This document shows positions 1 to 64,000 of a stretch of 64,000 nt of DNA, piece after piece. Origin of the DNA: Myxococcales bacterium. GTDB lineage: Bacteria; Myxococcota_A; Polyangia; Haliangiales; Haliangiaceae. Numbering within the stretch: position 1 is the stretch's first letter; each line of letters starts with the position of its first letter. Under the pieces are notes generated by a model. It did no database searches. It was not told the DNA's origin and saw nothing but the letters and a program-made list of their open reading frames with translations. Position numbers and translations under genes: made by a program. The stretch is from the NCBI GenBank assembly GCA_016794525.1, contig JAEUJY010000155.1, forward strand, positions 62,001 through 126,000, read 5' to 3'.

Positions 1-885
1 CCCGTACGCCGCCAGCCACGCCACGTCGCGCTCGTCGGGCGGCAACGCGAGCAAGTCGTCGGTGCCCAGCGGGTTGCGCCGCGCCAGCACCAGCCGCTTA
101 CCGTCACGCTCGACGGTCTCGAGGATCGTCCACCGCCCCTGCACCAGCGCGGTCCACTCGGCGACCGCCGTGTCAGGGGCGGCGCGTCGCGCGTCGCCGC
201 GCGCGCGGGTCGCCGCCAGCACCGCTGCCCCGAGACTGGCCCGCGCCCGGTCGGTGCGCGCCGCGCCCTCGGCGTGCAGGACGCGCCCGCCCGGCGACAG
301 CACCGCCTCGGTCTCGGCGTCGTCAGCGTGCGGCGCGGCGTGGGCGAGCTGGCGCAGGCGCAGCGCCGCGCCGAGGTGCGCACCGGCCAGCGCGAGCGCG
401 CGGCGACCGGCGTGCGGGAAGGGATCGTCCGGCGCCGGCCGCCGCCGGCCGTGCGGGAAGCAGATCAGCAACGCACCCGCGCGGGGGGCGCCGCTGACCA
501 GCCCCCACATCCCCGGCAGCTCGCGCGCGGCGACCGCGGCGGCCTGGCCCAGCGCGCCGCTGGCCGAGCTCGCGATGCGGCCGAGGCGATGGCCGGCGCT
601 GCCGACCAACTCGGCAGGGGCGAACACCTGGCGGGCCAGCGCCGGTGGGAACGCTGCGACGACCCGGTGGAACTGCTCCACGTCGGCCGGGGCGGTGTTG
701 GCTGACGCGTCGATGGCGCGCACCGTGGTCGTCGGGTGCGCGGTGGCGGTGCATGCGATCACGCCTCCGCCGACGTCGTATGGCGCCGCGGTGGCGAGGA
801 TCGCGTCGAGCCACGCCCGCTCGTCCGTCGTCCACCGGTACGCCGACTCGACCAGCGCTATCGGATCAGCCGCGGTCGGCGCCAT
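1..885 (-). CDS. LuxR-type transcriptional regulator, C-terminus beyond window
   Basis: The reading frame stays open from an ATG at 885 to the left window edge, giving 295 codons with no stop, so the gene is cut. The segment around MWGLVSGAPRAGALLICFPH resembles the sensory part of myxobacterial LuxR-like regulators. It is followed by a helical stretch and then LLALPPDERDVAW at the edge, which looks like the first helix of a LuxR/GerE helix-turn-helix. The DNA-binding domain itself would lie outside the window. The start overlaps the end of the upstream LuxR-type gene by 20 bp, so the two are probably co-transcribed. The ligand is unknown. Confidence 0.65.
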   Translation of the reverse strand, partial: MAPTAADPIALVESAYRWTTDERAWLDAILATAAPYDVGGGVIACTATAHPTTTVRAIDASANTAPADVEQFHRVVAAFPPALARQVFAPAELVGSAGHRLGRIASSASGALGQAAAVAARELPGMWGLVSGAPRAGALLICFPHGRRRPAPDDPFPHAGRRALALAGAHLGAALRLRQLAHAAPHADDAETEAVLSPGGRVLHAEGAARTDRARASLGAAVLAATRARGDARRAAPDTAVAEWTALVQGRWTILETVERDGKRLVLARRNPLGTDDLLALPPDERDVAWLAAYG

Positions 886-1156
886 GACGTCGGATGAGAT
901 CGTAGCGTGAGCTCGCGCCCAGCTTGCGCAACAGCGCGGCGACCTGGTTGGCGACGGTCCGGACCGAGGTCTGGCGGGCGGCTGCGATCGCGGCGTTGCT
1001 GTCCCCGCGAACGATCGCGGCCAGCACCGCGTCCTCGGCAGGCGTGAGCGCTGGGCGCGGCGCTGGATCGGCGGCGGCCCACTCGAACACCGCGAAGTCC
1101 TCATCGACGTACGTGACCGCCAGCGCCGGGGGCGTGGCGCGATGCCGCGTGGTCAT
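866..1156 (-). CDS. Short LuxR/GerE helix-turn-helix regulator (96 aa)
   Basis: The protein is essentially one DNA-binding domain. Residues about 38-93 (from LTPAEDAVLAAIV through TSVRTVANQVAALLRKLGA) match the LuxR/GerE four-helix HTH, with VRTVANQVAALLRKLG as recognition region. The first 37 residues (YVDEDFAVFEW) form only a short strand-like lead, so there is no receiver or ligand domain. The ATG at 1156 sits just downstream of a gap to the next gene. The 3' end overlaps the following LuxR-type gene by 20 bp, suggesting a translationally linked pair. HTH-only LuxR proteins are common in myxobacteria. The target genes are unknown. Confidence 0.75.
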   Translation of the reverse strand: MTTRHRATPPALAVTYVDEDFAVFEWAAADPAPRPALTPAEDAVLAAIVRGDSNAAIAAARQTSVRTVANQVAALLRKLGASSRYDLIRRHGADRG

Positions 1157-1226
1157 CGATGCGAGTCTAGCGCATCGATCCCGGCGGCGCGCAAGTCGCG
1201 CCGCCGCGGCGGGGTGGCGCGCCTCG

Positions 1227-2189
1227 TCAGGGCAGCGGGGCCCCGGTCGCCGCGGCGACCACGCGGAGCCCGCGCGCGTGCGCCACGACGATCGTGTCGC
1301 CGGTGACGACCGCCCAGCGCACGATGTCCGGCAGGGGGGCCGACCAGCGCGGCGCGCCGCGGGCCGGCAAGCGGAGCAACCTGCGCGCCGCGGTGGTGGT
1401 CGCGACGCGCTCGACCAGGAGGAGATCGCCGTCGAGGTCGAGCGCGATGGGGGGCGTCGCGAGCAGGCCGTCGGCGAGGTAGGTGGGCTCGGGGCTGACG
1501 TCAGCGCCGGCCTCGACCGCCACCTCCTGGTCGCTGCGGCGCAGCGCCCGGCGACCCGCGCCGCGGTCGACCAGCTCGACGTGCCGATCACCCAGCGCGG
1601 CGGCCGCGACCCCGCGCGCCGGGTGCCGGGTCGGATCGGCGATGCCATCGCTGGGGGTGGTCGCGAACGTCGCGGGATCGATGCGCACCCAGCCACCGCC
1701 GGGGGTCGGGCGCAGCAGGCCGCCGGTCCGATCGACCCACGGCCCGTCCGCCGGCGCCATCGTCGCGGCGCGCGCGACCGAGCTAGCATCGAGGCGGGGC
1801 GCGAGGTCGCCGTCGACCAGTTCGGTCGCGCCGGTCGCGTCGGTGCACCACGCCATCGCGGCGATCGCGGTGGCGCACCGCACCGGCCCGGCGAGCGTGC
1901 GCCGGGCGAGCTCGGCGCCGGTGCTCGGCGCGAACCGCCGCACGCGGTACGCGGTCGTGACGGCCACGCCACCGTCGCCGTCGGACTCGGCGCGATCGAC
2001 GCGCTCGATCACCAGCGCGGTCCCATCGGCCAGCGCGGCGCCCGTGAGCGGCGTCGTCGTCACCCGCGGTGGCGCGCCGTGGTGCGCCGCGTAGGCCACG
2101 AAGCCCAGGATCGCGCCGGCGATCGCCCCGCCGATCACCCACACGCCGACGTCGCGCCGGTACCACGCCACGGCTCGGTGCTGGGTCAT
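1227..2189 (-). CDS. Membrane-anchored PQQ-like beta-propeller protein
   Basis: 320 residues. A short basic N-terminus (MTQHRAVAWYRRD) precedes one hydrophobic segment at about residues 15-35 (VGVWVIGGAIAGAILGFVAY), which predicts a single N-terminal membrane anchor with the rest outside. The remainder is strand-rich with recurring 'L..dG..LV.ER' and 'gdt.vvA...gLrvVaAaTGaplP' patterns, typical of PQQ-like or WD40-like propeller blades. No catalytic residues were recognised, so a binding or scaffold role is likelier than an enzyme. It is divergent from the metalloprotease-like gene at 2347 and shares a 157-bp intergenic region with it. Confidence 0.6.
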   Translation of the reverse strand: MTQHRAVAWYRRDVGVWVIGGAIAGAILGFVAYAAHHGAPPRVTTTPLTGAALADGTALVIERVDRAESDGDGGVAVTTAYRVRRFAPSTGAELARRTLAGPVRCATAIAAMAWCTDATGATELVDGDLAPRLDASSVARAATMAPADGPWVDRTGGLLRPTPGGGWVRIDPATFATTPSDGIADPTRHPARGVAAAALGDRHVELVDRGAGRRALRRSDQEVAVEAGADVSPEPTYLADGLLATPPIALDLDGDLLLVERVATTTAARRLLRLPARGAPRWSAPLPDIVRWAVVTGDTIVVAHARGLRVVAAATGAPLP

Positions 2190-2346
2190 GCGCCGATCCT
2201 AACGCCGTCGTCCAGGCCGGGGGCGGGCGGCACGAGCGGCGCGAGGCGAGCCCCGCTCGCCTGCTGGTCGTGGCCACGGATCCGGAAGATCGCCGCGCCC
2301 GCGCGATGCGTGCGCGTGAGGCCAGGGCGGCCTCGAGGAGCGTGCC

Positions 2347-3546
2347 ATGAACCGGACCTATCTCTCGTGCCTCGTCGCGCTGGCGCTCGGGGCCTGCGAT
2401 CCCACCCCGCACCCGGGCGACGTCGGCATCGAGCGCGTCGAGCTGACCCAGCACATCCAGGACATCGCCAACCAGGTGCCGCTCCTGGCCGGCAAGCCGA
2501 CCTTCGTGCGGGTGTTCGTCCGCGGCAACACCGAGGGCGGCGCCGCGGTGCCGACGGTCGGGGCCCGGCTCACCGTCGACGGCGGCGCGCCGATCGCGCC
2601 GACCGGCACCACCGCGGTGACGCCGCCGGCGACCGGCTCGGACTGGCGGACGACGACCGACAGCTTCCTGTTCGAGGTGCCGGCGCTGGCCGGAGGCAGC
2701 CACCACCTGCGCGTCGAGCTGGTGCTGCCGGCCGGCGCGACGGTGTCGAGCGAGGCCAACCTCGACGCCGAGTTCGACGTGCGCATGCGCGGCCGCGGCG
2801 CCAGCGACGCGCCGATCAGCGCGCGCGCGTGGAGCGTGAGCTACGGCTACACCGACGTGCCGATGAGCTACTGGCAGCGCGCCGGGATCACGTCGTCGAC
2901 CTGGCCGGCGCGGCCGGTGGCCGACCTCGGCCCGCAGGTGGCCAGCGCGACGCCGTACCTGCCGCTGGCGACCCTCGACCTGCAGCCGCTGCCGGGCGCG
3001 CCGGCCGGCAGCGTCCCGTGCAACTACATGGGCGACGCCGCGACCGGCGGCTGCGCCGGCTACCTCGACGGTCGCGCCTGGGGGCAGCAGCTGATCGACG
3101 CCGCGTACCCGAACGGCGGCGAGACGATCGTCGTGCTGCAGCCCGAGGAGGCCGGCAACCGCCTGCTCGGCGCCGACACGGTCACCGGCCGCGGCAACCA
3201 CGTCATCAACCTGCAGCGCAACGATCACCCCGACCTCGCGGGGCTGACCTTGGCCCACGAGTTCCTCCACGCCCTCGGCGTCGGCCACACCGCCTCGACC
3301 CTGGACTTCTACGAGACCAGCTACCCGCGCCCCGACGGCAGCCTCGGCCCGTACGTCGCCGTCGTCAGCGCGCCGCGCCTGCACCTGATCCCGGGCGACG
3401 ACGCCAGCGGCGCGCCGGTCGGCCGCGACATCCAGTCGTACCAGTTCCCGCAGGCCACCTCGCCGTTCACCTACTGCAAGGCGCTGCGCACCGCCTCGGC
3501 CGGCGACGTCACCTGCCCGCGCGGCCTCGACAGCTGGGACCGCTGA
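2347..3546 (+). CDS. Metzincin-like zinc metalloprotease lipoprotein
   Basis: 399 residues with a lipoprotein signal (LALGAC lipobox, Cys18), so probably anchored in the envelope. A GAGGAG ribosome site lies just before the ATG. Residues 304-314 read HEFLHALGVGH, the extended HExxHxxGxxH zinc site that defines metzincins. The N-terminal ~170 residues are strand-rich and may be a binding domain. In metzincins a Met-turn usually follows. Here the equivalent-looking DIQSY segment (residues 361-365) carries Gln363 where 'DIMSY' would be expected, so the Met-turn appears altered. The substrate is unknown. The zinc site is clear, but proteolytic activity is inferred. Confidence 0.72.
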   Translation: MNRTYLSCLVALALGACDPTPHPGDVGIERVELTQHIQDIANQVPLLAGKPTFVRVFVRGNTEGGAAVPTVGARLTVDGGAPIAPTGTTAVTPPATGSDWRTTTDSFLFEVPALAGGSHHLRVELVLPAGATVSSEANLDAEFDVRMRGRGASDAPISARAWSVSYGYTDVPMSYWQRAGITSSTWPARPVADLGPQVASATPYLPLATLDLQPLPGAPAGSVPCNYMGDAATGGCAGYLDGRAWGQQLIDAAYPNGGETIVVLQPEEAGNRLLGADTVTGRGNHVINLQRNDHPDLAGLTLAHEFLHALGVGHTASTLDFYETSYPRPDGSLGPYVAVVSAPRLHLIPGDDASGAPVGRDIQSYQFPQATSPFTYCKALRTASAGDVTCPRGLDSWDR

Positions 3547-3667
3547 GCGCCGGCGCGGCGATCGATCCGCCGCTCGTCCACGGGGTGCGTGGGGGCCTGG
3601 CCTCCCGCGCCGATCGCCCCTCAACGCCTCGCCGCTTCGGTCGACTCGCTGAAAGCGGAGGAACGGC

Positions 3668-5962
3668 ATGTCCACATCCGTGCGCTGGCGGTCGCGGCTC
3701 GCGATCCGGCTCATCTTCACGACGGTCGCGCTGGTCGCGGTGGTGGTCGTGGGCGGCGGGGTGCTGGCGGCGCGGCAGGTGTCGGCGAGCTACGCCGATC
3801 GCAGCCGGGTCGAGAACGCGCGGTTCCGCGAGGCGCTGGCCGAGCGGGGCAGCGCGACGACGACGGTGTTCGCCGAGGCGATCCTGCCGCTGCTGGTCGG
3901 CAACCAGGACGCCGACATCGCGGCGCTGATCGCCAGCCTGGTGCACCAGGATCGGTCGCTGCGGGCGGTGTACGTGCTCGATCGCGATCAGCGGGTCGTG
4001 GCGTCGTGCGAGATCGCGACGCCGGGGGCCTGCGGCGCCACCGGGCCGGCGGCGCACCAGCGCCTGGCCTCCGCGTCGTGGCAGGCGCTGGTCGACGGCT
4101 GGCGCGCGCAGGGCCCGTCGACCGACGGCCACCTGCTGGTCACGACCGAGACCGCGGTGGCGGGCGTCGCGACCGCGCTGTACGCCAAGCCGGTGTTCGC
4201 GGCCGGGACCGGGAGCGGCGCGGCGGCGGCGGCCCCCGACGCGCCCGACGAGCGCTACGGCTACGTCGTGATCGGCTACGACCTGACGCCGCTGGCCACG
4301 TTCGCGCAGGCGACCGCGACCGCCCACGCCGCGGCGACCGCGGCGTCGGTGCGGCGGTCGATGGCGATCGGCGGCGGCGCGCTGGCGGTGGGCGTGGTGC
4401 TGGCGATCCTGCAAGCGCTCCGCCTGGCGCGGCCGATCCGTCGCCTGGCGACCCAGGCCGATCAGATCGCGCGCGGCGACCTGACCGGCCAGGTGACGAT
4501 CGATCGCGCCGACGAGGTCGGCCAGCTGGCGACCGCGTTCGGGGCGATGGTGCAGGGCGTGCGCGATCGCGATCAGGCGCTGCGCGATCACAACGACGCG
4601 CTCGAGCGCACCGTCGCGGCGCGCACCCGCGCCATCGCGCTGTTGCTGGACACCACCGGCGACGCGCTGATCCCGGTCGGCTGGGACGGCCAGCTCGTCG
4701 ACGGTGCGTCGGCGGCGGCCCGCGCGTGGTTCGGGGAGCCCACGGTCGGCACGCCGCTGCTCGACTACCTGTTTCCGGAGCCGGGCACCCCGCGCGCGCA
4801 CTTCGAGCTGGGCTTCGCGCAGCTGACCGCCGACGTGCTGCCGTTCGAGGTGGCGGCCGATCAGCTGCCGCGCCAGCTGACCCGCGGGGACCGCGCCGTC
4901 GCGCTGACGTACCGCCCGGTGATCGAGGACGGCGCGGTGGTCCGGGTGCTGGTGATCGGCCGCGACGTCACCGCCGAGGTGGCGGCGGCGCGGGCCGAGG
5001 CGGCGGCGCGGGAGCTGCACGCGGCGATCGTCGCGATCGGCCGCGACCGCCGCGGGTTCGCCCGGTTCGCCGCCGAGGTCGACGGGCACCTGGCGGTCGC
5101 CGCCGGGAGCGCGGCGATGTCCGAGCGGATGCGCGCGCTGCACACGATCAAGGGCGACGCCGGGAGCCTGGGGCTGTCGCGCCTGGCCGCCGGCGTCCAC
5201 GCGGCCGAGGAGCAGATCCTCGCCGATCCGGGCGCCGCCGACGCGGCGGTGGCGGTGGTGGCCGCCGCGTGGCGCGCGCTGCGCGACCAGCTGGGCGACC
5301 AGCTCGCGCTCGACGTCGACGGGGTCGTCCTGACCGCGACCCAGCACGCCGACTTCGTGCGGCGGCTGGGCGCGGCGCGCGATCCGCGGGCGCTGGTGGC
5401 CGAGGTCCGGGGCTGGCTCGACGAGCCGGTGGCGCCGCTGCTGGCGCGGGTCGGCGCGCACGCGCAGGCGCTGGCCCGGAAGCGCGGCCAGGAGCTGGCG
5501 ATCGTCGTGGCCGGCGGCGAGGTCACGGTCGGCCGCGAGACCGGCTGGCTGTGGTCGTGCCTGGTCCACCTGGTGCGCAACGTCGTCGACCACGGCCTCG
5601 AGCCGGCCGACGTGCGCGCGGCGGCCGGCAAGCCCGCGGCCGGCACGCTGACCCTCGCGGCGACCCGCGGCGACGCCGGCGTCGAGCTGACCTGCGTCGA
5701 CGACGGCCGCGGCATCGACTGGGCCCGGGTGCGCGCGGCGGCCGGGCCGGCGGCCGACGGGGTGGCGCCCGACGAGCTGATCTTCCGCGACGGCGTGTCG
5801 ACCGCGGCGACGGTCACCGAGACCTCGGGCCGGGGCGTCGGCCTGGGCGCGGTGCGCGCGGCGTGCCGCGCGGCGGGCGGCGACATCGTCGTGACCTCGA
5901 CCGCCGGCCGCGGCACGACCTTCGCGATCCGCCTCGCGCGGGCCGCGGCGGTCGCGGCCTGA
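3668..5962 (+). CDS. CheA-like membrane histidine kinase (sensor-HAMP-Hpt-HATPase)
   Basis: 764 residues. TM1 lies at about 14-36, followed by an extracytoplasmic sensor region. TM2 lies near 235-258, followed by a HAMP domain (RLARPIRRLATQADQIARGD) and a PAS-like stretch (about 318-430). An Hpt-type helix bundle carries LHTIKGDAGSLG with the phosphorylatable His492. A CheA-type ATPase follows, with HLVRNVVDHGLE (Asn638 in the N box), DDGRGID and SGRGVGL. There is no CheW-like or receiver domain, so its partners must be encoded elsewhere. A GGAGGA ribosome site precedes the ATG. It converges on the diguanylate cyclase gene with a 4-bp gap; the stimulus is unknown. Confidence 0.82.
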   Translation: MSTSVRWRSRLAIRLIFTTVALVAVVVVGGGVLAARQVSASYADRSRVENARFREALAERGSATTTVFAEAILPLLVGNQDADIAALIASLVHQDRSLRAVYVLDRDQRVVASCEIATPGACGATGPAAHQRLASASWQALVDGWRAQGPSTDGHLLVTTETAVAGVATALYAKPVFAAGTGSGAAAAAPDAPDERYGYVVIGYDLTPLATFAQATATAHAAATAASVRRSMAIGGGALAVGVVLAILQALRLARPIRRLATQADQIARGDLTGQVTIDRADEVGQLATAFGAMVQGVRDRDQALRDHNDALERTVAARTRAIALLLDTTGDALIPVGWDGQLVDGASAAARAWFGEPTVGTPLLDYLFPEPGTPRAHFELGFAQLTADVLPFEVAADQLPRQLTRGDRAVALTYRPVIEDGAVVRVLVIGRDVTAEVAAARAEAAARELHAAIVAIGRDRRGFARFAAEVDGHLAVAAGSAAMSERMRALHTIKGDAGSLGLSRLAAGVHAAEEQILADPGAADAAVAVVAAAWRALRDQLGDQLALDVDGVVLTATQHADFVRRLGAARDPRALVAEVRGWLDEPVAPLLARVGAHAQALARKRGQELAIVVAGGEVTVGRETGWLWSCLVHLVRNVVDHGLEPADVRAAAGKPAAGTLTLAATRGDAGVELTCVDDGRGIDWARVRAAAGPAADGVAPDELIFRDGVSTAATVTETSGRGVGLGAVRAACRAAGGDIVVTSTAGRGTTFAIRLARAAAVAA

Positions 5963-5966
5963 GCGA

Positions 5967-8161
<2,195 letters not shown>

Positions 8162-8165
<4 letters not shown>

Positions 8166-8491
8166 CGCGGCGCCTCCGGGCGATCGATCCGGATGACGAC
8201 CTCGCCGGGGAAGACCATGTCGAGGTCGTCGCGGGCGCGGGCCTCGATGGCGCCGGCGTCGGTCGACAGCGCCTTGATCTCCTCGGCCAGCGCGCGGTTG
8301 CCGGCGCGCAGCGCGGCGGCCTCGGCGTTGGCGGCGTCGAGCTGCTGGCGCAGCCGGGTGGCGCGATCGTCGACGCCGCCGGCCGGGATGTACGCGATGG
8401 CGCCGGCCACCACCAGCGCCAGCAGTGCGCGCACGGTCCACCGCGACAGCGCGGCTGGGACGTGCATATCGGCCTTCATCCTCGTCGACAT
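8162..8491 (-). CDS. FtsB/DivIC-like septum formation initiator
   Basis: 109 residues. One membrane helix lies at about 18-36 (VRALLALVVAGAIAYIPA). A coiled coil follows (DDRATRLRQQLDAANAEAAALRAGNRALAEEI, about 41-72), then the typical 'ARDDLDMVFPGEVVIRI' tail where FtsB/DivIC proteins have 'AR..LGM..PGE...'. The family bridges early and late divisome proteins at the inner membrane. It is the first gene of a two-gene unit: its stop overlaps the start of the diguanylate cyclase by 4 bp, an unusual pairing of a division protein with c-di-GMP synthesis. ATGs at 8479 and 8467 are alternative starts. Confidence 0.75.
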
Positions 8492-8612
8492 GCGGTCTGT
8501 TCGCCGACATTACGGGGCCGGGCGCGCCGGGCAACTTTTCGCCGATCGTCGCGGGGGGCAAGTGTGCGGATGTGTTCCTGTTCGCGTCGCCCCGGTGATA
8601 GGGTCGCGCCCT

Positions 8613-10982
8613 ATGCGCGCACGCCAAGCGATGGGGATCGCCACCGCCACCTTCTTGATCGCCTGCGGCGGCGACGACGGCCCGTCGAGCGAGCTGGTGT
8701 GCGGCGACGGGACCAGCGGCGCGCTCACGCCCGGCGGCGTGATCGTCGTCGACGCCAAGGCCGCCAAGGACCTCGCCGGCGCCGCGGTCCGGGCCCAGGC
8801 CGCGACCACGGTGCCGACCGCGGCGGTGACGATCGGCTGCGCCGCCGACATCGTGCCGGCCGGCTACGTCGCGCTCGGCCCGGCGGTGACGTTCGGCCCA
8901 GGCGGCGCCGCCAGCGATCGGCCGTTCGAGCTGACCCTGCCGTTCAAGGCGGCGCGGTTGCCGGCGGGCGGGCTGCGCCGCCACGTGCGCGTCGTCGCCA
9001 AGCGCCACGTCGGCGACGGGACGCCGTTCTTCCCGCCGGTGACCGGCCGGGCCATCGACGACGTCGACGGCTACGCGTCGCGGATCACCTTCCGCGCGCC
9101 CGAGCTGATCACCTACCAGGTGGTCGCGCCGGCCGACGCCGGCGCCACCGAGAGCCGCCGCTTCACCTACCGCGCGATCGTCGGCATCTCGATGGGCGGC
9201 AACGCGTCGATGTCGATCGGCCTGCGCCACCGCGATCGGTTCGACTTCATCGGCGACCTCGGCGGCGAGCCCGGCCCGGCGATGACCTACTCGCTGGCGA
9301 TGTTCCGCGACTTCTTGTTCGGCGGGTTCTGCACCGCCGCGCCCGACGACGGCGGCGACGTCGGCGCGCTGTGCCTCGACGACCAGCGCCCGGCCGCCGC
9401 CGACCAGTTCGAGATCAAGAGCGACTTCGAGCACATGACCTACCAGGACGGCGAGGGCGTCGGCCTGACCTTGCGCCGCAACCTGTACATGAAGGCGGCG
9501 CGCGATCTGTCGCGCGCGCTGGGCAACCCGGCGCTGTACAACCCCGACCCCGCGGCCCACGGCTACGCGCCGCCCGGCGTCGACGCCACCTACCTGGCGC
9601 GCGCCGCCGCCGATCGCTGCGCCAACCCGCTGACGCTGACCAGCTTCCACGACCGCGAGTTCAACCCCGACGGCAGCCTGCCGGTGATCACGTTCTGCGA
9701 CGGCGGCGACTCGGCGACGCTGGGCCTGGGCGTGTTCGATCCGGCCCAGCCCCAGGGCAACCCGGCCGAGGTGCTGCTGGCGGTCGACGTCAACCGCAAC
9801 GGCCGGCGCGACAGCGGCGAGCCGATCATCACCGACCCGTTCGAGCCGTTCGCCGACGTCGGCGCCGACGGCGTGGCCGACGCCGCCGAGCCCGGCTACG
9901 ACGCGGCGACCAACCCCGATCCCAACGGCGACGACTACCACGCGCTGCGCAACCCGCGCGGCACCGAGTGCGATCACGATCGCCAGGAGGGCGAGCCGTA
10001 CGAGGACGTCGGCCTCGACGGCGTGGCCGGCACCTGCCAGTGGAGCGCCACCGCGACCGCTTGCTACGACACCGGCGAGGGCGACGGCGTGTGGACCCAG
10101 TCGCCCAACCTGAGCCGGTGGCTGACCGGCGACCTCGCCCGCAACCTGGCCGCGCTCGACGACGCCGAGCGGCGCCGGGTCGGCATCTGGATGGACGCCG
10201 GCATCCGCGACTTCTTGAACGCCGGCGTGTCGGCCAACGCCGGCATGGGCGCGCTGATGAGCCGGTTCGGCATGGCCGGCGGCGTCTACGACGGCTTCGG
10301 CGCCCTGGCGGGCGGCGCCGAGGGCAGCTACGACTTCACCCAGGTGCCGTGGGGCGACCTGCCCGACAACGTCTTCGTCCGCTACGGCGACCCCGACGCC
10401 ACCGCCAACCAGATCAACCAGGGCGACGGCCGCCACGTCGGCGCGCCGGTGCAGGTCATCAACCGGGTGTCGTCGGTGTTCGCGTGGATCGACAAGCGGC
10501 TGCCCAACGGCGATCGCGACGACGAGGGCACGGCCGGCGAGATCCGCATGGGCCAGACGTTCACGCCGCCGACCACCGGGCGCGACACGCCCTACGCGAT
10601 CTTCCTGCCGCCCGGCTACGCCAACCCGGCCAACGCCAGCCGCCGCTACCCGGTGGTGTACTTCCTCCACGGCTACGGCCAGGAGCCCGACGACCTGGTG
10701 GCGCTGTCGGCGGTGTTCGAGAGCTACATGATCGCCAACGATCTGCCGGCCGAGCAGCGCTTCCAGAAGTTCATCATCGTCTACGTCGACGGCCGCTGCC
10801 GGCCCAACGTCGACGGCGTGCCGGTGCCGGCGGGCGGCGACGGCTGCGAGGGCGGCACGTTCTACATGGACGCGCCGGCCGGCGGCCTGGCCCGGATGGA
10901 GACCAACCTGCTCGAGCTGATGGACTACGTCGACGCCAACTTCCGGACCAAGGCGCCCGAGCAGGTGTCGGTGGTGAAGTAG
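8613..10982 (+). CDS. Esterase-family lipoprotein with circularly permuted motif order
   Basis: 789 residues, with an apparent lipobox (LIAC) near residue 17. Residues ~60-160 resemble a strand-rich ZU5-like domain. A nucleophile elbow follows, RAIVGISMGGNAS with Ser193, typical of the esterase D / PF00756 family. Next come a region around DAGIRDFLNAG (candidate acid) and DGRHVG (candidate His). Near the C-terminus stands the block that normally opens this fold: YPVVYFLHGYGQ (His686), VYVDGR, GGTFYMDAP and LLELMDYVDANFRT. The protein ends where the nucleophile strand would normally begin, so the halves are swapped relative to the family. The substrate is unknown. The starting ATG is the last one before the signal peptide. 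Confidence 0.72.
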   Translation: MRARQAMGIATATFLIACGGDDGPSSELVCGDGTSGALTPGGVIVVDAKAAKDLAGAAVRAQAATTVPTAAVTIGCAADIVPAGYVALGPAVTFGPGGAASDRPFELTLPFKAARLPAGGLRRHVRVVAKRHVGDGTPFFPPVTGRAIDDVDGYASRITFRAPELITYQVVAPADAGATESRRFTYRAIVGISMGGNASMSIGLRHRDRFDFIGDLGGEPGPAMTYSLAMFRDFLFGGFCTAAPDDGGDVGALCLDDQRPAAADQFEIKSDFEHMTYQDGEGVGLTLRRNLYMKAARDLSRALGNPALYNPDPAAHGYAPPGVDATYLARAAADRCANPLTLTSFHDREFNPDGSLPVITFCDGGDSATLGLGVFDPAQPQGNPAEVLLAVDVNRNGRRDSGEPIITDPFEPFADVGADGVADAAEPGYDAATNPDPNGDDYHALRNPRGTECDHDRQEGEPYEDVGLDGVAGTCQWSATATACYDTGEGDGVWTQSPNLSRWLTGDLARNLAALDDAERRRVGIWMDAGIRDFLNAGVSANAGMGALMSRFGMAGGVYDGFGALAGGAEGSYDFTQVPWGDLPDNVFVRYGDPDATANQINQGDGRHVGAPVQVINRVSSVFAWIDKRLPNGDRDDEGTAGEIRMGQTFTPPTTGRDTPYAIFLPPGYANPANASRRYPVVYFLHGYGQEPDDLVALSAVFESYMIANDLPAEQRFQKFIIVYVDGRCRPNVDGVPVPAGGDGCEGGTFYMDAPAGGLARMETNLLELMDYVDANFRTKAPEQVSVVK

Positions 10983-11078
10983 CGCCAGGAATCGTCGCGC
11001 CTCACGCAACCGGGCCACGGCGTGGCCGATAGCCCGGCCGCACGCGAATGGACGCGTGCTCGTGTGAGGAGTCCGACG

Positions 11079-12251
11079 ATGCGTCTCGCCAAGCTTGCCC
11101 CGGTCCTGTTCGCGCTCACCGCCACCGCCTGCACCCAGCTCGCCGCCGACGACGAGCCCGATCCCGCGGGCAAGGCCTGCACCACCGCCCGGGTGATCGC
11201 CGGCGACCCGACGTCCAGCGCCAGCGACACGACGCTGTGGAACCCGGCCGGCCACCCGGCCAAGGCCGATCCGCCGATGCACTTCGGCAACGTCGTGCAG
11301 CGCGGCCGGACGATCCTGGTGTCGACCGGGCGCTCGATCTGGCGCCTCGATCTCGACGCCGCCGCCCCGGCGTTCGTGCGGGTCGCCGGCGACGAGGCCG
11401 GCGCCGCGGTCTACCGCCCGACCGGCGCCTGCGCCGACGTGCGGTTCATGGCCAACGAGGGCCTGGCGTGGTTGCCCGACGGGCGGCTGATCACCGGCGA
11501 CGACTGGGCCAACGGCGTGGTCGAGCTGTCGGATCCGCTGTCGCCGAGCTGCACCGCCCGGGCGATCGCCGGCACCGCGCGCGAGCTCACCGGCACCGAC
11601 TCGCCACCCGGGCGCGTGTACATGGAGGGCGACGTCGAGGGCCCGGGCGCGACCGCGCGGTTCGCGGCGCCCGACGACGCGATCAGCGACGACGCCGGCA
11701 ACGTCTACGTCTGGGATCGCGGCAACAAGAAGATCAAGCGCATCGCCAACGACGCCATGCGCACCGTGACGACGGTGTTCACGCTCCACGACGAGCTGCA
11801 GAACGTCAACGCGATCGCCTGGGCCCACGGCGCGCTGTACGCCGGCGGCATCAACTTCGACGGCACCCGGGTGATCAAGATCAACGTCTCGACCGGCGCC
11901 AGCGAGCCGTACGTCAACGACGCCGACGTGCCGCGCCCCGACCGCTCGCCGTCGGCGGCCTCGCTGCCGATCACGATGGTCGGCCTCGGCGAGGACCTGC
12001 TGGTCTACGCCAGCGGCGGCTACCTCTACCGGATCGCGCCCGACGGCGGCGTCACCCACGCCGCCGGCATGGGCACGCGCAACCCCGACCTCACCGCCGC
12101 CGACTACGCCGGCGACCTCCCGGCGCTCGACGTGCCGCTGCACTTCACCGACGGTTTCGTCGGCGGCGGCAACCTGACCGTCGACGGCGGCCACGTGCTG
12201 GTGCCGTCGTTCGACGCCGGCTGGGGCCTGTGGGACCTCACCTGCGAGTGA
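11079..12251 (+). CDS. NHL/SMP-30-type beta-propeller lipoprotein
   Basis: 390 residues. The start chosen is the ATG at 11079, preceded by GAGGAG and followed directly by a lipoprotein signal (APVLFALTATAC); an in-frame ATG at 11022 would put extra residues before the signal. The mature protein has repeated blade-like units (GRSIWRLDLD, NEGLAWLPDGRLITGDDW, AGNVYVWDRGNKKIKRI, GALYAGGINFDGTRVIKI, GGYLYRIAPDGGVTHAAG), consistent with an NHL-like propeller exposed in the envelope. No catalytic signature is recognised. It lies 96 bp after the permuted esterase on the same strand and may belong with it. Confidence 0.65.
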   Translation: MRLAKLAPVLFALTATACTQLAADDEPDPAGKACTTARVIAGDPTSSASDTTLWNPAGHPAKADPPMHFGNVVQRGRTILVSTGRSIWRLDLDAAAPAFVRVAGDEAGAAVYRPTGACADVRFMANEGLAWLPDGRLITGDDWANGVVELSDPLSPSCTARAIAGTARELTGTDSPPGRVYMEGDVEGPGATARFAAPDDAISDDAGNVYVWDRGNKKIKRIANDAMRTVTTVFTLHDELQNVNAIAWAHGALYAGGINFDGTRVIKINVSTGASEPYVNDADVPRPDRSPSAASLPITMVGLGEDLLVYASGGYLYRIAPDGGVTHAAGMGTRNPDLTAADYAGDLPALDVPLHFTDGFVGGGNLTVDGGHVLVPSFDAGWGLWDLTCE

Positions 12252-12288
12252 GCGGGCCGGCCGCGGTGACCAGAAAGCCCCTCCAAGG

Positions 12289-14286
12289 TCACGGCGTGAC
12301 GACGGCCAGCGAGCGCGGGCCGCGGGTCCACACCCGGCCGAACTCGTCGAGCGTGACGTCGAGCACCTGGTTCTCGACCATGCCGCGCCGGACGTCGAGC
12401 CGCCGCACCTTCTTGCCGTCGAAGATCGCCAGGCCGCGCTCGGTGCCGAGCCACAGCCGGCCGTCGGCGCCGAGCGCCAGATCGTTGGTCGCGAACCGCA
12501 GCTCGGGCGTGAAGCGCCAGCGCTCGCCGTCGAAGGTGCCGACGCCGTCGGCGGTGGCGACGAACACCAGCCCGCCGCTGGTGACCGCCACCGCGTTGAG
12601 CAGCTCCGAGTCGAGCTGCATGCTCTCGTTCCACACCGTCACCTGCTCGCCCTGCAGGCGCACCGCGCCCTGCAGGCTGGCCATCCACACCTCGCTGTCG
12701 CCGAGGAAGGCCACGTCGACGATCGTCGTCGGCACCGGCAGCACGCCGAGCTTGCGCTCCTTGGGATCGCCCGACGCGTGGTGGTAGGCGACCGCGCCGG
12801 TGGTGGGGTCGACGATCGCGATGCCCCACGGCCGCAGGTCGCCGTCGTCGCGGTAGCGCAGGCCGATCCACAGCGTGCCGTCGGGCGCGGTCTTGGCGAA
12901 GCTGAGCTCGGGGCCGGTGCCGGGCGTCTCGAGGCGGACGTTGAGCGGCACCCAGGTCTCGCCGTCGATCCGGCTGACCGCGATGGCCTTGCCGTCGGCG
13001 GGGCGGTGGAAGCCGTACAGCACGCCGTCGCTGGTGCGCACCATGCCGAGCACGACCTCGTCGACCGGGCCGGCCGGCGTGAAGCTGCCGCCGCGCCAGC
13101 GCCACGCGCGCGGCGCGCCGGTGGCGATCCAGCAGTCGTCCTTGGCCTGGCACAGCACCGTGAGCGAGCCGGCGCGGTCGAGCATCGCCGCGCGCCGGTA
13201 CCACGCCAGCGGCGGGCCGCCGTCGAGCGGCTGGCGCGCCACGCCCAGCTCGTCGGTGCCGAGCAACAGCTCGGCGCCCAGCGCGGCCAGCGCGCGGGTG
13301 CCGGCGGGCAGGGTCACGGGGCTGCGCTCGACGTGGACGTCGGGCGGCGCGTCGCCGGTCACCGGCAGGAGGCGGACGCCGTCGCGGCGCAGCGGGCCGG
13401 CGACCGCGGCCGGGCCCGCGGCCAGCCGGTACAGGCCGTCGGCGGCGAGGATCGCGGTGGCGTCGCCGACCGCGGCGCCGGCCAGCCAGCGGGTGGTCGG
13501 CGACAGCTTGTACGAGCGCCACGCGGTGGCGTGGCCGATCGCGAGCCGCTGGTGGCCGCCGGCGTCCTCGCCGACCACCAGCACGCCGCCGCCGGGCGCC
13601 GCGGCGATCCAGCGGACGATCACCACCTCGCAGCCCTGGGTCGGGCCGAACGTGAACGTCTTGCCGCTGGGCGCGCGCCCGACCAGGCCGCGATCGGTGC
13701 CGACCCACAGCCAGCCGTCCTTGGTCGGGAACAGCGCGGTCACTGGCTCGCTGATCGGGGTCGACGCCCAGCCGCCCTTCTTCGACGCGAAGTACAGGCC
13801 GCGCGGGTGGCCGATCCACAGGCCGTCGTCGGCGCCGACCGCGGCGGTCATCGCCGGCGGTGGCGGCCGCGGCACCTCGGGGTCGGTCGGCGTCAGCCCC
13901 AGCTCCATCGCCACCGGGCTCGGCGGCAGCGCCTCGAACGTCTCGGACTTGCGATCGTAGTAGCCGACGCCGCCGGCGCCGATCACCCACAGCCGATCGC
14001 GGCGTGCGTCCGCGGCCAGCGCCACGAGCGCGCCGTCGGGCAGGCCGCGCCCGGGCGACAGCTCGAGCACCGTGCCGTCGGGGCGCCAGCGCTCCAGGGT
14101 CGCGCCCTTGTCGACGAACACGTCGCCGCCCAGCGGCACCACCGCGCGCACCGGCGAGGTCTCGGTGAACGCGCGCAGCCGCACCTTGGCGCGCGGCGGC
14201 GTCGGCGGGCGGACCGCCGGCGGATCGCCGCAGGCCGCGACCGCGGCGAGGACGAGGCCTGCGCTTCGGAGGCGGCGCGGGGTCAC
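12289..14286 (-). CDS. Two-component-regulator-type propeller lipoprotein
   Basis: 665 residues from a GTG at 14286; the only nearby upstream ATG runs into a stop. The signal sequence ends in a lipobox (LAAVAACGDPP). The mature part contains many reg_prop-type blades, for example DGLWIGHPRGLYFA, GWLWVGTDRGLVGR, GTLWIGLRYR, EVWMASLQGAVRL, GLVFVATADGVGTFDG and GRLWLGTERGLAIFDG. This 'lWiGt..GL' repeat builds the periplasmic propellers of hybrid two-component sensors, but no kinase or membrane segment follows, so this is the propeller alone on a lipid anchor. It converges on the NHL-type lipoprotein gene with a 37-bp gap. Confidence 0.72.
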   Translation of the reverse strand: MTPRRLRSAGLVLAAVAACGDPPAVRPPTPPRAKVRLRAFTETSPVRAVVPLGGDVFVDKGATLERWRPDGTVLELSPGRGLPDGALVALAADARRDRLWVIGAGGVGYYDRKSETFEALPPSPVAMELGLTPTDPEVPRPPPPAMTAAVGADDGLWIGHPRGLYFASKKGGWASTPISEPVTALFPTKDGWLWVGTDRGLVGRAPSGKTFTFGPTQGCEVVIVRWIAAAPGGGVLVVGEDAGGHQRLAIGHATAWRSYKLSPTTRWLAGAAVGDATAILAADGLYRLAAGPAAVAGPLRRDGVRLLPVTGDAPPDVHVERSPVTLPAGTRALAALGAELLLGTDELGVARQPLDGGPPLAWYRRAAMLDRAGSLTVLCQAKDDCWIATGAPRAWRWRGGSFTPAGPVDEVVLGMVRTSDGVLYGFHRPADGKAIAVSRIDGETWVPLNVRLETPGTGPELSFAKTAPDGTLWIGLRYRDDGDLRPWGIAIVDPTTGAVAYHHASGDPKERKLGVLPVPTTIVDVAFLGDSEVWMASLQGAVRLQGEQVTVWNESMQLDSELLNAVAVTSGGLVFVATADGVGTFDGERWRFTPELRFATNDLALGADGRLWLGTERGLAIFDGKKVRRLDVRRGMVENQVLDVTLDEFGRVWTRGPRSLAVVTP

Positions 14287-14350
14287 GGTTGTCGACGGTA
14301 GATCATGCGGGGCCCTTGGCGCCAGCCGGCTCCGCGCGGATAATCGGGCC

Positions 14351-15031
14351 ATGGCCAAGTCACGCCGACCACGCGGACTCGGGCCCGACGTGCGCGGCAC
14401 GCTGGGCACGCTGGTGCGCTCCACGCTGGCCCAGGCCGGCGTCGTGCGCGACGTGCTCGAGCGCGGCGCGCGCGAGGGCCGGGCCCGTCTGGAGGAGGCG
14501 CGGCGCGATCGCGCGCGCACCGACGCGCTGGCCGATCTCGGCCAGGCGGTGCTGGAGCTCCTCGAGGCCGGCCACTTCCCCGAGCTGATGGAGGAGCCGA
14601 CGGTGGCCGACGCGCTGGCGGCGATCGACGGCGACGAGCCGGCGCCGCCGCCGGTCACGCCGCCCCGGCGCGGCGCGCGCTTCGATCGCGCGGCCGACGA
14701 CGAGCCGCGCCGGCCACCGCCGCGGCGCCCGGCCGACGCCGACGGCGACGGCACCGTCTCGTCGGCGAACTGGCGGCCGCCGCCGGCGCGCCCGGCCGCG
14801 GTGTGGCGGCCACCGGTCGACGACGCCCGCGGGCTCGCCGCCGAGCCCCCCGCGTCCCACCGCGAGGCGAGACGTCCCGACGAGGGCCGCGGCGGCGCCG
14901 ACGCGCGACGCCCGACCCCGACCCCCGCGCCCGCCCGCGCCGGCGGCATCCAGTTCGGCGCCGATGACGACGACGAGGCCGAGCTCGCCGAGTACATGCA
15001 TCCCGACGACGTCCCGCCCCGCGGATCGTGA
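14351..15031 (+). CDS. Uncharacterised protein with helical N-terminus and disordered Pro/Arg tail
   Basis: 226 residues, no recognised family. The first ~95 residues look helical and charged (VRSTLAQAGVVRDVLERGAR, DALADLGQAVLELLEAGHF). The remaining ~130 are low-complexity Pro/Arg/Asp-rich (PPRRGARFDRAADDEPRRPP) and end in an acidic patch (GADDDDEAELAEYMHPDD). No signal peptide or membrane helix is seen, so it is probably cytoplasmic. The ATG at 14351 follows a 64-bp gap from the divergent propeller gene. Codon use matches neighbouring genes and the frame is clean. Confidence 0.55.
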   Translation: MAKSRRPRGLGPDVRGTLGTLVRSTLAQAGVVRDVLERGAREGRARLEEARRDRARTDALADLGQAVLELLEAGHFPELMEEPTVADALAAIDGDEPAPPPVTPPRRGARFDRAADDEPRRPPPRRPADADGDGTVSSANWRPPPARPAAVWRPPVDDARGLAAEPPASHREARRPDEGRGGADARRPTPTPAPARAGGIQFGADDDDEAELAEYMHPDDVPPRGS

Positions 15032-15091
15032 CCTGGCCGATGTCAGCGATCGTTCATGTGCGGCGCGGCGGCGTCGGGACGCCGAAACGCA

Positions 15092-15115
15092 GCGAGGGAG
15101 CCGAAGCTCCCTCGC
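15092..15115 (-). terminator. UUCG-loop hairpin downstream of tRNA-Ala
   Basis: A perfect 10-bp inverted repeat (GCGAGGGAGC and its complement) closes a TTCG tetraloop on the minus strand. It begins five bases past the encoded CCA end of the tRNA. There is no long T-run, but the position and the very stable tetraloop suit a terminator or processing hairpin. Confidence 0.6.
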
Positions 15116-15119
15116 GAGT

Positions 15120-15195
15120 TGGTGGAGACAAGGGGGATCGAACCCCTGACCTCATGAATGCCATTCATGCGCTCTCCCAGCTGAGCTATGTCCCC
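15120..15195 (-). tRNA. tRNA-Ala(GGC)
   Basis: A complete 76-nt cloverleaf reads on the minus strand. The acceptor stem is GGGGACA with TGTCTCC, followed by A and an encoded CCA. The D arm is GCTC...GAGC. The anticodon stem CATGA/TCATG holds the loop ATGGCAT, giving anticodon GGC (Ala). The T arm is AGGGG/CCCCT around TTCGATC. All stems pair without mismatch. No second tRNA is adjacent. Confidence 0.97.
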
Positions 15196-15229
15196 AACGC
15201 GCTTCGGCCTATCGCCGAAGACGGGGGAG

Positions 15230-15258
15230 TCCTTACCGCCGCCCGCGCCGGCTGTCAA
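15230..15258 (-). promoter_or_regulatory. Candidate sigma-70 promoter of tRNA-Ala
   Basis: On the minus strand a consensus TTGACA (15253-15258) is followed after exactly 17 nt by TAAGGA (15230-15235). This lies 34 nt upstream of the tRNA 5' end. The -35 match is perfect and the -10 is weak. The region also lies just upstream of the divergent MshEN gene at 15293. Confidence 0.5.
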
Positions 15259-15292
15259 GCGGTCGTGCGCGCGCTTCGCGCAGGCGAGATCC

Positions 15293-16516
15293 ATGCGCCT
15301 CGGTGAGCTCCTGATCTCGGCCGGCTGGATCGACCCGACGGCCGTCCAGGCGGCCCTGGCGCGGCAGCGCAGCGGCGGCCCGCGCCTCGGGGCGATCCTG
15401 GTCGCCGCCGGGCTGATCTCGGCTGACGACATCGCCCGCGGCCTGGCGCGGCAGCGCGGGGTGCCGGCCGCGCTCGAGCGGCACCTGGTGCAGCGCGATC
15501 CCGCCCTGGCGGCGGTGTTGCCTGCGGCGATCGCGGTGCCGATGGCGGCGCTGCCGATCGCCTGGTCCCGCGGCGCCCAGGGCATGTCGCTGGTCGTGTG
15601 CTTCCGCGATCCGACCCCGGAGCACATCGCCGAGGTGGCGCGCGCGGTCGGCGTGCCGGTGATCCCGGCGGTGGCCTGCGAGGCGGTGGTCGCGCGCGAG
15701 CTGGCGGTGACCTACCCCGACGCCGACCACGCGCCCGGCGTGCCCGACCCCGACGCGGCGATCGACGTCGACTTCGACGAGCCGTCCGCGCCGGCGTTCA
15801 ACCTGGTCGATCTCGACGACGGCCGCGTGCACAAGGACGCGAGCCAGGTCGACCTGATGGCGACCCGCGGCACCGGCAGCGCGCTGGGCACCGGGCGCCC
15901 AGCGCCCCGCGTCGTGGCCCCGCCGGCTGCGCCCGTCCCGCCGGCGCCCGCACCGCCGCCGCCCGCGCCGCCCACGCCCGCACCGCCCGCGCCCGCGCCC
16001 GCGGTGATCGTGGCGCCGCCGCCCAGCGCGCCGCCGTCCCTCGACGCCACCATCGCCGCCATCGCCGCGGCCACCAGCCGCGACGCGATCGCCGACCTGG
16101 CGATCGCGTTCGCCCGCGGCGCCTGGCGCGGCGCGGTCGTGCTGGTCGTGCGCGAGGGCCTCGCGGTCGGGCACCGCGGCTTCGGCGGCCAGGTCACCGA
16201 CGCGGCGCTGGCGTCGCTGCTGATCCCGCTGGGCCAGCCGTCGATGTTCACCACCGTCCACGACGACGGCAAGCCGCTGATCGGCGTGCCGCCGCTGGGC
16301 GGGCTGGCCCAGAGCCGCTTCCTCAAGCTGTTCGCCGGGCTGGCGCCGGTGCAGATCGCGCTGCACGCGGTCCACGTGCGCGATCGCGTCGTGAACCTGC
16401 TGTTCGCGATCGCGCCCACCGGTCCGCTGCCGCCGGCCGCGACCGCGCTCGGGCAGGTCGCCGCCGCGATGGGCGACGCCTACGAGCGGCTGATCCGCGA
16501 CGCCAAGCGCACCTGA
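15293..16516 (+). CDS. Stand-alone MshEN (GspE N-terminal) protein, predicted c-di-GMP binder
   Basis: 407 residues. Residues 2-25 and a second block about 25 residues later each fit the 24-residue MshEN motif: RLG at 1-3, G at 10, hydrophobics at 11-12, L/V/I at 17, L at 21, Q at 24. Tandem copies of this motif form the c-di-GMP pocket of MshE-type ATPases. Here no ATPase follows. Instead there is an acidic region, a long Pro/Ala linker (about 200-250) and a C-terminal alpha/beta domain of ~150 residues (VVLVVREGLAVGHRGFGG) that I cannot name. It is probably a c-di-GMP-responsive adaptor. The start is the first ATG after the tRNA promoter region. Confidence 0.72.
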   Translation: MRLGELLISAGWIDPTAVQAALARQRSGGPRLGAILVAAGLISADDIARGLARQRGVPAALERHLVQRDPALAAVLPAAIAVPMAALPIAWSRGAQGMSLVVCFRDPTPEHIAEVARAVGVPVIPAVACEAVVARELAVTYPDADHAPGVPDPDAAIDVDFDEPSAPAFNLVDLDDGRVHKDASQVDLMATRGTGSALGTGRPAPRVVAPPAAPVPPAPAPPPPAPPTPAPPAPAPAVIVAPPPSAPPSLDATIAAIAAATSRDAIADLAIAFARGAWRGAVVLVVREGLAVGHRGFGGQVTDAALASLLIPLGQPSMFTTVHDDGKPLIGVPPLGGLAQSRFLKLFAGLAPVQIALHAVHVRDRVVNLLFAIAPTGPLPPAATALGQVAAAMGDAYERLIRDAKRT

Positions 16517-16532
16517 CCGCGGCCGGCGCGCC

Positions 16533-17807
16533 TCACGCCGCCTGGGCGGCCAGGCGCGGTCGCACCCGCGCGAACGGCGCCAGCAACAGCGCGCCGAGCA
16601 GCGACAGGCCCATGAACAGCTGGAACAGGCCGTCCCAGCCCCAGCGGTCGGTGACGTAGACCAGCACGAAGGTCTGGGCCACGCCGCCGATCGAGCCGAT
16701 GCCGTTGACCAGGCCGCACGCCAGCGCCGAGGCGTGCGAGCCGCCGACGTCCTGCGACGCCGAGCCCGACACCAGCGCGTCGGCGCCGAACAGCGCGCCG
16801 CCGATCAGCGCGAGGCCGAGGATGTTCCACGCCACGCCGGCGTGGCCGATCTCGCGGTACAGCGCGAACGCGCCGCACAGCGCGACGCACGACAGCGCGG
16901 CGGTCAGGATCCGCCGGCGGCCGAGCAGCCGGTCGGCGACGAAGCCGAGCAGGATCACGAACGGGATGCCGCCGGCGTCGAACGCGATCGACACGTAGCC
17001 GGCCTTGTCCTTGGAGTAGCCGTAGCCCTCGGCGAGGTAGAACGGCAGCCAGTACAGGAACGCGTAGCGCATCAGCTTGAGGCAGAAGTAGTTCGCGCCC
17101 ATGAACCAGATGCGCGTCGTCCGCAGCACCTGGGCGCGCGCCTGCCGCCGCAAGATCGCCAGCTCCTCGGCGCGCGGCACGTCCATCGTCGGCAGCTCGG
17201 GATCGGCCAGCCCGACGTCGCTGGGGCGATCGCGCACCAGCAGGTAGAACGCGCCGCCGACCGCGGCCACCCACAGGGCCGGGCCGACGAACGTCGCGCG
17301 CCACCCGACGTGCACGAGGAACTGGATCGCGACCAGCTTGGCGACGACGCCGCCGGCCTGGTAGCAGGTCGACCACACGCCCATCAGCTCGCCGCGGCGC
17401 CGGGTGTCGAACCACGACGCCAGCAGCTTGCCGTTGCCGGGCCAGCCGGTCGCCTGGACGAAGCCGTTGAGGCCCCACACCAGGATCAGCACGCCGAGCA
17501 GGCTCTGGGTGCCGAACACGATCGACAGCGCCGCCGACGCCAGCATGCCCAGCGCGACCAGCCGGCGCGGCCCCAGCGTCTCGCCGACGACGCCGTGGAC
17601 GAACTGGCCGACGCAGTACGCCGCCAGGCTGGCGGTGTCGATCCAGCCCAGCTGATCCTTGGTCAGGCCGAGGTCGCGCTGGATGTCCTTCTTGGCGACC
17701 GAGAAGTTGGTGCGCGTGAAGTAGTACGAGAAGTACGACAGCCACGACAGCCCGAAGATGCGGCTGCGCCAGCGCGCCTCGGTGGCCTCGGGGGCCTCGG
17801 TGGTCAT
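16533..17807 (-). CDS. MFS transporter of the organophosphate:phosphate antiporter (OPA/GlpT-UhpC) type
   Basis: 424 residues with about twelve hydrophobic helices. The N-terminal block LSYFSYYFTRTNFSVAKKDI and the following LGLTKDQLGWIDTASLAAY are characteristic of OPA-family carriers, which exchange sugar phosphates or glycerol-3-phosphate for phosphate across the inner membrane. GWPGNGKLLASWFDTRRRGELMG after TM4 is the typical inter-helix signature. The substrate cannot be assigned, and a UhpC-like sensor role is possible. The ATG at 17807 is preferred over an upstream GTG at 17822 because it places a short polar N-terminus before TM1. It converges on the MshEN gene with a 16-bp gap. Confidence 0.82.
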   Translation of the reverse strand: MTTEAPEATEARWRSRIFGLSWLSYFSYYFTRTNFSVAKKDIQRDLGLTKDQLGWIDTASLAAYCVGQFVHGVVGETLGPRRLVALGMLASAALSIVFGTQSLLGVLILVWGLNGFVQATGWPGNGKLLASWFDTRRRGELMGVWSTCYQAGGVVAKLVAIQFLVHVGWRATFVGPALWVAAVGGAFYLLVRDRPSDVGLADPELPTMDVPRAEELAILRRQARAQVLRTTRIWFMGANYFCLKLMRYAFLYWLPFYLAEGYGYSKDKAGYVSIAFDAGGIPFVILLGFVADRLLGRRRILTAALSCVALCGAFALYREIGHAGVAWNILGLALIGGALFGADALVSGSASQDVGGSHASALACGLVNGIGSIGGVAQTFVLVYVTDRWGWDGLFQLFMGLSLLGALLLAPFARVRPRLAAQAA

Positions 17808-17871
17808 CGCGGCAACGTACACCGCGCCGGTGACGCGCGGGTGACGACGCGCCGCGCGCGGCGGCGTCCGG

Positions 17872-20262
17872 CTACGGGACGGTCGGCGTGCCGGTCGCGG
17901 CCATCGACGTCAGGAACGCCTTCCAGTCGGCGATCGCCGCCGGCGCCTGGGTGGCGACGAAGTGCCCGTCGAACGCGCCGGCCGGGTCGTACTGGAACAC
18001 CGCGCCGAACCGGGTCGCGCCGTCGCCGGCGGTGCGGTTGGGCGTGATCGGCCGCGCGTCGGGGCCGAGCCCGATGCCGCTGACCTGCGGCGCGGCGTGG
18101 AGCACGCCCGCGGCGTGGGCGGTGGCGGTGAGCGTGGCCTCGGGCGAGAAGTTGTCGCCCTTGCCCCACGACAGCCAGACGTGCTTCGAGGCGACGCCGG
18201 GCGGCGGCCGGCGGATCAGCATCGGCGCGTAGTTCACCGGGTCGATGCGATCGAAGAACAGCTGCCACAGCGTCATGACCGGGTGGCCGCCGCCGAGCGG
18301 CTCGCCGATCAGGAACTCGAGGCCGGCGCGGGCGTCGACCGGCTGCTTCTTGCCGAGGATGCCCTCGACCAGCACCGAGCCGGCGCCCGAGAACACCGCG
18401 GCCCGCGCGCGATCGGTGACCGCGATCGCCGGGATGCCGACGTTGGATCCCTGCGAGTGGCCGAAGTAGTAGGTGCGCGCGGGATCGAACTGGAACGTCC
18501 CGACGCTCGGCACCGTCGTCGCGGCGACGTCGCCGAGCTTGAGCGCGGTCAGCACGTCGACCGCGCCCTGCAGGTGGTTGTCGCGGGCGGCGCGCGGGTT
18601 GACGATGTTGAACACCAGGCTGTCGGGCGTGCGGCTCGAGGCGCCGCGCCGCTCGCCGTGGCCGACGCCGTCGAAGGTGAACGTGGCCATCGGCGTCGAC
18701 GCGGCGGCCAGCTCGCCGGCGATGCCGGCGCCGATCGCCGCGCGGAAGTTGCCGCCGGTGCCGTGGGCGTGGACCACCAGCGGCCAGCCGCCGGCCGGCA
18801 TCGTCGTCTTGGGGATCGTCATCGCGAAGCACACCGGCAGGTCGCCTTGCTTCACCGGGTCGCCGGCGCCGTCGACCATGATCGCGCCGCCGTCGGCGGG
18901 GCGCTCGTAGGGCAGGGTGCCGGCCTGGTAGTTCGGGATCGCGATCCGGCCGTGCAGCTCCCAGAACGCGCCGCTCGAGTCGCCGCAGGCGCGCGCGGGG
19001 TCGCCGACCGGCGCGCACGGCGAGGTCGCGACGCCGTCGCACAAGGTCAGGTCGGTGATGACCGGCGCCGGCTGGGCCGCGACCTGCGCCGCCAGCTTGC
19101 GCGCCAGCGCGCTGGCGTCCTGCACGGTGAACACCGCCGCCCCGGCGACCGTCGTCGGCGCGCGGTTCTCGGCGGCGAGGTAGGCGCGGAACTTGGCGTA
19201 CTGGTTCCACGCGCGCGCCAGCGTCGGATCGGTCGGCTCGGTGGCGCCCAGCACCGCGATCAGGTCGGGATCCTGGACCGGCGTCGCGCCGGTGGTCGAA
19301 TGCGCCGCGGTCGAGATCCACGCGGCGTAGGTGTGGCCGGGCTCGAGCGCGTCGGTGGTGCGGTTGCCGAGGGTCAGGCGGTTCTGGCAGGCGAACTTGC
19401 CCTTGCCCGGATCGAAGCCGAACTCGCGGCCGCGGTTGGCGCCGAACCCGGGCTGGCCGGGCGCGGTGATGTCGACGAAGAACAGCGCGGCGCCGTCCTG
19501 CACCGTCGAGAAGTCGAGCGGCGCCGAGAAGCGGAACGACACGACGTCGATCGACGCGAACCCGGCGAAGTCGGCCTCGGCGGCGTCGGCGTACAGGTCG
19601 ACGAGGTCGACGCCGAGCAGCGTCAGGCCCGGGCGCGGGAAGTCGGAGAGGTCGAGCGTGCCGTCGGCGCGCACCCGGATGTCGTTGGGGAACGGCAGCC
19701 GGTAGAAGTCGGCCAGGCGCTGGCCCGGGCGCGGGATCTCGAAGTACACGCGGAACGGGCTCTCGTCGGCGGCGCAGGCGACGCCGGGGAACGGCGGGAA
19801 CGCCTCGCTGGCGCGATCGCACACGCCGCCGGCGGTGCAGGTCAGGCCGGCCAGGCAGTCGCTGGCGCCGACGCAGCTGGCGCCGACGTCGCCGGTGCCG
19901 GTCATCTGGCAGGTGCCGCCCAGGCCGTCGAGCTCGCAGCGCAGCTCGCTGCGGCAGTCGGCGCCCGAGGCGCAGGGCGTGCCGACGGTGCCGCCGCCGG
20001 CCGGCGCGCACACGCCCGACAGCGCGCACTGCAGGCCGGTGGCGCAGTCGCGGTTGGCCGAGCAGCTGCCGCCGATGCCGACCGTCCCCGGCGTGATGCA
20101 GACGTCGGCGGCGCACACCAGGCCGGCGCCGCACTCGTCGGCCGCGCCGCAGCTCGACCCGACCCCGCCGTCGGGGCCGGTGTCGCCGGTGTCGTCACTC
20201 TTGAACAGGAAGCAGCCGCCGAGCACGACGGACGCGAGCGCGAACAACAGCGTGGTGCGCAC
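17872..20262 (-). CDS. Cys-rich lipoprotein with lipase-like alpha/beta-hydrolase domain
   Basis: 796 residues from a GTG at 20262 with an AGGGGG ribosome site seven bases upstream. The lipobox is VLGGC. Residues ~30-150 contain four or five short Cys repeats of the form 'C....dC..GL.C....C' (CGAGLVCAADVC, CATGLQCALSGVC, CLAGLTCTAGGVC), a disulfide-rich spacer often seen in Myxococcota surface proteins. The remaining ~630 residues form a large hydrolase-like region with nucleophile elbow YYFGHSQGS and an oxyanion-type HAHGTGGN segment. It is probably a surface lipase or esterase; the substrate is unknown. It lies downstream of no obvious partner. Confidence 0.68.
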   Translation of the reverse strand: MRTTLLFALASVVLGGCFLFKSDDTGDTGPDGGVGSSCGAADECGAGLVCAADVCITPGTVGIGGSCSANRDCATGLQCALSGVCAPAGGGTVGTPCASGADCRSELRCELDGLGGTCQMTGTGDVGASCVGASDCLAGLTCTAGGVCDRASEAFPPFPGVACAADESPFRVYFEIPRPGQRLADFYRLPFPNDIRVRADGTLDLSDFPRPGLTLLGVDLVDLYADAAEADFAGFASIDVVSFRFSAPLDFSTVQDGAALFFVDITAPGQPGFGANRGREFGFDPGKGKFACQNRLTLGNRTTDALEPGHTYAAWISTAAHSTTGATPVQDPDLIAVLGATEPTDPTLARAWNQYAKFRAYLAAENRAPTTVAGAAVFTVQDASALARKLAAQVAAQPAPVITDLTLCDGVATSPCAPVGDPARACGDSSGAFWELHGRIAIPNYQAGTLPYERPADGGAIMVDGAGDPVKQGDLPVCFAMTIPKTTMPAGGWPLVVHAHGTGGNFRAAIGAGIAGELAAASTPMATFTFDGVGHGERRGASSRTPDSLVFNIVNPRAARDNHLQGAVDVLTALKLGDVAATTVPSVGTFQFDPARTYYFGHSQGSNVGIPAIAVTDRARAAVFSGAGSVLVEGILGKKQPVDARAGLEFLIGEPLGGGHPVMTLWQLFFDRIDPVNYAPMLIRRPPPGVASKHVWLSWGKGDNFSPEATLTATAHAAGVLHAAPQVSGIGLGPDARPITPNRTAGDGATRFGAVFQYDPAGAFDGHFVATQAPAAIADWKAFLTSMAATGTPTVP

Positions 20263-20395
20263 GTGGATCCCCCTGCCGACCACGATACACGAACCGTCGG
20301 AGGGCCGCTGGTGGGCCGATGTGGGTGGCGGATCGGATCACAGGGGCGTCGGTCGTGGTTGCATCCGCCCGGCGACCGGGCAATAACGCGCGCGC

Positions 20396-21019
20396 GTGGA
20401 TTCCATCGCCCATTCCCTGCAGCACTTCATCGAGGGGAACTACCTCGCCCTGTTCCTGCTGATCGTGCTCGAGAGCACGATGGTCCCGATCCCGTCGCTG
20501 CTGGTCATGCCCTACGCCGGTTACCTGGCGAGCCAGGGCAAGTTCTCGCTGCCCGCCATCCTGCTGGTCAACTCGGCGGGCGCGCTGACCGGCTCGCTGA
20601 TCTCGTACTGGATCGGCGCCGTCGGCGGCAAGCCGCTCCTCGAGAAGTGGGGCAAGTACGTCTTCGTGCGGCCGGCCGACCTGGCCAAGACCGAGGAGTA
20701 CTTCGCCCGCCACGGCGCCTGGACCGTGCTGATCGCGCGGTTCCTCCCGGTCGTGCGCCACCTGATCTCGATCCCGGCCGGCATCGCCCGGATGCGGCTG
20801 CCGCTGTTCATGCTCCAGACCTTCATCGGCGCCACCCTGTGGGGCGGCGGCCTGATGGTGCTGGGCTACCAGATCGGGGCCAACTGGGAGTCGGTGGCCA
20901 AGAAGGCCAAGCGCGTCGACCTGATCATCGCCGGCCTGGTGGTGATCACCCTGGTGGCGATCGCGGTGCGGTTCTTCCTGAAGCGCCGGCAGGCGGCGCG
21001 GGCCCAGGCGGCGTCGTGA
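20396..21019 (+). CDS. DedA-family (VTT domain) membrane protein
   Basis: 207 residues from a GTG. Several membrane helices surround the family core: ESTMVPIPSLLVMPYAGYLA near the N-terminus, GSLISYWIGAVGGKPLLEKWG, and the signature ARFLPVVRHLISIPAGIARM. These match DedA proteins, several of which are implicated in undecaprenyl-phosphate or phosphatidylethanolamine translocation and in envelope homeostasis. The basic C-terminal tail (FFLKRRQAARAQ) is predicted cytoplasmic. It is divergent from the Cys-rich lipase gene and 95 bp upstream of an unrelated helical protein gene. Confidence 0.9.
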   Translation: MDSIAHSLQHFIEGNYLALFLLIVLESTMVPIPSLLVMPYAGYLASQGKFSLPAILLVNSAGALTGSLISYWIGAVGGKPLLEKWGKYVFVRPADLAKTEEYFARHGAWTVLIARFLPVVRHLISIPAGIARMRLPLFMLQTFIGATLWGGGLMVLGYQIGANWESVAKKAKRVDLIIAGLVVITLVAIAVRFFLKRRQAARAQAAS

Positions 21020-21114
21020 CGGCCCACCCGGCCAGCTGGGTGACCGATCGCTGCCCCACCGGACCCGGGCCAAGCCCCTCGGCACCACCCGCCAACGGTG
21101 GTAGCTTGACTCCG

Positions 21115-22134
21115 ATGTTGCAGTCCGCCGAAGTCGTCGCGGTCCACCTGCTGGATCGCCACGAGGTCGAGGTGGTGGACCAGGCGCTGCGAGTGGTCGC
21201 CGCCCGGGCACCGGCCGACGCCCAGATCCTGCGCGATCTGATCGACCAGCTGCGGCAGACCAACGCGCTCCTCGACGGCGCCCGCCCGCTGCGCGCGCCG
21301 ACCGCGATGGGCGGCGAGGCCCGCGACGAGTCGACGCTGATCGACCACCTGATCACGCTCGACGGCCTGTCCGGCGAGCTGATGCTGCCGCTCAAGGCGA
21401 CGCTGTCTCGGACGGCGCTGCTCACCAAGATCAACTTCCTGCGCGGCTTCATCAAGGCCACCTCGGCGGTGGCGCTGGGCCAGTCCACCGACGGCGCCGG
21501 CGACGTGGCGCGGCTGATCCACGACCTCAACGAGGAGCTGGCGCAGTCGATCTACACGCTCCTGTGCGAGGACCTGTTCATGGCGCTCCTGCGCAAGCCG
21601 GACGTCAGCGCGGTCAGCAAGCGGCGCATCGCCGACCTGCTGATCTCGATCTGGGACGACTCGACGCTGGAGATCGACGACTTCGCGCCGATCCTCGAGT
21701 CGGCGTGGCACGCGCGCAACCGCATCACCAGCGACTTCGGCTGCCTGGTCGGCGCCACCGAGACGTTCCGGCTGGTGTGCGAGGACTGCTCGTCGGAGGT
21801 GCTCGAGTTCTTCGCCCGCGACGGCATGACCGACGCCGAGACCCAGGCGTTCGAGGAGTTCCTCTTCAACATGACCTGGGAGGAGCTCAACACGCTCCGC
21901 GCCCGGATGCGCGCCGAGGGCAAGTCGGCGGTGAGCCCCAAGTGGGCCGCCGGCGTGCTCGGTCGCCCGATCGACGAGCTCGAGCACTCGCGCGAGATCG
22001 ACCCGGTGGCGCTGTACCGCTCGTACAACCGCCGCCAGCTCGCGGCCGACTTCCGCTCGATGGCGGGCGCGCCCGGTCCCCGCCGCACCGCCGAGGGGTA
22101 CCTGATGGTCCACCTGCTCGAGCAGCAGCACTGA
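21115..22134 (+). CDS. Uncharacterised helical protein (339 aa)
   Basis: I do not recognise the family. The protein appears nearly all-helical, with no signal peptide and no membrane segment, so it is probably cytoplasmic. Landmarks are DESTLIDHLITLDGLSGELM, TKINFLRGFIKATSAVALGQ and WHARNRITSDFGCLVGATET, with a Cys pair (VCEDC) near residue 222. The charged C-terminal half ends in RRTAEGYLMVHLLEQQH. The ATG at 21115 lies 95 bp after the DedA gene on the same strand. Codon bias is normal for the window. Confidence 0.6.
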   Translation: MLQSAEVVAVHLLDRHEVEVVDQALRVVAARAPADAQILRDLIDQLRQTNALLDGARPLRAPTAMGGEARDESTLIDHLITLDGLSGELMLPLKATLSRTALLTKINFLRGFIKATSAVALGQSTDGAGDVARLIHDLNEELAQSIYTLLCEDLFMALLRKPDVSAVSKRRIADLLISIWDDSTLEIDDFAPILESAWHARNRITSDFGCLVGATETFRLVCEDCSSEVLEFFARDGMTDAETQAFEEFLFNMTWEELNTLRARMRAEGKSAVSPKWAAGVLGRPIDELEHSREIDPVALYRSYNRRQLAADFRSMAGAPGPRRTAEGYLMVHLLEQQH

Positions 22135-22224
22135 TTTCAGGGGGCTCGTCGCCGAGCCCAGGCGGAGGCGCGGCACTCCGCTGAACGCTCTCGCGTTTCG
22201 GGTGGGGGCCCCACGTCTTGTGGG

Positions 22225-22249
22225 GGAGGGGCTTTGCGAAAGCCCCTCC
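22225..22249. terminator. 11-bp GC-rich hairpin with GCG loop
   Basis: Perfect inverted repeat: arm GGAGGGGCTTT, loop GCG, complementary arm. It lies between the convergent genes ending at 22134 and 22255, so it can serve both. There is no long T-run. Very similar hairpins occur at 42475 and 49654. Confidence 0.65.
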
Positions 22250-22254
22250 TCAAA

Positions 22255-22713
22255 TCACGTGTCGGACGCGGTGAGGTGCTTGTCGATCAGCTTGGCGAGC
22301 TCGGGGACGGCCTCGACGACGTTCTTCTTGGCCGAGCCGCGGTTCTTCTCGTAGAGCTTCTTCACCGTGCCGTGCTCGCTCTTGGCGGCGCGGGCGTCGG
22401 TGACGGTCAGCAGGTCCTCGGCGACGTCGTCGGAGCGGGCGATCAGGAACTCGGGCAGCGTGCCGCTGCCGCCGGCCTTCCACTTGTCGTGGTAGGGCTG
22501 CAGCTTGCCGAGCCAGTCGTCGAGCAGCGCGTTGACGACCGAGGGCACGAAGCCCTTCTTGAAGGTCTTGACCGTGGCGTAGACCCCCTTGATGGCCATG
22601 CCCGACAGGCCGCTCTTGGCCTTCACCTGCGCGTCGATCAGCGTGCAGCAATCGGCGATCACCTGCTCGCGGTAGGGGGCCACGCCGATACGTTCAACCA
22701 GGGTCTGCGACAT
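22255..22713 (-). CDS. DUF6918-like conserved protein
   Basis: 152 residues. The sequence fits a family I know from myxobacteria as DUF6918. It has an N-terminal 'REQVIADCCTLIDAQVKAKS' helix, the GLSGMAIKGVYATVKTFKKGF core, and a C-terminal RGSAKKNVVEAVPELAKLI helix. No function is established. It is predicted soluble, alpha-helical and rich in Lys, with no signal peptide. It ends right at the shared terminator hairpin and is preceded by a 74-bp gap from the TPR-like protein gene on the same strand. Confidence 0.68.
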   Translation of the reverse strand: MSQTLVERIGVAPYREQVIADCCTLIDAQVKAKSGLSGMAIKGVYATVKTFKKGFVPSVVNALLDDWLGKLQPYHDKWKAGGSGTLPEFLIARSDDVAEDLLTVTDARAAKSEHGTVKKLYEKNRGSAKKNVVEAVPELAKLIDKHLTASDT

Positions 22714-22787
22714 TCATCCGGTCCTTTCGGACGCGGACTGTAGCCGAGTTGACGGGCGTCGCCAGCGACCGCGCCGAAATCCGCGCG

Positions 22788-23339
22788 CTACTTGAGCGCG
22801 ATCTGGAACTTGGCGCAGCGATCGGCCATCTGGTCGCGATCGGGCGGCGGCAGCTGCGGCGCGTACTGGTTGGCCTGCTCGGCGTCGCCGAGGATGCACG
22901 ACGACGACACCACGACCCGCAGCAGCCGGACGTTGCCGGGCGCCTCGGTCAGCAGCTTGATCGCCAGCTGGCGGGCGCCGTCGTAGTCGCCGCGGTCGTA
23001 CAGCTTGTTGGCCTCGAGCAGGTGTTCGCTGGTCTCGACCGACAGCACCGCGTCGCCCAGCGCGGCGCGGTCGGCCTCGAGCTTGGCCACCATCGGGGCG
23101 CTGTCGCTGGGCGGCGGCTCGGGCCGCTTGCTGCCGAGCGCGGCCGGCATCGGGCCCGGGCTGGCGCGCACTGGGGCGCGCTCGGGCGCCGGGGTCGGGC
23201 GGGCCGCGCCCACCCGGGCCGGCTCACCCGCGGCGGGGGAGGGGGCGGCGGCGCCGCGCCGGAGCTCGACCAGCAGGTAGAGCCCGCCGACAGCGACGAT
23301 CGCGCTTCCGACAGCGAGAGCGATCGAACCCGGACGCAT
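22788..23339 (-). CDS. Membrane-anchored TPR-like protein
   Basis: 183 residues. An N-terminal membrane helix (ALAVGSAIVAVGGLYLLVEL, about 6-25) is followed by a Pro/Ala-rich linker. A helical C-terminal region then resembles one to two TPR units (LLEANKLYDRGDYDGARQLA and LLRVVVSSSCILGDAEQANQ). The protein is predicted to sit in the inner membrane with the helical domain in the periplasm. No partner is evident. It starts 38 bp beyond the stop of the FKBP gene on the same strand and may share its transcript. Confidence 0.6.
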   Translation of the reverse strand: MRPGSIALAVGSAIVAVGGLYLLVELRRGAAAPSPAAGEPARVGAARPTPAPERAPVRASPGPMPAALGSKRPEPPPSDSAPMVAKLEADRAALGDAVLSVETSEHLLEANKLYDRGDYDGARQLAIKLLTEAPGNVRLLRVVVSSSCILGDAEQANQYAPQLPPPDRDQMADRCAKFQIALK

Positions 23340-23377
23340 CTGGAGTCAACCTAGCATGCCGGCGGCGGCGGTGCCGC

Positions 23378-23734
23378 TCACCGCAGCTCGAGCAGCTCGA
23401 CCTCGAACAAGAGCGTCGCGCCCGGCGGGATGACGCCGCCGGCGCCGCGCGCGCCGTAGCCGAGGTCGGGCGGGATGAGCAGCGTGCGCGCGCCGCCGAC
23501 CTGCATCGACGCGACGCCCTCGTCCCAGCCCTTGATCACCCGGCCGCGGCCGATCGGGAAGCTGAACGGCTGGCCGCGATCGTGGCTCGAGTCGAACTTG
23601 GCGCCCTTCGCGCCGTTGACCCACAGCCACCCGGTGTAGTGCATCACGCAGGTCTGGCCGGTGGTGGGGGAAGCGCCGGTGCCGGCGCGGGTGTCCTGGT
23701 ACTGCAGCCCGGAGGCCGTCGTGGTCATCGCCAT
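23378..23734 (-). CDS. FKBP-type peptidyl-prolyl cis-trans isomerase
   Basis: 118 residues, the length of a single minimal FKBP domain. Family hallmarks are all visible: VMHYTGWLW, GAKFDSSHDRGQPFSFPIGRG with FDSS, VIKGWDEGVASMQVGGARTL, IPPDLGYGARGAGGVIPPGATLLFEVELL. It catalyses cis-trans isomerisation of Xaa-Pro bonds. No signal peptide is present, so it is cytoplasmic. The ATG at 23734 is used; an alternative Met lies two codons later. Confidence 0.93.
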   Translation of the reverse strand: MAMTTTASGLQYQDTRAGTGASPTTGQTCVMHYTGWLWVNGAKGAKFDSSHDRGQPFSFPIGRGRVIKGWDEGVASMQVGGARTLLIPPDLGYGARGAGGVIPPGATLLFEVELLELR

Positions 23735-23902
23735 GGTCGGAGCTTGCCCAACCCGCCGCCGCGCGACAACCGGCGCGGCCGCTCTCGTGGGCCGCGCGGC
23801 GCGAGGGCGGTTCGGCGGCGCGGCGATGACTCGCCGCTTGTGCCGATCGCGAATCCGTTGGACAGTCCCCCCGGTAGCTTCGTCGGTCGGCAAGGAGCCT
23901 TC

Positions 23903-25405
23903 ATGCGCTGGATCGTCCCCATTCTCGCCACCCTGGCGCTCGCCGCGTGCGGGCCGGCGGCCCCGTCGGACAACTCGGACTGTCCCGGCGTCGATCTCGA
24001 CAACGACGCCGACAACTGCGGCACCTGCGGCCACGCGTGCGGCGCGCTCGAGACCTGCCAGTCGGGCAGCTGCTCGAGCGAGTGCGACCCCGGCGACACG
24101 ATGCCCTGCTACGACGGCATCCCCGCCACCGACGGCGTCGGCCCGTGCCACGGCGGCACCCGGTCGTGTCTGCCCAACCGGCAGTGGAGCCTGTGCCAGG
24201 GCCAGGTGCTGCCGACCGAGGAGGTCTGCGGCAACGGCATCGACGAGGACTGCAGCGGCCAGCCCGATCAGAACGCCGACAACGACCACGACGGCTTCTC
24301 CACCTGCGATGGCGACTGCTGCGACGACACCTCGGGCTGCACCCGCCCCGAGCTGGTCAACCCCGGCGCGTTCGACGCCGCCGGCAACGAGGTCGACGAC
24401 GACTGCGACGGCAACATCGACAACACGATCGTCGCCTGTGACACCGGCCTGATCTCGAACTCGTCGATGGGCGTCGACTACGCCAAGGCGATGGACCTGT
24501 GCACCGAGACCACCGAGACGTCGCGGCGCTGGGGCGTCATCAGCGCGACCCTGTCCCTGGCCAGCGGCATGGGCACCCCCGACGCCCGCGGCTACTCGAT
24601 CCGCCCCAACTTCGGCCCCGGCACCCTGCCGCAGGGCGGCACCAGCATGGCGCTCCTGTCGAGCGGCGCGGCGGCGGCGGTCGGGCAGCAGAACCCGGCC
24701 CACGTCGACTTCGAGACCTCGCTGATGCACAACACGTCGAGCCCGTTCCCGGCCGACTGGCTCAGCGCCAACGGCGGCATGCTGCCCAACGCGCCGGGCT
24801 GCCCCGAGATCAACGCGGCGTCGATGGCCGAGGACTCGGTGATGCTGACCTTGCGCATCCGCGTGCCGTCGAACGCCAAGTCGTTCTCGTTCGCGTCGAA
24901 CTTCTTCTCGGCCGAGTTCCCCGAGTGGGTGTGCAGCCCGTACAACGACTTCTTCGTCGCGCTGCTCAACTCGACGTGGGCCGGCACGCCGGCCAACCCG
25001 ACCGACAAGAACCTGGCGTTCTACCGCCAGCCGATGACGATGAACGTCTACCCGGTGGGCGTGAACCTCGGCTTCGGCAACACCGGCCTGTTCACCCAGT
25101 GCGTGAACGGCGGCACCGGCTGCGCGTTCAGCGCGGTGCCGGGCACGATCACCAGCTGCATGAGCACGGCGCAGCTGGCCGGCACCGGCCTCGACACCTC
25201 GAGCCCCGGCGACTGCGACGCCAACAGCGTCCAGGGCGGCGCCACCGGCTGGCTGCAGACCAGCGGCAACGTGGTCGGCGGCGAGGTCATCACGCTGCGC
25301 ATCGCGATCTGGGACACCAGCGACCACGTGCTCGACTCGCTGGTCGCGCTGGACAACTTCCAGTGGTCGGTCGACGTCACCGACCCCGGCACGATCCCCG
25401 ATTGA
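23903..25405 (+). CDS. MopE-like / choice-of-anchor-L lipoprotein
   Basis: 500 residues with a clear lipoprotein signal (PILATLALAAC) and an AAGGAG ribosome site before the ATG at 23903. The N-terminal third is Cys- and Asp-rich with MopE-type units (EVCGNGIDEDCSGQPD, NADNDHDGFSTCDGDC, NEVDDDCDGNIDN), which in related proteins bind Ca or Cu. The C-terminal two thirds match what Myxococcota annotations call choice-of-anchor L, with VNLGFGNTGLFTQC and LVALDNFQWSVD near the end. It is probably a surface or matrix protein. There is no sorting tail; lipidation provides the anchor. Confidence 0.75.
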   Translation: MRWIVPILATLALAACGPAAPSDNSDCPGVDLDNDADNCGTCGHACGALETCQSGSCSSECDPGDTMPCYDGIPATDGVGPCHGGTRSCLPNRQWSLCQGQVLPTEEVCGNGIDEDCSGQPDQNADNDHDGFSTCDGDCCDDTSGCTRPELVNPGAFDAAGNEVDDDCDGNIDNTIVACDTGLISNSSMGVDYAKAMDLCTETTETSRRWGVISATLSLASGMGTPDARGYSIRPNFGPGTLPQGGTSMALLSSGAAAAVGQQNPAHVDFETSLMHNTSSPFPADWLSANGGMLPNAPGCPEINAASMAEDSVMLTLRIRVPSNAKSFSFASNFFSAEFPEWVCSPYNDFFVALLNSTWAGTPANPTDKNLAFYRQPMTMNVYPVGVNLGFGNTGLFTQCVNGGTGCAFSAVPGTITSCMSTAQLAGTGLDTSSPGDCDANSVQGGATGWLQTSGNVVGGEVITLRIAIWDTSDHVLDSLVALDNFQWSVDVTDPGTIPD

Positions 25406-25553
25406 GCCCCTCGGAGGGGTTGTCGACAAACCCGCCCCCACCCACAACGCGGATCGGCGTGCGACACCGGGTTGCGGCGGCGGGTCGCGGCGGGGCCAAG
25501 GGCGGTCAGGCGGGCGGTTAGATCGGCGGCGGGGGTGGCGCGTCGGGACAGGG

Positions 25554-26339
25554 ATGTTCGACCGCATCGCCGCGCACACCAAGTCGCCTCGCTGGAAGAC
25601 CGCGCTCATCATCGGGACCGCCGCCGGCCACGCCGCGGTGCTGTCGGCCCTGGTGGTGGTCGCGTTCTGGAAGATCGACCCGCTGCCGGTCACCGACCAC
25701 GCCGCGGTCAAGCTGGGCCCGAGCATCCCCAAGGACGAGGCCGGCGGACCGCCGCCGGGCGCCCGGCTCAAGGTCCAGCGGGCCGCGGTGGCGCCCAAGA
25801 TCAAGCCGGCGGTGCCCGTGCAGCCGACGAAGGTCGAGCCGCCGGATCCGACCAAGGTGGTCGCGATCGGGCCCGCCGGCGGTGACGGGCCGCTGGGCGG
25901 CGACGGCACCAACCCCGGCGGCGACCCGACCTCGGAGCTGACCGGCACCGGCACCTGCGCGACGCCGCCGTGCCGGGAGCCCGAGCCGCCCAAGGCCAAG
26001 GACCCGCCCAAGGAGACCACCACGCGGGTCGAGATCGTGCCGCCGACCGTCGCCGCCGGGCTGCGGCTGTCGGGCAACGACGCGCTCTACCCGTCGGATC
26101 CGGTGCGCCTGGCGATGGTGCGCGACGGTCGCGACCAGGTGCGCGGCACGGTCAAGCTGTGCGTGACCCGGGGCGGCCGCGTCGACAGCGTCGACGTGAT
26201 CCAGTCGACCGGCTACGACGCCTACGACGCCGAGCTGGCGCGCGCGATGCGCGGGTGGACGTTCCGGCCGTACCTGGTCAACGGCGAGGCGGCGCCGATG
26301 TGCACGGTCAAGGTCGTGTTGTTCCGGCTGAAGCGCTGA
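25554..26339 (+). CDS. TonB-family energy transducer-like protein
   Basis: 261 residues. A short cytoplasmic N-terminus leads into one membrane helix (ALIIGTAAGHAAVLSALVVV, about 17-36). A Pro/Lys/Gly-rich periplasmic spacer follows (PKIKPAVPVQPTKVEPPDP), then a C-terminal TonB-like domain: VRGTVKLCVTRGGRVDSVDV, MRGWTFRPYLVNGEAAPMC, VKVVLF. TonB couples the proton gradient to outer-membrane transport through ExbB/ExbD, neither of which is in the window. Two Cys residues in the domain may form a disulfide. The M16 protease gene starts 43 bp downstream on the same strand. Confidence 0.78.
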   Translation: MFDRIAAHTKSPRWKTALIIGTAAGHAAVLSALVVVAFWKIDPLPVTDHAAVKLGPSIPKDEAGGPPPGARLKVQRAAVAPKIKPAVPVQPTKVEPPDPTKVVAIGPAGGDGPLGGDGTNPGGDPTSELTGTGTCATPPCREPEPPKAKDPPKETTTRVEIVPPTVAAGLRLSGNDALYPSDPVRLAMVRDGRDQVRGTVKLCVTRGGRVDSVDVIQSTGYDAYDAELARAMRGWTFRPYLVNGEAAPMCTVKVVLFRLKR

Positions 26340-26382
26340 TCGCGGCGGGCGCGACCGGGGGCGCTGGTATAACGGCGCCGCC

Positions 26383-29181
<2,799 letters not shown>

Positions 29182-29190
29182 CGCGCGGGC

Positions 29191-29565
29191 TCACGGCGCC
29201 GACGGCGTCGCCGCCAGGGCGGGCCCGCCAGGGGGAGGCGCCTCGACCCACGCGACGCAGATCGCGGTGCCGGTGGTGCCGGTGGTGCCGGTCGCGGTGG
29301 GCGAGGTGACGACGATCAGCGCGTCGCACCCGAGCTGGCCGGCCCTGGCGCGGACGGCGTCGAGGTCGCTCCACGTTCCGAGGCTGGCCACCTCGACGTA
29401 CGGCCGGGACGGGCGTCGCGACGTGTACATCTCGACCTCGGCGGCGGGGCGGGCCGGCATCGGGTGCGGCGCCGGGTTCAACGGCACGACGTGGATCGGC
29501 TGGCACGCGGCGAGGGTGGCGAGGGCGGCGAACGCGAAGAGCGGCGGGGCGAGCACGAGGCGCAT
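29191..29565 (-). CDS. Small lipoprotein (124 aa)
   Basis: The N-terminus is a clean lipoprotein signal (LFAFAALATLAAC, Cys21). The mature part begins Pro-rich, then has a compact alpha/beta region (PYVEVASLGTWSDLDAVRAR, LGCDALIVVTSP). This 'Y..va.l........a...GcDALi' pattern is common in small bacterial lipoproteins of unknown role. A Thr/Gly repeat (ATGTTGTTGT) sits before the last strand. It converges on the M16 gene with a 9-bp gap. Confidence 0.65.
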   Translation of the reverse strand: MRLVLAPPLFAFAALATLAACQPIHVVPLNPAPHPMPARPAAEVEMYTSRRPSRPYVEVASLGTWSDLDAVRARAGQLGCDALIVVTSPTATGTTGTTGTAICVAWVEAPPPGGPALAATPSAP

Positions 29566-29636
29566 GCCAGGTAGCGCCGGCCGCGCCCGGGATGTGACAC
29601 GCGATCGATCGCGCGCCGCGCCGCGCCGCGCCGCGA

Positions 29637-31256
29637 TCAGGCGTTGCGGATGGCGCGCTTGAGCGCCTTGCCGGTCGCCACGCCGGTGAACGCGCCGCCC
29701 TCCATGAAGCCCTGGTAGTCGATCGACGTGTGCTCGCCGCAGAAGTACACGCCGCCCTGGGGCTCGCCCTCGTAGCCCGCGAACCGGACGTAGCTGCCGG
29801 GGCGGTAGTAGGCGTACGACGCGTTGAACAGCGGCGCCTTGTGCCAGATCGACTGCGTCGCCTTGCCGTTCCACGCCAGCCCGGGGAACACCGGCGCCAG
29901 CTGGCCCAGCCCGGCGGTGGCGTCGGCCCGCACCTGCGCGTTGGTCGCGGTCGCGAACGGCGTCGTCGTGCGCATCGCGTCGGTGACGCTGCCACCCGAG
30001 TACAGGTTGAGGATGCCGGGCGTACCCGCCTGGCCGCGCGTGACGTCCCAGCTGCACTGGTAGCCGGTGTCGCTGTAGGTCGAGCCGTTGGCGATGCCGG
30101 GCCACGGCCCGCTGCCGTTCCAGCCGCGGCTGTTGAACTGCAGCTGCAGCTTGCCGTTGTGGCCGCGGCCGAGGGTGGTGATCGCGTCGAGCTTGAGCGG
30201 ATCGAACCCGGCCTGCGCGTAGTCGAACGTGTACGCGGCGAACGGCAGCGCCAGCACGACGTAGTCGAACGTGCGGTCGATGGTCTGGCTGCCGCGCTCG
30301 AAGGTGAGCTTGTAGCGGCCGCCGGCGGTCTCCTTGAGCTTGACCAGCTTCTCGCCGGTGACGACCCGATCGCCGAGGTAGGCGGCGATCGCCTCGGGCA
30401 GGCGCTGGTTGCCGCCGCGGATGTGGTAGCGCTCGTCGGACTCGCCGAACACCGCGATCGTGTGGTCGTACGGCTTGGGCTGGTAGGCGAGCAGGTACAG
30501 CAGGTTCAGGGACGACTGCTGGGTGGTGTCGGCGCCGTACTCGATCGCGTAGGCCAGGTCGAGCATCGCGCCGAGCGGGCTGCCGTGGCCGCCCGGGATG
30601 CGCGACTCGATCCAGTCGTAGACGCTGAGCGCGTCGAGCGTCGCGCCGGCCGCGGTGTACGCGTCCCAGGTGGTCGGGAACGGCGCCGCGCGCAGGTCGG
30701 CCTTGACCGCGTCGAAGATCGCGTCGAAGTCGGCGTTGGCCTGGGTCTTGGCGTAGTAGCCGCCGAGCACCCGGTAGACCTCGTCGGACCCGGCCGGCTG
30801 GGCCGTGAACAGATCGTCGATCGGCAGGCCGAAGCGCGCGGCCAGCGCCTGCACGGTGGCGTGGCCGGTGTCGATCAGCTCGCCGCCCCACTCGCTGATC
30901 TGGCCGGCGCTCCAGTAGCCGGTGCGGTTGGAGAACATCCGGCCGCCGACGCGCCCCGAGGCCTCGTAGACCGTCGACTCGACGCCCTTGTCGAGCAGCG
31001 TCAACGCGCAGCTGAGGCCGGCGATGCCGCCGCCGATGATCGCGACGGTCGGATCGGCCGCAGCGGCGCGGGCCCGCCCGGGGGCGGCCAGCAGCGCGGC
31101 GCCGGCCGCGGCGCCGGCCAGCACCTCGCGGCGCGACGGGCGCGGGCGGGCGGCGGCGCGATCGGCCAGCTCATCGACGGGGATGCCCTGGGCGCGGGCG
31201 CGGGTCAGATCGCGCCACAGCGTGCGGAGGGAAGACGCCAGTGGAGTACGAGCCAT
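29637..31256 (-). CDS. Tat-exported flavin monoamine oxidase-like enzyme
   Basis: 539 residues. A twin-arginine signal (SRREVLAGAAAGAALLAAPG, about residues 41-60) predicts folded export. The FAD-binding motif is VAIIGGGIAGLSCALTLLDKG, followed by YEASGRVGGRMFS, the amine-oxidase dinucleotide signature. Near the C-terminus, GVYFCGEHTSIDYQGFMEGG is the second FAD contact typical of monoamine and polyamine oxidases. It likely oxidises an amine or amino acid with O2; the substrate is unknown. The ATG at 31256 is preferred to one at 31265 because an AGGA lies at better spacing. It is 56 bp downstream of the msrQ-type gene, possibly the same operon. Confidence 0.85.
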   Translation of the reverse strand: MARTPLASSLRTLWRDLTRARAQGIPVDELADRAAARPRPSRREVLAGAAAGAALLAAPGRARAAAADPTVAIIGGGIAGLSCALTLLDKGVESTVYEASGRVGGRMFSNRTGYWSAGQISEWGGELIDTGHATVQALAARFGLPIDDLFTAQPAGSDEVYRVLGGYYAKTQANADFDAIFDAVKADLRAAPFPTTWDAYTAAGATLDALSVYDWIESRIPGGHGSPLGAMLDLAYAIEYGADTTQQSSLNLLYLLAYQPKPYDHTIAVFGESDERYHIRGGNQRLPEAIAAYLGDRVVTGEKLVKLKETAGGRYKLTFERGSQTIDRTFDYVVLALPFAAYTFDYAQAGFDPLKLDAITTLGRGHNGKLQLQFNSRGWNGSGPWPGIANGSTYSDTGYQCSWDVTRGQAGTPGILNLYSGGSVTDAMRTTTPFATATNAQVRADATAGLGQLAPVFPGLAWNGKATQSIWHKAPLFNASYAYYRPGSYVRFAGYEGEPQGGVYFCGEHTSIDYQGFMEGGAFTGVATGKALKRAIRNA

Positions 31257-31312
31257 TCCGACCATCCTACGAAAACGTCGTGGCCTGCGGCTAGCCCGAA
31301 TGCGGGTAGCGA

Positions 31313-33034
31313 TCAGGCATCGACGACGATCTCGCTGACCGGGTGCGCCTGGCAGGCGAGGATGTAGCCGTCGGTCCGCTCACGTGCGCTGAGGGCGGAC
31401 ACCGCGCCCATCCGGACCTCGCCGCGCACGACCTTGGTCTTGCACTGCCCGCAGATGCCGGCGCGGCACTCGGACGGCAGGTCGACGCCGCAGGCCTCGG
31501 CCGCGTCGAGCACGGTCAGGCCGCTGGCGCGCTTGCCCGAGCGCGCGAACGCGACGTCGCCGCCGACCGCGTCGACCAGCGGCGGGGCGCCGGCGGCGAA
31601 CGCCTCGGTGTGGATCGCCGCGGCGGGCACGCCGAGGCCGACGAGCGCGGTCGTGACGGCGGCCATCATCGGCGCGGGGCCGCACATGTAGATCGGCGCG
31701 GTCGCCAGGCCGGGCACCGCGGCGAGGATCGCGCGGTCGATGTGGCCGCGCGCGCCGGGCCACGCCGGGGCGACGTCGGGGGAGGACGCGACCCGGGTGA
31801 CGTGCAGCGTCGGGAACCGGGCCTCGAGGTAGGCGAGCTCCTCGGCGAAGACCACGTCGCGCGCGGTGCGCACGCCGTAGAGCAGATCGATCCGGCCCGG
31901 CCACGCGCGGTCGGTCAGCGACCGCAGCATCGCCATCACCGGCGTGATGCCGACGCCGCCAGCGATCAGGACGACGTGATCGGCGCCGGCGCCGTCGAAG
32001 ACGAAGTCGCCGTGGGGGCCGCGGACCGACACCAGCGCGCCCTCGACCAGCGTCGCGTGGACGTGCCTCGAGCCGCCGCGGCCGCCGTCCTGGCGCTTGA
32101 CGGTGATCTCGATCGCGCCGGCCCGGGTCGGCGACGAGGCGATCGTGTACGAGCGGAAGACGCGCTGGCCGTCGATGGTCAGCTCGAGCGTCAGGTACTG
32201 GCCGGGGCGGTGGGTGAACGGCGGCGGCCCGCCGTCGGGCGCGACCAGGCGGAACGTGCGCACGTCGGGGCTCTCGTCGAACACCCGCGCGACCTTGAGC
32301 GTGCCGCGCCACGCCTTGCCGGGGGCCGGCGTCGTCGCCGCCGCCGCGGTCGCGCTCGCGCGGCGGGCCTTGGCGCGCAGGTCGAGGTAGTGGCCGACCA
32401 TGCGCAGGAGCAAGAGGCCGCCGAGCACGACTGCGAACGCCCGCGGCTGCCGGGTGTCGGCCTTGACCAGGAGGTAGTAGTGGACGACGCCGCCGATCGC
32501 CGCGGCGTAGGCCAGGCGGTGCAGCGCCTTCCACCGGCGCGGCCCCAGCCGGCTGATCATCCGATCGGTCGACGTGATCGCCAGCGGCACCATCGCCAGG
32601 AGCGCGCCCATGCCGACCTGCAGGTAGCGGCGCTCGAACACCTCGTCGATCGTCGAGCCGACGCTGCGATCGCGATCGAACCAGAAGAAGATCGCGAAGT
32701 GCAGCGCGATGTAGCCGAAGCCGAGCAGGCCCAGCGGCCGCCGCGCCGCGACCAGCGTCGCCGCCCCGGTCAGCCGGCGCAGCGGCGTGATCGCCAGCGA
32801 CGCCACCAGGCACACCAGCCCGAGCAGGCCGGTGGTGCGGATGGCGTAGTTGACGGCGTTGACGCCGAGCTGGCCGCGGTAGGTGTCCCAGGCCAGCACC
32901 GCCAGCGGCGTCAGCCCGCACAGCCAGGCGAAGCGGCGCGCGAAGCTGGCGTCGAAGGTCGGCGGCGCGGGCGCGGCGGGCGCGGCGGGCGCGGGCAGCG
33001 GGGCGGCGGTCGCGGTGGCGCTAGAAGTCGGCAC
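31313..33034 (-). CDS. msrQ: MsrQ-type heme membrane subunit fused to FAD/NAD(P)H reductase and 2Fe-2S ferredoxin
   Basis: 573 residues in three parts. Residues ~30-220 form an MsrQ/YedZ ferric-reductase-like membrane domain with candidate heme His112, His172 and His185. Residues ~240-460 are a ferredoxin-reductase domain: FAD motif RSYTIAS (294-300), NAD(P) motif GGVGITP (359-365) and CGP (451-453). The C-terminal ~90 residues are a plant-type 2Fe-2S ferredoxin with C523, C528, C531 and C561. The fusion should carry electrons from NAD(P)H through FAD and Fe-S to heme and on to MsrP. E. coli MsrQ instead relies on separate flavin reductase. It overlaps the upstream msrP gene by 14 bp. Confidence 0.88.
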
Positions 33035-33989
33035 GCAGATCCATCCCGGTGTAGAGGCTCGCGACCTGATCGGCGTAGCCGTTGAAGGGCAGGGTCTTGC
33101 GGCGCCCGGACTCGCCGATGCGCTGCTCGGTGGCCTGGCTCCACCGCGGGTGCGGCACCGCCGGGTTGACGTTGGCGTAGAAGCCGTACTCGTCGGGGGC
33201 CGAGCGGTTCCAGGTGGTCGGCGGCATGCCGGCGGTCAGCGTGATCTTGACGATCGACTTCACGCCCTTGAAGCCGTACTTCCACGGCACCACCAGCCGC
33301 ACCGGCGCGCCGTCCTGCGGCGGCAGATCGCGGCCGTACAGGCCGGTGGCCAGCAGCGTCAGCGGGTGCATCGCCTCGTCCATGCGCAGGCCCTCGCGGT
33401 AGGGCCAGTCGAGCACGTCGGTCTTCTGCCCCGGCATCCGCGCCGGGTCGTACAGCGTCTCGAACGCCACGAAGCGCGCGTCGCCGAGCGGCTCGACGGC
33501 GGCGAGCAGCTTGGCGAGCGAGAAGCCGACCCACGGGATCACCATCGACCACGCCTCGACGCAGCGCATCCGGTAGACCCGCTCCTCGAGCGGCGCCAGC
33601 GCGCGCAGCGTGTCGAGATCGAACGTGCGCGGCTTGCCGACCAGGCCGCCGACCTCGACGGTCCAGCCGCGGGTGTCGAAGCCGGCGGCGGCGGCGGCGA
33701 CGCCGTCCTTGTTGGTCGTGAACTCGTAGAAGTTGTTGTAGTTGGCGACGGCGGTGAGCGGCGTCATCGCCTCGTCGACGCGGAAGCCGCTGGGGTCGCC
33801 GGCGACGGGCGCGGCCCGGACCCCGGCGATCAGCGGGGTGTCGACGCCGCGCAGCGACACGCCGTTGACGCGCCGGTACAGCGCCGCGGTGGCGACCGCG
33901 CCGGCGGCCAGCGCGCCGCCGCGCAAGAACGCGCGGCGGTTCCAGTACACCGCGGGGGGAGTGATCTCGGACGGGTGGGGGTCGCTCAT
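33021..33989 (-). CDS. msrP: Periplasmic protein-methionine-sulfoxide reductase catalytic subunit MsrP
   Basis: 322 residues. The Tat signal ([20 protein letters not shown], from residue 17) predicts export with its cofactor. [17 protein letters not shown] carries the molybdenum-ligand Cys143. [35 protein letters not shown] and [19 protein letters not shown] are all standard MsrP (YedY) segments. The enzyme reduces methionine sulfoxide in oxidised periplasmic proteins. Its electron donor is the overlapping downstream MsrQ fusion. The length is normal for the family. Confidence 0.95.
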
Positions 33990-34074
33990 CGCCTCGGGCG
34001 ATCGTACGCCGGCCGCGCCCGTTGGTTACGGGGCGATCGCCGCCGGCGGCTGGCCCGACCGGCCGGGTCGTCGG

Positions 34075-34857
34075 TCACGGCGTCAGCGCGAACACCTCGG
34101 CGGCGATCGGGACGTCGACCTCGACGGCCGTGAGGGTCAGCTCGGTCGAGGGGCCGGCGCCGGCGTTGGTGATCCGGCGCGCGACCTGGAGGCCGTCGAC
34201 GGCCTGGTAGTCGGCGGCGTCCTCGTGGCCGCGCGCGTCGTCGCCCAGCGGCACCAGCCGGACGATCGCGTGGGTCGTGGGGTCGAGCAGCACGCGCACC
34301 CGGGGCTCGCCGGCGCGCCGCACCGTGAACGCGTCGCAGGTGGTGTCGCCGACGACCTCGGTGCCGGCGTCGCCGACGCTGGCGTCGGCCGCCAGCGCGT
34401 TGCGCAGGACCAGGTCGCGGTCGCGCCACAGGCTCGCGACCAGCGGATCGGCGGCCACGCCCTCGACCGGCCGGACCTGCGCGCCGTTCCGCTGCACGGC
34501 CTCGTCGCCGGCGATGATCACCGAGATCGTCTTGCCGTCGACGGTGACGTCGGTGCGCTGGCGATCGGGGGCGACCAGCCAGCGCTCGAACGCGCCCTCG
34601 ACCTGGAAGTCGGCGGCGACCAGGCGGATCGTGCCGGTGGCGTGCAGCGAGCGCAGCGCGGTCAGGCGGGCGCGGCCGCCCTTGGCCTCGATCGCCAGGT
34701 CGAGCAGCCGGGTCGCGGCGCGGTCGGCGCTGGCGGGGGTGACGGTGGCGGCGGGGTGGTTGTCGACCAGCGGCGTGGCCGGCGGTGGCGTCGCGGTGGC
34801 CGCGCACCCGCTGGCGCAGGCGAACAGCGTGACGACGACGAGCGGTGGTGGGCGCAT
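34075..34857 (-). CDS. Lipoprotein resembling outer-membrane carrier (LolA/LolB-like fold) proteins
   Basis: 260 residues with a lipoprotein signal (VTLFACASGC). The mature part begins with a helix (RLLDLAIEAKGGRARLTALR) followed by regular beta strands (HATGTIRLVAADFQVEGAFERW, RQRTDVTVDGKTISVIIAGD, ADYQAVDGLQVARRIT). 'Leka..ya.GG...l..l.....Gt' at the start is typical of periplasmic lipid- or peptide-carrier-like half-barrels, but no family-specific residue proves this. It lies downstream of msrP on the same strand (85-bp gap) and is divergent from the FAD oxidoreductase. Confidence 0.58.
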   Translation of the reverse strand: MRPPPLVVVTLFACASGCAATATPPPATPLVDNHPAATVTPASADRAATRLLDLAIEAKGGRARLTALRSLHATGTIRLVAADFQVEGAFERWLVAPDRQRTDVTVDGKTISVIIAGDEAVQRNGAQVRPVEGVAADPLVASLWRDRDLVLRNALAADASVGDAGTEVVGDTTCDAFTVRRAGEPRVRVLLDPTTHAIVRLVPLGDDARGHEDAADYQAVDGLQVARRITNAGAGPSTELTLTAVEVDVPIAAEVFALTP

Positions 34858-34942
34858 CGCCGGAGAGACTGGCACGCCGGTGGCGCGGTTGCTTGCGCCG
34901 CCGCTCCCGCGGCGGCCGGCGCCGTGTGAAGGTCGGGGCCGG

Positions 34943-36535
34943 ATGAGCGACGCGCACCGGTTCGACGTGATCGTGATCGGCGGCGGCCACAACGGCCTGA
35001 CCGCGGCGGGCCTGCTGGCGAAGCGCGGGCGGCGGGTGGTGGTGCTCGAGCGCCGCGACGTCGTCGGCGGCGCGGCGATCACCGAGACGCCGTGGGGGCC
35101 GGCCTACAAGGTGACCGCGCTCTCCTACGTGGTGAGCCTGCTGCCGCCGACGATCATCGAGGAGCTGGCGCTGCCGCGGTTCGGCTACATGGTCTACCCG
35201 CAGCACGGCTACTTCGCGCCGCGCGCCGACGGCCGCTACCTGATGCTGCCCGAGGATCGCGCCCGCCGCGCCGCCGAGGTCGGCAAGTTCGAGCCGGCCG
35301 ACGTCGCCGCGCTCGAGGCGTGGGACGCGTGGCTGGGCCGGCTGGCGGCGGTGCTGGGGCCGCTGCTCACGACGGTGCCGCCGCGGATCGGCTCGCGCCA
35401 CCCGCGCGAGCTGTGGCGGCAGCTGGCGCTGGCGTGGAAGCTGCGCCGGCTCGACGCCACCGGCGTCGCCGACGTGACCCGGCTGATGACGATGAGCGTC
35501 GCCGACCTGCTCGACGACAGCTTCGCGTCGCCGGCGCTCAAGGGCGTGCTGGCGGTGTCGGGCATCATCGGCACCTGGGCCGGGCCGCGCTCGCCGGGCA
35601 CCGCCTACGTGATGGCGCACCACAAGATGGGCGACGTCGGCCTCGGCCAGCAGGGCGCGTGGGGCTTCCCCGCGGGCGGCATGGGCGGCGTGACCCAGGC
35701 GCTGGCGGCGGCGGCGCGCGCCGCCGGCGTGACGATCGTGACCGAGGCCGAGGTGGCGCGGATCGAGGTCGACGACGGCGCGGTCACCGGCGTCGCGCTG
35801 GCCGACGGCCGGGCCTACCAGGCGCCGGTGGTGATCGCCACGACCCACCCGCAGCGCACGTTCCTCGAGCACCTCGATCCGGCGGCGCTGCCGGCCGACT
35901 TCGTCGCCGCGATCCGGCGGTGGAAGTCGCGGTCGGGCGTCGTCAAGGTCAACCTCGCGCTCGACCGGCTGCCCGAGTTCGCGTGCAAGCCCGGCGTCGA
36001 TCCCGAGGTCCACGGCGGGACGATCGTGCTGGCCGACGACGTCGACGAGATCGAGGCGGCGTTCCAGGACGCGGCGGCCGGGCGGCCGGCGGCGCGGCCG
36101 TTCGCCGACGTGTGCATCCCGTCGGTGTTCGACCCGACGCTGGCGCCGCCGGGCCACCACGTCATGTCGATGTTCACGCAGTGGGTGCCGCACGGCTTCG
36201 CCGACGCTCCCCACGCCGCCGACCTCGACGCCTACGCCGACCGGCTGATCGCGCGGGTCGAGGCGCTGGCGCCGGGCTTCACCGCGTCGATCCGGCACCG
36301 CCAGATCATCGGGCCGCACGCGATGGCGACGACCTACGGCCTGGCCGGCGGCAACATCTTCCACGGCGAGCTGTCGGCGAGCCAGCTGTTCCACATGCGG
36401 CCGGCGCCGGGCTTCGCCGACTACACGACGCCGGTGCGCGGGCTCTACCAGGCGTCGTCGGCGACCCACGGCGGCGGCGGCGTCACCGGCATCCCGGCGC
36501 TGCAGGTGGTGCGGCGGATCGCCGGCGCGCGGTAG
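34943..36535 (+). CDS. FAD-dependent phytoene-desaturase-like oxidoreductase (PYROXD2 type)
   Basis: 530 residues. The N-terminal DVIVIGGGHNGLTAAGLLAK is the Rossmann FAD site, followed by VVVLERRDVVGGAAITE. The middle region has GAWGFPAGGMGGVTQALAAA, the second signature of the CrtI/PYROXD2 group, and the C-terminus has RGLYQASSATHGGGGVTGIP, the flavin-contact loop. No carotenoid biosynthesis gene is nearby, so a carotenoid role is unsupported; PYROXD2-like is the safer label. The starting ATG is at 34943. The nucleotidyltransferase gene starts 8 bp downstream, so the three genes to 38612 are probably one transcript. Confidence 0.85.
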   Translation: MSDAHRFDVIVIGGGHNGLTAAGLLAKRGRRVVVLERRDVVGGAAITETPWGPAYKVTALSYVVSLLPPTIIEELALPRFGYMVYPQHGYFAPRADGRYLMLPEDRARRAAEVGKFEPADVAALEAWDAWLGRLAAVLGPLLTTVPPRIGSRHPRELWRQLALAWKLRRLDATGVADVTRLMTMSVADLLDDSFASPALKGVLAVSGIIGTWAGPRSPGTAYVMAHHKMGDVGLGQQGAWGFPAGGMGGVTQALAAAARAAGVTIVTEAEVARIEVDDGAVTGVALADGRAYQAPVVIATTHPQRTFLEHLDPAALPADFVAAIRRWKSRSGVVKVNLALDRLPEFACKPGVDPEVHGGTIVLADDVDEIEAAFQDAAAGRPAARPFADVCIPSVFDPTLAPPGHHVMSMFTQWVPHGFADAPHAADLDAYADRLIARVEALAPGFTASIRHRQIIGPHAMATTYGLAGGNIFHGELSASQLFHMRPAPGFADYTTPVRGLYQASSATHGGGGVTGIPALQVVRRIAGAR

Positions 36536-36543
36536 CATCGGCC

Positions 36544-37815
36544 ATGGCGTTGCGCCTCGGCGGCCTGGCCGATCTCGATCCGCGCGCGGTGCCGCTGCCG
36601 CTCGGCACCGAGGTGGCGACCCGCGTCGATCGCGCGGTCGGCGACCGGGTGATCACCGCCGGCGCGGTGGGCCGGGTGGTGGCGGTGGTCGACGGCGGCC
36701 TCGAGGTCGAGCTGGTCGGCGGCGGCCGCGCCCGCTACGCCCGCGACGAGCTGGCGCCGCGCAAGCTGGGGCAGGTGCGCTACGCCCGGCGCCGCGACGA
36801 CGCGTGGCAGGCGCTGGCGCCGACGATCGTCCTCGACGTCGTCGTCGGCTCGCGGGCCTGGGGCCTGGCCGACGGCGGCAGCGACGAGGATCACCGCGGC
36901 GTGTTCGTCGCGCCGCTGGCGTGGACCACCGGGCTGGTCGATCCGCCCGGCGACCTGGCCTCGGCCGACGCCACCGGCGCGTACTGGGAGGTCGGCAAGG
37001 CGCTGCGCCAGGCGGTGCGCGCCGATCCCAACACGCTCGAGATGCTGTTCGTCGCCGACGCCGCGGCGGTGCGCGATCCGCTGGGCGCGACCTTGCTCGA
37101 CGTACGCGACGCGTGCGTGTCGCAGGCGATCTACGGCAGCTTCGGCCGCTACGCGCTGTCGCAGCTCGATCGGCTCGAGCACAACCAGCGCCTCGCCGAT
37201 CACCGCGCGACGGTGCTGGGCTGGCTGGCGGCCGAGCCGACGCTGACGCTCGACGCGGTCGCGGCGCGGCTGGCCGACGCGGCGGCGGTGCGCGGCGACA
37301 CCGCCGAGCTGGCGACCCGGCGCGCCCGCGGCTACGTCAAGCAGCTGTACCGCTCGCTCTACGATCAGGGCCAGCTGCCCGAGGCCACCTGGGCGGCGCT
37401 GGTGGCGGCGGCCGGCGGCGGCCTGGCGCTGGCGACCGCGCGCGATCTGCGGCCCAAGAACGCCTACAACCTGATCCGGCTGCTCGACGTCGCGACCCGC
37501 TGGCTCGGCCTGGCGCCGGGCGAGGCGCCGCGGCTGCGCGTGCCCGACGCGCTGGCGCCGACCTTGCGCGCGATCAAGCGCGGCGAGGTGCCGATGGCCG
37601 ACGTGCTGGCGATGGCGCGGTCGATGACGCCGGCGCTCGAGGCGGCGCGCGCGACCAGCCGGCTGCCGCGCCAGGCCGACGTGGCGCGGGTCGAGGCGGC
37701 GCTGCGGGCGATCCGCCACGAGGTCGCGCGGCGCGCGCTGGCCGACGCGCCCGGGCCGTGGGGGCACGACGCGCCGCCGCCGCCGGTGGCCCGCTTCGAC
37801 GAGGAGGATCGATGA
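36544..37815 (+). CDS. RlaP-like nucleotidyltransferase with N-terminal SH3-like domain
   Basis: 423 residues. Residues ~20-75 look like a small SH3-like barrel. The nucleotidyltransferase core follows: VVVGSRAWGLADGGSDEDHRG with G102/S103 and the SDED metal site (S113, D114, D116). This matches the DNA-polymerase-beta-superfamily group that includes RlaP, a nucleotidyltransferase linked to RNA repair. The helical C-terminal half (GYVKQLYRSLYDQGQL, RPKNAYNLIRLLDVATRW) is the usual partner domain of the group. The real substrate is unknown. Its stop overlaps the next start (ATGA). Confidence 0.75.
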   Translation: MALRLGGLADLDPRAVPLPLGTEVATRVDRAVGDRVITAGAVGRVVAVVDGGLEVELVGGGRARYARDELAPRKLGQVRYARRRDDAWQALAPTIVLDVVVGSRAWGLADGGSDEDHRGVFVAPLAWTTGLVDPPGDLASADATGAYWEVGKALRQAVRADPNTLEMLFVADAAAVRDPLGATLLDVRDACVSQAIYGSFGRYALSQLDRLEHNQRLADHRATVLGWLAAEPTLTLDAVAARLADAAAVRGDTAELATRRARGYVKQLYRSLYDQGQLPEATWAALVAAAGGGLALATARDLRPKNAYNLIRLLDVATRWLGLAPGEAPRLRVPDALAPTLRAIKRGEVPMADVLAMARSMTPALEAARATSRLPRQADVARVEAALRAIRHEVARRALADAPGPWGHDAPPPPVARFDEEDR

Positions 37816-38612
37816 CCATCGCCCGCCGCTTCGACGTCGTCACGCCGCACCAGGCCGCGGTCGCCCAGGCCTACCTGGCCGAGCGCGCCCGCGAGCGCCA
37901 CCACCTCGTCGTCTACCTGTCGGGCGCCCACGCCTACGGCTTCCCGTCGCCCGACTCGGACCTCGACCTCAAGTGCGTCCACGTCGCGCCCACCGGCGAT
38001 CTGATCGGCCTGACCGTGCGCGAGGGCGGCGCCGAGCAGATGACCGTGATCGATGGCGTCGAGGTCGACTACGGCTCGAACGAGCTGGGCGGCGTGCTGC
38101 GCGGCGTGCTGACCGGCAACGGCAACTACCTCGAGCGCCTGCTGGGCGCGCTGGTGCTCGACGCCGACGACGCGCTGCTGGCGGCGGCGCGGCCGCTGGT
38201 CGCCGCGGCGCTGTCGCGGCGGGTGGCGCGCCACTACGGCGGGTTCGCGCGCGCGCAGCTGGCCGCGGCCGAGGCCACGCCGACCGCCAAGAAGGTGCTC
38301 TACGTGCTGCGCACGGCGTGCACCGGCCGCCACCTGCTCGAGACCGGGACGCTCGAGACCGACCTGACCGCGCTCGCGCCCGGCTACGGCCTCGACGTCG
38401 GCGCGCTGATCGCGCGCAAGCGCACCGGCGAGCGGGTCGCGCTGGCCGGCGCCGAGCTGGCGGCGTGGCGGGCGTCGCTGGCCGCCGCGATCGCCGCGAT
38501 CGACGAGGCCGCGGCCCGCTCGGCGCTGCCGGCCGAGCCCCGCGCCGCCGCGACCGCCGATCTCGACGCGTGGCTGCGCGAGGTGCGGCGCCGCGCGTGG
38601 GACGCGGCGTAG
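37812..38612 (+). CDS. Second RlaP-like nucleotidyltransferase
   Basis: 266 residues. The core LSGAHAYGFPSPDSDLDLKC includes G38 and the SDLD metal site (S49, D50, D52). It is followed by VDYGSNELGGVLRGVLTGNGNYLERL and a helical domain (TAKKVLYVLRTACTGRHLLET). It belongs to the same superfamily as the upstream gene but is shorter and lacks the N-terminal barrel. The 4-bp ATGA overlap with that gene implies translational coupling and perhaps a heteromeric or sequential function. An RNA-repair role is inference from family; no RtcB or ligase gene lies in the window. Confidence 0.75.
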   Translation: MTIARRFDVVTPHQAAVAQAYLAERARERHHLVVYLSGAHAYGFPSPDSDLDLKCVHVAPTGDLIGLTVREGGAEQMTVIDGVEVDYGSNELGGVLRGVLTGNGNYLERLLGALVLDADDALLAAARPLVAAALSRRVARHYGGFARAQLAAAEATPTAKKVLYVLRTACTGRHLLETGTLETDLTALAPGYGLDVGALIARKRTGERVALAGAELAAWRASLAAAIAAIDEAAARSALPAEPRAAATADLDAWLREVRRRAWDAA

Positions 38613-38621
38613 ACTGCCGGC

Positions 38622-39461
38622 GTGCTGTCCCGCCGCTCGCCCGCCGCGCTCGCCCTCGCGCTCGCCGTCACGCTCCTCGCCACCGCCTGCGCGCGCCGCG
38701 ATCGCGGCGGCGGCGGCGGGCTCCGGCTCGCCGCGCCGACCCCGGTGGTCGGCGAGCGCCAGACGCTCACCGACGAGCTCACCTCGCGCAGCGAGGTCAC
38801 CGCCGGGCCGGGGCAGGTGGTGCGGCTGGCGACCCACCGCAGCCGCCAGTTCGAGGTCGAGGTGCGCGCGGTCGCGGCCGACGGCGTGGTCACCGCGGCC
38901 CGGGCCCGCTTCGATCGCCACCAGGTCGAGCAGACCAAGGACGGCGCGACGACGACCAAGCCCAGCCCGCTGCAAGGCCAGACCTACGACGTGCGCGCCG
39001 AGGGCGACGCGCTGGTCGCGGTCCACGCCGACGGCAGCGCGGTGACGCCGGCCGAGCAGGCCGCGCTGACCGCCGACCTGGGCCGCGCGATCGGCAGGGT
39101 GCCGCCGCTGGCGGTGCTGTTGCACAGCCGCGCGTGGACCCGCGGCGAGCCGGTCGAGCTGGCCGCCGACGAGCTGACCGCCGCGTTTGGCCACAACCCG
39201 ATGATGCCGCCGGTGTCGGGCACCGCGCTGCTCGTCGGCGTGGCCGACGGCGTCGCGACCTTCGAGTTCGACCTGCAGCTGGCCCGCGACGACGCCGACG
39301 GCCGCGCCGAGTCGACGATGCGGCTGGCGGTGAAGGTCGACGTCGCGCGCGCCCGCCCGATCGAGCAGCGCCTGACCGGCACGCTGGGCGGCAAGGTCGC
39401 GGGCATGCCGTCGACCGGCACCGTCGAGGGCACGATCACCTACGGTTACGCGGCGCTCTGA
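38622..39461 (+). CDS. Lipoprotein of unknown function (279 aa)
   Basis: It starts at a GTG ten bases after the second nucleotidyltransferase. The signal VTLLATAC gives a lipobox. The mature protein is strand-rich with a conserved-looking stretch RLATHRSRQFEVEVRAVAAD, a loop QTYDVRAEGDALVAVHADGS and a C-terminal GTVEGTITYGY strand. The pattern suggests a beta-sandwich or half-barrel envelope protein, but I know no family for it. Whether it truly belongs to the nucleotidyltransferase operon is unclear, since a lipoprotein has no obvious link to RNA repair. Confidence 0.6.
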   Translation: MLSRRSPAALALALAVTLLATACARRDRGGGGGLRLAAPTPVVGERQTLTDELTSRSEVTAGPGQVVRLATHRSRQFEVEVRAVAADGVVTAARARFDRHQVEQTKDGATTTKPSPLQGQTYDVRAEGDALVAVHADGSAVTPAEQAALTADLGRAIGRVPPLAVLLHSRAWTRGEPVELAADELTAAFGHNPMMPPVSGTALLVGVADGVATFEFDLQLARDDADGRAESTMRLAVKVDVARARPIEQRLTGTLGGKVAGMPSTGTVEGTITYGYAAL

Positions 39462-39486
39462 GCCTCGCTGGCGCTCGGCGACGCGG

Positions 39487-40044
39487 TCAGCCGGTGACCC
39501 AGCCGCTGACGAAGCTGGCCACCGCGACCACCGGCGCCAGCGCCAGCGCGCACCCGAGCACGTAGTCGCGGGTGCGGATCGGCGACAGCGCCAGCGCGTA
39601 GGTGACGGCCGAGTTGAACCACAGGATCAGCCGCAGCCCGAGCACCACCAGGAACGGGTGGGCCTCGAGGTGGCTGAACATCCAGCCGATCCGCTTGCCC
39701 TTGGGCCGCCACGGCGGCACGTCGCCGCGGCGCAGCGCGCGGGTGGCGACGAACGGCACGGTCACCGCCAGCAGGCCGCCGCCGTAGGCCAGCGCGAAGC
39801 CCAGCCACGGCCCGAACGCCAGCCGCGCGCCGACGACGAACGCCATGCCCGGCAGGCCGACCGACGAGCCGGCCACGAACACCACGACGAACAGCGGCGG
39901 CGCCCACGGCCCCATGTCGTCGAGCCAGCCCTTGACTCCGGCGGCGGTGATCGCGCCGGTGATCGTCATGTAGGCCATGACCCCGACGACGATCGCGATC
40001 GCGATCGCCAGCGCGATCCGGCGGCGCGTCCAGCGCGCGCTCAC
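39487..40044 (-). CDS. TVP38/TMEM64-type (VTT domain) membrane protein
   Basis: 185 residues from a GTG that overlaps the stop of the upstream lipoprotein gene (GTGA). Several membrane helices are visible, starting with RRIALAIAIAIVVGVMAYMT. The VTT core reads GPWAPPLFVVVFVAGSSVGLPGMAFVVGARLAFGPWLG, and later HPFLVVLGLRLILWFNSAVT fits the family's 'f..vl.lRl.p..pf...n'. VTT proteins are thought to act as lipid scramblases or flippases. It is a distant relative of the DedA gene at 20396, though the genes are unlinked. Confidence 0.85.
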   Translation of the reverse strand: MSARWTRRRIALAIAIAIVVGVMAYMTITGAITAAGVKGWLDDMGPWAPPLFVVVFVAGSSVGLPGMAFVVGARLAFGPWLGFALAYGGGLLAVTVPFVATRALRRGDVPPWRPKGKRIGWMFSHLEAHPFLVVLGLRLILWFNSAVTYALALSPIRTRDYVLGCALALAPVVAVASFVSGWVTG

Positions 40045-41183
40045 GGCGTCCGCATCCGGGTCGCCAGCGCGGTGGCGCGCGGGCTGGTCGGCGCCAACGC
40101 GGCCCACGCCACGTCGGCGCCGCAGCTGGCGGTCGGGGTGGTGGCGCGCCACGCGACGCCGGCCGCGGTCAGCACGAAGCCGCAGCCGGCGGCCGGCGTC
40201 AGCCCCAGCTCGGCGGCGGTGACGTCGGCGCGATCGCCGGTGCGCCACGCGGCCAGCGTGGCGTGGCGGGTGTCGGCGGCGGTGATCGCGCAGGCCAGGC
40301 TGACGACGTCGGCGGTGACCAGCCCGAGGTCGCAGCGGGCGGCGCGGGCGCCGGCGCCGCGGCGGCCCGGCGGATCGACGATCCGGCGCATCCGCAGCGT
40401 CAGCTGCGCCGCCTGCGCCGGGCCGACCATCGCCAGCACCGGGTACGACCACGTGCGGTCGCCGGCGCCGCCGGTGACCCGCGCGACGTCGCTGTCGGCG
40501 GTGTAGATCGCCGCGCTGGCGGTGGCGCCGTCGTCGACGACGTCGAGCGCGCCGGCGTTGTCGCGGAACGCCGCGGTGGCGACGCCGAGCGCGGCCGGCG
40601 GCCAGGCGGCGGCGGCCGGCTCGGGCACCCCGCCGTCGGCGGTCGAGCCGCGGATGATGAACTTCTGATCGCCGATCAGCACCAGCTGCTTGGCGACGAC
40701 GCGGGCGCCGGCGCAGCCGACCAGGTAGCCGAAGCCCAGCTCGGCGGCGCCGTCGTGATCGAGATCGGTGACGCTGACCGCCGGCGGCGCGAAGCCGGTG
40801 AGGTTGCGCGCGGCGCAGGCGTCGGCGCGATCGTTGACCACCCGGACCTCGCGCTCGTCGGCGCCGCGGGTCAGGCGCGCCTGCAGCAGGATCGACGTGG
40901 CCTGGTAGGCGCGGGTCTCGAGCAGGTACAGCGCGCCGGGGCCGTCGCGATCGACGAAGCGCACGCCGCCGATCACCCGGGCGCCGGCCGGCGCGCCGCG
41001 CGGCGCCGCGGCGTCGGGCTCGATCGCGGTCACCGCCAGACCGCCGGCGTCGACCGCCACCGCCGGCGCCGCCGCGTCGGGGCGGGCGCCGGCGTCGAGC
41101 GCGGCCGGCGGGGCCGGGGGGGCGCCCGGCGACCGCGAGCACGCCGCCAGCGCCAGCGTCCCCAGGACCAGGCGGTGGTGCAT
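40041..41183 (-). CDS. Lipoprotein of unknown function, upstream partner of VTT protein
   Basis: 380 residues with a lipobox (LGTLALAACSRS) and then a Pro/Ala/Asp-rich linker. The folded part has strand patterns such as RVIGGVRFVDRDGPGALYLLE, SVTDLDHDGAAELGFGYLVG and QLVLIGDQKFIIRG. The DLDHDGAAE block resembles an FG-GAP or EF-hand-like calcium loop found in M30-type or integrin-like repeats. It shares a GTGA overlap with the membrane protein that follows. No enzymatic motif is recognised. Confidence 0.62.
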   Translation of the reverse strand: MHHRLVLGTLALAACSRSPGAPPAPPAALDAGARPDAAAPAVAVDAGGLAVTAIEPDAAAPRGAPAGARVIGGVRFVDRDGPGALYLLETRAYQATSILLQARLTRGADEREVRVVNDRADACAARNLTGFAPPAVSVTDLDHDGAAELGFGYLVGCAGARVVAKQLVLIGDQKFIIRGSTADGGVPEPAAAAWPPAALGVATAAFRDNAGALDVVDDGATASAAIYTADSDVARVTGGAGDRTWSYPVLAMVGPAQAAQLTLRMRRIVDPPGRRGAGARAARCDLGLVTADVVSLACAITAADTRHATLAAWRTGDRADVTAAELGLTPAAGCGFVLTAAGVAWRATTPTASCGADVAWAALAPTSPRATALATRMRTP

Positions 41184-41244
41184 CGGCTGACGATAGTCGG
41201 TCGGCGCCGCGAGCGCGAGCCGGCGCGGCGGTACCCTGCGGGCG

Positions 41245-42468
41245 ATGGCCCGCGACCGTCCCTACGACCTCATCCTGTTCGGCGCCACCGGCTTCACCGG
41301 CCGGCTGGTCGCCGAGTACCTCGTCCGCCACGCCGGCGCCGACCTGCGCTGGGCGCTGGCGGGCCGCAGCCAGGCCAAGCTCGAGGCGGTGCGCCGCGAG
41401 CTGGCCGCCACCGACGCGCGCGCCGGCGCGCTGCCGATCGTGCTGGCCGACGCCCACGACGAGGCGGCGCTGACCGCGCTGGCCCGCACCACCACCGCGG
41501 TGTGCACCACCGTCGGGCCGTACCTGGCCCACGGCGCGGCGCTGGTGGCGGCGTGCGTCGCCGCCGGCACCGCGTACTGCGATCTCACCGGCGAGGTGCC
41601 GTTCGTGCGCCAGATGATCGATCGCCACCACGCGGCGGCGGTGGCGTCGGGCGCGCGGATCGTCCACTGCTGCGGCTTCGACTCGGTGCCGTCGGACCTC
41701 GGCGTCTGGGTGCTGCAGCGCGATCTCGAGGCGCAGCGCGGCCGCGGCGCGCCCAGCGTCACCGCGCTGTTCGAGATCAAGGGTGGCGCGTCGGGTGGCA
41801 CCGTCGCCAGCATGCTCGGTCTCGTCGACGCCGCGGCCCGCGATCGCGAGGTGCGGCGGCTGCTGCTCGATCCCTACGCGCTCGACCCCGCCGGCGCGCC
41901 GCGCGGCGGCGATCGCGACGTCCGCGGCCCCGGCTACGATCGCGCGCTCGGGGCGTTCACCGCGCCGTTCGTGATGGCCGCGGTCAACACCCGCGTCGTG
42001 CGCCGCAGCCACGCGCTGCTCGACTACCCGTGGGGCGACGTCTGGCACTACGACGAGCGCATGGGCCTGCCGCGTAGCGCCCGCGGCGCGGCGATGGCGG
42101 TCGGCGTGACCGGCGCGCTGGCCGGCTTCGTCGCCGCGACCCAGCTGGCGCCGCTGCGCCGCGCGCTCGAGGCCCGGCTGCCCAAGCCCGGCGAGGGCCC
42201 GAGCGCCGAGGCCCGCCAGCGCGGCCGCTACCGCGTGCGCCTGCACGGCACCGTCGACGGTGTCACCCGGGTGGCGACGTTCGCCGACGACCTCGATCCC
42301 GGCTACGCCGGGACCGCCAAGCTGCTGGGCGAGGCGGCGCTGGCGCTGGCGCTCGATCCGCCGGCGTCGGGCGGCGGCGTGCTGACCCCCGCGGTGGCGC
42401 TGGCCCCGGTGCTGGTGCCGCGGCTGCGCGCCGCCGGCGTCACGATCGACGTCGCGACGCTGGCCTGA
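41245..42468 (+). CDS. Saccharopine-dehydrogenase-family oxidoreductase (trans-acting enoyl reductase-like)
   Basis: 407 residues. The N-terminal DLILFGATGFTGRLVAEYLV is a Rossmann NAD(P) motif of this family. It is followed by WALAGRSQAKLEAVRREL, TTVGPYLAHGAALVAACVAAGTAYCDLTGE and SGARIVHCCGFDSVPSDLG, all signature segments shared with mycobacterial trans-acting enoyl reductases. Those enzymes saturate a double bond in polyketide lipid synthesis. No polyketide synthase is nearby, so the substrate stays open. It ends next to two strong hairpins facing the convergent M36 gene. Confidence 0.85.
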   Translation: MARDRPYDLILFGATGFTGRLVAEYLVRHAGADLRWALAGRSQAKLEAVRRELAATDARAGALPIVLADAHDEAALTALARTTTAVCTTVGPYLAHGAALVAACVAAGTAYCDLTGEVPFVRQMIDRHHAAAVASGARIVHCCGFDSVPSDLGVWVLQRDLEAQRGRGAPSVTALFEIKGGASGGTVASMLGLVDAAARDREVRRLLLDPYALDPAGAPRGGDRDVRGPGYDRALGAFTAPFVMAAVNTRVVRRSHALLDYPWGDVWHYDERMGLPRSARGAAMAVGVTGALAGFVAATQLAPLRRALEARLPKPGEGPSAEARQRGRYRVRLHGTVDGVTRVATFADDLDPGYAGTAKLLGEAALALALDPPASGGGVLTPAVALAPVLVPRLRAAGVTIDVATLA

Positions 42469-42474
42469 ACTGCT

Positions 42475-42500
42475 GGGAGGGTTTCTCGCGAAACCCTCCC
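42475..42500. terminator. 11-bp GC-rich hairpin, TCGC loop
   Basis: Perfect inverted repeat: arm GGGAGGGTTTC, loop TCGC, complementary arm. It starts six bases after the stop of the enoyl-reductase-like gene. The arms closely resemble those at 22225 and 49654. Confidence 0.65.
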
Positions 42501-42508
42501 CCGCCGGG

Positions 42509-42526
42509 CCGGGGGCCTACCCCCGG
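42509..42526. terminator. Second hairpin between convergent genes
   Basis: Seven-bp perfect arms (CCGGGGG) around a CCTA loop, eight bases past the first hairpin and upstream of the stop of the M36 gene. No T-run is present. Confidence 0.45.
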
Positions 42527-42634
42527 GGGCTGTCGACGAGCCGCCGGGCGGCGTGCGGACCGCCCCCGAAAACGCCGAACGGCGCGTCGCCGCGCCGTCC
42601 GAACTCCGCGAGCCAGGCGCGGTGCGCCTCGCCG

Positions 42635-45600
42635 TCAGCGCCGCGCGCGGCGGCGGCGGCGGCCGACCAGCGCGGCCACGCCGAGCGCCAGGCCGGTCGC
42701 GGTCAGCGGGCCACCGGCGCCGCTGCCGGTCGAGCAGCAGCCGCCCTCGGCGCCACCATCGCCCGGGTTGCCGCCGTCCTCGATGGTGCAGATCGACGAG
42801 CAGCCGTCGCCGGGCGCCACGTTGCCGTCGTCGCACTCCTCGCCGGTGCCGACGGTGCCGTCGCCGCAGCCGGCCGGGGGCGCCTCGGTCTGGCACACCG
42901 CCGAGCAGCCGTCGCCGCCGCTGGTGTTGCCGTCGTCGCACTGCTCGCCGGCGTCGACGGTGCCGTTGCCGCAGTCGGGCGGCGGCGGGCCCTCGGCCTG
43001 GCAGGTGGCCGAGCAGCCGTCACCGCTGGCGGTGTTGCCGTCGTCGCACTGCTCGCCGGCCTCGACGACGTTGTTGCCGCAGGCGGTGGCGCCGGCGCGG
43101 TAGCCGACGACGCACAGGTCGTCGATCGTCCAGCCGCCGAGCTCGAGGCCCTGGTCGCTCTTGAGCGTGAAGTTCAGCTGGACGCTGCCGTCGGCGGCCT
43201 GCGCCGACAGGTCGACGTCCTGGAACCGCCACTCCTTGTCGGTGTGGCTGGTCGACGAGTTGTTGCCCTGGTTGCTGTTGAAGTTCGACCACAGCGTCGT
43301 GCCGTCGGCCTGGATCGTGGCCTGGTCGAAGAAGCCGTCCTCGACGTTGAGCCAGCGCTTGTACTGCAGGCGGACGTTGGTGAAGCCGGTGGTGCTGATC
43401 ATCGGGGTCTTGGCCCAGATGTTCGAGTTGGCCGCGTAGAGGCCGTCGCCGCCGGCCAGGTCCATGCCGTAGACGTTCTGGCCCGAGGTCGCCATCCGCG
43501 GATCGCCGCCGTTGCCGGCCGGCACGCCGCGCTGCCAGACGTCGGTGCCGCTGAGCGCGCCGTGGGTCCAGGTCGGGTCGCTCTCGAAGTCGGTGCAGTA
43601 GATGTTCTCGACCGTGCCGACGAAGAACTCGTACAGCGGGTCGGCGACGTTGTCCGGGTAGCGGACGGGGTTGCCGCTGACGTCGACGCTGATCTTGTAC
43701 TGCACGACCGAGCCGTCGGGCTGCGCCGGCATCGAGCCGACCAGCTCGGAGCCCTGCTGCACCAGCGCCACGTCGGTGGTGGCGCCGGCGCCGCGCAGCT
43801 TCCACGACAGCGTCGCGGCGCCGATCGTCGGCGCGGCGCAGCCGCCGGTCGGCGCGGCGATCGGCACGCGGATCTGGAAGCCCGAGCGCACCGGCGCGCC
43901 CAGGCCCGAGCCGACGGTGCCGCCGCCGGTGGCCAGGCCGTGGCGGCCGAACACCTCGCGCAGCGCGCACAGGTTGGGGGTGCCGTTGGCGAGGTTGCCG
44001 TCGTCGTCGTCGGCGGCCAGCGCCTCGGCGTAGGTCGACGGGATGTCGGTCGCGCGCTGGATGATCGCGTAGTAGATGTCGTCGGCCTTGGTGACGCCGG
44101 CCGCGGGGCCGAGCGCGGCGATCATCGCCACCCGGACGTCCCACAGCGTGCCGGCGATGATCTCGCCGTCGGCGTGGACCTCGCCCTGGACGTCGTCGGG
44201 CCACTTCAGGTCGCGCGCCGGCTGCAGCTCGCGCAGCGCGGTGTCGTTGAAGAAGAAGCCGCGGCCCATGCCCGAGTCGCCGGTGATCGTCGCCGCCAGG
44301 TAGTCGGAGACGCCCTCGGACAGCGCGCCGTCGAAGTTGCCGACGCCCTCGATGATCGACTGGGCGTGCAGCGAGTGGCCGAACTCGTGGTAGACGACGT
44401 CGGCGATGCGGCCGGTGTTCTCGCACTGGCTCGACGCGCGGTAGAAGTGGATGTCGTCGCCGGTCGAGTAGGCGTTGCAGTTGCCGCTCTCGTTGACCGT
44501 CGCCGAGATCTGCTGATCGAGGTACGCCAGGTTCGGGTTGAGGTTGGCCTTGGCGTAGGCCTTGACCGTGTGGGTGAACAGGTAGGTCGACAGCTGCGCG
44601 TCGTCGGTGGCGACCGTCGAGCGGTCCCACGACGCCGAGCCGCCGGGCTGCAGCGTCAACGTCGCGGTGGCCAGCGCGCCCGCGCCGTTGCTCATCGCGA
44701 CCAGCGGGCCGGTCAGCGCGGTGGTGACCTGCGCCGCGGCGGTGCCGGTCCAGGTGATCTGGCCCTGGGCGTTCGACGCGGTGGTCGCGGTGCCGACGCG
44801 GAAGTTGGTGAACGGCACCGGCGCGTCGACCCGCGGCCGCTGCGGGCTGCGGGTGGGGACGCGGTAGGTGATGGTGCCGGTCGCGAAGCGCAGGAGCGAC
44901 TGCCGGGCGACGGGCAGGCCGTTGCCGGCGTCGACGAACACCCGCCAGCGGCCGGGGACGTCGGCGCTGGTCGACTCGACGTCGACCGAGACGACCGCCT
45001 GCAGGTCGAGCCCGCCGGCGGCGCGCGCCAGGGGCAGCCAGCGCGGCGCGAGGTCGGTGGTCCGCACCCGGACGGCGATGCCGGTGGTGCGGCCGACCCA
45101 CTCGACGGCGCGGGCCTCGGCGAGGCCCTGGCCGACCAGCGCGCCCGGCGTGCGGCCGGCGGTGGCCGGCTGCGCGGTCGAGCTGATCACGAACAGGCGG
45201 TCGTTCTTGAACAGGAAGCCGACCGCGGCGCCGAGCACCGGCGCGCCGTCCTGGCGCTGCGCGAACGCGACCGTGCGCATCGGCAGGCTGCCGTGCAGGC
45301 CGCCGTGGACGGTGTTGGTCACCAGCGCGAAGTCGCCGAGGCGCGCGCCCGGGGCCAACAGCGGCAGCTGCTCGGCGAGCAGCTGCCACGCGGCGGCGGC
45401 GGCCTTGTCGGCCGAGCCGTTGGCGCCCGGCGCGGGGATGCCCTCGCCGTAGATGCGGAGCGGCACGCCGGTGGTGGTGTCCCAGACCGCGTCCCACGCG
45501 CCGTGGCGCGCCAGGAAGGCGTCCCAGGCGTCCTTGGCGCCGCGCGGCGCGGTGGCGCTGGTGGCGCGGGCGGCGCGCAGCGGCTGACCGTCGGCCACCT

Positions 45601-45730
45601 CCCACTCGCGCTCGCTGGTGGCGACGAGCGGGCTGACCGCCGTCGGATGGGGGCGCGCGACCGCGGCGTGTTGGGCCGAGGCGGCGAGCAGGAGAGCGAG
45701 CGTTCCAGACACCACGTGCGTGCGCGTCAT
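42635..45730 (-). CDS. M36/fungalysin-like metalloprotease with Cys-rich repeats and MYXO-CTERM tail
   Basis: 1031 residues. A signal peptide is followed by a propeptide-like region. The gluzincin-type catalytic site is [12 protein letters not shown] (H448, E449, H452), with the third ligand in [11 protein letters not shown] (E472). A beta-sandwich region follows. Next come three Cys-rich repeats of the form CGNG....GEQCDDGN...GDGCS..C (about 895-1000). The C-terminus has a GGCCSTG motif, a hydrophobic helix ([15 protein letters not shown]) and a run of Arg, which is the MYXO-CTERM sorting pattern cleaved by myxosortase in known members. Secretion and surface attachment are inferred. The ATG at 45730 precedes the signal peptide. 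Confidence 0.9.
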
Positions 45731-45853
45731 GCGGACCTCCGTCGTGGGAGCGTGATGCCACCGCCAGGGCCATCGCCACAATCCGGCGGACCTGACAGGT
45801 GCAAACACAACGTGCTGCTATGCCCGAGGAGCATGCTGCAAGCAGAAGCGAGG

Positions 45854-45872
45854 GCACATGTAGGACATGTGC
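45854..45872. promoter_or_regulatory. Perfect palindrome upstream of the M36 protease gene
   Basis: GCACATG-TAGGA-CATGTGC has 7-bp perfect arms with a 5-nt centre and sits 124-142 bp upstream of the M36 start. The dyad is typical of a dimeric repressor site. One base beyond it a second 7-bp hairpin (arms GCGCCGC, 45873-45889) lies close to the stop of the next operon and may terminate it. The role is inferred from position only. Confidence 0.4.
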
Positions 45873-45917
45873 GCGCCGCGTCGCGGCGCACCCCGGTTCG
45901 CCGTCGACGAACTGGGG

Positions 45918-48749
45918 TTACGCGCGGGCGGCCAGCGTGCGCAGCAGCGCGCCGCCGAACTCGGGCCAGCGCGCCAGCGCGCGGGTGAACGTCGGCTGGT
46001 CGATCACCAGCACCGTGGTCGGCGCGACCGCGGTGATCGTCATCGCCCGGGGCGCGCGATCGATCAGCGCCAGCTCGCCGAGCACGGCGCCGGCGGTGAA
46101 GCGCGGCGGCGCCTCGCCGGTGCCGGCCAGCTCGCCGTCGAGCACGGCGAACATCGCGTCGCCGGGATCGCCCGCGGTCACCAGCACCTCGCCGGCCGCG
46201 AGCTGGCGGCGCGGCGCCGCCGCGGCCAGCTCGTCGACGTGATCGCCGGCCAGATCGTCGAAGAACCGGCACTGCCGCAGCGCCGCCAGGCCGGCCTCGC
46301 GGTCGGCGGCGCGCCCGGCCAGCAGCGCCGCCAGCCACGGCTCCTCGGCGGCGACCCGCGCGAGCGCGCCGGCGCCGGTCGGCGGCCGCAGCGACGCCTC
46401 GAGCAGATCGAGCACCGGCAGCGGCGCGCTGGCCACCTCCTGGAACAGATCGAGGGCGCGCCGGCGCAGCGGCTCGGGCGCGTCGAGCATGCGCCGGCCG
46501 GCGGCGAGCAGCGGCAGCGGATCGCGGCCCTCGGCGGCGGTGCCCAGCGCGACCGCCAGCACCAGCCGGCGCGTCGCGCGACGGATCGCGCGGCCCAGCT
46601 CGGCGGCGTGGAGCGCGGGCTGGCCGACGCCGCGGGCCGCCACCAGCGCGGCCAGCGCCGCGCGCTCGCGCTCGATCGCGGTGGCCGCCAGCTCGGGCGA
46701 TGGCGCCGCGCCGGCGCGGGCGTGGCTGGCCAGGCTGCGCAGCGCCGCGGCGCGCACGTCGGGGTCGGGATCGGCGGCCAGCCGCGGCAGCAGCGCGCCG
46801 GGGTGGGGCGCGGCGGCCCGGGCGCGGGCCAGCGCCGCGCGGCCGTCGCGATCGATCACGTCGAGCCGCTCGGCCAGCGCCGCGGCGTCGCGATCGTCGA
46901 GGTCGGCCACCGCGGCGGTGGCGTCGCGCTCGCCGGCGACCAGCGCCGCGATCAGCGCGGCCAGCGCGTCGGCGCCGCCGGCGGTGGCGGCGACCAGCGC
47001 GTGGGCCCGGCCCGGGCCGGCCAGCGCCGCCAGCACCTGCGCGTCGTAGCCGTCGGGGCGGCCGCGGCGTGCGATCCGCGCGGCCCACGCGCCGTCGCGG
47101 GTGATCAGCTCGCCCACCACCGCGGCGCGCTCGGCGGCGGTGGCCAGCCCGACCTCGGCGCGGGCGGCGCGGATCGCGCGGCCGACGTCGGCGTCGATCG
47201 TCGCGTCGGCGTCGAGCTCGGCGATCGCGCCGCGGGCGTCGTGGGCGGCCAGCGCCGCGATCCCGGCGACGCGCGCGTCGTCGTCGTCCTCGATCTGCAC
47301 CGCGCCGATCAGGTCGGCCTGGGCCGCCGAGTGCGGCCGGCGCGCGGCGATCGCGTACAGCGCGCGGCGCACCGCCGGCTCGTCGTGGGCCAGGTGCGAG
47401 CTCACGTCGTCGGCGCGGCCGCCCGACCGCACCAGCGCGGCCCGCGCCAGCGCGCCGTCGTCGGCGCCGGTCGCGTCGACCAGCCGGCGCAGCTCGTCGA
47501 GGTCGATCCGCTCGCGGGCCCGCTCGCCGATCGCCACGCCGCGCATGCCCAGCGGCGCCGCCAGCGCCGCCACGAACCGCCGGGCCGCGCGCCGCACGGC
47601 GTAGCCGAGCACCGCGGTGGTGGCGACGATCGCCGCGCCGAACCGCAGCGGCCGCGCGAGCACGCCAGGGCCGAACCCGACCAGCACCAGCGCGGCCAGC
47701 GCCGCGCCGATCGGCGTGAACAACCCGCGCAGCAAGATCTTCCACCGCGCGCGCGGCAGCGGCGGCAGCGCCGACAGCGACACCTCCTGGCCGGTGCGCG
47801 ACGTCGCCGAGCGCAGCACCTTCTCGCCGGTGCGCAGCGTCGCCAGCGCCGCGAAGCCCGGCATCGCGACCAGCACCATCGCGCCGAGCGCGGTCAGCGC
47901 CGGGTGGATCGACACCGTCACCGGCAGCCGCTGGCTGGTGAGCAGCCGCGGGATCACCAGCGCCTGCAGCACCAGCTGGATCGCGTGGGTGCCGCCGTGG
48001 AACAGGCTGACCGCGGTCGCCAGATCGCCGCCCTTCCAGTGGGTCTTGAGCGACGCGCCGAACCGGAACTCCAGCGCGGTGGCCACCGCCGACTCGGCGA
48101 TCGCCGCCACCGCGAGCCAGCGCAGGAGCGCGTGGTGATCGGGGGACAGCTCGGTCGACGCGCCCGGCGGCGCCGCCATGCCGGGCGCCCCGCCGGCGGC
48201 CAGCGCCCGCTGCGCGCCGATCGCCGCGCCGACCGCGCCGATCGCGAACACCGCCGACAGCCACGGCACGCTGGCCGCGCCGAGCTTCGAGGTCAGCGCG
48301 GCGGCGGCGAACCCGGCGATCGCGCCGCCCGCGGTGATCGCGGCGCCGGCCCGCGGCAGCATGCGCCGCGCGTCGCGGCCGGCGACGCTGGCCGCGACGG
48401 TGTTCCACAGCGCGACGTTGGCCACCGAGGCCAGCGTCGTCGTCGTCAGCGCCACCACGAACGGCCAGGCCCCGCCGCGGCCGATCAGCGTCGGCGCGAG
48501 GCCGGCCGCGATCGTCAGCGCGACGCCCACCGCGACGTCGACGGCGGCCGACGGCGCGCGGCCGGTGGCGGCGTCGTAGGCCAGCGTGCCGATCGCGAAC
48601 GCGACCGCCTGGCTGACCAGCAGGATCGGGATCCACTTCGCGCCGTAGCTGGCGAGGAACGCCGCCTCGGCGTACGCCCGCAGCGCGATCGCCGCGACGT
48701 TGACCGCGAAGATCATCAGCACGCCGAGGCCGTAGGCGCGCTGGTTCAC
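45918..48749 (-). CDS. MFS/nucleotide-transporter-like membrane protein with HEAT repeats and cNMP-binding domain
   Basis: 943 residues from a GTG overlapping the upstream stop (GTGA). Residues 1-~420 hold about ten to twelve membrane helices in an MFS/ATP-ADP-translocase-like layout. Residues ~430-790 are a long series of Ala/Arg-rich HEAT-like helices (DPDVRAAALRSLASHARAG is typical). Residues ~815-943 form a cyclic-nucleotide-binding domain: GEVLVTAGDPGDAMFAVLDG and GAVLGELALIDRAPRAMTIT, with the conserved Glu and Arg of the phosphate-binding cassette. This layout suggests a transporter gated by cAMP or a related nucleotide. It is the last gene of a three-gene operon. The substrate is unknown. 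Confidence 0.75.
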   Translation of the reverse strand: MNQRAYGLGVLMIFAVNVAAIALRAYAEAAFLASYGAKWIPILLVSQAVAFAIGTLAYDAATGRAPSAAVDVAVGVALTIAAGLAPTLIGRGGAWPFVVALTTTTLASVANVALWNTVAASVAGRDARRMLPRAGAAITAGGAIAGFAAAALTSKLGAASVPWLSAVFAIGAVGAAIGAQRALAAGGAPGMAAPPGASTELSPDHHALLRWLAVAAIAESAVATALEFRFGASLKTHWKGGDLATAVSLFHGGTHAIQLVLQALVIPRLLTSQRLPVTVSIHPALTALGAMVLVAMPGFAALATLRTGEKVLRSATSRTGQEVSLSALPPLPRARWKILLRGLFTPIGAALAALVLVGFGPGVLARPLRFGAAIVATTAVLGYAVRRAARRFVAALAAPLGMRGVAIGERARERIDLDELRRLVDATGADDGALARAALVRSGGRADDVSSHLAHDEPAVRRALYAIAARRPHSAAQADLIGAVQIEDDDDARVAGIAALAAHDARGAIAELDADATIDADVGRAIRAARAEVGLATAAERAAVVGELITRDGAWAARIARRGRPDGYDAQVLAALAGPGRAHALVAATAGGADALAALIAALVAGERDATAAVADLDDRDAAALAERLDVIDRDGRAALARARAAAPHPGALLPRLAADPDPDVRAAALRSLASHARAGAAPSPELAATAIERERAALAALVAARGVGQPALHAAELGRAIRRATRRLVLAVALGTAAEGRDPLPLLAAGRRMLDAPEPLRRRALDLFQEVASAPLPVLDLLEASLRPPTGAGALARVAAEEPWLAALLAGRAADREAGLAALRQCRFFDDLAGDHVDELAAAAPRRQLAAGEVLVTAGDPGDAMFAVLDGELAGTGEAPPRFTAGAVLGELALIDRAPRAMTITAVAPTTVLVIDQPTFTRALARWPEFGGALLRTLAARA

Positions 48750-49138
48750 GGCGCCCCCGCGCGGACCCGGCCGGCGAGCTGGCGCGCCAGCGCGGTGGTC
48801 GCGGCGCCGTGCTCGGCCAGCACGTCGAGGAAGTCGTCGACCGCGATCTCGACCACCGCCGCGGCGGCGGTCGCCGTCAGGGTCCGGGGCGCCGCGCCGA
48901 CCAGCGCGCCGTCGACGCCGAGCACCGCGCCGGGGGCGTGCTCGCCGGCGTCGTCGTGCAGGCGCCCGCTCGCCACCACCAGCACCACGTCGCTGCCGTC
49001 CCTGCGGGTCGCGACGGTCGCGCCGGCGGGGAGCTCGCGCGCCCGCACCCGGGCCGCCAGCGCGACCAGCGCCGGCGCCGGCACCTCCGCGAACACCGCC
49101 GTCCGGGCCAGCGCCCGCGCGCGCCCGAGCAGATCCAT
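48746..49138 (-). CDS. Small degenerate cNMP-binding-fold protein
   Basis: 130 residues resembling only the cyclic-nucleotide-binding domain of the downstream gene. Compare GAVLGVDGALVGAAPRTLTAT here with GAVLGELALIDRAPRAMTIT there. The Arg of the phosphate-binding cassette is kept but the Glu of GEL is lost, so nucleotide binding may be weakened or absent. It starts one base after the stop of the coiled-coil gene and ends in a GTGA overlap with the transporter gene, so all three are likely made together. It may have arisen by duplication of the transporter's C-terminal domain. Confidence 0.65.
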   Translation of the reverse strand: MDLLGRARALARTAVFAEVPAPALVALAARVRARELPAGATVATRRDGSDVVLVVASGRLHDDAGEHAPGAVLGVDGALVGAAPRTLTATAAAAVVEIAVDDFLDVLAEHGAATTALARQLAGRVRAGAP

Positions 49139-49561
49139 CTACTTCTTGGCCAGGATCTTCTTCTGGTTGCCGAGGATCGCGCGCTGGTTGGCGATCACCG
49201 CGTCGAGCTTGCCCTGGTTGCCGACGATCTTCTTCTGGTTGGCCAGCACCGTGTCGAGCTTGGCCTGGTTGCCGGCGATCTTCTTCTGGTTGGCCAGCAC
49301 CGCGTCGAGCTTGGCCTGGTTGCCGACGATCTTCTTCTGGTTGGCCAGCACCGCGTCGATCTTCTTGCCGTTGGCGACGACGGCGTCGAGCTTGCCCTGG
49401 TTGGCCATGATCTTCTTCTGGTTGGCCAGGATCGTGTCGAGCCGGCCTTGGTTGCCGGCGATGGTCGCCTGGTTGGCCAGGATCTTCTCCTGGTTGGCGA
49501 TGATCCGCTCCTGGTTGGCGATGATCGTGGCCTGGTTCGCGATGACGGTCTCTTCGGACAT
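49139..49561 (-). CDS. Repeat protein forming a predicted Asn-ladder coiled coil (140 aa)
   Basis: Apart from a five-residue lead, the whole protein is a regular repeat with Asn-Gln pairs. Asn occurs at 9, 16, 23, 30, 37, 47, 54, 64, 74, 81, 91, 98, 108, 115, 125 and 132, so the spacing is 7 four times and then mostly alternates 10 and 7. Heptads read IxANQxx (I at a, N at d), like the N@d layers (IxxNTxx) of trimeric autotransporter coiled coils. The 10-residue steps equal a heptad plus a three-residue stammer. The DNA shows imperfect 51-bp repeats in frame. An AAGGGGG ribosome site supports the ATG at 49561. First gene of the cNMP/transporter operon. Confidence 0.8.
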   Translation of the reverse strand: MSEETVIANQATIIANQERIIANQEKILANQATIAGNQGRLDTILANQKKIMANQGKLDAVVANGKKIDAVLANQKKIVGNQAKLDAVLANQKKIAGNQAKLDTVLANQKKIVGNQGKLDAVIANQRAILGNQKKILAKK

Positions 49562-49653
49562 GGAGCCCCCTTTGCGCCGCATCATCGACGCAGGCGCCGC
49601 CCCGATCAACCCGCCCGGCCGTCTCTCATCGACGGTGCCCCACGGCTGGTCGG

Positions 49654-49678
49654 GGAGGGTCTTCGCGGAAGACCCTCC
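49654..49678. terminator. 11-bp GC-rich hairpin with GCG loop
   Basis: Perfect arms GGAGGGTCTTC around a GCG loop. It lies seven bases beyond the stop of the copper monooxygenase-like gene, on the side toward the coiled-coil operon. It is nearly identical in design to the hairpin at 22225. Confidence 0.65.
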
Positions 49679-49684
49679 AAGGTC

Positions 49685-50728
49685 TCAGAGCCCGTTCTGC
49701 ATCAGGTACCGACACGCCGCCGCCGACACGACGTCGCCCTCGGCCGCCGGGCAGCACACGTCGATGCCGTCGGGCGGGTTGAACTGGTTCGAGTGCGCGC
49801 ACACCTTGGGCCCCTGGCTCGGGTAGTAGTACAGCCAGAAGAAGCACATCTCGTCGTCGACGCCCTCGCCGAACTGGATCCGGCGGCCGGTGTCGTTGAC
49901 GTAGTCGCACGAGAACCGGAAGCCGCCCGCGGTCGGGATCTGGAAGGGCGCGTAGGTGGTCTCGGGCTCGTCCCAGTTGAAGTTGGCCGGGGCGTAGACC
50001 GTCGTGCCGGGATCGTCGCGATCGGTCGCGGTCGCCACCGTCACCGACCTGCCGCGGGCGTGGGTGTGGCCGGTGATCGCGAAGACGTTGGCGCCGCCGA
50101 ACCCGGCCAGCGGCAGGAAAGTCGGGCCGACGGTCTGGACCGACGGGCTCGACGGGAGGTCGATGTCGGGCGTGCCCGCGAAGATGAAGTCCGCCTCCTG
50201 GTGGGCGCCGAGCACGGTCTGGAACTCGGCGGTGGCGGTGACCGGCAGCGGCTGGTCGGTGGTGTTGATGTAGTGCAGCTCGAGCCGGATCAGCTGATCG
50301 GGCTTGAGCGTGAAGACGACGTCGTCGGGCAAGGTCAACGTCTCGACGGCGCGCTGGGTGATCATCAGCGGCGCGCCGTTGGCGGGATCGAGGGTGCCGG
50401 TGAACGGCTGGCAGTCGGTCGGCGTGGTGTTCACCGCGCCGTCGGCCTTGCGGTAGACGATGAAGTGGTGCGAGGCCTCGCCCAGCACGTTGTGGATCGC
50501 GTGGACCTGGATGTTGTCGGTGTTGCCGAGGCGGACGTAGACACACTTGGTGCCTTCCTCGCCGGGCGGGATCGTGTACGGACCCCAGGTCGCGGTGTAC
50601 GTGCCGGTCGTGAACGTCGCGTCGGGCGCGGCGTCCGGGCCGGGATCGGTGTTGCCGCCGCCGCCGCCACAGCCAGCCACCAGGGTCACGAACGTCGTCG
50701 CAGCGAGCGCAAGGCGAAACAAATCCAT
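49685..50728 (-). CDS. Copper type II monooxygenase-like (PHM/DBM fold) lipoprotein
   Basis: 347 residues, lipobox LVAGC with Cys20, then a Gly/Asp/Pro linker. The mature ~300 residues carry the full copper ligand set of peptidylglycine and dopamine monooxygenases. For CuH these are SHH (H87, H88) and ELHYIN (H152). For CuM these are GHTHARG (H221, H223) and DEMCFFW (M294). In mammalian PHM the spacing from second His to third is 64 residues, identical to here (88 to 152), and the later spacings differ by one or two. Ascorbate-type hydroxylation of an unknown substrate in the envelope is predicted. No copper chaperone gene is adjacent. Confidence 0.82.
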   Translation of the reverse strand: MDLFRLALAATTFVTLVAGCGGGGGNTDPGPDAAPDATFTTGTYTATWGPYTIPPGEEGTKCVYVRLGNTDNIQVHAIHNVLGEASHHFIVYRKADGAVNTTPTDCQPFTGTLDPANGAPLMITQRAVETLTLPDDVVFTLKPDQLIRLELHYINTTDQPLPVTATAEFQTVLGAHQEADFIFAGTPDIDLPSSPSVQTVGPTFLPLAGFGGANVFAITGHTHARGRSVTVATATDRDDPGTTVYAPANFNWDEPETTYAPFQIPTAGGFRFSCDYVNDTGRRIQFGEGVDDEMCFFWLYYYPSQGPKVCAHSNQFNPPDGIDVCCPAAEGDVVSAAACRYLMQNGL

Positions 50729-50787
50729 CGCGGTCCTCCTCGGGGCCGCGAGTATGTCCGAACCGCCGCGGCGATTGCCACCAGGAA

Positions 50788-51366
50788 CTACAGCGGGAAG
50801 TCGAGCGTGATCGTCAGCCCGCCGTCGGCGCCGACCTCGACCTCGGCGGTCCAGTCGCCGGCGCCGAGCGGGAAGCTGCCGGTGGGCGCGGCCGGCGCCG
50901 CCGCGGTCAGGTCGCGGGCGAAGCCGTCGAAGATCGGCTCGGCGGCGAGGGCGTCGAGCGCGGCGAGCAGCTCGGCGGCGGCGGCGAGGACCGCGGGGCG
51001 ATCGCGGGCGGCGACGCGGCGCGCCGCGGGGCCGCGGACCTCGATGGAGGCGTGGACGCAGCCGCCCTGGCCGATCCACACGCGACGCCCGTCGGCCAGC
51101 GTCACCGCCTCGGCGGCGCTGGTCGCGCCGGTGGTGTGGAAGACGTGGCAGGTCGGCGCCGCCGCGGCCGCCGCGAGCAGCGCCGACGACGCGCCGTGGA
51201 TGCACGCGTCGTCGGGGGAGCCCGGCGGCGGCGCCGCGAACGGCGAGGCGTCGGCGGGGCAGGCCGCCGGTGGGGTCGGCGGCGCGGAGCGGTTGGCGAT
51301 GTCGCCGGGCGGGGCCTTGGCGCCGCACGCGGCGCCGAGCGATGCGATCACGAGGGCGCGGTACAC
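50788..51366 (-). CDS. Lipoprotein of unknown function (192 aa)
   Basis: It starts from a GTG near the divergent isocitrate dehydrogenase gene. The short signal ends in a SLGAAC lipobox. A Pro/Ala linker with several Cys (PPAACPADAS, DDACIHG, PTCHVFH, GGCVHAS) leads to a helical segment (LAAAAELLAALDALAAEPIFDGF) and a strand pair (DWTAEVEVGADGGLTITLDF). The last part resembles an immunoglobulin-like edge. No known family is recognised. It is 59 bp upstream of the copper monooxygenase-like gene on the same strand, so co-transcription is possible. Confidence 0.58.
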   Translation of the reverse strand: MYRALVIASLGAACGAKAPPGDIANRSAPPTPPAACPADASPFAAPPPGSPDDACIHGASSALLAAAAAAPTCHVFHTTGATSAAEAVTLADGRRVWIGQGGCVHASIEVRGPAARRVAARDRPAVLAAAAELLAALDALAAEPIFDGFARDLTAAAPAAPTGSFPLGAGDWTAEVEVGADGGLTITLDFPL

Positions 51367-51399
51367 GTCGCCACTCTACGACGGTGGTACACCTCGCGC

Positions 51400-52446
<1,047 letters not shown>

Positions 52447-52451
52447 CCGGC

Positions 52452-52976
52452 GTGCGGGCGCGCGTGATCGTCGTCGCGCTGGTGGTCGCCGCGTGCGCGC
52501 GCGAGCCGGCGCTGGCGAGCTACCACGAGCAGGCCCTGGCGGTGACCGCCGCCTACGCGCCGCAGGTCGACGCGCTGGTCGCGCGCGGCGAGCGCCTGGG
52601 CGCGCGGCTCGCGGCGGTGCCGGCGACCGTCGACGGCCAGCCGGCGCTGGCGGCCCGGCTCGCGACCGACGCCACGACGCTGGCCGCGCTGCGCGACGCG
52701 ATCGTCGGCTTGCCGGCAGCGACCGCCGCGGCGATCGCCCAGCGCCAGCGCGGCCCGGTGGTGGCGGTCCTGACCCGGACCAGCAGCGAGGTCGCGGTCG
52801 GCGTGGTGCAGCTGGGCGACGAGCTCGCGGCGGCCGAGCGCGAGATGGCCGCGCTCGAGACCCGCGCCAAGGCGCTGGCGGCGGCGGCGGCGGCGGCGGC
52901 CGCGCCGGCGACCCCGGGGGCGCCGCCCGCCCCCGCGCCGCTCCTGCGGTCGGCGACGCCGCAACCGCACCCTTGA
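52452..52976 (+). CDS. Helical lipoprotein (174 aa)
   Basis: It starts at a GTG five bases after the isocitrate dehydrogenase stop and is probably co-transcribed. The signal reads VIVVALVVAACAREP with a lipobox. The mature protein is almost entirely helical (QVDALVARGERLGARLAAVP, RLATDATTLAALRDAIVG, GDELAAAEREMAALETRAKA), giving a coiled-coil-like rod, and ends in a Pro/Ala tail. No family is recognised. The link to isocitrate dehydrogenase may be only shared transcription. Confidence 0.6.
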   Translation: MRARVIVVALVVAACAREPALASYHEQALAVTAAYAPQVDALVARGERLGARLAAVPATVDGQPALAARLATDATTLAALRDAIVGLPAATAAAIAQRQRGPVVAVLTRTSSEVAVGVVQLGDELAAAEREMAALETRAKALAAAAAAAAAPATPGAPPAPAPLLRSATPQPHP

Positions 52977-53001
52977 CATAGTTCGACAACCGTCGTACTG
53001 A
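52973..53001 (+). promoter_or_regulatory. ArsR-type promoter with overlapping operator-like dyad
   Basis: A perfect -35 TTGACA (52973-52978) is followed after exactly 17 nt by TACTGA (52996-53001). Between and over the -10 lies the dyad AGTTCGACAACCGTCGTACT (52980-52999), with arms AGTnCGAC/GTCGnACT. This is a classic place for autorepression by the ArsR-family protein whose GTG start is at 53009. Very close spacing of -10 to start codon implies a short or leaderless mRNA. Confidence 0.6.
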
Positions 53002-53008
53002 TGGCGCC

Positions 53009-53320
53009 GTGGATCGCCCGGACGTCAAGCGCCTCGCGCGCCAGCTCAAGGCCTTGGGGCACCCCAACCGCCTGCAGCTGTTCTTGAACCTCGTCGAGGA
53101 GAGCCAGCTCGACCTCGCCAAGGGCCGGACCCACGACTGCTTCCTGGCCAAGCTGCTCGGCGGCCTGGACATCAACGCCCCGACGGTGTCGCACCACGTG
53201 AAGGAGCTGGCCGACGCCGGCTTGATCGACACCGAGCGCCAGGGCAAGCAGCTGATCTGCTCGGTGCGCCCCGACGCGCTGCACGCGCTGCGCGCGCTGT
53301 TCGAGCCGACCGGGACCTGA
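53009..53320 (+). CDS. ArsR-family winged-helix regulator
   Basis: 103 residues from a GTG. LARQLKALGHPNRLQLFLNLVE and INAPTVSHHVKELADAGLIDTERQGKQLICSV are the standard ArsR winged-helix core with the SHHVKEL recognition helix. A single Cys (THDCFLAKLLGG) lies at the alpha-3/alpha-4 edge where metal-sensing members carry CxC, so the second thiol is missing. It may sense something other than metal, or bind through Cys and His. It likely represses itself through the dyad in its promoter, and possibly the oxidoreductase gene 73 bp downstream, whose upstream region shares the half-site ATAGTTCGA. Confidence 0.85.
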   Translation: MDRPDVKRLARQLKALGHPNRLQLFLNLVEESQLDLAKGRTHDCFLAKLLGGLDINAPTVSHHVKELADAGLIDTERQGKQLICSVRPDALHALRALFEPTGT

Positions 53321-53393
53321 CGACCGCCGCACGGCGCGTCGAGGTTTCGGCGCGCTCTTATAGTTCGATGTTTCAGAAACTTTGGAGAATCCG

Positions 53394-54398
53394 ATGACCA
53401 GCCAGCGCGAGATCGCGATCGAGTCCTACGGTGCCGCGTCGACCCTCAAGGTGCGCGAGCGCCCGATCCAGGCCCCCGGCGCCGGCGAGGTCGCGATCGA
53501 CGTCGCGTACTCCGGGATCAACTTCGCCGATATCCAGATGCGGCTCGGCTTCTACCCCGACGCGCCGAAGAAGCCGTTCGTCCCGGGCTACGAGGTGTCG
53601 GGCAAGGTCGCCGCGGTCGGCCCCGGCGTCACCGGCTTCACGATCGGGCAGCCGGTCGTCGCGGGGACGTACTTCGGCGGCTACACCTCGCGCGCGGTGA
53701 TCCCCGCGGTGCAGGCGTTCGCGCTGCCGGCCCACCTCGATCTCGAGGCCGGCGCCGCGCTGCCGGTGAACTACTTCACCGCGAAGCTCGCGCTGACCGA
53801 GATGGCGCGCGTGCGCGCCGGCGACAAGGTGCTGATCGAGTGCGCCACCGGCGGCGTCGGCGTGCTGGCGATCCAGCTCGCGCGGCACCTGGGCGCCGAG
53901 GTCACCGGGCTCACCACCAGCCCGCACAAGAAGCCGTTCATCGAGGGCCTCGGCGCCAAGGCGCTGACCAAGGCCGAGTGGCTCGCCGACGCCACCGCCA
54001 CCGGCTACGACTTCATCCTCAACGCGTCGGGCGGCGCCGAGATCCAGCCGCAGCGCGCGCGCCTCGGCATCACCGGCCGGATGGTGTGCATCGGCCTGTC
54101 GTCGGGCGTGAAGGACGGCAAGCGCAGCTTCGTGCGCATGGGCATGGCCGCGCTGCGCACGCCGCGGATCTCGGTGCTCAAGCTGTTCGACAGCAACAGC
54201 GGCATCTACGCGCTCAACGCGCTCAAGGTGCTCGAGGACCCGACCTGGGTGGCGAAGCTGACGCAGTCGCTGGGCGAGGTCGAGGCGGTCGGACTCAAGC
54301 CGCACGTCGGCAAGGTCTTCGCCGCGACCGACGTCGCCGAGGCCCACCACCTGCTCGAGACCAAGGGCGCCACCGGCAAGGTGCTGCTGGCCTGGTGA
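53394..54398 (+). CDS. Zinc-free MDR-type quinone oxidoreductase-like enzyme
   Basis: 334 residues. The MDR fold is evident: an N-terminal GroES-like domain (GAGEVAIDVAYSGINFADIQMRLGFYP, PFVPGYEVSGKVAAVGPGV) and a Rossmann domain with GDKVLIECATGGVGVLAIQLARHLGAEVTG. The NFAD...R.G.YP segment is typical of quinone oxidoreductase and VAT1-like members that lack the catalytic zinc. It probably reduces a quinone or enone with NADPH. The ATG at 53394 has GGAG at good spacing. The -10-like TATAGT (53359-53364) and ATAGTTCGA upstream tie it to the ArsR gene before it. Confidence 0.88.
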   Translation: MTSQREIAIESYGAASTLKVRERPIQAPGAGEVAIDVAYSGINFADIQMRLGFYPDAPKKPFVPGYEVSGKVAAVGPGVTGFTIGQPVVAGTYFGGYTSRAVIPAVQAFALPAHLDLEAGAALPVNYFTAKLALTEMARVRAGDKVLIECATGGVGVLAIQLARHLGAEVTGLTTSPHKKPFIEGLGAKALTKAEWLADATATGYDFILNASGGAEIQPQRARLGITGRMVCIGLSSGVKDGKRSFVRMGMAALRTPRISVLKLFDSNSGIYALNALKVLEDPTWVAKLTQSLGEVEAVGLKPHVGKVFAATDVAEAHHLLETKGATGKVLLAW

Positions 54399-54419
54399 GG
54401 CGTCGCGAACCGCGACGCC
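54399..54419. terminator. 9-bp hairpin immediately after the MDR gene stop
   Basis: Perfect arms GGCGTCGCG and its complement around an AAC loop, starting directly after the TGA. No T-run. Next gene on this strand starts 157 bp further on. Confidence 0.5.
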
Positions 54420-54576
54420 GGGGGGCGCGATCGGGCAGCTGCGCCCCGTGGTTCCCACCCATGTTTCGTTTCGCAACGCCGCCGGCGATGACGCCGGCAA
54501 CGCCCGCCGGATCTCCATCACTTGCGCGGCGCGACCGGCGTTCAGCGCCGGCACGACGCCTGCTACGCGTGTGGCC

Positions 54577-55509
54577 ATGCGCCTCTCGGCGGTCGCGATC
54601 CTGCTCCTGGCGTCTTGCTCCACCGCGCAGATGGTCAGCCACGAGGACGCGCCGTCCGGCGTGGACGGCCGGGTCATCGATGGTGGCGCGATCGACGCCG
54701 CGGCCACCGACGCGCCGCTGGCGAACGACGCGCGGCCCGACGGGCCAGCGCCCGACGCGGCGGCGGCCGACGCCGCGGCCACCGACGCCGCGGCCACCGA
54801 CGCCACGAGCGCCACCGACGCCGCGACGGCGATCGACGCCGGCGCTGCCGACGCCGCGATCGACGCCGCCGGGTGCCTGATCGCCGGCGCCGCGGCGATC
54901 ACGCTCGACGGCAGCGGCGACCTCGCCGCGTACCCGGCGGCGCAGACCGTGCCGATCGGCGCCGGCTTCGACGGCGCCGACGCCGTGCGGCTCAGCTGGA
55001 GCCCGACCGCGCTGTACCTGACCGTGCACTCGGGGGCGTTCGCCGACGCCGCCAAGCCGTACCACCTCTACCTGCAGGCGGGCACCGCGCTGCCGGCGGC
55101 GACCCCGTCGACGGGCAAGGAGTACGGCGGCCTCACCGCGCAGCTGCCGTTCACCGCCACCCACCTGATCGCGATCCGCCGCACCAACGATTTCGGCAGC
55201 GGCGCCTACGACGGCGTCTATGTCCCGGCCGGCACGCCGGCGTGGACCACCCGCGCGACCGCGTTGACGCCGGGCACCGACGTCTTCATCTCCGCCGACA
55301 ACGCCGAGCTGTCGGTGCGCGTGCCGTGGACCGCGCTCGGCGGCTGCCCGACGCAGCTGCGCGTCGCCGGCCACATCGTCAACGGCGGCGCTGGCACCGA
55401 GTGGAAGACCCTCGTCCCCGCCGCTCACACGCCGTGGATGACGCCCGGCGGCGCCGCCTACACCCTCGATCTCACCGGCCCCGCCGCCGTCAGCGGCTGG
55501 TCGATGTAG
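54577..55509 (+). CDS. Lipoprotein with Asp/Ala-repeat linker and CBM9-like domain
   Basis: 310 residues. The signal ILLLASC gives a lipobox. A long low-complexity linker (about 30-95) is built of DAAATDA-type repeats, a hallmark of Myxococcota lipoproteins. The folded C-terminal ~200 residues read ITLDGSGDLAAYPAAQTV, ADAVRLSWSPTALYLTVHSG, LSVRVPWTALGGCPTQLRVAGHIV. This order resembles carbohydrate-binding module family 9-like domains ('D......v.l.wd...LYv.v'). Ligand binding at the surface is inferred, not shown. Confidence 0.62.
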   Translation: MRLSAVAILLLASCSTAQMVSHEDAPSGVDGRVIDGGAIDAAATDAPLANDARPDGPAPDAAAADAAATDAAATDATSATDAATAIDAGAADAAIDAAGCLIAGAAAITLDGSGDLAAYPAAQTVPIGAGFDGADAVRLSWSPTALYLTVHSGAFADAAKPYHLYLQAGTALPAATPSTGKEYGGLTAQLPFTATHLIAIRRTNDFGSGAYDGVYVPAGTPAWTTRATALTPGTDVFISADNAELSVRVPWTALGGCPTQLRVAGHIVNGGAGTEWKTLVPAAHTPWMTPGGAAYTLDLTGPAAVSGWSM

Positions 55510-55594
55510 CGACCGCGGCCGTCACCCGTCGGGGGACGCCGAGGGCATCGCTGCCGTCCGGGTCGCCACCTGTCTCGCGTCGCGGAGGGGAGGC

Positions 55595-55618
55595 TCGGCG
55601 GGGACCTGGCCCCGCCGA
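55595..55618. terminator. 9-bp hairpin between convergent genes
   Basis: Arms TCGGCGGGG and complement around ACCTGG. It is the first of two adjacent hairpins separating the lipoprotein ending at 55509 from the MshEN-like gene ending at 55650. Confidence 0.5.
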
Positions 55619-55619
55619 A

Positions 55620-55643
55620 GGGAGGTGCGGCGACGCACCTCCC
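55620..55643. terminator. 10-bp hairpin with GCGA loop between convergent genes
   Basis: Arms GGGAGGTGCG and complement around a GCGA tetraloop. GNRA-type loops are very stable. It lies seven bases beyond the MshEN-like gene's stop and one base from the preceding hairpin. Confidence 0.6.
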
Positions 55644-55649
55644 TGTCGT

Positions 55650-55943
55650 TCAATGCAGCTCGACGGTCGACAGGCCGCGCCACGCCAGGTACTGGCGCTC
55701 GATCTCGCCCATCGTCGCGAAGCCGAGCGCGGCGGCGCACTCGCCGAGGCGGATGCCGGTGAAGCGATCCTGCATCTGCAGCGCGCGCAGCAGCTGGTAG
55801 CGGGTGAGCACGTTGCGCTCGACCAGGAACTCGCCGAACGGGATCTCCTGGAGGCCGTCGGCCAGGACCTCGACGCCCGCCGCCGAGTACTCGAAGAAGT
55901 GCTGGAGGTCGGTGGCGCGGGTCTCGGAGCGGAGCTGCGGCAT
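55650..55943 (-). CDS. Very short MshEN-like protein (97 aa)
   Basis: Two tandem 24-residue blocks match the MshEN layout. The first, starting PFGEFLVERNVL, keeps G3, hydrophobics at 5-7 and 11-12, L17, L21 and Q24 but lacks the opening RL. The second, starting RLGECAAALGFAT, keeps RLG, G10 and I17 but has Trp in place of Gln24. This domain binds c-di-GMP in MshE. With these substitutions binding is uncertain. Nothing else is fused, so the protein is essentially the N-terminal fragment of a GspE/PilB-type ATPase acting alone. No signal peptide is seen. Confidence 0.6.
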   Translation of the reverse strand: MPQLRSETRATDLQHFFEYSAAGVEVLADGLQEIPFGEFLVERNVLTRYQLLRALQMQDRFTGIRLGECAAALGFATMGEIERQYLAWRGLSTVELH

Positions 55944-56103
55944 GGCGGTCACCAAAGCACGCCCCGTACCATCCACAGCGCCACGGGGGTTCGCGGGGTT
56001 AAGCCCGTGGAGACTCGCGACCGTGGCTGCCGGCAACCCGGGTAGCCGGCGGCTGCGTCCGCGTGCGCCGGTCCTGGGTTGTCCTCGTTCACGGAGTACC
56101 GGC

Positions 56104-57327
56104 ATGCTGCGTCCTGTCTTCGTGGAGCTCCCCGTGCACCGTCTGGTCGTCGCCTATGTCCTCGCCTCGGCGTGTCGGCGCGAACCGCCGCCGGCGGCGC
56201 CGCCGCCACCGCCGCCACCCGCCGCGCCTCGGCCCGTCGGTGCGCCGCCGCCGCCGCCCTCCGAAGCGCTGACCGCACCGCCCACCGCGCTGGCCGCGGC
56301 GATCGCGCTCGAGCAGGTCGGCAGCGGCTTCGAGCGCCCGGTGGCGCTGGTCGCCGCGCCCGGCGATCCGCGCACGTTCGTCGTCGAGCAACCCGGCTAC
56401 GTGCGCACGCTCGAGGGCGGCAAGCCGTCGGCGACGGCCTTCCTCGATCTGTCGGCCGAGGTGTCGTCGGGCAACGAGCAGGGCCTGCTCGGGCTGGCGT
56501 TCCACCCGCGCTTCGCCGAGAACCGGCGGCTGTTCGTCGACTACACCGATCGCGACGGCGACACCCACGTCGTCGAGTTCCGCGCCACCGCCGACGGGAC
56601 GCGCGCCGACATGGCCTCGGCACGGCCGCTGCTGCGCATCGCGCAGCCGTACTCCAACCACAACGGGGGCAACCTGGTGTTCGGCCCCGACGGCGCGCTG
56701 TGGATCGGCACCGGCGACGGCGGCGCCGCCGGCGATCCGCAGCGCAACGGCCAGAACCCCGACACGCTGCTCGGCAAGATGCTGCGGCTCGATCCCGACG
56801 CGCCGACGCCGACGCCGACGATCGTCTCGATCGGCCTGCGCAACCCGTGGCGCTACGCCTTCGACGCGGCCACCGGCGACCTGTACATCGGCGACGTCGG
56901 CCAGAACGAGTGGGAGAGCGTCTACGTCGTGCCGGCGGCGAAGCTCACCGGGCACAACTTTGGTTGGAACGTCGCCGAGGGCCGGCACTGCTACGACGCC
57001 GAGCGGTGCGATCGCAGCCGCTTCACCGCGCCCGTCACCGACTACTCGCACCAGGTCGGCTGCTCGATCACCGGGGGGACGGTGTACCGAGGCCCGGCGC
57101 TGCCAGATCTTGCTGGGCTGTATTTTTACGCGGACTACTGTACTGGATTGATTCGGAGTTTTCGGTGGTCTCCGGATGGGATCCGGGATCATTGGGACTG
57201 GAAGTCAACCCTGGACCCGCAGGGGACCCTGAGCCAGATCTCGTCGTTCGGAACCGACGCGGCCGGGGAGCTGTATCTCCTGTCATTGAGCGGGGATATC
57301 TGGCGTTTCGGGCCACGCCACCCCTGA
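56104..57327 (+). CDS. PQQ-dependent sugar dehydrogenase-like lipoprotein
   Basis: 407 residues. The signal ends in VLASAC (lipobox), followed by a Pro-rich linker. The propeller shows the soluble glucose dehydrogenase / aldose sugar dehydrogenase pattern: FERPVALVAAPGDPRTFVVE, EQGLLGLAFHPRFAENRRLF, YSNHNGGNLVFGPDGALWIG with the catalytic His, GTGDGGAAGDP, IGLRNPWRYAFD, and ADYCTGLIRSF. It oxidises aldoses with PQQ at the cell envelope. The last ~70 codons (from about 57105) use many A/T-rich codons (TAT, TTT, TGT, ACT, GGA, ATT, TCT, CAT), quite unlike the rest of the gene and window. Confidence 0.85.
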   Translation: MLRPVFVELPVHRLVVAYVLASACRREPPPAAPPPPPPPAAPRPVGAPPPPPSEALTAPPTALAAAIALEQVGSGFERPVALVAAPGDPRTFVVEQPGYVRTLEGGKPSATAFLDLSAEVSSGNEQGLLGLAFHPRFAENRRLFVDYTDRDGDTHVVEFRATADGTRADMASARPLLRIAQPYSNHNGGNLVFGPDGALWIGTGDGGAAGDPQRNGQNPDTLLGKMLRLDPDAPTPTPTIVSIGLRNPWRYAFDAATGDLYIGDVGQNEWESVYVVPAAKLTGHNFGWNVAEGRHCYDAERCDRSRFTAPVTDYSHQVGCSITGGTVYRGPALPDLAGLYFYADYCTGLIRSFRWSPDGIRDHWDWKSTLDPQGTLSQISSFGTDAAGELYLLSLSGDIWRFGPRHP

Positions 57328-57403
57328 CCGCTACCCGTCGACTCCCCGAATGGGCCCCGGGGGTCATTGGCGTGCGGCCCGACCTCGGGCATAGTGGCGG
57401 ACC

Positions 57404-57874
57404 GTGGCCCGGGTCGTGCTCCTTTACTCACCGTCTGCGTCGCCGGCGGTCCGCGCGGCCCTGACCGCGCGCGGGTGGGCCGTGACGCTGGTCTCGACCC
57501 TCGCCGAGGGTAAGCAAGCGCTCGGTTCCGCGGGCATCGACCTGGTGATCCTCGACGACCCCTCCTGGGCGCAGGCCAAGGAGATGATCGCGATGCTCGA
57601 CGCCGGGCCGCGGCCCGTGCCGCGCCTCTGGGTGTCGTCGTTGCCCGAGGCGCCGGCGCACTCGGGTCGGCTCGGCGTCGACGCGCTCCTGCTCGATCCT
57701 CAGGACATCGACGGCATCGCCGCGCAGGCCGAGCGCTTCATCGAGCCGCGCCTCGCGCGCGCGTCGACCACGCCGCTGTTCGCCAGCGGCTCGTCGCCGG
57801 CGGTGCGGACCGCGCCGCGCGCCGCGCGCGGCAGCGGCGAGTGGGACGACGAGTCGACCGGCGAGTGGCCGTAA
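57404..57874 (+). CDS. Degenerate receiver-like protein (156 aa)
   Basis: GTG start. The first ~115 residues have the alternating strand/helix pattern of a response-regulator receiver: ARVVLLYSPSASPAVRAALTARGWAV, DLVILDDPSW, PVPRLWVSSLP, VDALLLDPQD. The phospho-acceptor region reads ILDDPS. The usual N-terminal acidic pair is absent (LLYSPS) and no conserved Lys is clear, so phosphorylation is doubtful. A short Ser/Arg tail ends in GEWDDESTGEWP. No output domain follows. It may be a stand-alone pseudo-receiver, a common element in myxobacteria. Confidence 0.6.
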   Translation: MARVVLLYSPSASPAVRAALTARGWAVTLVSTLAEGKQALGSAGIDLVILDDPSWAQAKEMIAMLDAGPRPVPRLWVSSLPEAPAHSGRLGVDALLLDPQDIDGIAAQAERFIEPRLARASTTPLFASGSSPAVRTAPRAARGSGEWDDESTGEWP

Positions 57875-57880
57875 ATACCG

Positions 57881-57900
57881 CGCGCCGCCGCGACGGCGCG
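57881..57900. terminator. 7-bp GC hairpin after the receiver-like gene
   Basis: Perfect arms CGCGCCG and complement around CCGCGA, six bases after the stop at 57874. The convergent VWA gene ends at 57981. Confidence 0.45.
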
Positions 57901-57980
57901 GGGCGGGTGTTGCCCCCGGAGTGCTCGCTGCGCTCGCACCGACCCCACCCCGCGCCTGCAGCGGCGCGTGACGACCGCGT

Positions 57981-59045
57981 TCAGTCGATGACGGGGCCGG
58001 GGCAGCCGTAGGCGAACGAGACCTGGCCGGTGGCGCCGGTCATGATCTGCTGGCAGTAGCTGCCGAAGAACGTGATGGTCATGGCGTCGGGGTGGTAGTC
58101 CCAGCCGTTGGTGTGCATCGTCGAGCGCGGGACGATCATGCCGTTGAGCGTGACGGTGACATCGTCGGGCACCGGCGGCGCGGTGGCCAGCGCGTAGCTG
58201 CACGACGGCACGATGATGCCGCCCGAGATCGCCTGGAGCGCGGCGTTGAGCTCGTTGGCGCTGTTGGCCGCGTAGTAGTGCGGCGGACCGCCGGCGCGCG
58301 GCACGCCGCCAGCGAGCGCGGCGTCGTTGAGCACGGTGCCGGTGGTGAACGCGCCGCCGAAGCCGAGCACGTACGTCTTGATGCCGGCGGCGGCGAGCGC
58401 CTGGACCGCCTGCACGGTGTGGGTCGCGGCGGCGGCGTCGTCGACGTCGCAGTTGGGCTCGCCGTCGGTGGCGAACAGCACGTAGCGACCCGCGGGGTTG
58501 GCGGGGATCGCGTTGTAGTGCGCGAGCGCGGCCGCGAGGCCGGCGGCCGCGGGGGTGTTGCCGTTGGGCGAGCGGGTCATGAAGTACTGCGCGACCTCGG
58601 GCGCCTGGCCGAGATCGATCGGCACCCGCACCGCCGTCGCCGGATCGGCGGCGCAGTCGTCGTTGGTCGGGAACTCCGAGAGCCCGAAGCGGATGTTGTT
58701 CTGCCGCTGCATCACGACGCTGTTGAGCGCGTCGCGCATGATCGTCCACTTCGGCGTGAAGTTCGGCGGGAACGACGGGATCGGGCCGGTCATCGAGCCC
58801 GAGCGATCGAGCACGATCAGCAGGTCGGGCGGATCGCCGAGGTTCTCGACGGCGATGTTCTCGGTCTGCGCGCCGCACGACGCGTCGGTGTCGTCGAACG
58901 GCGCGTCGGGCAGGCCGCTCGCGGCGTCGGGATCGCCGGCGGCCGCGTCGGTGTCGACGACGTCGTCGCCGGTGGTGCCCGGCGAGGTCGGCCCGCACGC
59001 GGCGAGGGCCATCGGGACGAGCGCGAGCCACGGCGAGGTACGCAT
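57981..59045 (-). CDS. VWA-domain lipoprotein
   Basis: 354 residues with a lipobox (PMALAAC, Cys17) and an Asp/Ala-rich linker ([17 protein letters not shown]). A von Willebrand A domain begins at [12 protein letters not shown] with the MIDAS motif DxSxS (D80). It continues through [35 protein letters not shown] with the second metal Asp, and [11 protein letters not shown]. Typical myxobacterial surface VWA lipoproteins bind metal-dependent ligands. The C-terminal part ([19 protein letters not shown]) forms an extra beta domain. Its upstream region is occupied by the hexanucleotide arrays, so its promoter must lie in or near them. Confidence 0.85.
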
Positions 59046-59100
59046 GGCGACAGTGTCGCCCGTCGCCGTGGCCCGTGGGAGGACATGATCTGTCGCGTCG

Positions 59101-59192
59101 CCCGTGCCCGTGCCGCTAACCCCGTGCCCGTGCCGCTTACCCGTGCCCGTGCCGCTAACCCCGTGCCCGTGCCCGTGCCCGTGCCCGTGCCC
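59101..59192. repeat. GTGCCC-based hexanucleotide array with 19-20-bp higher-order units
   Basis: Three copies of a 19-20-bp unit (GTGCCCGTGCCGCTAACCCC and close variants) run into about five uninterrupted GTGCCC hexamers. It starts ~56 bp upstream of the VWA gene start. The stretch 59046-59356 (311 bp) holds no gene, only this and the adjoining array. Confidence 0.9.
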
Positions 59193-59354
<162 letters not shown>

Positions 59355-59356
59355 GG

Positions 59357-60136
59357 TCAGATCGTGCGGGCGAGCAGCACCGCGCCGGTGACCAGCAGGA
59401 GCCCGGCCACCAGCCAGCGGAACCCTCGTTCGCTGACCCGGTGGTGGACCCACTCGCCGGCTGCCAGCGCCGCGGCCAGCGCGGGCAGGATCGCAGCCGA
59501 GTAGGCGAGCGTGGTCGCGGTCAGATCGCCGTGGGCGATGAGCCGGCCGAGCACGACGAGGTTGAGCGTGAACCACAGCACCGCCAGGGTGGCCCGCAGC
59601 GTGGCCTTCGCCGGGAACATGCGGGCCGCGACCGCGACCACGAGCGGCCCGCCGGTGGCGAACCAGCCGTGGATCACGCCGGCGGCGAGCAGCACCGCGG
59701 TGGCGATCGGCGGCCGCAGCGGCGTCACGGCGGCGGGGGCCGCGTCGTCGGGGCCGCGCCCGGCGGTCGGTCGCGCCAGCCGGGCCAGCTCGCGCAGCGC
59801 CACCGCGATCACCAGGATCGCGAAGCCGAGCTTGGCGCGATCGGCGGCGACCGCCAGCGCCAGCGCGGTGCCGCCGGCCATGCCGACCGCCATCGCCGGG
59901 ACGATCCGGCGCGCCAGCTCGCCGCCGGCCACCGCGCGCCGGTGGCGCACCGCGAGGTACGACGACAAGAGCAGGTTGAGCGGCAGGAACACCGCGAGCA
60001 CCAGCGCGATCGGCCAGCGGGTGGCGCCCAGCGACACCGCCAGCACGGTGCCGCCGAAGCCGGCGACCGCCTCGACGAAGAAGCCGGCGGCCAGCATCGC
60101 CGCGAGGAGCGCGAGATCGGGGTGCGTCAGCGACAA
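59357..60136 (-). CDS. TauE/SafE-family sulfite/anion exporter-like membrane protein
   Basis: About 259 residues with roughly eight membrane helices, the normal size for the family. The first helix carries the family signature LLAAMLAAGFFVEAVAGFGG, and the second half repeats it as ATAVLLAAGVIHGWFATGGP. A TTG at 60136 is the most likely start since no ATG or GTG precedes the first helix in frame; the exact start is uncertain. Substrate is possibly sulfite, sulfonate or another organic anion. It is divergent from argC with only 63 bp between starts. Confidence 0.85.
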   Translation of the reverse strand: MSLTHPDLALLAAMLAAGFFVEAVAGFGGTVLAVSLGATRWPIALVLAVFLPLNLLLSSYLAVRHRRAVAGGELARRIVPAMAVGMAGGTALALAVAADRAKLGFAILVIAVALRELARLARPTAGRGPDDAAPAAVTPLRPPIATAVLLAAGVIHGWFATGGPLVVAVAARMFPAKATLRATLAVLWFTLNLVVLGRLIAHGDLTATTLAYSAAILPALAAALAAGEWVHHRVSERGFRWLVAGLLLVTGAVLLARTI

Positions 60137-60199
60137 CGCGACTTCATCGCATCGCCGCGCGCCGCGCGCAATCGCGGCGAGCGGGTACACTGCGCGCCG

Positions 60200-61276
60200 A
60201 TGTCGACCGATGTCCCGCGCCTCCGCGTCGCCGTGATCGGCGCCTCCGGCTACACCGGCGGCGAGCTCTTGCGCCTGCTGCTCGCGCACCCCCGGGCCGA
60301 GGTGACGATGGTCGCGGCGCGGCGCGCCGCCGGCCAGACCGTGGCGCAGGTGTTCCCGCACCTGACCGGGCTGTGCGCGCTGCCGATCACCGCGTTCGAC
60401 GCCGACGCGATCGCCGCCGGCGCCGACGTCGCCTTCGCGGCGCTGCCTCACGGCGAGTCGGCGCTGGTGGTCGCGGCGCTGCACGCCCGCGGCGTGACGA
60501 CGCTCGACCTGTCGGCCGACTTCCGGCTGCACGACGCCGCCACCTGGGCCGCGTGGTACGGCGGCGGCGATCACCCGCACCACCCGGCGGCGGCGCTGCT
60601 GGCCGACGCGGTCTACGGCCTCCCCGAGCGCCACCGCGCGCGGCTGCGCGGCGCGACCCTGGTCGCGGTGCCGGGCTGCTACCCGACGGCGACGACGCTG
60701 GCGATCGCGCCGCTGCTCGCCGCCGGCCTGGTCGCGCCGCGCGGCCTCGTCGTCGACGCCAAGAGCGGCGCGTCGGGCGCCGGCCGCACGCCCGGGCTGG
60801 GCACCCACCTGCCCGAGGTCGGCGAGGGGCTGCGGCCGTACAAGGTCGGCGGCTCCCACCGCCACACCCCCGAGATGGAGCAGGAGCTGGCGCTGGCCGC
60901 CGGCGCGCCGGTGTCGCTCCTGTTCACGCCGCACCTGGTGCCGATGACGCGCGGCATCCTGGCCTGCGTCTACGCCGATCCGACCGACCCCGCGCGCGCC
61001 GAGGCCGACTACCGCGCGGCGCTGATCGCCGCCTACGCCGACGAGCCGTTCGTCGACGTGTTGCCGGCGGGCCAGCTGCCGGACACCGCCCACGTGCGCG
61101 GCTCGAACCGCTGCCACGTGCAGGTCGTCCACGATCGCCGGAGCGGCAAGGTGCTGGCGATGAGCGCGATCGACAACCTCGTCAAGGGCGCCGCCGGCCA
61201 GGCGGTGCAGTGCCTGAACCTCGCGCGCGGCTGGCCCGAGACGCTGGGCCTCGGGCACGCGCCGCTGTTCCCGTGA
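60200..61276 (+). CDS. argC: N-acetyl-gamma-glutamyl-phosphate reductase (ArgC)
   Basis: 358 residues. RVAVIGASGYTGGELLRLLLAHP is the NADP-binding signature. ALPHGES follows, then the active-site Cys160 in VAVPGCYPTATTLAIAPLL, and DAKSGASGAGR with the downstream GGSHRHTPEMEQEL His. The enzyme makes N-acetylglutamate-5-semialdehyde in arginine biosynthesis. No other arg gene lies in the window, so argC stands alone here. ATG at 60200. Confidence 0.96.
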   Translation: MSTDVPRLRVAVIGASGYTGGELLRLLLAHPRAEVTMVAARRAAGQTVAQVFPHLTGLCALPITAFDADAIAAGADVAFAALPHGESALVVAALHARGVTTLDLSADFRLHDAATWAAWYGGGDHPHHPAAALLADAVYGLPERHRARLRGATLVAVPGCYPTATTLAIAPLLAAGLVAPRGLVVDAKSGASGAGRTPGLGTHLPEVGEGLRPYKVGGSHRHTPEMEQELALAAGAPVSLLFTPHLVPMTRGILACVYADPTDPARAEADYRAALIAAYADEPFVDVLPAGQLPDTAHVRGSNRCHVQVVHDRRSGKVLAMSAIDNLVKGAAGQAVQCLNLARGWPETLGLGHAPLFP

Positions 61277-61291
61277 TCGGCGCGGCGCCGG

Positions 61292-61630
61292 CTAGATGCA
61301 GATCGCTCCGCCGCCGCCGCTGGACCAGAAGCAGCAGTAGTTGCCGACGCAGCACCGCTCGGTGCCATTGTCCATGATCCCGCACTCGACCTGGCGCGCG
61401 GTCGCGTTCGCCGGCGGCGGGGCGTCGCCGACCGTGTCGTCGTCGGCGAGCGACGCGCGCTGCTCCCACGCGTCGAGCGTGTAGGCCATCCGCGACGAGA
61501 GGTCGTCGACCGCGGTGATCGACGGATCGGCGAGCGCCGCGCGATCGACGGTGTCGTCGGGCGGCGCCTCGACGCAGGCGGCGGTGGCGGCGAGCAGGGA
61601 CAGGGCGAGCAAGGTCGAGCACGTGCGCAT
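61292..61630 (-). CDS. Small lipoprotein with Cys-rich C-terminus (112 aa)
   Basis: The signal LLALSLLAATAAC gives a lipobox at residue 19. The mature protein is acidic (DDTVDRAALADPS). It ends in a compact Cys-rich tail, VECGIMDNGTERCCVGNYCC followed by FWSSGGGGAICI, with six Cys in about thirty residues. This suggests a disulfide-knotted or metal-binding end. No family is recognised. It converges on argC with a 15-bp gap. Confidence 0.6.
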   Translation of the reverse strand: MRTCSTLLALSLLAATAACVEAPPDDTVDRAALADPSITAVDDLSSRMAYTLDAWEQRASLADDDTVGDAPPPANATARQVECGIMDNGTERCCVGNYCCFWSSGGGGAICI

Positions 61631-61791
61631 CGGTGGTTCCTCCGTGAGTGGTTCGGGTCTGCACACCCCCACTTCAGGAACCGTGCCGCCGCGCGACCGC
61701 GAAAGCGCCGCGGTTCGCGGCCTCGCCGCCGTCACGCCGTAACCATCGGCGTAACCGGTGACGCTCGTCGACGCGGTGTACGTTCGGGCTC

Positions 61792-62943
61792 ATGGCCGAC
61801 CCAGCGTGGAAGCGTGAGTGGCCGTCGTGGGTGCGCGGCAGCAGCGACCCCGCGGCGATCGTGCTCGGACCGGCGACCGTGACCGCGACGCTCAAGGCCG
61901 CGGCGGCGCGCCCGGCGCTGACCGCGACCGCCGCGCCACGGGTGATCACCGTCGACGGCTCGCCGCTCCTGTGTCTGCCGGGCGGAGCCACCGGCAAGTG
62001 GTTGCCGCACCCGGTGGGCGGCGTGCTGGTGCGCGCGCCGACCAGCGCGACGCTGCCGGCGACCCACAAGGCGCTGCTCGCGGCCGAGCAGGCGCTGCGC
62101 ACGATCGCCGCCTGGACCCCGGTCGTCGACGCGTGGCCGGTCGCCGGCGCGGGCTACGCGATGTGCGCGGCGCGGATCGATGGCGAGTTCTGGAGCATGC
62201 CGGCGCCCATCCCCGACGGCACGTACGCGGTCGCGTACGCCGACGCCAAGGCCGGGCGCTACCCGGTGCAGTGCTGCGTGTTCGCGCAGGCGGGGGCCAC
62301 GGTGGCCGAGGTGGTGGCCGGCGTGCGCGCCGGGCTCGGCGGCGCGACCGCGCCCGAGGCGGCGCTGCCCCAGGCGTCGCGGGCCGAGCTCGCGGCGGCC
62401 AAGCGGCACCCGTGGCTGGCGCCGGCCGAGACCTCGATCTTGCTCATCGATCGCGCCGCGTCGGCGGGGTGGCACGGCGTGTTCGACGCTCGCGGCCGAT
62501 CGGCGATCACGCGCGGCGCGCCGTGCGACTACGATCGGATCGTCGGGCAGGCCTGGGTCGACGTCGGCGCGGCGCCGGCCCACCGGGCGCTGGTGCTCGA
62601 CGGGCCAGCGCCCACCACCTGGTTCGAGCAGGCCGCGGGCGGCGCGGTGGTGCGCCACCTGAGCGGCGAGCCGTTCGCGTCGGCGCTCGGCGCCGCCGCG
62701 CACCTGGCCGACCCGCGCGCCCCGTGGACGCCGGTCGACGGTGCGCTCGAGATCGGCGCCGACGGCGCGCGGCTGCTCGACGCCGCGGCCCGTGGCAGCA
62801 AGCCGCGCAAGCGCGACGTCTTCGAGATCGCGCTGGCGCCGGGGCGCTACCGGCTGGCGCGGCGCGAGGCCGACGGCGCGGTCGGCGTCGGCGGCGAGGC
62901 GCACGAGTACCGCGTCGAGCTGTGGCGCCTGACGCGGTCGTGA
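61792..62943 (+). CDS. Uncharacterised protein with faint Imm21-like pattern (383 aa)
   Basis: No signal peptide or membrane helix, so probably cytoplasmic. The segment PRVITVDGSPLLCLPGGATGKW and the later CDYDRIVGQAWVDVG...ALVLDGPAPTTWFEQAAGG with VVRHL recall the order seen in Imm21-type immunity proteins ('sggPLlvlp', 'DYdra', 'aLVLgdeP.pTtW', 'vRw'), but the resemblance is by eye and weak. The C-terminus is strand-rich (VFEIALAPGRYRLARREADG, HEYRVELWRL). No toxin gene is next to it. An immunity role remains a guess. Confidence 0.5.
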   Translation: MADPAWKREWPSWVRGSSDPAAIVLGPATVTATLKAAAARPALTATAAPRVITVDGSPLLCLPGGATGKWLPHPVGGVLVRAPTSATLPATHKALLAAEQALRTIAAWTPVVDAWPVAGAGYAMCAARIDGEFWSMPAPIPDGTYAVAYADAKAGRYPVQCCVFAQAGATVAEVVAGVRAGLGGATAPEAALPQASRAELAAAKRHPWLAPAETSILLIDRAASAGWHGVFDARGRSAITRGAPCDYDRIVGQAWVDVGAAPAHRALVLDGPAPTTWFEQAAGGAVVRHLSGEPFASALGAAAHLADPRAPWTPVDGALEIGADGARLLDAAARGSKPRKRDVFEIALAPGRYRLARREADGAVGVGGEAHEYRVELWRLTRS

Positions 62944-62952
62944 CGGTCGGGC

Positions 62953-63519
62953 TCAGCTGGCCTTGCGCACCGACTTGCAGATCTTGATCGCGGTCTCGCG
63001 CTCGGCGGGGCTGCCGGCGTTGGTGCCGCAGTCCCAGGCCTTGCCGTCGATGTTGAGGCGGATCTGGATGCCGTAGACCGGGCTGTCGGTCATCGACGTC
63101 GCCTCCCACTCGAACTGCCAGCCGTCGGCGGTCTTCTCCTCCTTGGTGAAGCCCTTCATCTTGCCGACCATCGCGGCGTCCTTCTCGATGCCGGCCTTCG
63201 ACTCCTCGAAGGTGGCCTTGATCATGCCCCAGTCGTCCTTCGAGAACGCGCCGGTGAGGAACGTCGTCGGCGTGGCCCAGATGGTCGCCGACGGGAAGCC
63301 GGCCGACGCGCTGTTGTCGTCGACGTTGGCGTCGGCCGGGGCCTCGACCTCGAGGCCGGTGGTGCCGACCTTCTTGTACTCGAGCTTGGCCGCGGGGGCG
63401 GCGGCCTTGGCGGCCTCGGCGGGCTTGCCCGACGAGGTGGCGTCGGCGTCCTTCTTCTTGCCGCAGGCGGTGGTGAGGGTGAGGGCGGCGAGGGTGAACG
63501 CGATGGCGGTGGTCTTCAT
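62953..63519 (-). CDS. Lipoprotein of unknown function (188 aa)
   Basis: The signal TLAALTLTTAC gives a lipobox, followed by a Lys/Ala-rich linker (GKKKDADATSSGKPAEAAKA). The folded part reads LEYKKVGTTGLEVEAPADANV, ATIWATPTTFLTGAFSKDDW, DGWQFEWEATSMTDSPVYGI and ends in ETAIKICKSVRKA. The strand-rich layout with a C-terminal helix occurs in several small myxobacterial lipoproteins with no assigned role. A Cys pair (WDCGTN, KICKS) could form a disulfide. It converges on the unknown protein ending at 62943 with a 9-bp gap. Confidence 0.62.
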   Translation of the reverse strand: MKTTAIAFTLAALTLTTACGKKKDADATSSGKPAEAAKAAAPAAKLEYKKVGTTGLEVEAPADANVDDNSASAGFPSATIWATPTTFLTGAFSKDDWGMIKATFEESKAGIEKDAAMVGKMKGFTKEEKTADGWQFEWEATSMTDSPVYGIQIRLNIDGKAWDCGTNAGSPAERETAIKICKSVRKAS

Positions 63520-63683
63520 GGTGGTGACTCCTTGGCCGCGCCCTAGTTCACGCCCCGTGCCACCCACAAGTGCCGAGGATGTGGTGCCGGCGGCGACCCG
63601 ATCGGGTGCGCCCCGACCCAGCCCCGCCGCGGCCCGGGTCCGGGCCGACCCAACCCGGCCGACCCAACCCACGCGAGCGCGCG

Positions 63684-64000
63684 TCACTCCATGCGGCCGC
63701 TGGTCGCCAGCTTGCCCATCTCGCGGTACTCGAGCGCGATCGCGCGCAGCAGGTGCTCCTGCCCCAGCGGCCGGTTCTCCTGGGCCGCGAGGAACGCGCC
63801 GCGCAACGTCGAGTTGCGGATGTAGCCGCCCGACAGCGGGAACCGCCGCGCCAGATCCTTGAAGTCGAAGTCGCCGGCGATCGGCGTCGCGGTCGGGATG
63901 TGCGCGGCCCACAGCCGCACCCGCATGTCTTCGTCGGGGAACGGGAAGTGCAGCCGCAGCGACATGCGGCGCTTGAACGCCTGATCGATCGAGCCCTCGA
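63684..64000 (-). CDS. AAA+ ATPase, C-terminal part only (cut by window end)
   Basis: The frame is open from the window edge to a stop at 63684 (about 105 residues). The visible start [21 protein letters not shown] matches the AAA+ arginine-finger region ('iD.AF.RR....i.f..P'). It is followed by a lid subdomain ([32 protein letters not shown]) with the sensor-2 area. The Walker motifs would lie outside the window. The type of AAA protein cannot be fixed from this piece. The 164-bp gap to the lipoprotein gene on the left shows nothing clear. Confidence 0.78.

Follow-up and report, generated by a model that had tools for sequence, protein, structure and literature searches.

The alpha/beta hydrolases make up one of the largest superfamilies of enzymes, and natural rearrangements of their fold have been described previously. 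In a 2024 classification (PMC11878206), the recorded permutations and reversals are confined to beta1-beta2, with 3fle, 2z8x, 1lgy, PF11187 and PF20591 as examples. These are natural rearrangements within the fold, as is very probably the one described here. However, the beta1-beta2 cases shift peripheral strands only, whereas in the present family a half-sheet, beta2-beta4, appears to have moved and the cut lies beside the nucleophile strand. Engineered permutants of Candida antarctica lipase B (CALB) and RhEst1 (cited in PMC3320104 and PMC11757225) share the fold; they are man-made and their sites were chosen by the engineer, in contrast to the present family, which is natural and extends across the phylum. 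Further natural permutants, such as saposin/swaposin (PMC3320104), also swap one half of a domain for the other, but in a different fold, and they differ further in that no duplication intermediates were seen in the present family. We found no natural permutation at this site of the hydrolase fold in the open-licence papers searched, and an earlier report elsewhere is possible.

The best PDB sequence matches of the present protein are the CE1 feruloyl and acetylxylan esterases (7xrt, the XynZ feruloyl esterase domain 1jjf, 6rzo and 5vol). It shares with them the repertoire of strands and motifs, the GxSxG nucleophile, the HG oxyanion loop, and an Asp and a His in their usual places relative to the sheet. 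Unlike them, the family shows a chain order rotated at beta5, an acidic lid of about 300 residues between beta6 and beta7, a lipoprotein signal, and a tail and a strand that flank the cut. The present study concerns what is very probably an exported lipoprotein carrying a naturally circularly permuted PF00756 (CE1/feruloyl-esterase-like) domain.

The features of the gene within the window, that is, the whole 64,000-nucleotide stretch of DNA analyzed, are collected in Table 1. The column of the predicted lipid-modified Cys18 holds Cys in 86% of 72 aligned family members. In members of about 700 to 740 aa, the match starts only at query residue ~170-180. Some other Myxococcota proteins, 630 to 1100 aa long, carry the accessory domain (residues ~13-170) too, for example L117-L119. 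The protein ends in ...NFRTKAPEQVSVVK, directly followed by the stop codon, and the length of its tail is nearly constant (11 residues past R778 in 117/151 members).

Table 1. Positions of the predicted parts of the permuted esterase gene in the window
Feature	Position	Strand	Basis
Putative permuted esterase lipoprotein gene, 789 aa	8613..10982	+	open frame; full-length homologues
Predicted signal peptide and lipobox LIAC, putatively lipid-modified Cys18	8613..8666	+	sequence
N-terminal accessory domain, residues ~30-170, variable	8700..9122	+	absent from many members
Predicted new N-side edge strand of catalytic domain, residues 180-187	9150..9173	+	covariation with 783-787
Beta5 and nucleophile elbow, TYRAIVGISMGG, Ser193 (codon 9189-9191)	9165..9200	+	conservation; PF00756 116-145
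Beta6, FDFIGDLG, residues 210-217	9240..9263	+	alignment; covariation with beta7
Lid between beta6 and beta7, residues ~218-517	9264..10163	+	alignment jump against colinear esterases
Acidic lid segment, residues 390-490, DVNRNGRRDSGEP ... EPYEDVGLDG ... DTGEG	9780..10082	+	invariant Asp/Glu
Beta7 and predicted catalytic acid Asp533, WMDAGIRD (codon 10209-10211)	10173..10211	+	conservation; rotated PF00756 match
Beta8 and predicted catalytic base His608, GDGRHVG (codon 10434-10436)	10365..10442	+	conservation; beta7-beta8 covariation
Putative new linker, helix F to beta2, residues ~629-656	10497..10580	+	alignment, profile-match start
Ancestral N-terminal half: beta2, beta3, helix A, beta4, helix B	10581..10943	+	PF00756 3-116
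HGYGQ oxyanion loop after beta3, residues 686-690	10668-10682	+	
C-terminal tail APEQVSVVK, residues 781-789	10953..10979	+	covariation with 180-187

An earlier note on this DNA had proposed a natural circular permutation, with GISMGG (Ser193) first and the HG block (686-690) last; the frame, its coordinates and these motifs were found as described. It had predicted that PF00756 would hit the protein twice, each time in part and with the pieces reversed, and PF00756 is indeed the only Pfam match of the 789-aa protein (1.6e-12; 48.2 bits against a curated cut-off of 22 bits), falling in two stretches. In the profile search of the genome, residues 654-783 (window 10572-10961) fit profile positions 3-116 and the GISMGG region (window 9159-9257) fits positions 116-145, so that the two pieces stand in reversed order and both meet at profile position 116. 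Since another PF00756 protein of the same genome is matched colinearly from profile position 1 to 249, the model itself is not the cause of the split. Among 24 diverse family members, 22 also matched PF00756. A phmmer search against PDB sequences likewise hit the XynZ feruloyl esterase 1jjf as two reversed stretches.

Rotating the sequence restored colinearity. In its native order, the protein matched PF00756 in two pieces (48.9 bits), while the rotated reading gave a single colinear match to profile positions 3-145 (50.1 bits), and removal of the lid from the rotated reading extended it to 3-197 (56.8 bits), thereby gaining the acid strand. Even after rotation the match reached only position 145 or 197 of 251, and there is no single colinear full-length match to PF00756. 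A single colinear esterase is ruled out by the reversed stretches, which become one stretch only on rotation. The 24-member family profile aligned with 7xrt_A in the same manner: query 623-702 to 25-105 and 762-789 to 116-144, then query 172-209 to 145-183 and, weakly, 478-517 to 203-245. Thus, the C-terminus of the family ends at position 144 of this feruloyl esterase and the nucleophile block begins at 145, an exact abutment. This 144|145 boundary, which reads as a textbook circular permutation, bears out the expectation that the C-terminus would stop where the nucleophile strand would begin. The anticipated linker of a few hundred residues, in contrast, shrank to about 28. It is the poorly conserved stretch between the point where conservation of the second half ends and residue ~654, where the profile match begins; the remainder is lid, beta7, beta8 and helix F.

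The strands thus follow one another along the chain as beta5-6-7-8-2-3-4, which is not the canonical order, and the block order agrees with this in 189/190 ORFs. We asked how they are arranged in space by mean-field DCA on 151 members (effective N ~118), with strand boundaries taken from the alignment. The pairs beta3-beta4, 3-5, 5-6, 6-7 and 7-8 were the top 5 of 20 parallel pairs in 12/15 settings, and the expected neighbours ranked high with Mann-Whitney p values of 6e-5 to 2.6e-4, in a map in which hub columns 404, 559, 785 and 788 carry phylogenetic background. Beta2-beta4 gave a strong antiparallel score. The sheet order read from this strand-pair covariation is 2-4-3-5-6-7-8 with beta2 antiparallel; the beta3-beta5 pair joins the two halves and the beta6-beta7 pair spans the lid. 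An AlphaFold prediction from a four-sequence alignment had a pLDDT of 29.8. The covariation pattern points to a single, uninterrupted alpha/beta-hydrolase sheet to which both halves contribute.

The permuted order would also be compatible with a domain-swapped dimer, in which beta5-beta8 of one chain are complemented by beta2-beta4 of another, as covariation between the halves cannot separate cis from trans and the linker has to cross the sheet from edge to edge. However, about 28 residues should be able to span seven strands (~35 A), and nothing in the analysis favours the swap, so we regard it as quite unlikely, though it is the best placed of the alternatives.

The residues of the presumed active site are spread over both halves. 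Every one of the 151 complete members carries Ser193, Asp533 and His608, together with G191, M194 and G195 of the G-x-S-x-G nucleophile elbow and, in the other half, Gly687 and Gly689. The count for Ser is partly by construction, because the 151 members were gathered by the motif G-[ILVFMY]-S-M; the five members that this filter dropped on account of their motif also carry the Ser (G-[AP]-S-M-G). The rotated profile match and the beta7-beta8 covariation place Asp533 after beta7, which, with His608 after beta8, supports their assignment to the hydrolase triad positions. The earlier note had drawn attention to His686; it is present in HGYGQ, but it belongs to the HG oxyanion motif and is not the catalytic His. 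This position is His in 138/151 members and Pro in 12/151, and the latter could point to a permuted but catalytically dead relative that serves in binding. Nevertheless, Ser, Asp and His are kept in all 151 members across divergence to ~30% identity, which makes such a pseudoenzyme improbable, by a shade more so than the swapped dimer.

The permuted order is widespread in Myxococcota. Near-full-length orthologues with 73-77% identity were found, colinear with the query, in three independent public MAG contigs. Profile searches returned ~110 family members in 379 Myxococcota genomes, and a member below 1e-60 in 135/318 genomes of the class; the members in these two lists fall into about 31 family-level groups, and identity among members falls to ~30%. 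We extracted ~190 homologous ORFs, a set in which a few genes are present more than once, and found the order Ser block, Asp/His block, HG block in 189/190, the remaining one being cut by a contig end. Such a recurrence goes well beyond what chance would give. The same block-order test read the canonical esterase L121 as HG-Ser. Neither the normal block order nor an intermediate of tandem duplication or fission occurred among the 190 ORFs, and no viral or plasmid relatives of the permuted family were found. The earlier suggestion that orthologues be sought in Myxococcota to guard against misassembly is thus answered by a swapped order throughout; misassembly or a frame artefact is ruled out by the three independent contigs together with the 135/318 genomes. 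That the locus is a misassembly or a decayed fusion, two incomplete fragments in tandem that do not cooperate, is hardly credible: either half alone does match just part of PF00756, but the three MAG contigs agree, ~190 ORFs from ~31 family-level groups share the architecture, the invariant triad and oxyanion glycines are split over the halves, and the covariation at the seam is sheet-like. The reversed PF00756 pieces, the rotated colinear match, the orthologues of the same order and the conserved triad residues all uphold the natural permutation proposed earlier. On this sequence evidence, the swapped order goes back to an old natural rearrangement of a very common enzyme fold; a sequencing error does not explain it.

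The 593-aa frame L111 (minus strand) is a very divergent permuted member with a reduced lid. It may represent an early branch that could help to date the permutation.

The two new ends themselves covary. When ~53,000 windows were compared for antiparallel ladders between the halves, the highest score fell to residues 180-187 with 783-787, which lie at both new ends. This score of 3.09 compares with maxima of 1.66-2.08 in 20 uncoupled simulations on the family tree, in which the maximum at the place of the clasp itself was <= 1.38; in random half-samples the signal is weaker, with a rank of 1 to 20. At 181/786 and 183/784, most pairings are polar or matched in charge (K/D, R/E, H/D and, rarely, E/R). 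These values indirectly support new termini that are adjacent in one fold, and they suggest that a two-stranded clasp of the new ends stands in place of the lost connection.

The alignment to colinear esterases passes directly from position 209 of the query to position 478 (profile numbering), and it is at this place in the alpha/beta-hydrolase fold that lids are usually inserted (PMC11878206). D392, E411, D415, E461, D465, D469 and D486 of the lid are invariant in 151/151 members. These residues lie in the patterns DxNxNGxxDxxE and GEPxxDxGxDG, the former resembling EF-hand-like loops, and the acidic part of the lid probably binds Ca2+ through such loops.

We propose that the cut in the chain fell between helix B and beta5, the nucleophile strand, and that the ancestral ends, one past helix F and the other before beta2, were joined via the ~28-residue linker. 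The resulting order would be beta5-Ser193, beta6, acidic lid, beta7-Asp533, beta8-His608, helix F and linker, continuing with beta2, beta3-HG oxyanion loop, beta4, helix B and the stop. The half-sheets would be joined along the beta3-beta5 seam, giving a single normal sheet and active site, and the cut-flanking strands 180-187 and 783-787 would pair antiparallel, bridging the broken connection. Calcium held by the lid may stabilize it. Membrane-anchored as a lipoprotein, the protein would most probably be a conventional Ser-His-Asp esterase, which may hydrolyze an extracellular, probably carbohydrate-linked ester. As a first guess, this could be an ester on a plant or microbial polysaccharide, since the nearest solved relatives are feruloyl esterases. 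On balance, we lean towards the fuller account in which the family was opened beside the nucleophile strand and secured by the clasp, possibly with completion of the active site during export awaiting late folding of the C-terminal part and calcium in the lid.

A natural cut through the catalytic heart, fixed across ~31 Myxococcota groups, would mean that evolution has matched the work of engineers. The family may serve as a natural test of the influence that the order of synthesis, the linker and the terminal clasp have on how the nucleophile elbow folds. Furthermore, colinear profile searches would report such permuted enzymes as partial or broken.

An acidic loop like that of the lid was also seen in the 818-996 aa ORFs L112-L115 from other Myxococcota families (DPHGDDF...NPGGTEGNGRFDEGEPLADRG). 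Going by their sequences, these are probably LptD outer-membrane proteins. Having just the acidic insert in common with the family, they were considered as non-permuted ancestors and rejected, as they read as LptD-like proteins with a similar acidic loop. The shared loop suggests a mobile acidic module common to unrelated surface proteins.

Among the few neighbours scanned, no family was common to the gene neighbourhoods. In the window, the downstream gene (11079-12251) encodes a lipoprotein with a DUF6923 repeat, and the gene upstream, which lies on the opposite strand (from 5970 on minus), a GAF-GGDEF diguanylate cyclase. In the members L069, L073, L075 and L079, the oxyanion HG is replaced by PG, together with an altered residue following the nucleophile (SMGA) and a one-residue deletion. 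The NCBIfam model 'acidic double-disulfide repeat' (NF033662) was matched by 5/24 scanned members. Members such as L029, L032, L041, L043 and L080 have CNDGxDNDxDGxxD insertions in HG-half loops, close to PPGY and between C729 and C745.
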